DNA from: Bacteroidota bacterium
GTDB taxonomy: Bacteria; Bacteroidota; Bacteroidia; Flavobacteriales; Schleiferiaceae
Assembly (NCBI GenBank): GCA_003045865.1
Contig: PZPB01000015.1
Span: forward strand, 9,736-45,360
DNA length: 35,625 bases
Direction of reading: 5' to 3'
Below the pieces are notes generated by a model, which saw only the letters and a program-made list of their open reading frames with translations, was not told where the DNA came from and did no database searches. The position numbers and the translations under genes were made by a program. Shown piece after piece: positions 1 through 35,625 of the stretch. Position 1 is the stretch's first letter; each line of letters opens with the position of its first letter.

Positions 1-2
1 GC

Positions 3-1898
3 ATTGATTTAGGAACTACAAACTCTTGCGTTGCCGTAATGGAAGGTAACGAAGCCGTAGTAATTCCTAATAGCGAAGGAAAAAGAACAACACCATCTAT
101 GATTGCCTTTGTTGAAGGAGGCGAAAGAAAAGTTGGTGATCCAGCCAAAAGACAAGCGATTACAAATCCTCATAAAACCATTTATTCTATAAAGCGCTTC
201 ATGGGCTCTTCGTATAGCGAAATGAGCAAAGAAGCAGGACGCGTACCTTACAATCTTGTAAAAGGTGATAACGACACGCCACGTGTTGACATCGACGGTA
301 GAATGTATACGCCTCAAGAGCTTTCAGCTATGATTCTTCAAAAGATGAAGAAAACCGCAGAAGACTATTTAGGCGAAGAAGTTACTGAAGCAGTTATTAC
401 TGTGCCAGCGTACTTTAACGACTCTCAGCGTCAAGCAACCAAAGAAGCAGGTGAAATTGCTGGTCTGATTGTAAAACGTATTATCAACGAACCAACTGCA
501 GCTTCTTTAGCCTACGGAATTGATAAAAAAGGTGGAGACAAAAAAGTAGCCGTTTTCGATTGTGGTGGCGGTACGCATGATGTATCAGTTTTAGAACTGG
601 GCGATGGTGTATTTGAAGTTTTAGCTACCGATGGTGATACACACTTAGGTGGTGATGACTTCGACCAAGAACTAATCGATTGGTTAGTAGCTGAGTTTAA
701 ATCAGAAGAAGACTTCGACCTTAGCAAAGATGCTATGGCATTACAGCGCTTGAAAGAAGCCGCTGAAAAAGCTAAAATCGAGCTTTCATCCAGTAATGAA
801 ACCGAAATTAACTTACCTTATATTACCGCTACTTCTAGTGGCCCTAAGCACCTGGTTCGCAAGTTAACACGTTCTAAATTCGAGCAATTAGTGCACGATT
901 TAGTAGATCGTACCATTGCCCCTTGTCGCAAAGCCCTTAAAAATGCTGACCTAGATGTTTCTGACATCGATGAAGTAATTTTAGTAGGTGGATCAACGCG
1001 TATCCCTGCGGTTCAAGAAGCGGTTAAAAAATTCTTCGGTAAAGAACCTTCAAAAGGTGTAAACCCCGACGAAGTAGTAGCCTTAGGAGCAGCGATTCAA
1101 GGTGGTGTATTATCTGGTGATGTTAAAGATGTACTCTTATTAGATGTTACTCCTTTATCATTAGGCATTGAAACTATGGGTGGTGTTATGACCAAGCTTA
1201 TTGAAGCAAATACCACTATTCCTACCAAAAAATCGGAGACCTTTTCTACCGCAAGTGATAACCAGCCCGCAGTAGATATCCACGTTTTACAAGGCGAGCG
1301 TCCTATGGCAAACGTCAATAAAACTATCGGACGTTTCCAATTAACTGATATTCCTCCTGCACCTCGCGGCACACCTCAAATTGAAGTGAGCTTTGATATT
1401 GATGCCAATGGTATCTTAAAAGTTTCAGCAAAAGATAAGGCTACCGGAAAAGAGCAGAGTATTAAAATTGAGGCGAGCTCAGGATTAAGCAAGGAAGAAA
1501 TTGATCGCATGAAGCAAGAAGCGGAAGCTAATGCTGATTCGGATCAGAAATCCAAAGAGAAAGTTGAAAAACTTAACCAAGCGGACAGTATGGTGTTCCA
1601 AACTGAAAAGCAGCTAAAAGAATTTGGCGATAAAATTTCTGAGGACAAGAAAAAGCCTGTTGAAGAAGCTTTAGAAGAGCTTAAAAAAGTACATGCTGCT
1701 CAAGATATCGCAGGTATCGATGCAGCCATGGAAAAAATCAACGAAGCTTGGAAAAACGCTTCCGAAGAAATGTACAAAGCGCAGCAAGAAGGCGGCGCAG
1801 ATGGCGCTGCCGATCCTGGCGCGCAAGCTTCTAATGAAGGCAATGGTGCAGATGATGTAACCGACGTTGAGTTTGAAGAAGTAGACGATAAGAAATAA
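3..1898 (+). CDS. dnaK: Chaperone DnaK (Hsp70), 5'-truncated by the window edge
   Basis: ATP-dependent Hsp70 chaperone of the cytoplasm; works with DnaJ and GrpE, neither of which is in view. The reading frame is open from base 3 with IDLGTTNSC, the N-terminal ATP-binding motif, so only about six residues (usually MGKIIG) are missing. Further landmarks are the second phosphate motif at 558-587, [21 protein letters not shown], the linker [15 protein letters not shown] and the acidic end EEVDDKK. The phosphate motif reads [10 protein letters not shown] where most DnaK have DLGGGTFDVS; I recall this variant from other flavobacteria, so I treat it as lineage-typical. The visible 631 residues fit a full length of about 637. 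A strong terminator follows at once. Identification is secure. Confidence 0.98.
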
Positions 1899-1914
1899 TA
1901 AATCGTAATAAATT

Positions 1915-1945
1915 AAGCCACCTCAAACAAGAGGTGGCTTTTTTT
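1915..1945 (+). terminator. Rho-independent terminator of dnaK
   Basis: Perfect 10-bp stem AAGCCACCTC (1915-1924) and GAGGTGGCTT (1931-1940) around the six-base loop AAACAA, running into a T tract at 1939-1945. It lies 17 bases after the dnaK stop and 22 bases before the tpx start, so it separates the two transcripts. Confidence 0.93.
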
Positions 1946-1966
1946 GTTACCATAAAAAGACAAATT

Positions 1967-2470
1967 ATGGCAAAAATTACTCTCGGAGGAAATCCGGTTA
2001 AGACCAAAGGCGATTTACCCGCAATAGGCACAGAAGCACCAAGCTTTACACTAGTTGATGAAAGCCTAAAAGTGCAAGAACTTATCGACTATAGAGGAAA
2101 AAAAGTCGTTCTTAATATTTTCCCAAGTATCGACACGGGTGTATGTGCTAATTCAGTTCGCACCTTTAATAAAGAAGCAACAGATTTAGAAAATGTAAGC
2201 ATCCTTAATATCAGTCGTGACCTGCCCTTTGCTTTCAAACGTTTTTGTGCGGCGGAAGGAATTGAAAATGTGGTTAACCTATCTGAATTCCGCGATACCA
2301 ATTTTAGCGATACCTATAATGTGATGATTACCGACGGTGGTTTTGCTGGCCTACTGTCACGTGCCATTGTTATTATTAACGAGTCAGGGCAAGTGATTTA
2401 TACTGAGCAAGTACCCGAAATTGGACAAGACCCTAATTTTGCAGCAGCGCTGGCAGCACTAAAATCATAA
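1967..2470 (+). CDS. tpx: Thiol peroxidase Tpx (atypical 2-Cys peroxiredoxin)
   Basis: Reduces hydrogen peroxide and alkyl hydroperoxides, using thioredoxin as reductant. The ATG at 1967 gives a 167-residue protein, the normal Tpx length. An in-frame ATG at 1934 would start inside the dnaK terminator and add eleven unconserved residues, so it is rejected. Cys60 in PSIDTGVCANSVRTFN is the peroxidatic cysteine and Cys94 in KRFCAAEGIENV the resolving one; spacing and surroundings match E. coli Tpx. The conserved LLSRAIVII segment follows. A decayed tandem copy lies just downstream, and a thioredoxin-like gene converges from 3482, which could supply electrons (inference). Confidence 0.97.
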   Translation: MAKITLGGNPVKTKGDLPAIGTEAPSFTLVDESLKVQELIDYRGKKVVLNIFPSIDTGVCANSVRTFNKEATDLENVSILNISRDLPFAFKRFCAAEGIENVVNLSEFRDTNFSDTYNVMITDGGFAGLLSRAIVIINESGQVIYTEQVPEIGQDPNFAAALAALKS

Positions 2471-2488
2471 ATCGAGGTTGTAAATATT

Positions 2489-2530
2489 AAAAGCCGTCCC
2501 GATTTAGTTATCGTGGCGGCTTTTGTTTTT
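2489..2530 (+). terminator. Rho-independent terminator of tpx
   Basis: Stem 2489-2503 pairs with 2510-2524 (AAAAGCCG with CGGCTTTT at the base, one C/T mismatch and one G-T wobble) around a TTAGTT loop, followed by GTTTTT. It ends the intact tpx transcript before the second, broken copy. Confidence 0.88.
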
Positions 2531-2601
2531 AAAGCAAATCGGAAAATGGAAGCCTGAAATTTGGAAATTGCTTTCAAACTATTATAGCATATAATTTTTT
2601 T

Positions 2602-3102
2602 ATGGCAACAATTACACTTGAAGGAGTTAGAGCCCATACCTGCGGTCAACTGCCAAAGCTAGGCAGCAAAGCACCGAATTTTAGCTTAGTTGATCAGAGT
2701 TTGAATAACCATAGTTTAAACAGCTATCTCGGTAAAAAGATAGTCCTTAATATTTTCCCTAGCGTAGATACCGGAATCTGTGCCAATTCAGTCCGTACTT
2801 TCAATCGCGAGGCGGCAGAGCTAGAAGATGTTGTGGTGTTAAATATCAGTCGAGATTTACCTTTTTCTTTCAAGCGCTTTTGTATCGCCGAAGAAATTAA
2901 AAACGTTATTACCCTTTCTTAATTTCGCGATTAGAATTTCAGTGATCGCTATAATGTACTGATTATGGATGGCGACTGCGAAGGACTTATGTCGGAGGCC
3001 ATACTTATTGGAGATGAACAGGGAATGGTAATATATAGTGAACAAGTACCTGAAATTGCACAAGATCCAAATTTCGAAGCAGCCTTAGCGATGCTCAAAT
3101 AA
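2602..3102 (+). pseudogene. Second tpx copy disrupted by two in-frame stop codons
   Basis: Read through, this frame gives 166 residues that align with the intact tpx next door without any frameshift, from MATITLEG to QDPNFEAALAMLK. Codon 107 is TAA (2920-2922) where the intact copy has GAA, and codon 111 is TAG (2932-2934) where it has ACC. Both cysteines (Cys60, Cys94) lie upstream of the stops, so a 106-residue fragment keeps the catalytic residues but lacks about a third of the fold. The rest stays in frame up to a TAA at 3100, which indicates recent inactivation of a tandem duplicate. I see no good TAnnTTTG element upstream, and the preceding tpx terminator isolates it. A sequencing error at two sites is a less likely explanation. 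Confidence 0.88.
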
Positions 3103-3108
3103 ATTAAT

Positions 3109-3144
3109 AAAAAGGGGGCTGTTTTTTCAAACAGCCCCCTTTTT
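3109..3144. terminator. Bidirectional terminator between the tpx remnant and the thioredoxin gene
   Basis: Perfect 16-bp stem 3109-3124 and 3129-3144 (A5-G5-CTGTTT with its complement) around a four-base loop TTTC. Each strand ends in a run of five or more T, so it can stop both the plus-strand tpx remnant and the minus-strand thioredoxin gene ending at 3168. Confidence 0.93.
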
Positions 3145-3167
3145 ATATAATATGTATTTCTATCAGA

Positions 3168-3482
3168 TTAAAACTTAGCCATAAGGCTTCTTAAATAATC
3201 TTCTTTACTGCTAGCACTACCATCTAAGAATTCACCATTCTTAAAAACCGCTAAATAAGGTAAGTTATCTACTTTGCCGGCCTTGCGCGCTTCGGGGAAT
3301 TTTTCAGCATCCACTTCTAAAAATACCATACCAGCGTTTTCTTCTTCGTTGCTTACTCTCTTATATTTTGGAGCAAATAGTTTACAGTTTCCGCACCAAT
3401 CAGCGTAATATTTAACCACTACATTCTCATTATTATTTAAGGTATCCTTAAACTCGCTATCGTTTACGTTTAGTACTGCCAT
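3168..3482 (-). CDS. Thioredoxin-like protein with a CGNC active site
   Basis: Small cytoplasmic thiol-disulfide oxidoreductase of the thioredoxin fold, 104 residues, no signal peptide. The active site DWCGNCK places cysteines at 30 and 33, with Asn instead of the usual Pro between them; the cis-proline loop is NLPYLAVF with Pro75. Asn in place of Pro is expected to shift redox potential or partner choice relative to classical thioredoxin (inference from the family). It converges on the tpx locus and is a plausible reductant for Tpx. An exact -7 element TACCTTTG sits at 3504-3511, 22 bases upstream of the ATG. Whether it is the main thioredoxin of the cell cannot be told from here. Confidence 0.9.
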   Translation of the reverse strand: MAVLNVNDSEFKDTLNNNENVVVKYYADWCGNCKLFAPKYKRVSNEEENAGMVFLEVDAEKFPEARKAGKVDNLPYLAVFKNGEFLDGSASSKEDYLRSLMAKF

Positions 3483-3503
3483 GTTTCATTTTTTTTAGTG
3501 GGA

Positions 3504-3511
3504 CAAAGGTA
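3504..3511 (-). promoter_or_regulatory. Bacteroidota -7 promoter element of the thioredoxin-like gene
   Basis: On the minus strand the bases read TACCTTTG, an exact match to TAnnTTTG, followed by a short leader to the ATG at 3482. No convincing TTG is seen at the -33 position. Confidence 0.65.
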
Positions 3512-3561
3512 ATATTTACAATTGCTATCAGAATAATAATGCGATAGTAAAATACTATATA

Positions 3562-4452
3562 TCATCGATAATGCTCGCGATAAAGGTAGCGCACAATACC
3601 ATCGGCTAAACCTTTTTTGGGCACTATCATGTTTGCGCTTTCGGCCCAAGCCATAGCTGAGGTGTAAATTCTTAAAGCGTGCGTAATTACATCCGTTCGA
3701 TCTGGATTCAAATCGTAAACAATCATACGTTCATCGTTTTCTAAAGCAAGCAAGTCTTCTCTAATCTGTTGTAGATCTTTTAGAGTTATATACTCACCTT
3801 TTAGCTTCTGGCTTAGCTTAAAAGTTCGGTTGATGTTACCACCAGAACCTACCATTAAAATGTCTGACAAGCCGGTAGTATGTTCTTTAATCCACGCTTC
3901 CATTTCTTGCCAGCGACTCTTTTTCACCAAACCATTCAATAAGCGAATTGTCCCTATTTTAAATGACTTGCTAGCCACAATTACTTTCTTGTTAAAAAGG
4001 GTTAACTCGGTACTTCCACCTCCTACATCGATATATAAAAAGCTGCCCTCTGACTGTACAACCGAACCAAGCATATCGCTACTAAAAATCATGCGGGCCT
4101 CTTCCTTACCGCTAATCAATTCGATATTAACACCTGTTTCCTGATAAATTTCTTCAACAACCTGCAATCCATTTTTCGCTTCGCGTAAAGCGGACGTGGC
4201 ACATGCGCGATATTTTTGTACGCCGTGTACCTCCATAATATTCCGATAGGCCAACATGCCGGCTAATAATCGTTTCCTGTTTCTAGTTGTGATTTTACCA
4301 TCACCAAAGGCATCTGGCCCCAGCCGGATGGGCAGGCGCGTTAAAGACGACTTCTTAAATATTACCTGATCTTTCGTTTCGATTACGTTAGATACTAATA
4401 ATCGCACTGAGTTAGAGCCTATATCAATACCTGCTAGCTTATGTATCTTCAC
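3562..4452 (-). CDS. ppx: Exopolyphosphatase of the Ppx/GppA family
   Basis: Hydrolyses terminal phosphates of polyphosphate and/or pppGpp in the cytoplasm. The 296-residue protein has the two-lobed ASKHA fold of the family: the N-terminal phosphate loop AGIDIGSNSVRLL, the ISGKEEARMIF segment, and the second phosphate loop IDVGGGSTELTLF followed by MVGSGGNINR. It is the short form lacking the C-terminal HD-like extension of the E. coli enzyme. The start is a GTG at 4452 that shares one base with the TAG stop of ppk (TAGTG), suggesting translational coupling. It is last in a sixA-ppk-ppx cluster, which favours polyphosphate over pppGpp as main substrate (inference). Confidence 0.92.
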   Translation of the reverse strand: MKIHKLAGIDIGSNSVRLLVSNVIETKDQVIFKKSSLTRLPIRLGPDAFGDGKITTRNRKRLLAGMLAYRNIMEVHGVQKYRACATSALREAKNGLQVVEEIYQETGVNIELISGKEEARMIFSSDMLGSVVQSEGSFLYIDVGGGSTELTLFNKKVIVASKSFKIGTIRLLNGLVKKSRWQEMEAWIKEHTTGLSDILMVGSGGNINRTFKLSQKLKGEYITLKDLQQIREDLLALENDERMIVYDLNPDRTDVITHALRIYTSAMAWAESANMIVPKKGLADGIVRYLYREHYR

Positions 4453-6518
4453 TACCCTGATTTTAATTGCTTTTTCACATAGTCGTGCATGGCATACTGC
4501 GAACGAATTTTTGGTCCTTTAATTTGTCGGTACTCATTGTTGAGTTCTTCATTATGCCAGCGGGACTTCACATTATCTTTCCAAATTATATCAAAATGAT
4601 CGCGCAATTGCCTTTTTACTTTATCATCGTAAATGGGAGTGCAAACCTCAACGCGAAAATCTAAGTTGCGCATCATCCAATCGGCCGAACCCAAAAAGTA
4701 ACGCGGAGAACCACCATTGGTGAATATAAATAAACGCGAGTGTTCTAAATAGCGATCCAAAATAGAAATGGCCTCGATGTTTTCGCTTACGCCTTTAATT
4801 CCGGGAATAAGCGAGCAAATACCCCGCACAATCAGCTTAATTTTAACGCCATAAGAACTAGCCTCATATAATTTCTCAATCAGCTTTACATCTGAAATAC
4901 TATTTAATTTCAGCTGAATGCCAGCAGGACGACCTTTCTTAGAATTATCAATTTCCTTATCAATTAAGGCGATAAAAGCTTTGCGGGTATGATGGGGAGA
5001 AACGATGAGATGCTTATAACGCATCACTTTATAATTATTCCTTAAAAAGTCGAAAAGCTTAACGGCATCCTTAGTAATGTTGGGATTGGCGGTAAGCAAA
5101 TGATAATCCGTATAAAAACGCGCCGTGCTCTCATTAAAATTACCCGTACCAATAGAAGCGTAATGGCGAATTCCATCTTCTTCTTCACGGGTTATCAAAA
5201 TAATTTTACTGTGAACCTTTAGTCCTTGCACACCAAAAATCACGTTTACGCCTTCGGTTTGTAATACTTCGGTCCAACCAATATTATTGGCTTCATCAAA
5301 GCGCGCTTGTAATTCAATTACCACGGTTACCTCTACCCCATTTTTGGCGGCATTAACCAAGGCAGAAATGATGCGCGACTCATCTGCCAGGCGATAAAGT
5401 GTAATTTCTATGCTACGAACGCGTGGATCTAGGGCCGCTTCACGTAAAGTGCGAATAATATAACTGAAGTTATGATAGGGTAAAAAGAGTAAGACATCCC
5501 TTGTTTTAAGCACCTCTAAAATACTGCGGTCGAGGTCTAAGTCAGGATGATTATAAACGGGAAAGCGCTCAAACTCTAAATCGGGATTTCCCAAATCTGG
5601 GAATTTTATCAGATCCTTTTTATTGTGATATCGTCCACCGGGAATAAGGCTATCGAAATTGTCGAGATCGATGCGATTAATTAGAAAATCTAATACCTCT
5701 GGCGAGATTTGCTGGTCGTAAACAAAACGCACGGGATCGCCGATGCGCCTTTTTTTAACCGATCGGGTCATTTTCTCTAAAAATCCCTTCGAAACATCAT
5801 CGTCTAAATCTAACTCGGCGTCGCGCGTAATTTTAATAGTATGCGCTTCAATCTTTTCTATGTTAAAGATGAAAAGAATGTAATTGAGATTGTAGCGAAT
5901 CAAGTCTTCTAGGTACATCAAGTACTGTTTGCCATAGCGTGGCAATTGCACGAAACGTCCTACCAAATCGCTCGGCACTTCGATTAAGGCAATGCGCGGA
6001 CTATCCGTTTCGCCCTTAAGGTACATTCTAATCGCCAGATAAATACTTTTATCACGCAGTTCAGGAACGGGTGCATCGGGATCAATCATTAAGGTAAAGA
6101 CCGTAGGACTCACTTTATTAACGAAATAATTACGCACAAAATCCTGTTGCCCCGCCGTTAAATCCTTTTCGTTTACAAATTCTATATCGTGCTGAGAGAG
6201 TTCAGCCATTAACATATCATTGATTTCTTGACTGCGTGCTTGAAGGTCTTTTACCTTTTCAGAGATTTCTTGTAAAACATCGCCGGGCTCTCTTTGACCC
6301 AGTCGCAATTGTTTTTTGCTACTAATCTGCGCTAAGCGCTTCATACTGGCATAACGCACTCGAAAGAATTCATCCATATTACTGGAGTAAATTCCTAAAA
6401 AGCGCAGACGTTCGATTATAGGGTTACTTTCATCGAGGGCTTCTTGCAAAACCCTTTCATTAAAAGCTAGCCACGAAATATCGCGGGCAATTATATGCTG
6501 GTGCACAGTGTTAATCAC
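4452..6518 (-). CDS. ppk1: Polyphosphate kinase 1
   Basis: Makes inorganic polyphosphate from ATP (reversible); a cytoplasmic or membrane-associated enzyme of 688 residues, normal for PPK1. The N domain opens with DISWLAFNERVLQEA. The phosphohistidine is His436 in GLKVHSKIILI and the second catalytic histidine is His593 in RYLEHSRLFIF, matching E. coli His435 and His592. YASIGTGNFNESTARFYTD and GSADWMMRNLDFRVEV are the conserved C-domain phosphate-binding segments. The start codon is GTG at 6518, overlapping the sixA stop by four bases (GTGA); no better ATG lies nearby, and the first residues align with the family N-terminus. Identification is secure. Confidence 0.97.
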   Translation of the reverse strand: MINTVHQHIIARDISWLAFNERVLQEALDESNPIIERLRFLGIYSSNMDEFFRVRYASMKRLAQISSKKQLRLGQREPGDVLQEISEKVKDLQARSQEINDMLMAELSQHDIEFVNEKDLTAGQQDFVRNYFVNKVSPTVFTLMIDPDAPVPELRDKSIYLAIRMYLKGETDSPRIALIEVPSDLVGRFVQLPRYGKQYLMYLEDLIRYNLNYILFIFNIEKIEAHTIKITRDAELDLDDDVSKGFLEKMTRSVKKRRIGDPVRFVYDQQISPEVLDFLINRIDLDNFDSLIPGGRYHNKKDLIKFPDLGNPDLEFERFPVYNHPDLDLDRSILEVLKTRDVLLFLPYHNFSYIIRTLREAALDPRVRSIEITLYRLADESRIISALVNAAKNGVEVTVVIELQARFDEANNIGWTEVLQTEGVNVIFGVQGLKVHSKIILITREEEDGIRHYASIGTGNFNESTARFYTDYHLLTANPNITKDAVKLFDFLRNNYKVMRYKHLIVSPHHTRKAFIALIDKEIDNSKKGRPAGIQLKLNSISDVKLIEKLYEASSYGVKIKLIVRGICSLIPGIKGVSENIEAISILDRYLEHSRLFIFTNGGSPRYFLGSADWMMRNLDFRVEVCTPIYDDKVKRQLRDHFDIIWKDNVKSRWHNEELNNEYRQIKGPKIRSQYAMHDYVKKQLKSG

Positions 6519-7012
6519 TTCTGAATTCTACGTTTAGGAAAGTCGAAAAATAAGAGTTCTGCCTCTGTTTCCAGATCGGCCCAGTGTTCAACATCAAAAT
6601 TTAAGCAAGCCACACCAGTGGTGGGAACATTATCGATGATATGATCAATGCAATGATTTACAAAGGTGGTGATAGTGGGATTATGACCAAATAGAAACAC
6701 AGAATTGTACTTATCTTTTAATTTGCGAATGGTCTTAAATAAGTCTTTCACCTCAGCCTCATAAATCGCTTCTTTTAATTTGATTTCTCCGTAAGGGTAA
6801 TGCAGGTTTTTCGCGAATATTAAGGCCGTGTGTAAGGCTCTAGTTGCCGGGCTAGAAACAATTAAATCAGGCGTAAAGCCCTGTTGCTCCATCCACTGCG
6901 AAGTATTGTGTGCGTCGCGAATTCCACTTCCCTTAAGGGGGCGATCGAAATCGTCTACACCTTCTTCTAACCAAGATGACTTGGCATGTCTAATCAGATA
7001 AAGCTTTTTCAT
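6515..7012 (-). CDS. sixA: SixA-like histidine phosphatase
   Basis: Histidine phosphatase superfamily, 165 residues, cytoplasmic. The RHG-type motif is YLIRHAKSSW with Arg8 and His9. The second arginine is Arg58 in SSPATRALHTA and the second histidine His110 in LFGHNPTIT. SixA enzymes remove phosphate from phosphohistidine proteins. Here the gene heads a cluster with ppk1 and ppx, so the substrate could instead be the PPK1 phosphohistidine or a phosphotransfer protein (inference). An AGGAGG lies only two bases before the ATG. Its TGA stop overlaps the GTG of ppk, so the three genes are probably translated as a coupled unit. Confidence 0.9.
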   Translation of the reverse strand: MKKLYLIRHAKSSWLEEGVDDFDRPLKGSGIRDAHNTSQWMEQQGFTPDLIVSSPATRALHTALIFAKNLHYPYGEIKLKEAIYEAEVKDLFKTIRKLKDKYNSVFLFGHNPTITTFVNHCIDHIIDNVPTTGVACLNFDVEHWADLETEAELLFFDFPKRRIQK

Positions 7013-7117
7013 AGCCTCCTGTAAATTTTAGCGTGGAAATTAGCTAAAACAAAGGAGTTAAAGAAGTATCGGAGAAATAATTAATCTAGATTTAATTTAA
7101 AAGAAATAGGACTTGAA

Positions 7118-7897
7118 TTACTCCTCCCCTTTTGCGGCTTGCCAAAATACTTCCAACTCAATTAAGCTGTAATCGGCCAAGGCTTTATCGGCTTTTTTAG
7201 CTTGGTCTTCCATAAATTGAAAGCGCTTGATAAATTTCTTATTGGTGCGCTCTAAGGCAGATTCGGGATCAATTTTAAGAAAGCGTGCCACGTTAATCAT
7301 TGAAAATAAAAGATCGCCAAATTCATTCTCCATCTTTTTGGCATCCTTGGCGGCGATTTCGGCTTTAAGCTCGGCTAGCTCCTCTTCCATTTTGGCTAAA
7401 ACCTGGCTGCTTTCATCCCAATCGAAACCAGCGCCGCGCGCTTTCTCTTGAATTCGTGTGGCTTTTACCATGGCGGGAAGCGATTTAGGGACCCCTTCTA
7501 GCACCGACTTTTTACCCTCTTTTAATTTTAAGGATTCCCAGTTAGCCTTAACGGTTTCCTCATCTTCGGCCACGGTATCGCCGTAAATATGCGGGTGACG
7601 GTGTATAAGCTTTTCGGCAATTGATTCTAATACATCGGCCATATCAAAAGCTTCTTTCTCCTCCCCTATTTTGGCATAAAAAACCATGTGCAGGAGAATA
7701 TCGCCAATCTCATTTTTCACTTCAGGAAGATCTTGGTCGAGAATGGCATCACCTAATTCGTAGGTTTCCTCTATGGTTAAAGGCCGCAGCGTTTCCATAG
7801 TTTGCTTTCTATCCCAAGGACAGCCGGCCCTAAGATCGTCCATTATATCTAATAAACGACCAAAGGCCTCCATCTTTTCCTGTCGCGTATGCGCCAT
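7118..7897 (-). CDS. mazG: Nucleoside triphosphate pyrophosphohydrolase MazG
   Basis: Hydrolyses NTPs and dNTPs to monophosphates plus pyrophosphate, a housecleaning role. The 259 residues hold two MazG folds. The N-terminal one has GCPWDRKQT, the metal-binding EETYELGDAI and NEIGDILLHMVFYAKI; the C-terminal one has EEELAELKAEI and ENEFGDLLFSMINVARF. Both carry the acidic EExxE...ExxD ligands. The start ATG shares one base with the TAA of the upstream DUF5606 gene (TAATG), so it is the last gene of the def operon. Length and order of domains are those of the long MazG type. Identification is secure. Confidence 0.96.
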   Translation of the reverse strand: MAHTRQEKMEAFGRLLDIMDDLRAGCPWDRKQTMETLRPLTIEETYELGDAILDQDLPEVKNEIGDILLHMVFYAKIGEEKEAFDMADVLESIAEKLIHRHPHIYGDTVAEDEETVKANWESLKLKEGKKSVLEGVPKSLPAMVKATRIQEKARGAGFDWDESSQVLAKMEEELAELKAEIAAKDAKKMENEFGDLLFSMINVARFLKIDPESALERTNKKFIKRFQFMEDQAKKADKALADYSLIELEVFWQAAKGEE

Positions 7898-8334
7898 TAT
7901 TCTCCTTCTTTTGCGCTTTCTTCTGCTTCCGCAGATGCGTCCTCTGTTTCTTGAATTAACATATCCTTGGCATGTAGCATATTATACCAAGTAAAGAGTT
8001 TTTTAAGGTGACTCGGGTACACACGTTCTTGGTCGAAGTTAGGCAGGATTTCTTCCATATAAGCCTTCAATTCTTCGTTGCTAGCCTTTTTAGCATCAAT
8101 CGCTAATCCTCCTTCTGCCTTGTCATATACTTTATCAAAAATCTCTGATAAAGGAATTTCCTCTTCGTAAGTATAAATAGCGATGTCGCTTAAGGCACTA
8201 ACCTCTGCTCTTTGCGAAACCGGCATTCTTTTACCATCGGTTAGCGACTCTACTAAAACACCCTGACGAGTAGCCTTAATTAATTTATAAAGACCTGGCT
8301 TTCCGCCAATTGATAAGATTTCTTCTAATTTCAT
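7897..8334 (-). CDS. DUF5606 family protein
   Basis: Cytoplasmic protein of 145 residues in a Bacteroidota-specific family of unknown function. The N-terminal part (about 1-60), with LEEILSIGGKPGLYKLI, LVESLTDGKRMPV and SALSDIAIYTYEE, looks like a small beta-rich fold. The middle, VYPSHLKKLFTWYNMLH, is helical, and the last 20 residues are a Glu/Ala-rich acidic tail. I recognise the family by pattern and know no assigned activity. It sits between a TPR lipoprotein gene (5 bases away) and mazG (one-base overlap), downstream of def, so it is co-expressed with translation and nucleotide-quality functions. Confidence 0.82.
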   Translation of the reverse strand: MKLEEILSIGGKPGLYKLIKATRQGVLVESLTDGKRMPVSQRAEVSALSDIAIYTYEEEIPLSEIFDKVYDKAEGGLAIDAKKASNEELKAYMEEILPNFDQERVYPSHLKKLFTWYNMLHAKDMLIQETEDASAEAEESAKEGE

Positions 8335-8339
8335 TCTTT

Positions 8340-8867
8340 TTATTTTTCAGAGTTTTTTGCTTCTTCCTTCCATTTTTGCACCATTTGTATCTCGGTTTCT
8401 TTGGTGTTATCGAGTAAATCTAAAAGCTGTCGTGCATTGTCGGCTAAAACATTGCTAGGATAGGTTGCAATAAATTTTTGATAGGTTGCAGCCGCTAAAT
8501 CTTTAGAGCGCATTTCTTCATAAAATAAAGCTAGGGCCAACATAGACTCTGCTCCTTTCTGGTGATAGGCATAGTTTTGATAGACGGCTTTATAAGCATC
8601 AATAGCTTCATTTTCTTTACCATTAGTTGCCTTTAAAACTTCAGCCTTTTTAAAGAGATATATCGCAGCCATGCTATCTTTGGGATGCGCCGCTACAAAA
8701 ACATCATACTCTTTAATAAGCGCATTACCAATAGTGGTATCCATACGTTCTTTCGAGCGTAATTCGGCTTCTAAGGCTTCAATGCGATTAGTATTAACAG
8801 TTGGCTCACTATTTTGGGCACAAGCCGTACCTAAAATTAACAGGCTAAGTAAAATTACAATTCTCAT
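8340..8867 (-). CDS. TPR-containing putative lipoprotein
   Basis: 175 residues beginning with a signal sequence, MRIVILLSLLILGTACAQN. The Cys at 16 is a plausible lipidation site, although Gly at -3 makes the lipobox weak, and plain Sec export is possible. After a Ser/Asn linker and a short charged helix come helix-turn-helix repeats of TPR type, for example AIDAYKAVYQNYAYHQKGAESMLA followed by AATYQKFIATYPSNVLADNA, reminiscent of YbgF/BamD-like periplasmic TPR proteins. Partner unknown. The start overlaps the end of def by four bases (ATGA), and DUF5606 follows after 5 bases. Confidence 0.8.
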   Translation of the reverse strand: MRIVILLSLLILGTACAQNSEPTVNTNRIEALEAELRSKERMDTTIGNALIKEYDVFVAAHPKDSMAAIYLFKKAEVLKATNGKENEAIDAYKAVYQNYAYHQKGAESMLALALFYEEMRSKDLAAATYQKFIATYPSNVLADNARQLLDLLDNTKETEIQMVQKWKEEAKNSEK

Positions 8868-9436
8868 TTGGCAAGGGGGAATTTCATGCGATATGCCACA
8901 CTAATCTGACCTTTAGAAATTTTAGCTAACTTTTTCTTAATCATATTCTTACGCAGAGGACTTAAATAGTCGGTGAAGAGAACTCCATCGATATGATCAT
9001 ATTCATGCTGAATAACGCGCGCTTTTAGACCATCATAAACCTCCACTTGCTCCTGAAAGTTCTCGTCTAGATATCTAATCTTGATTCGTTCCAAGCGATC
9101 CACATCTCCGCGAATATCGGGAATGCTTAAGCAGCCTTCATTAAAAACAAACTCTTCTCCATCTTCTTCCTCAATCCAAGCGTTGATAAAGACCTTTTTA
9201 AAATCTTTCAATTGTTCCGTTTCCGGATCTTCCTCATCTACAAAAGGAGTGGTATCTACAATGAAAAGACGAATTGCTAAACCAATCTGCGGTGCAGCAA
9301 GACCCACGCCTTGTGCATTATACATGGTATCGAACATATTGCTAATTAGGCTATCCAAATTAGGATAATCCTTAGTGATTTCCTCTCCTTCCTTCCTTAA
9401 AACTGGATCTCCGTAGGCAACTATCGGTAATATCAT
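8864..9436 (-). CDS. def: Peptide deformylase
   Basis: Removes the N-formyl group from nascent proteins; metal-dependent and cytoplasmic. All three signature motifs are present: GVGLAAPQIG, EGCLSIP with the metal-binding Cys, and QHEYDHIDG with the two histidines and catalytic Glu. The 190-residue product starts at the ATG at 9436 (MILPIVAYGDPVLR), as the family does. A TTG further upstream at 9454 would add six residues but falls inside the promoter -7 element, so it is rejected. It is first in an operon with the TPR lipoprotein, DUF5606 and mazG genes. Identification is secure. Confidence 0.97.
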   Translation of the reverse strand: MILPIVAYGDPVLRKEGEEITKDYPNLDSLISNMFDTMYNAQGVGLAAPQIGLAIRLFIVDTTPFVDEEDPETEQLKDFKKVFINAWIEEEDGEEFVFNEGCLSIPDIRGDVDRLERIKIRYLDENFQEQVEVYDGLKARVIQHEYDHIDGVLFTDYLSPLRKNMIKKKLAKISKGQISVAYRMKFPLAK

Positions 9437-9451
9437 GATTACAATTTGCGG

Positions 9452-9483
9452 CAAAAGTAAGGATTAGCAAAAGGATTTCGCAA
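9452..9483 (-). promoter_or_regulatory. Promoter of the def operon
   Basis: Minus-strand TACTTTTG at 9452-9459 matches TAnnTTTG exactly, and a TTG at 9481-9483 lies 21 bases upstream, the spacing expected for the Bacteroidota -33/-7 promoter. The implied transcript begins only about 10 bases before the ATG at 9436, which also settles the start codon of def. Confidence 0.75.
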
Positions 9484-9506
9484 TACCAATCTAATATTCA
9501 TAGTAG

Positions 9507-9917
9507 CTATCTATTTTGCATAAAGTCGTCCAAGATAATTGCGGCGCTTACTTTATCTAAAGCCCCCTTTTCGCGGCGCTTACTTTTTTTCATGCCACTT
9601 TGCACTAAGCTCTTCATGGCCAGCTTACTGGTAAAGCGCTCATCTTGCCGATGAATACTTAAAGTGGGAAATAATACTTTGAGCTTATCCTCCCACTCTT
9701 TCACCAAAGCCGAGTTATCCGTTTCGCCCCCATCTAATCCTAAAGGATCACCCAATACAATAGCTTCAACCTTTTCAAGCTTCAACCAATTTACTAGATA
9801 AGCCTCTAATTCTCTGGTGGCTATCGTTTCGCGCGGAGACGCTATAATTTGCATGGGGTCAGTTTCGGCTATGCCGGTTCGTTTTCCTCCAATATCCAGG
9901 GCTATTATCTTCGCCAA
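9507..9917 (-). CDS. ruvX: RuvX/YqgF family RNase H-fold nuclease
   Basis: Putative Holliday-junction resolvase, also linked to pre-16S rRNA maturation; cytoplasmic. Motifs: ALDIGGKRTGIAETDP with the first catalytic Asp, VLGDPLGLDGG, HRQDERFTSKLA, and the closing LDKVSAAIILDDFM with the last Asp. No ATG is available. I choose the TTG at 9917, which gives MAKIIALDIGG and 136 residues, the usual family length. A TTG at 9944 would add nine residues and overlap the dapD promoter region. It is divergent from dapD with only 31 bases between the start codons. Confidence 0.88.
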   Translation of the reverse strand: MAKIIALDIGGKRTGIAETDPMQIIASPRETIATRELEAYLVNWLKLEKVEAIVLGDPLGLDGGETDNSALVKEWEDKLKVLFPTLSIHRQDERFTSKLAMKSLVQSGMKKSKRREKGALDKVSAAIILDDFMQNR

Positions 9918-9922
9918 TCTTA

Positions 9923-9930
9923 TACTTTTG
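9923..9930 (+). promoter_or_regulatory. Putative -7 element for dapD
   Basis: TACTTTTG, an exact TAnnTTTG match 18 bases before the dapD ATG, inside the narrow ruvX-dapD divergent gap. I find no TTG at a suitable -33 distance, so support rests on the -7 element alone. Confidence 0.55.
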
Positions 9931-9948
9931 CGCAATATTATCAATATA

Positions 9949-10764
9949 ATGACAGACTACGCTACTTTAATTGAAGAAGCTTGGGAAAACCGAGCGCTAT
10001 TAAGTGAAAATAAATATTTGCAAGCCATTGAGGCGGTTATTGAAGAAATCGATAAAGGCCGTCTTCGCTGCGCTGAGCCCAGTGCTGAAGGTTGGATGGT
10101 TAACGAATGGGTAAAAAAGGCCGTAATTCTCTACTTCCCTACTCGTAAAATGGAGGTTTTCGAAGCAGGTCCTATGGAGTTTCACGATAAAATTCCTTTG
10201 AAATCAAACTACAAGGAATTAGGTATTCGTGTAGTACCTCACGCCGTGGCACGTTATGGTGCTTATATTTCGGCCGGAACGGTTCTTATGCCCAGTTATG
10301 TAAATATTGGTGCTTATGTAGACGAAGGTACGATGGTAGATACTTGGGCCACGGTAGGCAGTTGCGCACAAATTGGTAAAAACGTACACCTTTCAGGAGG
10401 CGTAGGCATCGGTGGTGTTTTAGAACCCGTTCAGGCCAGCCCAGTAATTATTGAAGATAATTGCTTTATCGGTTCGCGTTCAATTGTAGTGGAAGGCATC
10501 CGCATTGAAAAAGAAGCCGTGCTTGGTGCCAATGTGGTATTAACGGGCTCTACTAAAATTATCGACGTTAGCGGCGATGAGCCAAAGGAAATTAAAGGAT
10601 ATATTCCCTCGCGCAGTGTGGTTATCCCAGGAACTTATCCCAAAAAATTTCCCGCCGGAACTTTTAATGTGCCTTGTGCCCTGATTATTGGCAAACGCAA
10701 AGAAAGCACCGATAAAAAAACATCCCTAAACGAGGCTCTGCGTGAATACAGCGTTTCGGTTTAA
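9949..10764 (+). CDS. dapD: Tetrahydrodipicolinate N-succinyltransferase
   Basis: Transfers succinyl from succinyl-CoA to tetrahydrodipicolinate in the succinylase branch of lysine and meso-diaminopimelate synthesis; cytoplasmic trimer. The ATG at 9949 gives 271 residues (MTDYATLIEEAWENR), the standard length. An in-frame ATG at 9817 lies inside ruvX and adds 44 unconserved residues, so it is rejected. The N-terminal helical domain is followed by the left-handed beta-helix with hexapeptide repeats: GAYISAGTVLMPSYVNIG, GAYVDEGTMVDTWATVG, CAQIGKNVHLSGGVGIGG and EDNCFIGSRSIVVEG. It indicates DAP-type peptidoglycan. Identification is secure. Confidence 0.97.
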   Translation: MTDYATLIEEAWENRALLSENKYLQAIEAVIEEIDKGRLRCAEPSAEGWMVNEWVKKAVILYFPTRKMEVFEAGPMEFHDKIPLKSNYKELGIRVVPHAVARYGAYISAGTVLMPSYVNIGAYVDEGTMVDTWATVGSCAQIGKNVHLSGGVGIGGVLEPVQASPVIIEDNCFIGSRSIVVEGIRIEKEAVLGANVVLTGSTKIIDVSGDEPKEIKGYIPSRSVVIPGTYPKKFPAGTFNVPCALIIGKRKESTDKKTSLNEALREYSVSV

Positions 10765-10816
10765 AACTAATTAAGCTTAAGCAACTTAAGTTACTCTTTT
10801 ACCAAAGTAAAGCGGC

Positions 10817-10824
10817 TACCTTTG
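10817..10824 (+). promoter_or_regulatory. -7 promoter element of the DUF2892 gene
   Basis: TACCTTTG matches TAnnTTTG exactly and lies 22 bases before the ATG at 10847. The -33 position has no clear TTG. Confidence 0.6.
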
Positions 10825-10846
10825 TTAGATAACCAAAGAAAATATC

Positions 10847-11050
10847 ATGAAAAAAAACATGGGCAAGGTAGACCGTACCATTAGGCTAATTGTGGCTGCC
10901 ATTATTCTATTAATGTATTTCACCGGAAATATTGCGGGAACTTTAGCCACAGTATTATTGGTAGTAGCAGGCATTTTTGTAATCACCAGTTTCATTAATT
11001 TCTGCCCTTTATACCGACTTTTCGGCATCAATAGCTGTAAAGTTGTTTAG
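10847..11050 (+). CDS. DUF2892 (YgaP-like) small membrane protein
   Basis: 67-residue inner-membrane peptide. After a basic N-terminus (MGKVDRTIRL) come two hydrophobic helices at about 14-31 and 34-50, then the family-defining tail FCPLYRLFGINSC with two cysteines. DUF2892 domains occur alone or fused to rhodanese domains, as in YgaP, where the membrane part is linked to sulfur metabolism; here it stands alone. The start may be the ATG at 10847 or the one five codons in. It has its own promoter and a terminator directly behind it, so it is a single-gene transcript. No specific function is assigned. Confidence 0.88.
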   Translation: MKKNMGKVDRTIRLIVAAIILLMYFTGNIAGTLATVLLVVAGIFVITSFINFCPLYRLFGINSCKVV

Positions 11051-11090
11051 ACAGGCAGACTTGAAATAGTTGAGTAAAAACATATCAAGC

Positions 11091-11122
11091 AAAGGGAGGA
11101 AAGTATTTTCTCCCTTTTTTTT
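11091..11122 (+). terminator. Rho-independent terminator of the DUF2892 gene
   Basis: 12-bp stem 11091-11102 and 11107-11118 with one G-T wobble, loop GTAT, and a T tract to 11122. It lies 40 bases after the stop codon. Confidence 0.92.
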
Positions 11123-11190
11123 GGCTCTACTCACCGCCTTCGTGAAAAGAAATGCAAACAGAGCAATAGTATATTTTATCTTCGCTTTCT

Positions 11191-12189
11191 ATGGAAATGA
11201 ATAAAGAGCGACAAGAATTTCTGGATAACACTAGTCTAATAAGCTATTCCAATAAGGACTTTAGTAGAACAAAATTCACTAGCCTCGAAGATATTCTCAT
11301 TAGCCCTGCTGGGGATGATGGTGTAAACTGGCTGAACACCTATGGTATGCATTATCGCGAGACCATCAAAATGGTTATTCGTGAAAATAATCTCGACGAC
11401 TTCCTACTTAAATTAATAAATGACTTAGAACATACTAACAAAGTAATCGAGCTTGATAATGTGGTATTCTTTGCAGTACAAGTTTTAATAAAAGGAGATA
11501 CAGCCTTAGCTTCAGAGCAAATGATTTTTATTGCATCTAATAATTACGTGTGGAGTATTCAAGAAAAACCGGGTGATTATTTCGAATGGATCCGCGAACG
11601 CTTAAGTAATAATCGTGGCATTAGTCGAAAGAAAAATGCCAGCTATTTGCTCTTTCTCCTTATCGAATCTATTATTGATAATTACCTCGAAACTTATACG
11701 AAATACGAAGAACAAAGCGACCTGCTTCTAGATGATACAGACATAAAGCCCACGCCCGCTTTTACCGCCATGGTAGAAAGTAGAAAGCAAGAATTATTTA
11801 ATTTTAAAAAAGCTGCTACGAGTTTGCGTAACACTATTGTAAAACTGGAAAAAGTAGGTCTCTACCAGCAAAAATCGAAATACTTTAGCGAGTTAAAAGA
11901 GCAAATCAACAACCACATTACTGATATCGATTTCGATTTACAAGAGTTAGAAAGTAAAATTAATCTCATTTTCAGTATCCAAGGGCATCGCCTCAATGAG
12001 GTCATGAAAACCCTCACCATTTTATCGGTAATCTTTATTCCGCTTACCTTTTTGGCTGGTATTTACGGAATGAATTTTCGCAATATGCCCGAGCTCCAAA
12101 CCGAAAATGGTTACTTTATACTCTTAGGTCTTATGTTCTTAATTAGCCTAGGCAGCATCTGGTATTTCTACAAAAAAAAGTGGTTCTGA
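11191..12189 (+). CDS. corA: CorA-family divalent cation transporter
   Basis: Inner-membrane pentameric Mg2+/Co2+ channel of the CorA/MIT superfamily, 332 residues. The long N-terminal cytoplasmic domain ends in charged helices at about 195-275. Two C-terminal membrane helices follow (about 272-292 and 306-325), and the signature GMN tripeptide stands at 293-295 (GIYGMNFRNMPEL) in the connecting loop. The C-terminus is basic (YKKKWF). The ATG at 11191 is the first in the frame; a weak -7-like TATCTTCG lies just upstream. The loop has Pro-Glu after Asn-Met rather than the MPE order of classical CorA, so ion specificity is uncertain. Confidence 0.93.
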   Translation: MEMNKERQEFLDNTSLISYSNKDFSRTKFTSLEDILISPAGDDGVNWLNTYGMHYRETIKMVIRENNLDDFLLKLINDLEHTNKVIELDNVVFFAVQVLIKGDTALASEQMIFIASNNYVWSIQEKPGDYFEWIRERLSNNRGISRKKNASYLLFLLIESIIDNYLETYTKYEEQSDLLLDDTDIKPTPAFTAMVESRKQELFNFKKAATSLRNTIVKLEKVGLYQQKSKYFSELKEQINNHITDIDFDLQELESKINLIFSIQGHRLNEVMKTLTILSVIFIPLTFLAGIYGMNFRNMPELQTENGYFILLGLMFLISLGSIWYFYKKKWF

Positions 12190-12207
12190 GTTGCCCCAAA
12201 ACCACTT
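12172..12207 (-). terminator. Terminator of the Kelch gene, embedded in the corA 3' end
   Basis: On the minus strand AAGTGGTT (12200-12207) and AACCACTT (12178-12185) pair around a 14-base loop and run into eight T (12172-12179). The plus strand has no T tract after the hairpin. The hairpin therefore serves the minus-strand gene ending at 12231, while its DNA encodes the last codons and stop of corA. Confidence 0.75.
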
Positions 12208-12230
12208 AAAATATAGTATTTAGACCAACA

Positions 12231-13445
12231 TTACTTTCGAATCAATTTCTGTTGCCCTAGTATTTCCCCCTTACGGTAGATGCGTAGCTGATAAAAACCT
12301 GATGCTAAATTAGAAATATCGATTCGAGATCCATTGGTAGGATAAGTGCCCATAAATTTACCTTGCGCATCGATGATTTCAACTTCATCAATATCCTTCT
12401 TAGACTGGTATTCCAAATAACTACCCGAATTTGGATTAGGATAAAAATCAAAACTAAAAGCCTCTAATGCTTGCTGCTCTTCGTTGCCAATGCCTAAAGG
12501 ATTAAGATGGAATTTATACATAGTATTTGGGTAACTTGAGAATTGGCGATTAAAACCACCCATAAAGTAAACCGTATCGCTAATTACAAAAGAACCTGGT
12601 GCCCATAGACTTCTACCAGGATGAGAAGGTAACTGTGTCCAAGTATCGTTAGCAGGATTGTAGCGCCACATTTCACCGGTGGTCATAAAACTATGATTAT
12701 CGCCATCGCCGCTTAACACGTAACCAAAACCCTGATTGGAAAATTGCGTACCCGCTACTCTCGCTTCGCCTGGGAAATTGGCCATAGTGGCCCAATTATT
12801 TGTTAAAGTATCCCACTTATACCAATCGTCGTAAATTACATTACCACCGTGGCCCATGCCCGAAAACACATCTTTACCAATGGCAAATTGAAAGGGATGG
12901 TGACGTGAACTAGCAGGAATATCAGGTAGCTGTGACCAAGTATCTGTTTGAATATCATAAACCCAAAAATCCTTTAAGTCGCCTCCATTGTCATTACCTA
13001 AGCCCATGTAAATTTTACCATCGGCGGCCATTAATGAAGGGTGACGACGGGCACTACCGGGACAAGAAGCCAATTCTGTCCACTGGCCAGTTTGGGGATC
13101 AAAAACCCATAAGTCGTCAAAATACTGGCTACTCGAAACACCAAAACCCATATAAGCTAAACCTTCATAGGTAGTTCCAATGGAAAATGAACGTGCCCCA
13201 CCAGGGAAGTCAGGTAAAGTTGCCCAAACATCAGCTACAGGGTCATAACGATAAAAATCGTCGGTTAAAGCGCCAAAACCATTGGTTCCGGTGGCCATAT
13301 AACCATAACCATTAAGCGCAAAAGTTACTGGATGATGTCTACCACTAGGAATGGTACCAGCCGTCATCCAAGACTGCGCCGACAGCATAGTGCCTAAACC
13401 TAGTAAAAGACTCAAAAATGTCGTTTGAAAAATGTTTTTTATCAT
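12231..13445 (-). CDS. Secreted Kelch-repeat protein with T9SS sorting domain
   Basis: 404 residues, exported by Sec and predicted to leave the cell by the type IX secretion system. A signal peptide (about 1-23, cut after SAQ) precedes a six-bladed Kelch propeller (about 25-315). Blades show repeats such as DDFYRYDPVADVWATLPDFP, DDLWVFDPQTGQWTELA, KDFWVYDIQTDTWSQLP and GEMWRYNPANDTWTQLP, many followed by GxARxxP-type turns. The C-terminal about 75 residues form a type A sorting domain: FDFYPNPNSGS, VEIIDAQGKFMGTYP, IDISNLASGFYQLRIY and a terminal LIRK. The domain is normally removed on secretion and the cargo anchored or released. The ligand or substrate is unknown; it has no obvious operon partner. 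Confidence 0.92.
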   Translation of the reverse strand: MIKNIFQTTFLSLLLGLGTMLSAQSWMTAGTIPSGRHHPVTFALNGYGYMATGTNGFGALTDDFYRYDPVADVWATLPDFPGGARSFSIGTTYEGLAYMGFGVSSSQYFDDLWVFDPQTGQWTELASCPGSARRHPSLMAADGKIYMGLGNDNGGDLKDFWVYDIQTDTWSQLPDIPASSRHHPFQFAIGKDVFSGMGHGGNVIYDDWYKWDTLTNNWATMANFPGEARVAGTQFSNQGFGYVLSGDGDNHSFMTTGEMWRYNPANDTWTQLPSHPGRSLWAPGSFVISDTVYFMGGFNRQFSSYPNTMYKFHLNPLGIGNEEQQALEAFSFDFYPNPNSGSYLEYQSKKDIDEVEIIDAQGKFMGTYPTNGSRIDISNLASGFYQLRIYRKGEILGQQKLIRK

Positions 13446-13546
13446 GCAGAGTTAAACTAAAAGTGATTATTATATCTACAATATTAAGGTTTAAACATTA
13501 ATTCTCGGGTGCCGCATAAGGATTAATCTCTTTTGCCCATTTACCA

Positions 13547-13885
13547 TTATCCACCGATGGTGCCGTGGTAAAGATAGGCGGCAACAAAAAGTAGGTTTAA
13601 AACCAAAGCAACACTAATTAGTATTTTCTTCTTAAAGAGAACGGTAATTAGGCTAAGACCAAACATCACCAAAAATAGAAGTCCCCAGTAGAGATGGACC
13701 ATTGCAAATAAAGCGGCGCTTTTATAAAAATAAGGGCCTGTTGCTTGCTCTCCAAAAGAATAAATTTCGGTCCAATTAATTACTTCCACTATAAACCATT
13801 GCCCCAAATTTAATAGCATCATAAAAGTGCTCAGGCCCAAAGTGGCAATTTTTAAAGTTTTTTCTATTTTATTTTCCCTTTTCAT
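13547..13885 (-). CDS. Small multi-pass membrane protein of unknown function
   Basis: 112 residues from the ATG at 13885 (MKRENKIEKTLKI). A GTG two codons upstream, sharing one base with the TAG stop of the metallo-hydrolase gene (TAGTG), is an equally possible start. Three hydrophobic helices lie at about 12-32, 55-78 and 84-104 with a basic linker (FKKKI), so it is an inner-membrane protein. I do not recognise a family. It is co-transcribed behind the PhnP-like gene. Behind its stop another frame stays open and looks protein-like (see findings), so the annotated C-terminus may not be the ancestral one. Confidence 0.72.
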   Translation of the reverse strand: MKRENKIEKTLKIATLGLSTFMMLLNLGQWFIVEVINWTEIYSFGEQATGPYFYKSAALFAMVHLYWGLLFLVMFGLSLITVLFKKKILISVALVLNLLFVAAYLYHGTIGG

Positions 13886-13890
13886 TTGCA

Positions 13891-14658
13891 CTAGATATTA
13901 ATGGGTAGCTCTAGACCGTCCCAAGCTAAAAAACGATTTTGTTTTAATTCTTCTTGCACCGTGGCATGCATACCCATTTGATGACTTATATGCGTAAAAT
14001 AACAATTTGTTACACCTAAGTCATCGGCCAAAGTTAGGGCCTCCTCTAAACTAAAATGCGAATGATGTTTCTCTTTGCGTAAAGCATTAATCACCAAGTT
14101 TTGCAAGCCTTGCAATTTCTTCAACTCACTGTTGGGAATATTGTTGGCATCGGTTATGTATGCGCAATCGCCCACCCTAAAGCAAACTACCGGTAAATCG
14201 GCGTGCCAAAGAAAAAGAGGCTGCACCCTTATATCGCCAATTAAAAAGGAATCGCTTGGTATCCTTTTAAAGTTTATTCGAGGAATACCAGGATAGTCGG
14301 AATTTTGAAAAATATACGAATATTGTTCGCGAATGCGCGCTTCTACCGCTTCACTGCAGTAGATAGGAATACTGTGTTTCTGGATAAAATTAATAGCTCT
14401 TAAATCGTCCAGACCGGCAGTATGATCCTGATGTTGGTGAGTAATTAATACAGCATCAATATCATCAATACCCGCCCGTAAGAGCTGGTAACGCATATCA
14501 GGACCGCTGTCTATCAACACAGTAGTTGCAGCCGACTGTAGTATTGCGGAGCTCCGCAAGCGTTGGTCTTTCGCATCTACCGAAGTGCAAACCGCGCACT
14601 TGCAACCAATAACTGGCACCCCTTGAGAAGTGCCACTGCCTAAGATTTTCAAAGTCAT
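13891..14658 (-). CDS. PhnP-like metallo-beta-lactamase-fold hydrolase
   Basis: Cytoplasmic zinc-dependent hydrolase of 255 residues, most like PhnP-type cyclic phosphodiesterases. The dinuclear metal motif is THQHQDHTAG (His74, His76, Asp78, His79), and further ligands are expected at LWHADLP, ITDANNI and FTHISHQMG. The N-terminal Cys cluster GCKCAVC (Cys19, 21, 24) matches the structural zinc site of PhnP. There is no phn operon nearby, so phosphonate catabolism is not implied, and the natural substrate is unknown. I use the ATG at 14658 (MTLKILGSGTSQGVP) rather than a GTG two codons upstream because it fits the family start. Confidence 0.87.
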   Translation of the reverse strand: MTLKILGSGTSQGVPVIGCKCAVCTSVDAKDQRLRSSAILQSAATTVLIDSGPDMRYQLLRAGIDDIDAVLITHQHQDHTAGLDDLRAINFIQKHSIPIYCSEAVEARIREQYSYIFQNSDYPGIPRINFKRIPSDSFLIGDIRVQPLFLWHADLPVVCFRVGDCAYITDANNIPNSELKKLQGLQNLVINALRKEKHHSHFSLEEALTLADDLGVTNCYFTHISHQMGMHATVQEELKQNRFLAWDGLELPINI

Positions 14659-14722
14659 TTTCACCGGTTAAAATTAGGCTAAAACTTTTAGGCTTTTAAA
14701 GATTTTTAAGAGAATAGAATCC

Positions 14723-14730
14723 TATTTTTG
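14723..14730 (+). promoter_or_regulatory. -7 promoter element of the conserved gene at 14763
   Basis: TATTTTTG, an exact TAnnTTTG match 32 bases before the ATG. No TTG is found at the -33 position. Confidence 0.55.
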
Positions 14731-14762
14731 TGTGGAATTAATAGCTAAAATCGCTCTGTCCT

Positions 14763-16190
14763 ATGGAACGTCTCGTTCTCTCTACCGCCCAGAAATCTCT
14801 GAAGGTAAACCTCAATGAAAACATTTACGGAACCTTTGCTGAAATTGGTGCAGGCCAAGAAGTAGTTCGAAATTTCTTTCGAGTAGGTGCTGCTTCGGGA
14901 ACTGTCGCCAAGGCCATGAGCGCCTATGACAAAAAGTTTTCCGACGCTATTTATGGAATTGAAGAAGACGGCCGTTATGTAACAGAAGCGCGCTTGCGCA
15001 AGATGCTTGACCATGAATATGGATTAATGGAAGAGCGCTTAGAGCGTGATCGACATCCGCAAAGATGCTATTTCACTTTTGCCAATACCGTTGCTACCAT
15101 AAACTTCACGCGTAAGTTTAAAGGTCATGGTTGGATGGGAATTCGTTTCCAGCTTAGCGCCGATCAGGAACCGAATGATGTGCTTTTTCATGTACGCATG
15201 AAAGAGGAAGATGCGGCTTTACAGCAAGAAACAATTGGGGTTATGGGAGTTAATCTCATTTATGGCGTTTTTAATATCCGAAACAATCCCGAAGAGTTAT
15301 TAAAATCACTTTACGACAATATTGCCCGCTATAAAATGGAGATTGATATGATCCATTTTGAAGGGCCTGAGTTTGCCCAAGTTGATAATCGTTTGATGTC
15401 GCTTAGACTCTTACAATACGGCATGACCGACGCGGTGATTTTTGGTCCCGAAGGCAATAATATACTGCCCGCTGCCCTACTCTACAAAAAGAATATTCTT
15501 ACGGTTAGAGGAAGCTTCCGTCCGGTTACCAAAGTGAATATGGACATGATTAGCAAGGCGCGGAAAAGCTTTATGCAGGAGCGTAAAGTTAGTCCGGATA
15601 CCATAGAAGTACTTTTTGAGATTACTCTAAATAACCTCAAAGCGGAAGGGGAAATTGACGAACAAGATTTCTTGGATAGAGCGGAAATTCTTTGCTCACT
15701 GGGGCAAACCGTACTAATTTCAAATTACCAACAATATTATAAGCTGGTTGAGTATTTCTCTCGCTATACGGAAGAACGCATGGGCCTAATTATGGGCGTT
15801 AGCAATTTAAACGAGCTATTTGACGGGCGTTATTACCGCGACTTAAAGGGTGGAATTTTAGAGGCCTTCGGAATTCTTTACTCCACCGATCTTAAGCTGT
15901 ATGTGTATCCTTATCAGCCTAATCCGAATGAGCCAATACAAACGAGCGAAAGTTTAAATATTCACCCGCGTTTTAAGCCACTATTCGACTTCTTGATATT
16001 TAACCGCAGAATAAAAGACATTGACGATTACGATCCAAGTATCCTACAAATATTCTCGCGCGATATCTTAAAACGTATTCGGAAGGGCGAAGAAGGTTGG
16101 GAATTTGCCTTGCCAGAAATGGTGGGTAACATGATTAAAGATAAAAAGCTATTCGGTTACCTGAGTAAGAAAAAGGAACTGAGCGAATAA
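14763..16190 (+). CDS. Conserved cytosolic protein of unknown function
   Basis: 475 residues with no signal peptide, no membrane helix and no beta-barrel pattern, so it should be cytoplasmic. The sequence is strikingly ordered, with motif-like segments: GTFAEIGAGQEVVRNFFRVG, SGTVAKAMSAYDK, LMEERLERDRHPQ, GWMGIRFQL, IGVMGVNLIYGVF, DNRLMSLRLLQYGMTDAVIF, NILPAALLYKKNILTVRGSF, FEITLNNLKAEGEID and DFLDRAEILCSLGQTVLIS. I recognise this as a family widespread in Bacteroidota. Database labels I recall for it (TonB-dependent receptor, nicotinate-nucleotide adenylyltransferase) do not fit what is seen: no plug or barrel, and no HxGH nucleotidyltransferase motif. It stands alone with its own promoter. 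Function not assigned. Confidence 0.85.
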   Translation: MERLVLSTAQKSLKVNLNENIYGTFAEIGAGQEVVRNFFRVGAASGTVAKAMSAYDKKFSDAIYGIEEDGRYVTEARLRKMLDHEYGLMEERLERDRHPQRCYFTFANTVATINFTRKFKGHGWMGIRFQLSADQEPNDVLFHVRMKEEDAALQQETIGVMGVNLIYGVFNIRNNPEELLKSLYDNIARYKMEIDMIHFEGPEFAQVDNRLMSLRLLQYGMTDAVIFGPEGNNILPAALLYKKNILTVRGSFRPVTKVNMDMISKARKSFMQERKVSPDTIEVLFEITLNNLKAEGEIDEQDFLDRAEILCSLGQTVLISNYQQYYKLVEYFSRYTEERMGLIMGVSNLNELFDGRYYRDLKGGILEAFGILYSTDLKLYVYPYQPNPNEPIQTSESLNIHPRFKPLFDFLIFNRRIKDIDDYDPSILQIFSRDILKRIRKGEEGWEFALPEMVGNMIKDKKLFGYLSKKKELSE

Positions 16191-16210
16191 GTTAACTTGT
16201 AAAATTGCAG

Positions 16211-17344
16211 TTATAAACTAAGGAGGTAATTGATTAACAAATCGATTTCCTCCTTTTTGCTGTCTTTACCGAAGGAAACTCGCAATACCGTATCTTGGTG
16301 ATTGGGCTTTAGGGCAGCAATAACATGCGAACTTTGCACACTACCGGAGGAACAAGCGCTTCCGCCCGATAAGGCAAAACCATGCAGATCTAAGTTGAAG
16401 AGCAACATGCCATTATCATCTTTTAAAGGGAAAGAAATGCTGGCCACGGTGTACAAACTTTTCCCTAGTTCACCGCTGAGACCATTGGTATAAACCGCTG
16501 GTATTTTCGCTTTTAATTGTGCTAAGAAATAACTTTTAATCTCTTCAATATGAGAGCGCTCTTCGGCTAGATGCTCATAAGCCAAGCTTAGGGCTTTCGC
16601 CATGGCCCCTATCTGAAAAATATTCTCCGTACCGCCGCGTAATCCTCTTTGTTGCGCTCCTCCAGAAATTAAAGCTTGCACTTTTAATTTTTGCGAGAGG
16701 TATAAAAATCCCACTGCTTTAGGACCATAGAATTTATGCGCCGAAGCCGAGGCAAAATCAATGGGTAAATCGCCTAAATTTAAAGGGAAATGACCCACCG
16801 TTTGCACGGTGTCACTATGAAAGTACGAATTGTATTTATGGGCTAAATCGCCTATAGCTTGTAAATCGTTTAGATTGCCGATTTCATTATTACCATGCAT
16901 CAGGGAAACCAAAGCCGGTCCTTCCTTTTGCAACTCATGTTCTAATTCTGCCAAGTCAATTTGTCCCTGCGCATCTACCGAAAGGACAGAAAACTCGGCG
17001 CCAAAAGCCTTAGACCAAAGTTCAGCGGCATGTAACACCGCATGATGCTCGAGTGGACTGGTGATGATGCGCTTTACTTTTAAATCGCGTAAAGCCATAA
17101 CAATGGCCGTATTATTGGCTTCGGTACCGCCCGAAGTGAAGATAATTTCTGCACTTTGGCAAGCCATTAATTTGGCAATTTGCTTGCGGCTAGATTCCAA
17201 TACCACTTTGGCTTTTCGTCCAAAAGAGTGGCTGCTGGAAGGATTGGCTTGTGAGCCTAATAATAATTCCGAATAATAATCGACCACTTCGTTGCGCATG
17301 GGCGTGGAAGCGGCGTAATCGAAATAGATGGGGGGTTGGGTCAT
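16211..17344 (-). CDS. Cysteine desulfurase (NifS/IscS-like)
   Basis: PLP enzyme of 377 residues that takes sulfur from cysteine as a protein persulfide, for Fe-S clusters or tRNA thiolation. The fold-type I landmarks are present: FDYAASTPMRNEV at the N-terminus, EHH with His100 stacking on PLP, SASAHKFYGPK with the Schiff-base Lys204, RGGTENI, and the active-site loop SGGSACSSGS with catalytic Cys331. The loop is the long type I (NifS/IscS) kind. There is no iscU or suf gene next to it. Its ATG overlaps the TGA stop of the preceding class-V enzyme by four bases (ATGA), so the two are coupled. Confidence 0.93.
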   Translation of the reverse strand: MTQPPIYFDYAASTPMRNEVVDYYSELLLGSQANPSSSHSFGRKAKVVLESSRKQIAKLMACQSAEIIFTSGGTEANNTAIVMALRDLKVKRIITSPLEHHAVLHAAELWSKAFGAEFSVLSVDAQGQIDLAELEHELQKEGPALVSLMHGNNEIGNLNDLQAIGDLAHKYNSYFHSDTVQTVGHFPLNLGDLPIDFASASAHKFYGPKAVGFLYLSQKLKVQALISGGAQQRGLRGGTENIFQIGAMAKALSLAYEHLAEERSHIEEIKSYFLAQLKAKIPAVYTNGLSGELGKSLYTVASISFPLKDDNGMLLFNLDLHGFALSGGSACSSGSVQSSHVIAALKPNHQDTVLRVSFGKDSKKEEIDLLINYLLSL

Positions 17345-18837
17345 AATTTAAACCAAGAATCTATCAACGCTTGGGTGCCTGTTTCTCGATTGCTGTAAGT
17401 AAAGGTATTAGACCCCTTTGGACAATCATACTGGCTGGTATAATGTTGGGCATGGGTGGCGACATGTTCAATGGCATCGCAAATTTCTATTACCTCCTTA
17501 TCTGTAAGAGTGGGATGTACCGATAAGCGAATCCAACCGGGACGCACAAATAAATCACCCGCATCAACCTGCGCTCTAATTTTATCGCTCGCTTCTTCAC
17601 CCAAATGGAAAAGATAATGCCCATAGGTTCCCGCACAACTGCAACCGCCGCGAGTTTGAATACCAAACAGGTCATTAAGCAATTGCACTACCAAATTATA
17701 ATGCAAACCTTCCACAAAGAAGGAAATTGCTCCTAAGCGATCTTTAATATTTCCGGCCAAAATTACAAGGCCTGGAACTTTTTCTAAGCGATCAAAAATA
17801 TAAGTAAGCAATTCATGCTCGCGGGCACGAATGGCTTTTACCGTCATTTTCTCCTTTAAGCGAATGGCCAAAGCGGCGCGCATAGTTTGAAGAAAACCGG
17901 GAGTACCGCCATCTTCACGCGCTTCTATGTCGGAAATATATTGGTGACCACCCCAAGGATTAGTCCAAGTTACCGTGCCACCACCAGGATGATCAGGAAC
18001 TTTATTCTTGTATAATTTAGAATTGAAAATTAAAACCCCTGGCGTTCCGGGTCCACCTAAAAATTTATGTGGTGAAAAGAAAATCGCATCCAGCTGCGCA
18101 TCAGGATCATTAGGATGCATGTCGATATCAACGTAAGGTCCACTGCAAGCGAAGTCTACAAAGCAATGACCACCAGCGGCGTGTATCATTTTAGCTACTT
18201 CATGGTAGGGTGTAAAAACGCCGGTTACATTGCTAGCCGAAGTAATACTGGCAATTTTATAAGGACGATCAGCATATTGCTCGAGCAATTGGGCAAAATG
18301 ATTAAGATCTAGAGAGCCTTGCGGACAAGGGTGAATTTGCACTACTTCTGCAATTGTTTCTAACCAAGAGGTTTGATTAGAATGATGTTCCATGTGGCTA
18401 ATAAAAACCACTGGGCGCTCGTGTTTTTCAATTTTAATGCGATCGGCAAATTGTTCGGGAATCTTAAAACCTAGGATGCGTTGGAGTTTTAACACCGCAC
18501 CTGTCATTCCCGTTCCCGTGGGAATAAAAGCATCATCTGCGGCAGCGTTAACATGCTCTTTTATAATGCGTTTGGCCTCGCTATAAGCCGCCGTCATCAT
18601 AGCACCCGTATAAGAAGTTTCGGTATGTGTATTGGCTACTAGAGGGCCAAACTCCGATTTCATTTTATCCTCTATTGGCCCATATAATCTACCACTCGCA
18701 ATCCAATCGGCATAAATAATACGCTTAGGTCCGAAGGGACCCACAAATTCGGCATTTTGGCCAACTATATTATCGCGAAACTCCTGGAAGTGCTCTTCCC
18801 ATTTTGTGTGCGCTAGTTTTGAGGTGGTAGTATTCAT
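17341..18837 (-). CDS. Class V aminotransferase-fold PLP enzyme
   Basis: 498 residues, cytoplasmic, related to SufS/CsdA-type cysteine desulfurases but longer. The PLP lysine is Lys258 in FFSPHKFLGGPGTPG. ISHMEHHSNQTSW carries the PLP-stacking histidine. A Cys-rich motif GIQTRGGCSCAGTYGHYLF places Cys399 and Cys401 roughly where SufS has its catalytic Cys. Whether it is a desulfurase, a lyase or something else is not decided by these residues. It lies 10 bases after glmM and overlaps a bona fide cysteine desulfurase gene, so the two PLP enzymes are made together. Confidence 0.88.
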   Translation of the reverse strand: MNTTTSKLAHTKWEEHFQEFRDNIVGQNAEFVGPFGPKRIIYADWIASGRLYGPIEDKMKSEFGPLVANTHTETSYTGAMMTAAYSEAKRIIKEHVNAAADDAFIPTGTGMTGAVLKLQRILGFKIPEQFADRIKIEKHERPVVFISHMEHHSNQTSWLETIAEVVQIHPCPQGSLDLNHFAQLLEQYADRPYKIASITSASNVTGVFTPYHEVAKMIHAAGGHCFVDFACSGPYVDIDMHPNDPDAQLDAIFFSPHKFLGGPGTPGVLIFNSKLYKNKVPDHPGGGTVTWTNPWGGHQYISDIEAREDGGTPGFLQTMRAALAIRLKEKMTVKAIRAREHELLTYIFDRLEKVPGLVILAGNIKDRLGAISFFVEGLHYNLVVQLLNDLFGIQTRGGCSCAGTYGHYLFHLGEEASDKIRAQVDAGDLFVRPGWIRLSVHPTLTDKEVIEICDAIEHVATHAQHYTSQYDCPKGSNTFTYSNRETGTQALIDSWFKL

Positions 18838-18847
18838 GGGCTAAAAA

Positions 18848-20236
18848 TTAATTGGCCAAAGCTGCCAGTTCATTAATAAATCGTTCTCCTAAGCTATCGG
18901 CTGCCGCCTGAGATTTTGCTTCCGTATAAATACGGATAATCGGTTCAGTATTGGACTTTCGCATGTGTACCCATTCGTCGGCGAAGTCTATTTTAACACC
19001 ATCAATAGTGCTAACTTCTTCCATTTGATATTTCGTAGCAATGCTGTTTAAGATGCCATCCACATCCATTCCTGCTTCCAGCTGAATTTTATTCTTGCCC
19101 ATAAAATAGGCGGGGTAAGAAGCGCGTAACTCGCTTAAAGTTTTTCCCGCTGTCGCTAGATGCGAAAGAATAATGGCAATACCTACGAGTGAATCGCGAC
19201 CGTAATGTAAGTCGGGTAAGATTACTCCCCCATTGCCTTCGCCACCTAGTACGGCCTTAACTTCTTTCATTTTGGTAACCACATTTACTTCACCCACGGC
19301 AGCAGCGGAATAATCAACGCCACGTTCTTTGGCCAAATCGCGTAAAGCACGGCTACTGCTTAAATTACTTACGAGAGATCCGCTTTTATGATTCAATAGG
19401 TAATCGGCGGCAGCCACTAAAGTGTACTCTTCGCCAAACATTTCTCCATCTTCAGAAATAAGGGCAAGACGATCCACATCGGGATCTACCACGATGCCAA
19501 TATCACAAGACTTTTCTTTCACCACTTTCATAATATCACCCAAATGCGCTTTGAGCGGCTCGGGGTTATGTGGAAAAAGTCCGTTTGGTTCGCAGTATAA
19601 AAGTTCAGTGCGTTTTACCCCTAAGCGCTCTAATAATGGGGGAATAGAAATTCCACCGGTAGAATTTACCGCATCAACCGCAACTTTAAGATCGGCCTTC
19701 GCAATGGCTTCTACATTAATATAGGGCAAAGCCAAAATGGCATCAATATGTTTTTCAATGGCGTCTTCGCTCCGAGTAGTTTTACCTAAAGAGTGCACTT
19801 CTACAAAGTCGTAGTCTTCTGCGTCAATCATGCGCATTAGCTCCTGACCGTCGGCACCCGAAATAAATTCGCCTTTTTCGTTCAATAATTTTAAAGCATT
19901 CCACTCTACGGGATTATGCGAGGCAGTAAGAATTATACCCCCTTGAGCTTTTTCAAATACTACCGCCATTTCTACTGTTGGTGTAGTAGAAAGATCCAAA
20001 TCGATAACGTCTATACCGCAACCCACTAAGGTGTTTTGTACCAAATTTTGAATCATCGACCCACTAGGACGAGCGTCGCGGCCAATAACCACTTTCACTG
20101 AACCATTAGGATTTTTACGCTTTAACCAATTTCCATAAGCCGCTGCAAATTCTACTGCATCCAATGGACTCAGATTTTCGCCTTTCTTTCCGCCAATGGT
20201 GCCTCTTACCCCCGATATAGATTTTATTAAGGTCAT
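18848..20236 (-). CDS. glmM: Phosphoglucosamine mutase-type phosphohexomutase
   Basis: Interconverts glucosamine 6- and 1-phosphate on the way to UDP-GlcNAc; an alpha-D-phosphohexomutase of 462 residues. The phosphoserine is Ser106 in TASHNPVEWNALK. The metal loop is DPDVDRLAL (Asp252, 254, 256). The sugar loop is GEGNGGVILPDLHYGRD and the phosphate-binding loop RKSNTEPIIRIYTEA. The N-terminus, ISGVRGTIGG, is typical. The protein could also act on mannose or glucose phosphates; glmM is the usual assignment for this Bacteroidota type. It is first in a transcript with the two PLP enzymes and is preceded by an exact TAnnTTTG element. Confidence 0.92.
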   Translation of the reverse strand: MTLIKSISGVRGTIGGKKGENLSPLDAVEFAAAYGNWLKRKNPNGSVKVVIGRDARPSGSMIQNLVQNTLVGCGIDVIDLDLSTTPTVEMAVVFEKAQGGIILTASHNPVEWNALKLLNEKGEFISGADGQELMRMIDAEDYDFVEVHSLGKTTRSEDAIEKHIDAILALPYINVEAIAKADLKVAVDAVNSTGGISIPPLLERLGVKRTELLYCEPNGLFPHNPEPLKAHLGDIMKVVKEKSCDIGIVVDPDVDRLALISEDGEMFGEEYTLVAAADYLLNHKSGSLVSNLSSSRALRDLAKERGVDYSAAAVGEVNVVTKMKEVKAVLGGEGNGGVILPDLHYGRDSLVGIAIILSHLATAGKTLSELRASYPAYFMGKNKIQLEAGMDVDGILNSIATKYQMEEVSTIDGVKIDFADEWVHMRKSNTEPIIRIYTEAKSQAAADSLGERFINELAALAN

Positions 20237-20253
20237 GCTTTGTATTTGAGGGC

Positions 20254-20261
20254 AAATATAA
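20254..20261 (-). promoter_or_regulatory. -7 promoter element of the glmM operon
   Basis: Minus-strand TATATTTG, an exact TAnnTTTG match 17 bases before the glmM ATG. No TTG at the -33 position. Confidence 0.58.
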
Positions 20262-20412
20262 ATATTAGGCTTGCTTAAAACCTTAATTGAAGCAGCAGAT
20301 TTTCGATGCTTAGAAAAAGATAAAACCTTAATCCGTTCTGTCCGACAAATTACGAGGCTTTAATGCCTCATTTTAAATTGCACTTCGCTTGGGTGGCTTA
20401 CTATGCTGCGCC

Positions 20413-20451
20413 ATATCTAAGAAGGTAGATCTGCGCTCAGCTTTTAGATAT
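20413..20451. repeat. Inverted repeat ATATCTAA/TTAGATAT
   Basis: Perfect 8-bp arms at 20413-20420 and 20444-20451 separated by 23 bases, in the middle of the non-coding gap. It may be an RNA hairpin or a spaced operator. No T tract follows, so it is not a terminator. Confidence 0.5.
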
Positions 20452-20614
20452 AATTTAATGCAAACACTACCGAACATTTTATTCCGCTTGGCTCTAATTT
20501 CCCAGTTTTAGAAGAAGTCTGAGGCTATAATTTTAGGTCGAACTTAGGTTCTGAACTATCCGATTAAATTATAAACATCACCTAAACACTTAGATTGCAA
20601 GCTTGTTGATTAAT

Positions 20615-20647
20615 TTGTGAAAAAGCGGGCATAAGGCTGTACCTTTG
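20615..20647 (+). promoter_or_regulatory. Promoter of the TPR - DUF368 - aroE operon
   Basis: TTG at 20615-20617 and TACCTTTG at 20640-20647 are separated by 22 bases, close to the Bacteroidota consensus. The transcript would have a leader of about 35 bases before the ATG at 20689. Confidence 0.72.
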
Positions 20648-20688
20648 CTCGGCTTAAAAGGGTAGTTTTAAATATCCAATGGTATAAT

Positions 20689-22098
20689 ATGTTTGAAGAC
20701 GAGAACGAAGACGAATTTTTCAACCTGCTAGAGCTAGTCGATGACTTCAAACGAGCACAAGCACAAGGTAAATCGGCATTTTACGATTTAGAAGAATTTG
20801 AAGCTATTGCCGACTACTTTTACGAGTTAGGGAAAATCAAACAAGCGCTAGAAGTAGTTGATATTGCTACTAGTCAGCATCCCTATGCCACCCATTTATG
20901 GTTTAAACGTGTGCAGTACTTAACCGCTTCCGACAATACGCAAGCGGCCAAAGAGGCTCTGAAAGAATTGGAAAAGGTGATGCCTGAATCCTACGACTTA
21001 TTTATGGCACGCGCCGGATTGTTCAGTAAATTGGGCAATCACCAAAAAGCAATTCAACAATACCGCCAGGCGCTAAACTTAGCGGAATATCAAGAAGATG
21101 TTTATCATCTATTAGCTTTAGAATATCAATTAACAGGTGCCTACGAAAAGGCCCTGAAGTATCTAAAGCTTTCGCTAGAAGTATATCCCGACGATGAAAT
21201 TGCTATTTACAACATTGCCCTTTGCTACGATCTTTTAGATCAACAAGAAGCAGGACGCGATTTCTTTTTGAAATTAATCGACGAAAACCCTTATGGGGAA
21301 GTAGCTTGGTACCATTTAGGAATTATCTATGCCAAAATGGAAGAGTACAATCTCGCCATTAATGCCTTAGATTATTCCATTCTTATCGATGATTTCTTCT
21401 CGGCGGCTTATTATGAAAAAGCACGCATTTTAGAATTGCTTTTCCGTTTTGAAGAAGCGGCAGAAACCTATCACGCGACTTTCGAATTTGACGGTACTAG
21501 TGGTTATGCCTATTACAAAATGGGACTCTGCTATTTACAACTGCATAAAGAGAAGAAAGCGGAAAGTCATTTTTATAAAGCCATCAAAGAAGATCCCGAT
21601 TTAGAAGAAGCTTATTACGAGCTGGCCCTCATGAAAGACGAAGCTAAAGAATGGGATGAAGCGGTTTTCTTAATTAATAAGGCCGTAGAATTGGACTTCG
21701 AAAATTGGAAGTACCAGCAAATTAGCGCCTTAATTCACCAGCGTGCAGGCAAACTTGATGAAGCAAAAATAATTTACAATGATTTAATTAAAGGTGGCTA
21801 TTTCGAGAGCGACACCTTTATTCAATACTCTGAGCTTTTAAACGACTTATGTGAGTTTGACGAAGCCTTAGAAGTATTGGCCGAGGGAATTAAAAAGCTA
21901 CCCAGCGCTGCTTCTCTCTATTTTCATTTAGCGGGCTTCTTTTTTATACAAGGCAAAGAAATGGAAGGTGCCATCCAACTGCGCGATGCCCTAGACATTT
22001 ACCCCGAGGGTAAACTTTTTTTCCTCGATTTGTTCCCAGTCTTAATCGATCACCCGATGGTGAAAGAAATTCTGAACAATCCATCAAAACGATTCTAA
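20689..22098 (+). CDS. Tetratricopeptide-repeat protein
   Basis: 469-residue soluble protein with no signal peptide, so presumably cytoplasmic. A very acidic start (MFEDENEDEFFNLLELVDDF) leads into at least ten TPR units, roughly 34 residues each, from about residue 40 to 440. Examples are LAGLFSKLG-type helices with HQKAIQQYRQALNLAEY, AYEKALKYLKLSLEVYPDD, EYNLAINALDYSILIDD and KKAESHFYKAIKEDPD. TPR arrays bind partner proteins; no enzymatic domain is present and the partner is unknown. It is the first gene of an operon with the DUF368 translocase (15 bases away) and aroE. Confidence 0.9.
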   Translation: MFEDENEDEFFNLLELVDDFKRAQAQGKSAFYDLEEFEAIADYFYELGKIKQALEVVDIATSQHPYATHLWFKRVQYLTASDNTQAAKEALKELEKVMPESYDLFMARAGLFSKLGNHQKAIQQYRQALNLAEYQEDVYHLLALEYQLTGAYEKALKYLKLSLEVYPDDEIAIYNIALCYDLLDQQEAGRDFFLKLIDENPYGEVAWYHLGIIYAKMEEYNLAINALDYSILIDDFFSAAYYEKARILELLFRFEEAAETYHATFEFDGTSGYAYYKMGLCYLQLHKEKKAESHFYKAIKEDPDLEEAYYELALMKDEAKEWDEAVFLINKAVELDFENWKYQQISALIHQRAGKLDEAKIIYNDLIKGGYFESDTFIQYSELLNDLCEFDEALEVLAEGIKKLPSAASLYFHLAGFFFIQGKEMEGAIQLRDALDIYPEGKLFFLDLFPVLIDHPMVKEILNNPSKRF

Positions 22099-22113
22099 TT
22101 TTCTCGCAGCAGC

Positions 22114-23082
22114 ATGCAAAAATTTTTCTTATTCCTTAAGGGCATGGCCATGGGCGCCGCCGACGTAGTTCCTGGTGTTAGTGGTGGTACCATTGCCTTC
22201 ATAACTGGTATTTACGAAGAGTTGATTGAGAGTATCAATCGCATTAATTTAGAGGCGCTTCGTACCCTGCGAAAAGAGGGTTTTGCCAAAGCTTGGGAAT
22301 ATGTAAACGGATGGTTTTTTGTCCCCCTTTTCTTAGGGATTGGTGTATCCATTGTTTCCTTAGCTAAAGGAATTTCTTGGTTATTGGAAAATCAAGCCGT
22401 TCTTCTATGGAGCTTTTTCTTCGGATTAGTTTTCGCGAGTATCTTCTTTGTAGGAAAACAGGTGAAACAATGGGGCCTTAGCCCCGCCCTAGCCTTTGTT
22501 GTCGGCGCCGCAATTGCCTATCTGGTAACTGTCCTCCCCGCTTCTGGCTCCAACGATTCACTTTGGTATATCTTCTTAAGCGGCAGTATTGCTATTTGTG
22601 CGATGATTCTTCCCGGTATTTCAGGTTCTTTTATCTTGGTTTTACTGGGCTCCTATTCGGTAGTATTAAACGCTATTCACGAAAGAGAATTAAGCATCAT
22701 CTTCACCTTTGGTGCGGGTGCGATTTTAGGTTTACTTTCTTTTGCTCGACTATTAAAAGTGATGTTTGCAAAATACCATGATCTTACCATCGCTCTACTT
22801 TCGGGCTTCTTATTAGGTTCACTTAATAAAATTTGGCCTTGGAAACGCGTCGATGAAATTATGATTAAGCATGCCGGTGAGGCCAATGAAGAAATTGTAA
22901 ATGTGGTAGAGCGTACTGTTTTACCTAACGACTTTAGCTTACCGGTATTAGAAGGTGCAAATGTAATTGGACAAACACCTACTGATGCGCAGTTTTTACC
23001 TGCTTTAGGTCTAGCCATCGCTGGAGCTGCCTTAATCTTCCTTCTGGAAAAATTAGGTAGTAAAAAACCCAATGAAGCCTAA
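22114..23082 (+). CDS. DUF368 family polyprenyl-phosphate translocase
   Basis: 322-residue polytopic inner-membrane protein. The N-terminal signature GMAMGAADVVPGVSGGTIAF and its inverted partner MILPGISGSFILVLLGSY form the two re-entrant halves of the fold, with about eight hydrophobic helices overall. DUF368 proteins (PopT) have been shown to recycle undecaprenyl phosphate across the membrane for cell-wall synthesis; I carry that role over from the family. A hydrophilic insert, HAGEANEEIVNVVERTV, lies at about residues 250-290 before the last helix. It sits between the TPR gene and aroE with minimal spacing. Confidence 0.9.
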   Translation: MQKFFLFLKGMAMGAADVVPGVSGGTIAFITGIYEELIESINRINLEALRTLRKEGFAKAWEYVNGWFFVPLFLGIGVSIVSLAKGISWLLENQAVLLWSFFFGLVFASIFFVGKQVKQWGLSPALAFVVGAAIAYLVTVLPASGSNDSLWYIFLSGSIAICAMILPGISGSFILVLLGSYSVVLNAIHERELSIIFTFGAGAILGLLSFARLLKVMFAKYHDLTIALLSGFLLGSLNKIWPWKRVDEIMIKHAGEANEEIVNVVERTVLPNDFSLPVLEGANVIGQTPTDAQFLPALGLAIAGAALIFLLEKLGSKKPNEA

Positions 23083-23085
23083 TTT

Positions 23086-23811
23086 ATGCATTTTGGCCTA
23101 ATTGGAAAAAGTATCGATTACTCCTTCTCTAAGGCCTATTTTACCAAAAAATTTAAACAGGAGAAGCTCGATCATAGCTATGTAAACTGCGACTTAGAGC
23201 AGATTGCCCAGTTTCCCGCATTATTAGAAAGTAAAGAATGGACTGGTTTTAATGTGACCATTCCCTACAAAGAGCAGATTCTGTCTTTCGTGCATCATTT
23301 AAGTCCAGAGGTACAAAGCATTGGAGCCGCCAATGTTATTGCTGTGCATCAGCAAAAGCTTTATGCTTATAACACCGATTATTTAGGCTTTCGCCAAGAT
23401 TTGCTCGAATTCCTATCCGCCGAAAGGCCCGAAAACGCGCTTATTTTAGGTAGTGGCGGCGCATCTAAAGCAGTTATTTATGCTTTACAGCAGATGGGTA
23501 TTAAAACACAAGTAGTCGGTAGAAAAGCACTAGCCGATAAATGGAATTACGAGCAGGCCTCCGCTCGTTTAGCCGATTTCCAATTAGTAGTAAACTGCAG
23601 TCCCTTAGGAACTTTTCCCCATGTAAATGACATGCCCGCCCTGAAGCTTAGCGATAATTTAAAAGGTAAATTCTTCTACGACCTCATCTACAACCCGAAT
23701 GAAACCCGCCTGCTAAAGGAGGCCCGTTTGAGAGGCGCACAAACCCGTAACGGCCAAGGAATGTTGATTCTTCAAGCCGAAGCAAGTTGGGACATTTGGA
23801 CTAAGCCTTAA
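23086..23811 (+). CDS. aroE: Shikimate dehydrogenase
   Basis: NADP(H)-dependent reduction of 3-dehydroshikimate in aromatic amino acid synthesis; 241 residues, the short form common in Bacteroidota. The substrate serines lie in GKSIDYSFSKAYF (Ser13, Ser15), the catalytic Lys62 in FNVTIPYKEQ, and Asp98 in NTDYLGF. The Rossmann glycine motif is GSGGASKAV, followed by VVGRK where the classical enzyme has NRT, so cofactor preference may differ. NCSPLGTFP and GQGMLILQAEASW are the conserved late motifs. It starts three bases after the DUF368 gene. Its last 11 bases overlap the 3' end of the convergent ccsBA gene. Confidence 0.95.
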   Translation: MHFGLIGKSIDYSFSKAYFTKKFKQEKLDHSYVNCDLEQIAQFPALLESKEWTGFNVTIPYKEQILSFVHHLSPEVQSIGAANVIAVHQQKLYAYNTDYLGFRQDLLEFLSAERPENALILGSGGASKAVIYALQQMGIKTQVVGRKALADKWNYEQASARLADFQLVVNCSPLGTFPHVNDMPALKLSDNLKGKFFYDLIYNPNETRLLKEARLRGAQTRNGQGMLILQAEASWDIWTKP

Positions 23812-26800
23812 GTCCCGCCTTTTTTGCCCGCCAAAAAGCGATAATGCTTACTACCACCAAACTTGCCACCGCATAGTAAACCCAATTGGGAATGGGTATC
23901 GGATCGCCTGCCGCATAAGAATGTAAACCCGAGAGGTAATAATTCACCCCGAAATAGGTCATTATAATGGAGCTTAAACCAAAAAGAGTCGCGAAATTAT
24001 AAGCAAATAGACCCGATACTTTGGGTACTAAACGCAGGTGCAAAATAAAGGCGTAAACCAATATACTAACGAGAGCCCAAGTTTCTTTGGCATCCCAGCC
24101 CCAGTAGCGTCCCCACGATTCATTGGCCCAAACGCCGCCTAAATAGGTACCAACGCTTAGCATAAACAAGCCGCCAATTAGGGTCATTTCACTAATAAAT
24201 GACATCTCGCGCATAATGCCACGCAAGCGATTAAAGTTGGCTGGCTTAATAAATATCATCAGTAATAGGTTAATCAAACCGATAATGGCGCCCAACATTA
24301 AGAACCCATAGCTACCCGCTTCTAAAGAAACGTGAATAGTAAGCCAATAGGACTTTAAAACCGGTACCAGCGGTGTAATTTCTGGATTGAGATAACTAAG
24401 CATGGCGATCAATAAAACTACCCCCGCCAAAATATTGGTAGCGGCCATGGCTCCCGGAGATTTCCTGCTGAAAAGAATTCCCGCCAAGGTGCTCGTCCAA
24501 GCAATGTAAATCATCGATTCATAACCATTACTCCACGGAGCGCGCTCACTAACATACCAACGTAAGCCTAATCCGAGGGTATGAAATACAAAGGCTAAAA
24601 TTAACAGAGCCACTAAACCAGTTTGTATTTTATTAAGTTTCCAATCAGCTTTAAAAACACCCGTAAACAGAAGTACTAAAAAGGCCAAGCCTAATAAGGT
24701 ATAAACCAGCGCTAGGCGATTAAATATCTTCGCATTATTCAGCCAAATTTCGGCCGATTGCTGAGTTTCACTGGGAATCACCGCACTACCCTTATCCTTT
24801 TGAAAATCGCTTAAAGCATTAACCAAAGCATTGGCTTCAGCCAAATTATCCGTGCGTAAGGCGGTACGATAGGCACTAAAAAATTTCTCTGCCACGGGAC
24901 TTTCCGAACCATGGGTTGCAACCCAACTATTATTGGGGTCATCGATTAAAGGCACCAAGCGCAGTAAATATCCCGAGAGCAGCATATTCACAATATTCAC
25001 CCGTTCATCAGCATTAATCAAAGCCTTATCAAAAGTGCTACGTTCTGCGGCAGCCTTGGTGTTGGCTGTTTGAATTTCCTCCGATAATTTATAGGAACCA
25101 TCTTTATTAAAGAAATCGCGATAAGCCGCGTGCTTGCCATCAATGCCTAAATATTCAGCTAATTGACCTTCCTTATCTAACTTGATAAAAGGGAGGCCAT
25201 ACCAATTTTCGTTATGGGCGAAAATGGATAAAATTACCTGATCGGCATTAAGCTCATTATAGCTTTCACTCCCGTATACTTTGCGCATTACCTCACGACT
25301 TAAGGTATGCATGGGCTTCATTCTACCGCGCACATCTTGCACCACCAGCTTACTAAAAAGACTGCTGTGGCTTTCACTCACTGTTGGTATCGCAGGGCTT
25401 ACTTTTTCTTGTGCTTGCGCAGATGAGTTCGTAAAGATGCTAATACCTAAAGCGACAATGAGAACTGTTCTGGCAGAGCGCAATTTTTTAATCTTCTGCG
25501 AAAGCTCATAAAAACGGGTGTTCTTACTTAAAAGCGTCATAATCATTCCTAAGGTGAGCAAAGCGTAGCCCAAATAAGAAACCCAAGTTCCCCAAAAATC
25601 GTGGTTTACACTAAGATAGGTTCCCAGTTCGTCGCGATCATAGGAAGATTGAAAAAAGCGATAGCCACGATAATCTAAAATGTGATTCATGAAAATGCGA
25701 TAATCGCTAAAATAGCCCAGCTCCTGATCCAAAATTTTAACATCGCTGGCAAAAGATGCCGGACTGTTCGTACCCGGATAGCGCTCCATTTCAAACTTAT
25801 CCAGCTTTAAGCTGAAGGGTAAGGTCATCACTTTCGCACCGTAAGCCACGGAAACGGCCAAGTTAGTATTGCCGAAGTTCTCACCTCTGCTATACACTCC
25901 TTTTTGACCGATGATAAAGGCCTCTTCCTTTTGGCCATTTATATCCACTTGCATTTTAAGGGCAACCTGGCTCGAGTTAGAAATTTTCGGGTCGCCCGCG
26001 ACCATAACTTCTTTAACCGATTTATTAAAATCCGCAAAAACAAAACGACTACTGCCGCGAGTATAAAGGGATCGCATTACCAAAGGAAAAACCTTGCCTT
26101 CCTCAGGTACCAAAGTATCTAAAGCTTGAGTAGCCATCGTCATCTGCGTCATTAACAGATCACTAGCAATGCGCAGCTCACCTTCGGTATAAAAAATATT
26201 TACCTGATTCGGCTTAAAGGTATTGGTGAAATTAAAAGCCTGTCCACCAATAAATTTCGATTCGCCAAAGGCTAAGAAATAATCCTTTCTACCACCTTCG
26301 CCTGCCATTACGATTTTTAGGAGATTTTCGCCGTTGGCATCTTCTACTAATTCGGTGCTGGGATTGGGAAGGAAATCTTCCAATTTCACTTTAATGAGAT
26401 CATTGCCAATTTGATATTCCTTCTCAAAATGGTTGTTCCCGAGAGAAGCGAATAGAACCGCTTCATCCACCTGATATTCCTGTCCGTTTTTAAAGAACTT
26501 AATGCCAAGATAGGTTTTAGCACTTAAAAATGTATTGGACTGCTCGCCTTGGCGAATGCCCATCATTCCTTCGAAACCCACATAGCGCGTTAGGGCCGCA
26601 CCAATAATGATAATTACCATTGAAGCATGGAATAGCAGGAGAGACCAGCGCTTACGCTGAATGAATTTATAACGAAGGATATTCTGAATTAAAGTTCCCG
26701 AAAAGAGAACTAAAAGCACTTCAAACCAAGTAGCCTGATAAACCACTTTTTGGGCCGCATCGGTACCAAAATCATTTTCTATAAAAGTGGCTACGCCAAT

Positions 26801-26899
26801 GGCGATGGCGAAAAGTAGTAGATAAACCAAGGCCGCTTTTTCATTAAAAAAACCGATCCAAAGTTTTAGCAGAGGAGACTGAGAAGGTTTATTCATCAT
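23801..26899 (-). CDS. ccsBA: Fused cytochrome c synthetase CcsBA (ResB-CcsA)
   Basis: Attaches haem to CXXCH motifs of exported cytochromes (system II maturation); inner membrane, 1032 residues. The ResB half comes first: membrane helices at about 16-37, 55-75 and 87-107, the haem-handling histidine in LLFHASMVIIIIGAALTRY, then a long periplasmic part to about 430 and a helix at about 435-455. A second periplasmic region (about 500-740) leads to the CcsA half with its helices. That half has the tryptophan-rich WWD motif WANESWGRYWGWDAKE at 924-939 and histidines in LTIHVSLEAGSYGF and ILHLRL. It is the last gene of the multihaem cytochrome operon and overlaps the lipoprotein stop by four bases (ATGA). 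Fused forms include NrfI of epsilonproteobacteria. Confidence 0.95.
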   Translation of the reverse strand: MMNKPSQSPLLKLWIGFFNEKAALVYLLLFAIAIGVATFIENDFGTDAAQKVVYQATWFEVLLVLFSGTLIQNILRYKFIQRKRWSLLLFHASMVIIIIGAALTRYVGFEGMMGIRQGEQSNTFLSAKTYLGIKFFKNGQEYQVDEAVLFASLGNNHFEKEYQIGNDLIKVKLEDFLPNPSTELVEDANGENLLKIVMAGEGGRKDYFLAFGESKFIGGQAFNFTNTFKPNQVNIFYTEGELRIASDLLMTQMTMATQALDTLVPEEGKVFPLVMRSLYTRGSSRFVFADFNKSVKEVMVAGDPKISNSSQVALKMQVDINGQKEEAFIIGQKGVYSRGENFGNTNLAVSVAYGAKVMTLPFSLKLDKFEMERYPGTNSPASFASDVKILDQELGYFSDYRIFMNHILDYRGYRFFQSSYDRDELGTYLSVNHDFWGTWVSYLGYALLTLGMIMTLLSKNTRFYELSQKIKKLRSARTVLIVALGISIFTNSSAQAQEKVSPAIPTVSESHSSLFSKLVVQDVRGRMKPMHTLSREVMRKVYGSESYNELNADQVILSIFAHNENWYGLPFIKLDKEGQLAEYLGIDGKHAAYRDFFNKDGSYKLSEEIQTANTKAAAERSTFDKALINADERVNIVNMLLSGYLLRLVPLIDDPNNSWVATHGSESPVAEKFFSAYRTALRTDNLAEANALVNALSDFQKDKGSAVIPSETQQSAEIWLNNAKIFNRLALVYTLLGLAFLVLLFTGVFKADWKLNKIQTGLVALLILAFVFHTLGLGLRWYVSERAPWSNGYESMIYIAWTSTLAGILFSRKSPGAMAATNILAGVVLLIAMLSYLNPEITPLVPVLKSYWLTIHVSLEAGSYGFLMLGAIIGLINLLLMIFIKPANFNRLRGIMREMSFISEMTLIGGLFMLSVGTYLGGVWANESWGRYWGWDAKETWALVSILVYAFILHLRLVPKVSGLFAYNFATLFGLSSIIMTYFGVNYYLSGLHSYAAGDPIPIPNWVYYAVASLVVVSIIAFWRAKKAGLKA

Positions 26900-27654
26900 G
26901 GAACCAAAGTCGCATTTTCAATTATCAAATCATAATGATAACCAGCGCCAAAATCGCGATCTAAAACCAATGTGCCTTTAATAGTAACTATATGTCCTGC
27001 GGGCACACCTTCCATTGAGGTGGCCACTAAATCGAAATCATCAAAACTACCATCCTTTAAATGCAGCCAATTGCGATCCATAATGGCAGGATTTACCTTC
27101 ACCACTTTGGCGGTAATTTGTACTTCCTTATTGGCATATTTCTCCGAATTAGCCAGTAAATCTTTAATCTTTATGGAACCCTCACGATCGTAATCGGTTT
27201 CCGAAATTGGACTTGATTGCTGTATTCCCACTAATTTATCAATACTACTGGCTCCCGCTGCTGGGGCATTTTTTGCTCTTAAATCAGACACTAAATAAAT
27301 CCGATCAAAGCTGCGATTAAACTCCGTGCTGAAATAGTCGGTTTTATACAAACCATCACCGTAAATATAAGTTTCACCTTCGGCAAAACTTCCTTTTATG
27401 GTGGCTATCCAGTATTCATCTTCACCTTCTGAAACGCGTAAGTACGAATAACGATCGCTCTCTAAAATCTCTAATGCTTTTACTTGATGTTCCGCTTTGT
27501 TGCTGTTCGCTTTGTTTGAACCGGGCTTTTCAAATATCGATTGTGCCGCTTGTTCCGCTTCGGGTGAATTCTGTTCTTCAATCTTCAACGGGCCATTCGA
27601 ACAGGCCATCATTCCACTTACTAGTAAAAGGCTTAGTAATTTTTCCTTCTTCAT
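26896..27654 (-). CDS. Putative lipoprotein with NrfJ-like and OB-like regions
   Basis: 252 residues with an export signal ending in MMACSNG, so probably a lipoprotein (the lipobox is loose). The first region, residues 55-125, has VKALEILESDRYSYLRV, DEYWIATIKG, and FSTEFNRSFDRIYLVSDL. This pattern (tyrosine-rich strand, W-A strand, Ser/Arg-Thr/Ser-Phe turn) I recall from NrfJ-type proteins encoded beside CcsBA and multihaem cytochromes. The second region, about 165-252, with IKIKDLLANSEKYANKEVQITAKVV-type strands, WLHLKDGSF and HIVTIKGTLVLD, looks like an OB fold of the bacterial YdeI/BOF kind. A role in assembling or protecting multihaem cytochromes is inference. It starts one base after the barrel gene and overlaps ccsBA. 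Confidence 0.75.
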   Translation of the reverse strand: MKKEKLLSLLLVSGMMACSNGPLKIEEQNSPEAEQAAQSIFEKPGSNKANSNKAEHQVKALEILESDRYSYLRVSEGEDEYWIATIKGSFAEGETYIYGDGLYKTDYFSTEFNRSFDRIYLVSDLRAKNAPAAGASSIDKLVGIQQSSPISETDYDREGSIKIKDLLANSEKYANKEVQITAKVVKVNPAIMDRNWLHLKDGSFDDFDLVATSMEGVPAGHIVTIKGTLVLDRDFGAGYHYDLIIENATLVP

Positions 27655-27655
27655 C

Positions 27656-29275
27656 TTAAAAATTAAATCTTTTTGTCAATCTTACATTTAATCGATAGCT
27701 GGTTTGTTGACCCGTTTTCGACATCTCTCCCAAAGTTCCTAAATCCCAGCCGCTCTTCATTTTAAAGCTTATTTCGGCACCATAATAGGCTTGGGCTGGC
27801 ACCACAATTTCACGGCCAATGTAAAGATAGCTTAGGTAGCGGTAATACACCGCCGAATAAACTTTCCCATTGCCAAAATAATGCGAATATCGCGCTGAAT
27901 TTACTTCACTGCGCAAGTAAAGCGAGCTATTTAAATTAAAGCGATAACTAAAAGTTCCGCCAATCCAAGGCACCCGATTATAGCTGATATAGGCTTGAAT
28001 GTTTTCCCCTTGCTTTCCGGCATTTTGCTGAAAACGAGAGTTATAGCTAAGACCTAGATTGGTGCGTTTACCAATTTTAAAATTAGAGCGGGCCCTTAAG
28101 CCTTGTCTTGCTTCTTGATTTGCCAATAAGCGCTCCACTTCCGTGTCGTAGGTCTCAAAAAATATAATTTGTCGGCGGGTATCGTAGGATCCAAAAATCC
28201 GCCACCAATCGGTTATTTTTAAACTAGACGAAATAAACAGGGAGCTTAATTGTAATCCCGATTGGGCCGCGGCGGTATCGTAGTTCTCGTATAAATCCAC
28301 TTCCGTAGATGCGAATATATTGAGGCGTGAGCCCACCTGATTAGACGTTTGCAGATAGATAAAGCGACGATCTATCGCTCCTTGATTGCGTTGCTCTAAA
28401 AATCCTGCGGTAACTTGACTGCGAAATTTCTTGCCCCCTTTCTCGATGCCTAGATAGGCGCCATATTGAAACAGGTTGGTGTTAACTCCAAAATTTTGGT
28501 AATCGGGACGGAAGCCAGCTAAGGCCCCTACAAAATATCCGTTTTTGTTATATTCCCCTTGCAGCCCGTCTATCGCCCCCAAGGAAGACGCTTTGCGATT
28601 TATTTTACGGCCTATACTAAGCTCAAAATCTTCTTTCTTATAACTAAGGGCTAAGTTGTAAACATTAAAGCGGCGGTTATAACCTCTAAAATCGTCGTAC
28701 AACCTTAGGTTTTCTTGGTAATTAAAATAGCTTTCCACCGAAAAGTTACTTTCAGAGATATTGTCAATATTGAAATTTACCCGCCCAACAAAACGGCTAT
28801 TTCCTTGGTTCTTATTGTCAGGCGCAAAAATGGTATACGATGCTGCACTTACGCGCGCATTTATTCTTTCCTTCTTTTCAAATTTCGGCTTCTGTTCGGT
28901 TTTGGTTTCCGCTAAGATTGTAGCACTGGTATCCCTTTTCTGGTCCGCTATTTGAACCACTTCGGCTACTTCTTCTTCCAATTCAAAGGGAAGTAATTTC
29001 TTAAGAAAAAATTGCTGTCCTTTACTTAAAGTACAATCACCAATTTGCTTAGCAATACAAGATACAGAAGACTTGTTTACCACCATCAAGCAAGCTTGGA
29101 CGCCTAACTTTTCATCTTGGTAAAAAAGAGTATCGCCTTTTTCGATCGCCCTTGTATCTGCGAATCTTATGTAAATATTATCACCAGAAATAAAACTTAT
29201 TTCCCCTTTTATATTCTCTTGCGCCACTATGTTGGCTGTGAAAAATAGAAAGAGAAGGATAATGAGCTTATTCAT
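27656..29275 (-). CDS. Outer-membrane beta-barrel protein of the cytochrome operon
   Basis: 539 residues from the ATG at 29275; an in-frame upstream start at 29302 would overlap the preceding gene and spoil the signal peptide. The signal peptide MNKLIILLFLFFTANIVAQ is followed by a small beta domain (about 20-95, with two cysteines), then a Lys/Glu-rich linker (about 95-140). From about 145 to the end alternate amphipathic strands with aromatic girdles (NFSVESYFNYQENLRLYDDF, FNVYNLALSYKKEDFELSIG, AYISYNRVPWIGGTFSYRF), closing with RLNVRLTKRFNF and a terminal Phe, all typical of outer-membrane barrels of roughly 16-18 strands. The family is unknown to me. Its place two bases behind a 13-haem cytochrome suggests an outer-membrane component of the same system. 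Confidence 0.8.
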   Translation of the reverse strand: MNKLIILLFLFFTANIVAQENIKGEISFISGDNIYIRFADTRAIEKGDTLFYQDEKLGVQACLMVVNKSSVSCIAKQIGDCTLSKGQQFFLKKLLPFELEEEVAEVVQIADQKRDTSATILAETKTEQKPKFEKKERINARVSAASYTIFAPDNKNQGNSRFVGRVNFNIDNISESNFSVESYFNYQENLRLYDDFRGYNRRFNVYNLALSYKKEDFELSIGRKINRKASSLGAIDGLQGEYNKNGYFVGALAGFRPDYQNFGVNTNLFQYGAYLGIEKGGKKFRSQVTAGFLEQRNQGAIDRRFIYLQTSNQVGSRLNIFASTEVDLYENYDTAAAQSGLQLSSLFISSSLKITDWWRIFGSYDTRRQIIFFETYDTEVERLLANQEARQGLRARSNFKIGKRTNLGLSYNSRFQQNAGKQGENIQAYISYNRVPWIGGTFSYRFNLNSSLYLRSEVNSARYSHYFGNGKVYSAVYYRYLSYLYIGREIVVPAQAYYGAEISFKMKSGWDLGTLGEMSKTGQQTSYRLNVRLTKRFNF

Positions 29276-29277
29276 AA

Positions 29278-30294
29278 TTATTCGCTTCCGCGGGGATGGC
29301 AATTATAGCAAGCATTACTTTCAAAGCGATAGCCGCCTACATCATCATGCTCATTGCGCATTTCTGACTCATTACTATGTTCATGACAGTCGATACAACT
29401 AAATAGATTGTAGTTGGAACTGTTGGTATGACATTCCGTGCAAGAGTTCCAAACTCCCTCGTGTGTACCGGAGTAAATAGGGAAATGATTGTCATCGTGC
29501 TGACGGTAGCCTGCTGGTGCCCAACCTGGGCTTAGACTATGACAAAGAGTACAATCGGTGGTAAAGCCAGAAGCGCGATGATCGGGGTTAGTCGCACTGT
29601 TAAAATCATCTAAATGGCAAGAGTTACAATCAGAGGAAACATCAGCATAACTGGTAGAGAGATGACACTCTATGCAATCTACCCCATTATGACCGCCAAC
29701 TAAAGGGAAAAAATAGTGGAAATTTTCACCACCCCAATCTTGTGAAATGGGCTCATGACATTGCACGCAATCCGTTCCAAATCCAGAAGCAATATGATTA
29801 GGAGTTTGGGTGTTTAGATAATCTTCACGGTGACAGTCTATACATTCGCTGCCTAAACGCTCCCAAGCTAAATTATTGGATGAGCGGTGACAATCGCTGC
29901 AGGAAATAACGGCGTGACTGCCTTCTAAAGGAAAACCGTTTTGTTCGTGCAGCTGCGGTATTTCATTAACCAACCAAGAATTTTCATCGTGGCAACGCAC
30001 ACAATCGTTTCCCACCGTCATCTGGTGCACGTCGCTATGGCAAGAAACGCAATTAGGATCGGCATCCGAAAACTCCAAAGTTTTGTGGCAATCCATGCAG
30101 TCTGTCATTTTATGCTGCCCCTCTAAAGCAAAACCCGTTTGGGCATGATCCCAACTAATTTCACTTAAGATTAAAGACCAGCCATCGTTATTATGACATT
30201 CCTTACAGTCTATTTTAAAAGTCTCCCCGTGTGGGTTCTGAGCACTCAGTCCTAGGTGAACGATTAGTGCTAAGATGAATGACAATCTATACAT
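29278..30294 (-). CDS. Multihaem cytochrome c with 13 CXXCH motifs
   Basis: 338 residues, Sec signal peptide at about 1-18 (MYRLSFILALIVHLGLSAQ), soluble periplasmic otherwise. I count thirteen CXXCH haem c sites, from CKECH near residue 30 to CYNCH just before the C-terminal RGSE. There is no lipobox and no T9SS sorting domain. Units of the form SWDHAQTGFALEGQHKMTDC, FPLEGSHAVISC and FPLVGGHNGVDC precede haem sites and match those of the 20-haem neighbour, so the two are paralogues. The ATG lies inside the last codons of the neighbour in another frame (25-base overlap), yet opens a clean signal peptide. Haem needs CcsBA from the same operon. Electron-carrier role is secure; the redox partner is not. 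Confidence 0.93.
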   Translation of the reverse strand: MYRLSFILALIVHLGLSAQNPHGETFKIDCKECHNNDGWSLILSEISWDHAQTGFALEGQHKMTDCMDCHKTLEFSDADPNCVSCHSDVHQMTVGNDCVRCHDENSWLVNEIPQLHEQNGFPLEGSHAVISCSDCHRSSNNLAWERLGSECIDCHREDYLNTQTPNHIASGFGTDCVQCHEPISQDWGGENFHYFFPLVGGHNGVDCIECHLSTSYADVSSDCNSCHLDDFNSATNPDHRASGFTTDCTLCHSLSPGWAPAGYRQHDDNHFPIYSGTHEGVWNSCTECHTNSSNYNLFSCIDCHEHSNESEMRNEHDDVGGYRFESNACYNCHPRGSE

Positions 30295-31904
30295 TGGAAT
30301 TTTTCTATGTTATAATCCGTGGTAAAATCCCCGAAACTATTTTTAACTTGACTCTTATGGCACTCTTTACAGTCCACTTCGGTGTGTTTCCCTTCTAAAG
30401 GAAATTCGGTTTTATTGTGATCGAAGAAACTCGCTTCCCACTCTTTAAGATTATCGCTATGACAAGTTTTGCAATCGGTAATGCCTTCTTTTTCAAACTG
30501 ATTACCATGAATATTATCCTCTGCGTGACAGCTGTAACAATCGCTGGCTAAATCATTAAATTTCTGGCTAAAGCCAAGTTCTAAATTGGCATCTACTTTA
30601 AAGTGGCAAGCGCGGCAATCCGTTTCTTGATGCGCCAATTGGAGGGCAAAGTCCGTTTGATCATGATCAAAATCGATAGTAGCCCAATTTTCTAGCTGAT
30701 GGCAAGATTTACAATCTTGACTCGGATAAAAAGTACTATCAATAAAGCCTTCATGAATATCAACGTGGCATTCTATACAATTCGTACTATTAAATTTAAA
30801 AGTCCACCTTTTATCTTCATTGGGTTTATGACAAGCAAAACAAGGTGTAGCCAGATGCGCTCCTTCTAGCGGATAGTCGCTCGAATCATGATCTTCTAAG
30901 CCATAGCTCGTGTAACTAAACTTTTCCTGTAAACTATGGCACTCTTTACAATCGGGTTTACTTAAATCGGGTTTAATGAATTCCCCTTCATGGTAATCAT
31001 CGTGGCAATCTAAGCACTGGGCAAAGGCAAGGTCACGCTTATAATCTCCTCCAATATGGCATTCGGCACAGGAAACCGTTAAGTGCTGTCCTTCTAATGG
31101 ATAATCGGTTAAATTATGATTGAATTTATTAGAAACCTTAATCTTCTGCCAAGAATTAATACTGTGGCAATCAGTACAAGAATTCCCAAACTTACCATCA
31201 TGCTGATCTTCGTGGCAATCGGTGCACTTAGCAAATGCTATGTCGCTAAACTGTTGAAATTCCTGCCCGTTTCGCGTCGTTTTCTTGTGACATTTTATAC
31301 AGTCCACTTCAACGTGCGCTCCTTTAAGGGGATAATCGGTTTTATTATGATCAAATCCTAAAAGGGTATTGAAATTATCAAAGCCATGGCAATCAGTGCA
31401 AGAATTCCCTAAAGTTGTTTGATGATAATCTACGTGACAGTTTAAGCACTCCTGCTCCATTCCTAAAAAAGTACCCTCTCGTTTTTTAATATCTGCGGAA
31501 GCAATAAAGTCAGGTTTGTGACAATCGCGGCAGTCAATTTTACCGTGCTCTCCTTTTAATTTATAGCCCGTTAAGTTGTGGTCGAATTTTTCTTCATCTA
31601 AGCGAACCGAATTAAAATTTACGCCATGGTGTTCGCTGTGGCAGGAAATACAGGATTTCGCTTTCACTTCGGTAGATGCGTGATAACCGCGATTGTTGTT
31701 AATGAGAAAGTCGAGCGTTTTATGACAATCGAGACAAAGCTGTTCTGAAACCTTCGCCCCTAATTCGTGGCACTTGGTGCAATTAGCCAAGCCTTCTAAA
31801 TCGGCATGCGCCTTAGAGAGTTTCCCTGGCGAAAACTGGGCTGAAAGATTTAGCCCAGCAAAAAGCAGGATTAATAGGGTCGTTATTTTAATTAGCTTTT
31901 TCAA
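30270..31904 (-). CDS. Multihaem cytochrome c with 20 CXXCH motifs
   Basis: 544 residues with a Sec signal peptide (about 1-23, LLFAGLNLSAQ). I count twenty CXXCH motifs, the first CTKCH near residue 42, the last CIDCH two residues from the C-terminus. At least six repeats of the form FDHNKTDYPLKGAHVEVDC, each leading into a haem site, alternate with CHEDQHDGKFGNSCTDCHS-type pairs, giving roughly three haems per 80-95 residues; many extra histidines can serve as distal ligands. It resembles cytochrome c3/c7-like wires rather than octahaem nitrite or hydroxylamine enzymes. The start is TTG at 31904, sharing four bases with the TGA of the flavoprotein gene, and no ATG is available nearby. Periplasmic location is expected. 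Confidence 0.93.
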   Translation of the reverse strand: MKKLIKITTLLILLFAGLNLSAQFSPGKLSKAHADLEGLANCTKCHELGAKVSEQLCLDCHKTLDFLINNNRGYHASTEVKAKSCISCHSEHHGVNFNSVRLDEEKFDHNLTGYKLKGEHGKIDCRDCHKPDFIASADIKKREGTFLGMEQECLNCHVDYHQTTLGNSCTDCHGFDNFNTLLGFDHNKTDYPLKGAHVEVDCIKCHKKTTRNGQEFQQFSDIAFAKCTDCHEDQHDGKFGNSCTDCHSINSWQKIKVSNKFNHNLTDYPLEGQHLTVSCAECHIGGDYKRDLAFAQCLDCHDDYHEGEFIKPDLSKPDCKECHSLQEKFSYTSYGLEDHDSSDYPLEGAHLATPCFACHKPNEDKRWTFKFNSTNCIECHVDIHEGFIDSTFYPSQDCKSCHQLENWATIDFDHDQTDFALQLAHQETDCRACHFKVDANLELGFSQKFNDLASDCYSCHAEDNIHGNQFEKEGITDCKTCHSDNLKEWEASFFDHNKTEFPLEGKHTEVDCKECHKSQVKNSFGDFTTDYNIEKFQCIDCHSS

Positions 31905-33226
31905 TGCTTCTTAACAATTTTACCAAATTTCTTATCTACCTCAATACCGGCTTTTTGTAAGAAGGAAACGGGTAATTCACCCCCTGCGAAAATGTACACA
32001 CGATCATTTAGCAGGCTGCACTCTTCACCTTGCGCATCTGTGTAAACGATATCTTCTTTTCTAATTTCCTTAAGATTGCTTCCTAAAAGAAGCTTAATCT
32101 TACCCGCATCTACGGCTGCATCTAAATTCGTCCTATTTTGAGTCTTAATTCTACCAAATTTCTCTTTACGATAGGATAAATGAACCTCATTATGATCCAT
32201 TAATAACATGGCAGACTCTACCGCGGAGTCACCACCCCCAACAATTACAATTTTCTCACCTTCTATGGTTTCAGGCTCTAATAAGCGATAGGCGACCTTA
32301 ATAGATTGCTCTCCCGGAATATTCAATTTACGCGGGGTACCTCTTCTTCCAATGGCAATTAAAACTTGTTTAGCTCTAAATACCTTTTCGTTTTTGGCGA
32401 TAACCTTAAAGTTATAGGCACCCTCGGGTATGATTTGGTCTATTTCACAGTGCTCCTCTACTTCAATCTCGTTTCGGCCCAAAGCATCATTCCAAATAAT
32501 AAGCAATTCTTCTTTACTCGTATTCACTAGTTTCAACTTTCCGTAGAGCGGTAAATTCATCGGTTTAGTCATAACGACCTTGCTGCGTGGAAAAGTAAAA
32601 ACGGTACCGCCGAGGCTATCTTGATCTACAATTTTAAACTTCAGGCCCTTACTCTTGGCCGTTAAGGCAGCCGCGATTCCTGCTGGACCGGCACCAATAA
32701 TAAGTAAGTCGTATTCATCCGATCTTCTTTCGGGCCTTATACGGGCAATATTTTCTACCGCTTGCACCCCTTGCTCTGCAGAGTTTTTAATTAAGCCCAT
32801 ACCGCCGAGCTCGCCGGCAATATAAATCCCATTAATATTGGTTTCGTAGCTAGGCTTAACATGTGGTAAATCTACCCCGCGCTTTTCGGTACCGATGCGT
32901 AACGAAATGGCGTCTACTGGACAAGCATGAAAACAAGCGCCATGGCCAATGCAACTGGAGGCATTAATTACTGTGGCCTGCCCATCGATTAAGCCTAAAA
33001 TATCTTGTTCGGGACAAGCCGTAACGCATGCCCCACTGCCAATGCAGGTATTTAAGTCAATATAAGGATGCAATGAAACCGGCTCAAAACGGCCATCTTC
33101 TTTCGCCTGTGCTACTTTTTTCTGCACCTCTTTTGAGCGTTTTGAGCCACGATATACATAATAGAAAACGATCCCTAGGCAAACTAAGAAGGTAAAACCG
33201 TATATGATTAATTCTTCGGTGCTCAT
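31901..33226 (-). CDS. Membrane-anchored Fe-S/FAD oxidoreductase with permuted flavoprotein fold
   Basis: 441 residues from the ATG at 33226; a start 33 codons upstream would lie wholly inside the cytochrome b gene. One membrane helix (about 5-25) is followed by a basic stretch, placing the rest in the cytoplasm. A two-motif ferredoxin-like domain (61-103) reads CIGSGACVTACP and CIGHGACFHACP: the second Cys of each standard CXXCXXCXXXCP is Ser64 and His95. Next comes ETNINGIYIAGELGG...EQGVQAVENI (128-160), normally the C-terminal FAD segment of TrxB-like enzymes, then the FAD motif GAGPAG (178-183) and the NAD(P) motif VGGGDSA (329-335). The chain ends at FAGGELP...GKIVKK without that segment. 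Likely passes electrons between NAD(P)H and the cytochrome b next door. Confidence 0.9.
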   Translation of the reverse strand: MSTEELIIYGFTFLVCLGIVFYYVYRGSKRSKEVQKKVAQAKEDGRFEPVSLHPYIDLNTCIGSGACVTACPEQDILGLIDGQATVINASSCIGHGACFHACPVDAISLRIGTEKRGVDLPHVKPSYETNINGIYIAGELGGMGLIKNSAEQGVQAVENIARIRPERRSDEYDLLIIGAGPAGIAAALTAKSKGLKFKIVDQDSLGGTVFTFPRSKVVMTKPMNLPLYGKLKLVNTSKEELLIIWNDALGRNEIEVEEHCEIDQIIPEGAYNFKVIAKNEKVFRAKQVLIAIGRRGTPRKLNIPGEQSIKVAYRLLEPETIEGEKIVIVGGGDSAVESAMLLMDHNEVHLSYRKEKFGRIKTQNRTNLDAAVDAGKIKLLLGSNLKEIRKEDIVYTDAQGEECSLLNDRVYIFAGGELPVSFLQKAGIEVDKKFGKIVKKH

Positions 33227-34068
33227 TAGAATATCCAGGTATAACCCATGGTTAAAGTGGCGCCAATATGCACAACCACAATTATTAACATTATCAGGGC
33301 GAAGGGGCGATGCGCCACATGCCAAAGTTTAAAGAGTTTTTGCATACTGGCCAAACGAGCAATTCTTCTTTGCATTTTCCACTCTAAGGCCGCTGAATTC
33401 AGCAAAAGAAACTGCTGTTGCTCATCTAGATTTAAGGAAGAAACACGTTTGCTTATTTTTTTTAAGTAGTTTCTTTCAAAGAAAAAATTTCGGGGACCCC
33501 AAGCATAAGGATTTTTAAAACTAAGGATGTCCGTTTTTAATTTGGTATCAGACCCTATCAGATCATCCAGAATGGACAAGCCTGTTTCTTGCTGTTTTCT
33601 AATTTCCGCCAAGCTCAATTCTTTACCACTAATAGTGCGGGGAATTTGATTGTAAATATAACGCCCCACTACCCCACTAGCTACTACAATTACCATAGAC
33701 CAGAAAGCAATGGAAACGATTCCGCCAAATTTAAAAGTTGTGTGAAAAAGAATCATAATAGGGCCTACCGTGCAAAGGAAAATGTGAAATTCTAAGAGGT
33801 AGCGCAAACGAATGAAGCGCTCTAAATAGCCATATTTCTTTGCGGTTATATACAGCACTACTCCCACCAAAATTAAAAGCGTTCCAAGAACTCCGAGGCC
33901 CTGGCCGAAAATTCCGCTAGCTTTTAAATAGGCATGCGAGTCTTGGTAAAATCGCTCTTCCAGCGGAGTCTGATAATACTCATAACCCTTGATAGATAAA
34001 TAGATAGTTACCAAAAGGGTCACTAATACCATCGACCAAATATAAATCTGATGCCAAAGACGTGACAT
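33226..34068 (-). CDS. Predicted di-haem cytochrome b-like membrane protein
   Basis: 280-residue inner-membrane protein, first in the cytochrome operon. Hydrophobic helices lie at about 9-27, 54-75, 90-110, 117-137 and 252-272. Two of them each carry a pair of histidines 14 residues apart: His95 and His109 (FHIFLCTVGPIMILFH) and His253 and His267 (HRPFALIMLIIVVVH). This HX13H pairing in two helices is the signature of two stacked b haems, as in cytochrome b and ferric-reductase/NOX transmembrane domains. A charged, probably cytoplasmic domain (about 140-245) separates the pairs. It would carry electrons across the membrane between the flavoprotein (one-base overlap, TAATG) and the periplasmic cytochromes. 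I do not recognise a named family. Confidence 0.82.
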   Translation of the reverse strand: MSRLWHQIYIWSMVLVTLLVTIYLSIKGYEYYQTPLEERFYQDSHAYLKASGIFGQGLGVLGTLLILVGVVLYITAKKYGYLERFIRLRYLLEFHIFLCTVGPIMILFHTTFKFGGIVSIAFWSMVIVVASGVVGRYIYNQIPRTISGKELSLAEIRKQQETGLSILDDLIGSDTKLKTDILSFKNPYAWGPRNFFFERNYLKKISKRVSSLNLDEQQQFLLLNSAALEWKMQRRIARLASMQKLFKLWHVAHRPFALIMLIIVVVHIGATLTMGYTWIF

Positions 34069-34118
34069 GATTTTACAGTTAAAAATTAGTTTGGTCAGAA
34101 ATTGTATAATTCATTTTA

Positions 34119-34126
34119 CAAACATA
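34119..34126 (-). promoter_or_regulatory. -7 promoter element of the cytochrome operon
   Basis: Minus-strand TATGTTTG, an exact TAnnTTTG match about 50 bases before the first ATG at 34068. The -33 region lacks TTG and instead holds the inverted repeat at 34138-34153, which suggests an activator- or repressor-dependent promoter. Confidence 0.62.
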
Positions 34127-34137
34127 AACAGAATATG

Positions 34138-34153
34138 TGGCCCATGTGGGCTA
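34138..34153. promoter_or_regulatory. Inverted repeat, candidate operator upstream of the cytochrome operon
   Basis: TGGCCCATGTGGGCTA forms a near-perfect dyad (core GCCCA/TGGGC), GC-rich in an AT-rich gap. It begins 12 bases upstream of the -7 element of the cytochrome operon and 71 bases before the response regulator ATG. Confidence 0.45.
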
Positions 34154-34223
34154 GATTCTTATTTTAAACAAATCTTAAGAATTGTTAAGAAAGGGCTTAA
34201 GTATTAATCTGCAAATTTGCCAC

Positions 34224-34880
34224 ATGCGAGTATTAGTAGTAGAAGATGAAATAGGAATTGCCAACTTTCTTCAGCAAGGACTGGAAGAAGAAGGCTACCG
34301 AGTTAGTGTTTGTAATAATGGAAGGGAAGGCATGAAGCTAGCCCTGGAGGAAGAGTTTGCGATCCTTCTACTTGATTGGAACCTACCAGAATACAGTGGA
34401 TTACAAATCTGCGAAAGCATACGTGCAAAGGGTATAAATAGCCCAGTGATATTTTTAACAGCGCGCGATACCAGTGAGGATATAATTAAGGGATTGCAAG
34501 CGGGCGCCAACGATTACATTAAAAAGCCCTTCAATTTTAGTGAGCTGTTAGAGCGCATGAAGGTGCAACTTAGAGGTAAGGAAGCACCGAAAAGATTAGT
34601 GCTAGGTGCCCTAGAAGTTTTATCTGCCAGTAGACAAACTTTTGTGAATGGTGAGGAAATTCATCTCACTCAAAAGGAATTTGAATTACTCAGTTACTTA
34701 CTCGAACAAAAAGGGGAAGTTTGTTCACGCACCAAAATTATTGAAGACGTATGGGACATTCATTTCGATTATGAAACCGGAGTGATAGATGTTTATATAA
34801 ATGCTTTGCGCAAAAAGCTGGGCGAAGCGGCTGGACTATTAAAAACAGTGCGCGGTGTAGGCTACATGATTCAAAAATAA
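34224..34880 (+). CDS. OmpR/PhoB-family response regulator
   Basis: 218-residue cytoplasmic transcription factor. The receiver domain (about 1-115) has the acidic pocket Glu7-Asp8, phosphoacceptor Asp51 in LLLDWNLPEY, Thr79 in FLTARD and Lys101 in KKPF. The winged-helix domain (about 125-218) carries LTQKEFELLSYLLEQKGEV, the recognition region DVYINALRKKLGE and the closing VRGVGYMIQK. The ATG at 34224 gives MRVLVVEDE, the normal start; the ATG-less 14 codons upstream are not conserved-looking. Its TAA shares one base with the ATG of the histidine kinase gene. It is divergent from the cytochrome operon with 155 bases between the start codons, so control of that operon is a reasonable inference. 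Confidence 0.95.
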   Translation: MRVLVVEDEIGIANFLQQGLEEEGYRVSVCNNGREGMKLALEEEFAILLLDWNLPEYSGLQICESIRAKGINSPVIFLTARDTSEDIIKGLQAGANDYIKKPFNFSELLERMKVQLRGKEAPKRLVLGALEVLSASRQTFVNGEEIHLTQKEFELLSYLLEQKGEVCSRTKIIEDVWDIHFDYETGVIDVYINALRKKLGEAAGLLKTVRGVGYMIQK

Positions 34881-35625
34881 TGAACTTAAAAATTAAAGAT
34901 CGCTTAGCCCTAAACTACCTAGTGGCCACTTCTATTTTAATGGCAGCGGTTTTTAGTAGTATCTACTTTGTGGTAGAAGAAGTGGTTATGTTTAATATAG
35001 ACCGCGATTTAAGGTATGAGCTAAATAAGCATACCAAAGAAGTTGAAGTGGTTGATAACAAGCTCAGCTTTGTAAATATGGAAGAATGGGAAGAACGCGA
35101 GCATCGAGAGGTGCAGGTGAATCCCGTTTTTATTCAAATTGTAAACGTGAAGGGCGAGATCATGGGCCGTTCACCCAATCTTAAAAACGATTCTTTGCGC
35201 TTTTCCGATGCTCATACTAGTGAGTTCTACAATCAGTTAATCGGTAATCAAAGAGTACGAACTGCTCGTATTGCTTTAAAAAACCGGGGGACCATAAGTG
35301 GCTATATTTTAGCTGCCATGTCGCTCGAATCATCCATCTCGGTGCTGCAAAAACTGCAAAATATTTTGGTGGTGTCTTTTATAGTGGTGCTAATTGTCCT
35401 CTTTTTCTTTTCACGCATCTTAGCCGGTAGACTTATACGCCCGATCAAAAATTTGAGTGAAAGCATGGATCACATCAATCGCAATAATTTAGATGAACGA
35501 GTAGAATTACCCAGCAAAAAGGATGAAATCTATAGTCTCTCTTTTAACTTTAACCGACTGCTAGACCGCATTGAAAAAGCACTTATTAGAGAACGGCAGT
35601 TTACTGCTGATGCATCGCACCAACT
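34880..35625 (+). CDS. Sensor histidine kinase, cut by the window end
   Basis: The frame opens at the ATG at 34880, which overlaps the response regulator stop (TAATG), and runs off the window after 248 codons. A first membrane helix at about 10-33 is followed by a periplasmic sensor region (about 35-160, with an acidic stretch EEWEEREHREVQ), then a second helix at about 161-181. A HAMP linker follows (LAGRLIRPIKNLSESMD to about 232) and then the start of the H-box RERQFTADASHQ, where His247 is the phosphoacceptor. The missing part should contain the rest of the dimerisation helices and the ATPase domain. It is the cognate kinase of the adjacent regulator. The signal is unknown, and no CXXCH or other cofactor site is seen in the sensor region. 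Confidence 0.93.
   Translation, partial: MNLKIKDRLALNYLVATSILMAAVFSSIYFVVEEVVMFNIDRDLRYELNKHTKEVEVVDNKLSFVNMEEWEEREHREVQVNPVFIQIVNVKGEIMGRSPNLKNDSLRFSDAHTSEFYNQLIGNQRVRTARIALKNRGTISGYILAAMSLESSISVLQKLQNILVVSFIVVLIVLFFFSRILAGRLIRPIKNLSESMDHINRNNLDERVELPSKKDEIYSLSFNFNRLLDRIEKALIRERQFTADASHQ

Follow-up and report, generated by a model that had tools for sequence, protein, structure and literature searches.

The window analysed here, i.e. the whole stretch of 35,625 nucleotides of contig PZPB01000015.1 from a member of the Schleiferiaceae, carries seven tightly joined minus-strand genes encoding a membrane cytochrome b (CytB), a flavoprotein (Flavo), two multihaem cytochromes (Cyt20 and CytN), an outer-membrane barrel, a lipoprotein and a haem c ligase [Table 1]. 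All seven open reading frames of the preliminary description were found, as were its 33 periplasmic CXXCH sites, 20 in Cyt20 and 13 in CytN. From CytB to CcsBA, successive junctions measure -1, -4, -25, +2, +1 and -4 bases (negative values being overlaps). The start of Flavo was corrected to ATG 33226, where it overlaps the stop of the upstream gene by one base, and that of the barrel is probably ATG 29275. Upstream of CytB lies a match to TAnnTTTG, which we take to be the Bacteroidota -7 consensus. The -7 element proposed for the head of the operon is thus present, but it is not single: because six further matches occur on the same strand between 23700 and 34260, the one at 34126 is weak alone. 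Internal promoters were examined through a single scan for this motif.

Table 1. Features of the operon, in window coordinates.
Feature	Coordinates	Strand	Description
CytB	33226..34068	-	280 aa, membrane cytochrome b
Flavo	31901..33226	-	441 aa flavoprotein, Fe-S motifs and FAD/NAD(P) domain
Cyt20	30270..31904	-	544 aa with 20 CXXCH; signal peptide judged by eye
CytN (13-haem)	29278..30294	-	338 aa, c7-like three-haem modules
Outer-membrane barrel	27656..29275	-	539 aa counted from ATG 29275
Lipoprotein	26896..27654	-	252 aa; MMAC lipobox, judged by eye
CcsBA (ResB-CcsB fusion) haem c ligase	23801..26899	-	1032 aa
TATGTTTG	34119..34126	-	TAnnTTTG match upstream of CytB

A search for relatives in which these genes are scattered or not co-conserved returned co-occurrence and synteny instead. 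The full set of seven recurred in unchanged order at all five loci retrieved from the host's family, and the operon core was syntenic throughout the phylum among the fetched loci. The gene order is therefore beyond chance, which rules out a chance cluster and confirms a genuine, conserved operon of seven genes. Some Bacteroidota add CcsBA and the lipoprotein to the core, and both would serve as assembly helpers. The lipoprotein gave a weak match to the GW domain (21.9 bits, cut-off 21). CcsBA matched ResB and Cytochrom_C_asm, in agreement with its proposed identity; since it is the sole copy found in the host genome (89.9% complete), the notion of a ligase dedicated to the operon was dropped.

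The operon core and PCC3

CytB harbors two HX13H pairs (His95/109 and His253/267) and an SGVVG motif. Across 82 CytB rows, duplicate loci included, two HX13H pairs were present in 81, SGXXG in 80 and both tryptophans of the WX3HX13H motifs in 64, one of the two being absent from the CytB of the window. This combination is that of PCC3, a porin-cytochrome system predicted in 2017 from Proteobacteria by He et al. (PMC5566968; this and the other papers cited are drawn on in part), whose inner-membrane protein of about 300 residues carries SGXXG and two WX3HX13H motifs, whose periplasmic cytochrome has about 21 haems, and which forms two clusters in strain ES-1 (Slit_0867-0870 and Slit_1446-1449). 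In a profile comparison with the inner-membrane proteins encoded at 14 Sideroxydans loci, CytB gave 99.7% and an E value of 5e-26 and is, by this measure, a homologue of the PCC3 protein. So is Cyt20, judged by profile scores of 339-449 bits, of the PCC3 periplasmic multihaem cytochrome (7 of 14 tested); the alignment of its family (A4) has twenty invariant haem motifs, and the counts of 20 or 23 in the Bacteroidota form, 20 in the window, compare with 21, 24 or 27 in PCC3. A second large multihaem cytochrome and a barrel complete the likeness, from which the Bacteroidota form departs in having Flavo inside the operon and a shorter barrel. The gene set had been put forward as matching no named system; its core already has a name (PMC5566968), even though its function is uncharacterised in the parts of that paper drawn on here, and the PCC3 literature examined, within the same bounds, contained no functional test.

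The second cytochrome also differs between the two forms, that of Bacteroidota being c7-modular, unlike the extracellular one of Sideroxydans. The CytN profile scored 292-461 bits on periplasmic and 37-59 bits on 14 extracellular Sideroxydans cytochromes, so the latter appear to be no clear orthologues of CytN. Its syntenic counterparts contain 10 to 70 haems, and 44 of 48 counts equal 1 modulo 3; on these counts CytN grows by three-haem modules. Similar chains of c7 modules make up 3ov0, presumably Geobacter GSU1996, which the Cyt20 profile also matched best in the PDB; to our knowledge, the Geobacter c7-type polymeric cytochromes are periplasmic and are not encoded with a CytB-Flavo-barrel set. 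None of the 48 CytN sequences has a lipobox, and at most 24 residues follow the last haem, leaving no space for a T9SS tail. Export by T9SS or as a lipoprotein was accordingly excluded, which weighs against the surface route of CytN proposed below. Together with the shortness of the 13-haem CytN of the window, this would suit a conduit confined to the envelope, serving periplasmic or outer-membrane acceptors (e.g. disulfides, peroxides, oxygen) next to an ordinary porin. We regard this as improbable, given that an extended chain of 70 haems, as in the largest counterparts, is longer than the periplasm is wide, and that barrel and cytochromes are inherited together and the barrel is distantly homologous to the PCC3 porin. 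This homology was picked up by profile comparison (79.6%, E 1.5e-5, 387 columns); a plain search with the barrel profile failed to reach the Sideroxydans porins and gave no PDB match at E up to 1.

The operon also stands apart from Mtr and Nrf, as had been proposed. With MtrCAB, MtoAB and PioAB it shares a barrel and multihaem cytochromes, and Cyt20 resembles 6r2q_A, which we take to be MtrA, and weakly matches the DmsE-family model (47.6 bits, cut-off 192.2). Here, however, CytB and Flavo replace the CymA-type protein, Cyt20 has 20 haems and is not of the decahaem MtrA type, and none of 26 barrel members matched an MtrB-type Pfam model at E up to 0.1; with the barrel matching neither these models nor the PDB, Mtr/Mto membership was ruled out. 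The Nrf nitrite reductase was set aside, as no NrfA model was among the matches listed for the seven proteins (the best 25 for Flavo). The Methylobacter and Ignavibacteria conduits have other porin types, according to the portions of their descriptions considered. PCC4 likewise has two HX13H pairs in its inner-membrane protein, although He et al. found this protein to have no significant homology overall to that of PCC3; in a PCC4 subgroup a neighbouring gene encodes an Fe-S protein, annotated as one gene with the inner-membrane protein in one genome (PMC5566968). By its description, from which the distinction is drawn, that Fe-S protein is pfam13247 and not Flavo.

A permuted flavoprotein as partner of CytB

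Flavo begins with a hydrophobic anchor, as judged by eye, followed by two Fe-S motifs (C..S..C...CP and C..H..C...CP), the histidine of the second, His95 of Flavo, being present in 122 of 122 rows. Its FAD/NAD(P) domain, of the YpdA/thioredoxin-reductase type, has motifs of both NAD(P) and FAD kind and lacks a CxxC ahead of the NAD motif; among solved structures, the bacillithiol disulfide reductase Bdr (7a7b) comes closest. A C-terminal segment precedes the FAD motif, a departure from the standard domain order of YpdA (Bdr) and thioredoxin reductase. Furthermore, a rotated Flavo profile gave a single continuous alignment with the YpdA-like protein of the host genome (154.3 vs 141.1 bits), one of three thioredoxin-reductase-like paralogues compared, the other two being too distant to decide either way. 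By these two sequence tests, Flavo is a circularly permuted reductase, as the preliminary description had it.

In a phylum sample of 296 genomes, Flavo occurred in 28 and CytB in 29, with 28 common to both; in the sole CytB genome devoid of Flavo, CytB has two in-frame stops and adjoins a 94-residue barrel fragment. CytB, a cytochrome of at least 15 haems and a barrel lay within 12 kb of Flavo in 24 of the 27 fetched phylum loci, and three proteins are Flavo-CytB fusions. Outside the phylum, Flavo was found in 29 of 34 Sideroxydans-genus genomes, near PCC3 (CytB plus large cytochrome) at 14 of 16 fetched places, and, with a nearby CytB and large cytochrome, it occurred in eleven phyla other than Bacteroidota, as assigned from record titles. 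There are exceptions: one genome with a Flavo locus had no CytB match, three Flavo loci had no large cytochrome nearby with at least 5.6 kb visible on each side, and Flavo matched twice in what is presumed to be the ES-1 genome, once beside the first PCC3 cluster and once alone, near 0.53 Mb, with no match at the position expected, from locus number, for the second cluster. Flavo is thus a conserved partner of the PCC3 core, although the pairing is not universal, and the presence of a PCC3-type set in Bacteroidota and eleven more phyla is new. The word "flavoprotein" was absent from the main texts of the PCC3 papers searched.

Flavocytochromes of the NADPH oxidase and ferric reductase type likewise combine two HX13H pairs for b haems with an FAD/NAD(P)H part. 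The resemblance is one of working and not of membership: here the reductase is a separate, permuted protein with Fe-S motifs, and at E up to 1 none of 24 CytB members matched Ferric_reduct, 12 of them matching DUF4405 (best 1.2e-5) and three cytochrome b561; in the PDB, the CytB profile had a single, poor match. He et al. themselves likened the HX13H pairs to these enzymes, yet proposed, from the di-haem motif, the cluster content and the habitats of the hosts, that the inner-membrane protein exchanges electrons with the quinone pool and takes them up from extracellular donors such as Fe(II) (PMC5566968). CytB may have a quinone site, PCC3 is common among Gallionellaceae (PMC10734462), and in strain CL21, a relative of ES-1, the inner-membrane gene of one PCC3 copy is upregulated during iron oxidation (PMC12442390). 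Both ES-1 clusters, on the other hand, are expressed less on Fe(II) than on thiosulfate (PMC8788666), which does not agree with Fe(II) oxidation as their chief function in that strain. A quinone-linked system in which Flavo is an accessory gives no role to a protein that accompanies CytB in nearly every genome of the sample and is fused to it in three cases, and we consider it unlikely.

Proposed electron route and its direction

We favor, at odds slightly better than even (about 0.55), a PCC3-type trans-envelope electron conduit with a dedicated flavoprotein as its cytoplasmic end. NAD(P)H, more likely NADPH, would reduce the FAD of the permuted reductase domain, from which electrons would travel one at a time over two Fe-S clusters of unusual kind, one of them perhaps with a His ligand, to the two b haems of CytB, as in the ferric-reductase/NADPH-oxidase enzymes; Cyt20 would then carry them across the periplasm, and CytN and the barrel to or through the outer membrane. 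Of the complete route drawn in the preliminary description, the path from a flavin/Fe-S entry over the inner membrane to the periplasm or outer membrane fits the co-occurrence, synteny and fusions; NAD(P)H, the direction and the surface are parts that we infer, the system being in our reading a likely NAD(P)H-to-surface (or reverse) conduit and not the published quinone-linked one.

Redox parts being reversible, electrons of extracellular donors might instead run inward through identical parts and directly reduce NAD(P)+, a possibility to which the frequency of the system in a lithotrophic genus lends some weight. Reducing NAD(P)+ with donors of the Fe(II) kind is uphill and no energy coupling is visible, and RuBisCO, the only carbon-fixation marker searched, was not found in the 89.9%-complete host genome, which has two COX1-family genes. 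Inward flow thus seems to us a still weaker candidate than the quinone-linked model. In this genome, outward disposal of excess reductant to extracellular or outer-membrane acceptors would be the more likely use of the conduit; Bacteroidota carriers, of which Arenibacter, Emticicia aquatica, Yeosuana marina and Maribellus luteus are named examples, include ordinary heterotrophs.

More tentatively, and at somewhat less than even odds, PCC3 as a whole might be a transmembrane flavocytochrome machine that is driven by NAD(P)H without quinones and corresponds in prokaryotes to NADPH oxidase, combining a permuted Fe-S flavoprotein with a modular haem wire extended in three-haem steps from 10 to at least 70, in a dozen phyla including heterotrophic Bacteroidota. 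Since 2017, PCC3 has figured as a candidate for iron oxidation in a model linked to quinones; Flavo would offer it a direct cytoplasmic link to NAD(P)H, and the partnership predicts, unlike the quinone model, that reduction of the haem wire depends on NAD(P)H. Candidates for extracellular electron transfer now extend to many Bacteroidota, and the CytN counterparts provide haem wires of naturally graded length for tests relating length to function.

The seven-gene operon and its conservation

The window carries seven closely packed minus-strand genes, as the preliminary description had it, encoding in order a membrane cytochrome b (CytB), an Fe-S flavoprotein (Flavo), two multihaem cytochromes (Cyt20 and CytN), an outer-membrane barrel, a lipoprotein and the haem c ligase CcsBA. 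The successive junctions were -1, -4, -25, +2, +1 and -4 bases, and the 20 and 13 haems ascribed to Cyt20 and CytN agreed with counts of 20 and 13 CXXCH motifs. A two-component pair diverges from the operon and is a possible candidate for its regulator; an imperfect palindrome (CCCA-CA-TGGG) lies in the intervening spacer.

Features of the operon region in the window
Feature	Position	Strand	Basis
Seven-gene operon	23801-34068	-	
Flavo start	ATG 33226	-	
Barrel start, probable	ATG 29275	-	
Imperfect palindrome	34141-34150		
OmpR-type response regulator and histidine kinase	34182-35623	+	named by eye

Among 296 Bacteroidota genomes, Flavo was found in 28, the window's own genome included (E <= 1e-60), and CytB in 29 (E <= 1e-20). 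All 28 Flavo genomes were also CytB-positive (Fisher p = 2e-38, a value that is only descriptive because the genomes are related). In the one CytB-only genome, G140, the CytB match contains two in-frame stops and adjoins a 94-aa barrel fragment (L155, G140:C56), apparently the remains of a decayed operon. CytB, a cytochrome of at least 15 haems and a barrel lay within 12 kb of Flavo in 24 of the 27 other carriers fetched; in the remaining three, a contig edge cut the locus (L035), intervening genes displaced CytB (L040, L153), or Flavo and the remaining genes fell on separate contigs (L045, L154). Genes were ordered either CytB-[TPR-like]-Flavo-Cyt20-CytN-barrel or CytB-[TPR-like]-Cyt20-CytN-barrel-Flavo, some loci of the two orders taken together missing the TPR-like gene. 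Within the window's family, Flavo occurred in 9 of 60 genomes, and in all seven drawn from the window's genus. The five loci fetched from the eight other family carriers displayed the identical seven genes in identical order, with 20 and 13 haems (one of them, L151, apparently comes from the same genome as locus L058). The gene set was thus co-conserved and not scattered.

The haem ligase had been described as the operon's own. CcsBA is the sole ligase of its type seen in the window's genome and therefore is not specific to the operon. Both it and the lipoprotein were labelled close to the operon in some Bacteroidota only, and CcsBA frequently lay upstream or on the opposite strand. Other lineages have within the operon a TPR-like protein whose N-terminus bears a hydrophobic stretch (by eye).

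Permutation of the flavoprotein

Flavo begins with a hydrophobic anchor (judged by eye) and continues through two Fe-S motifs into a reductase whose C-terminal segment is placed ahead of the GxGPAG motif. Moving this segment to the end lengthened the match to thioredoxin reductase, from 1-252 to 1-297 of 300 (75.5 to 84.6 bits) and raised the YpdA score from 150.6 to 158.9 bits. Similarly, a rotated Flavo family profile aligned in one piece with the YpdA-like protein of the same genome (154.3 bits), whereas the native-order profile gave 141.1 bits plus an out-of-order 4.1; two other paralogues in this genome yielded no signal in either direction. Both sequence tests support the permutation proposed earlier. 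After removal of rows below 380 aa and of nine loci that were duplicates or re-fetched, 123 Flavo rows remained. The segment came first in 120 of these; the pattern matched after in two, and one lacked the FAD pattern. In the 122 rows with both Fe-S motifs, the second Cys position of motif 1 was S in 65, C in 36, T in 11, A in 9 and G in 1, and that of motif 2 was H throughout; the single motif matched in L100 also had His there. Wherever the NAD motif could be located, the preceding 30 residues contained no CxxC. A conserved YR...F.R.K stretch, which we read as an NADPH signature by analogy, suggests that Flavo may prefer NADPH.

Relationship to PCC3

The preliminary description knew of no named system with this gene set, a view that gave way when the core was found to match PCC3, a predicted porin-cytochrome system. 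The CytB profile matched that of the inner-membrane protein of 14 Sideroxydans loci (99.7%, E 5e-26), the barrel profile matched 13 Sideroxydans porins (79.6%, E 1.5e-5, 387 columns), and the Cyt20 profile scored 339-449 bits on Sideroxydans periplasmic cytochromes (7 of 14 scored). In genome G364 (one contig, 3,003,656 bases), which we take to be S. lithotrophicus ES-1, locus L192 encodes CytB, 21-haem and 17-haem cytochromes and a 765-aa porin, then Flavo on the other strand. PMC8788666 assigns 17 and 21 haems to Slit_0868 and Slit_0869 (of Slit_0867-0870) and names Slit_1446-1449 as a second PCC3 cluster. Within the genus to which Sideroxydans record L117 belongs, 29 of 34 genomes contained Flavo. 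Of 33 matched Sideroxydans places, 16 were fetched; in 14 of them Flavo had CytB and a large cytochrome (15 haems or more) no further than 12 kb away, and in 13 of these it was divergent from CytB; L193 (the second Flavo copy of G364) and L195 were without this set. At L193 (G364:C1, ~528859), neither CytB nor a large cytochrome lay within 9 kb. No Flavo match occurred at the position suggested by the locus number of Slit_1446-1449 in the presumed ES-1 genome, and the L193 Flavo is perhaps the partner of this second cluster. CytB was matched in seven of eight proteobacterial genomes reached via Flavo loci, G362 being the exception. Flavo and CytB were joined in three proteins (L125, delta-proteobacterium; L132 and L137, Planctomycetota), and the 748-aa Flavo of L135 is a candidate fusion by length only.

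In He et al. 2017 (PMC5566968), the PCC3 inner-membrane protein is proposed to be a di-haem b protein serving quinones, its HX13H pairs being likened to ferric reductase and NADPH oxidase; the separate system PCC4 has one subgroup in which a gene for an Fe-S protein adjoins that of the inner-membrane protein. By word search of main texts, "flavoprotein" was absent from PMC5566968, PMC10734462 and PMC12442390, and "FAD" and "4Fe-4S" from PMC5566968 and PMC12442390; each of the latter terms occurred once in PMC10734462, the 4Fe-4S passage not being on PCC3. No paper linking PCC3 with Bacteroidota or with a flavoprotein was among the top literature matches, whose scope excluded preprints and most subscription papers. 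Judged from gene content and sequence, Flavo is a predicted, overlooked partner of PCC3.

The cytochromes were compared in 48 loci (62 with strong barrels, less four duplicates and ten in which the barrel was not preceded by exactly two complete cytochromes). CytN counterparts contained 10 to 70 CXXCH, the count being 1 modulo 3 in 44, with a recurring three-haem unit of ~70-77 residues; the four exceptions (21, 23, 24 and 30) each had one CX3-4CH motif, the counting of which would align three. None of the 48 had a lipobox, and the tail after the last haem was at most 24 residues. Partner cytochromes had 20 haems in 36 loci and 23 in ten; the remaining two had 16 and 19. In the 14 Sideroxydans loci, periplasmic cytochromes had 21, 24 or 27 haems; extracellular ones had 10 to 27, and their counts showed no three-haem step. 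Outside this count, L082 (Saprospiraceae) has a 1979-aa ORF with 78 CXXCH; according to He et al. 2017, 85 was the largest haem-motif count then known, also in PCC3. In L078 (Bacteroidia, 21314 bases), long cytochromes, one with 37 CXXCH and the other with 50, flank the barrel.

Spread and proposed electron route

The loci surveyed were the best 80 of at least 439 relatives; by record titles and tree labels, the taxa represented are Bacteroidota, Ignavibacteriota, Chlorobiota, Pseudomonadota, Acidobacteriota, Planctomycetota, Calditrichota, Gemmatimonadota, Nitrospirota, Nitrospinota, Zixibacteria, Myxococcota/Deltaproteobacteria, Kryptoniota, Kiritimatiellota and Eisenbacteria. Nitrospinota, Kryptoniota and Kiritimatiellota contributed one locus each, without the full set of CytB and large cytochrome near Flavo; the remaining 12 taxa each had at least one locus with both. 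CytB and a large cytochrome lay within 12 kb of Flavo in 49 of 77 non-duplicate loci, the other 28 including some contig ends, the three fusions and L135. Also among these 28, L105, L106 and L127 had no large cytochrome near Flavo despite at least 5.6 kb on both sides. In L105 (Bacteroidetes UBA7368), where no CytB was found, Flavo lies near a pair of proteins that each carry two CXXCH, possibly another use of the flavoprotein. In a quick tree of the 123 rows, the window fell within its family, close to rows from other Flavobacteriales and from Saprospiraceae. A set of 25 rows (support 92) united Sideroxydans with the other Pseudomonadota and a single Myxococcota row. The 33 Bacteroidota-labelled rows needed at least five changes, a pattern suggestive of transfer without being proof of it.

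Because they are paired and sometimes fused, CytB and Flavo look like one enzyme, in which, as the motifs suggest, electrons from NAD(P)H would pass through Flavo to the b haems of CytB; the cytochromes and barrel would prolong this route outward. The window's genome (3.05 Mb, 169 contigs, 89.9% completeness) has two COX1-family genes and RuBisCO was not found in it, so that lithoautotrophic electron uptake appears less likely in this organism.
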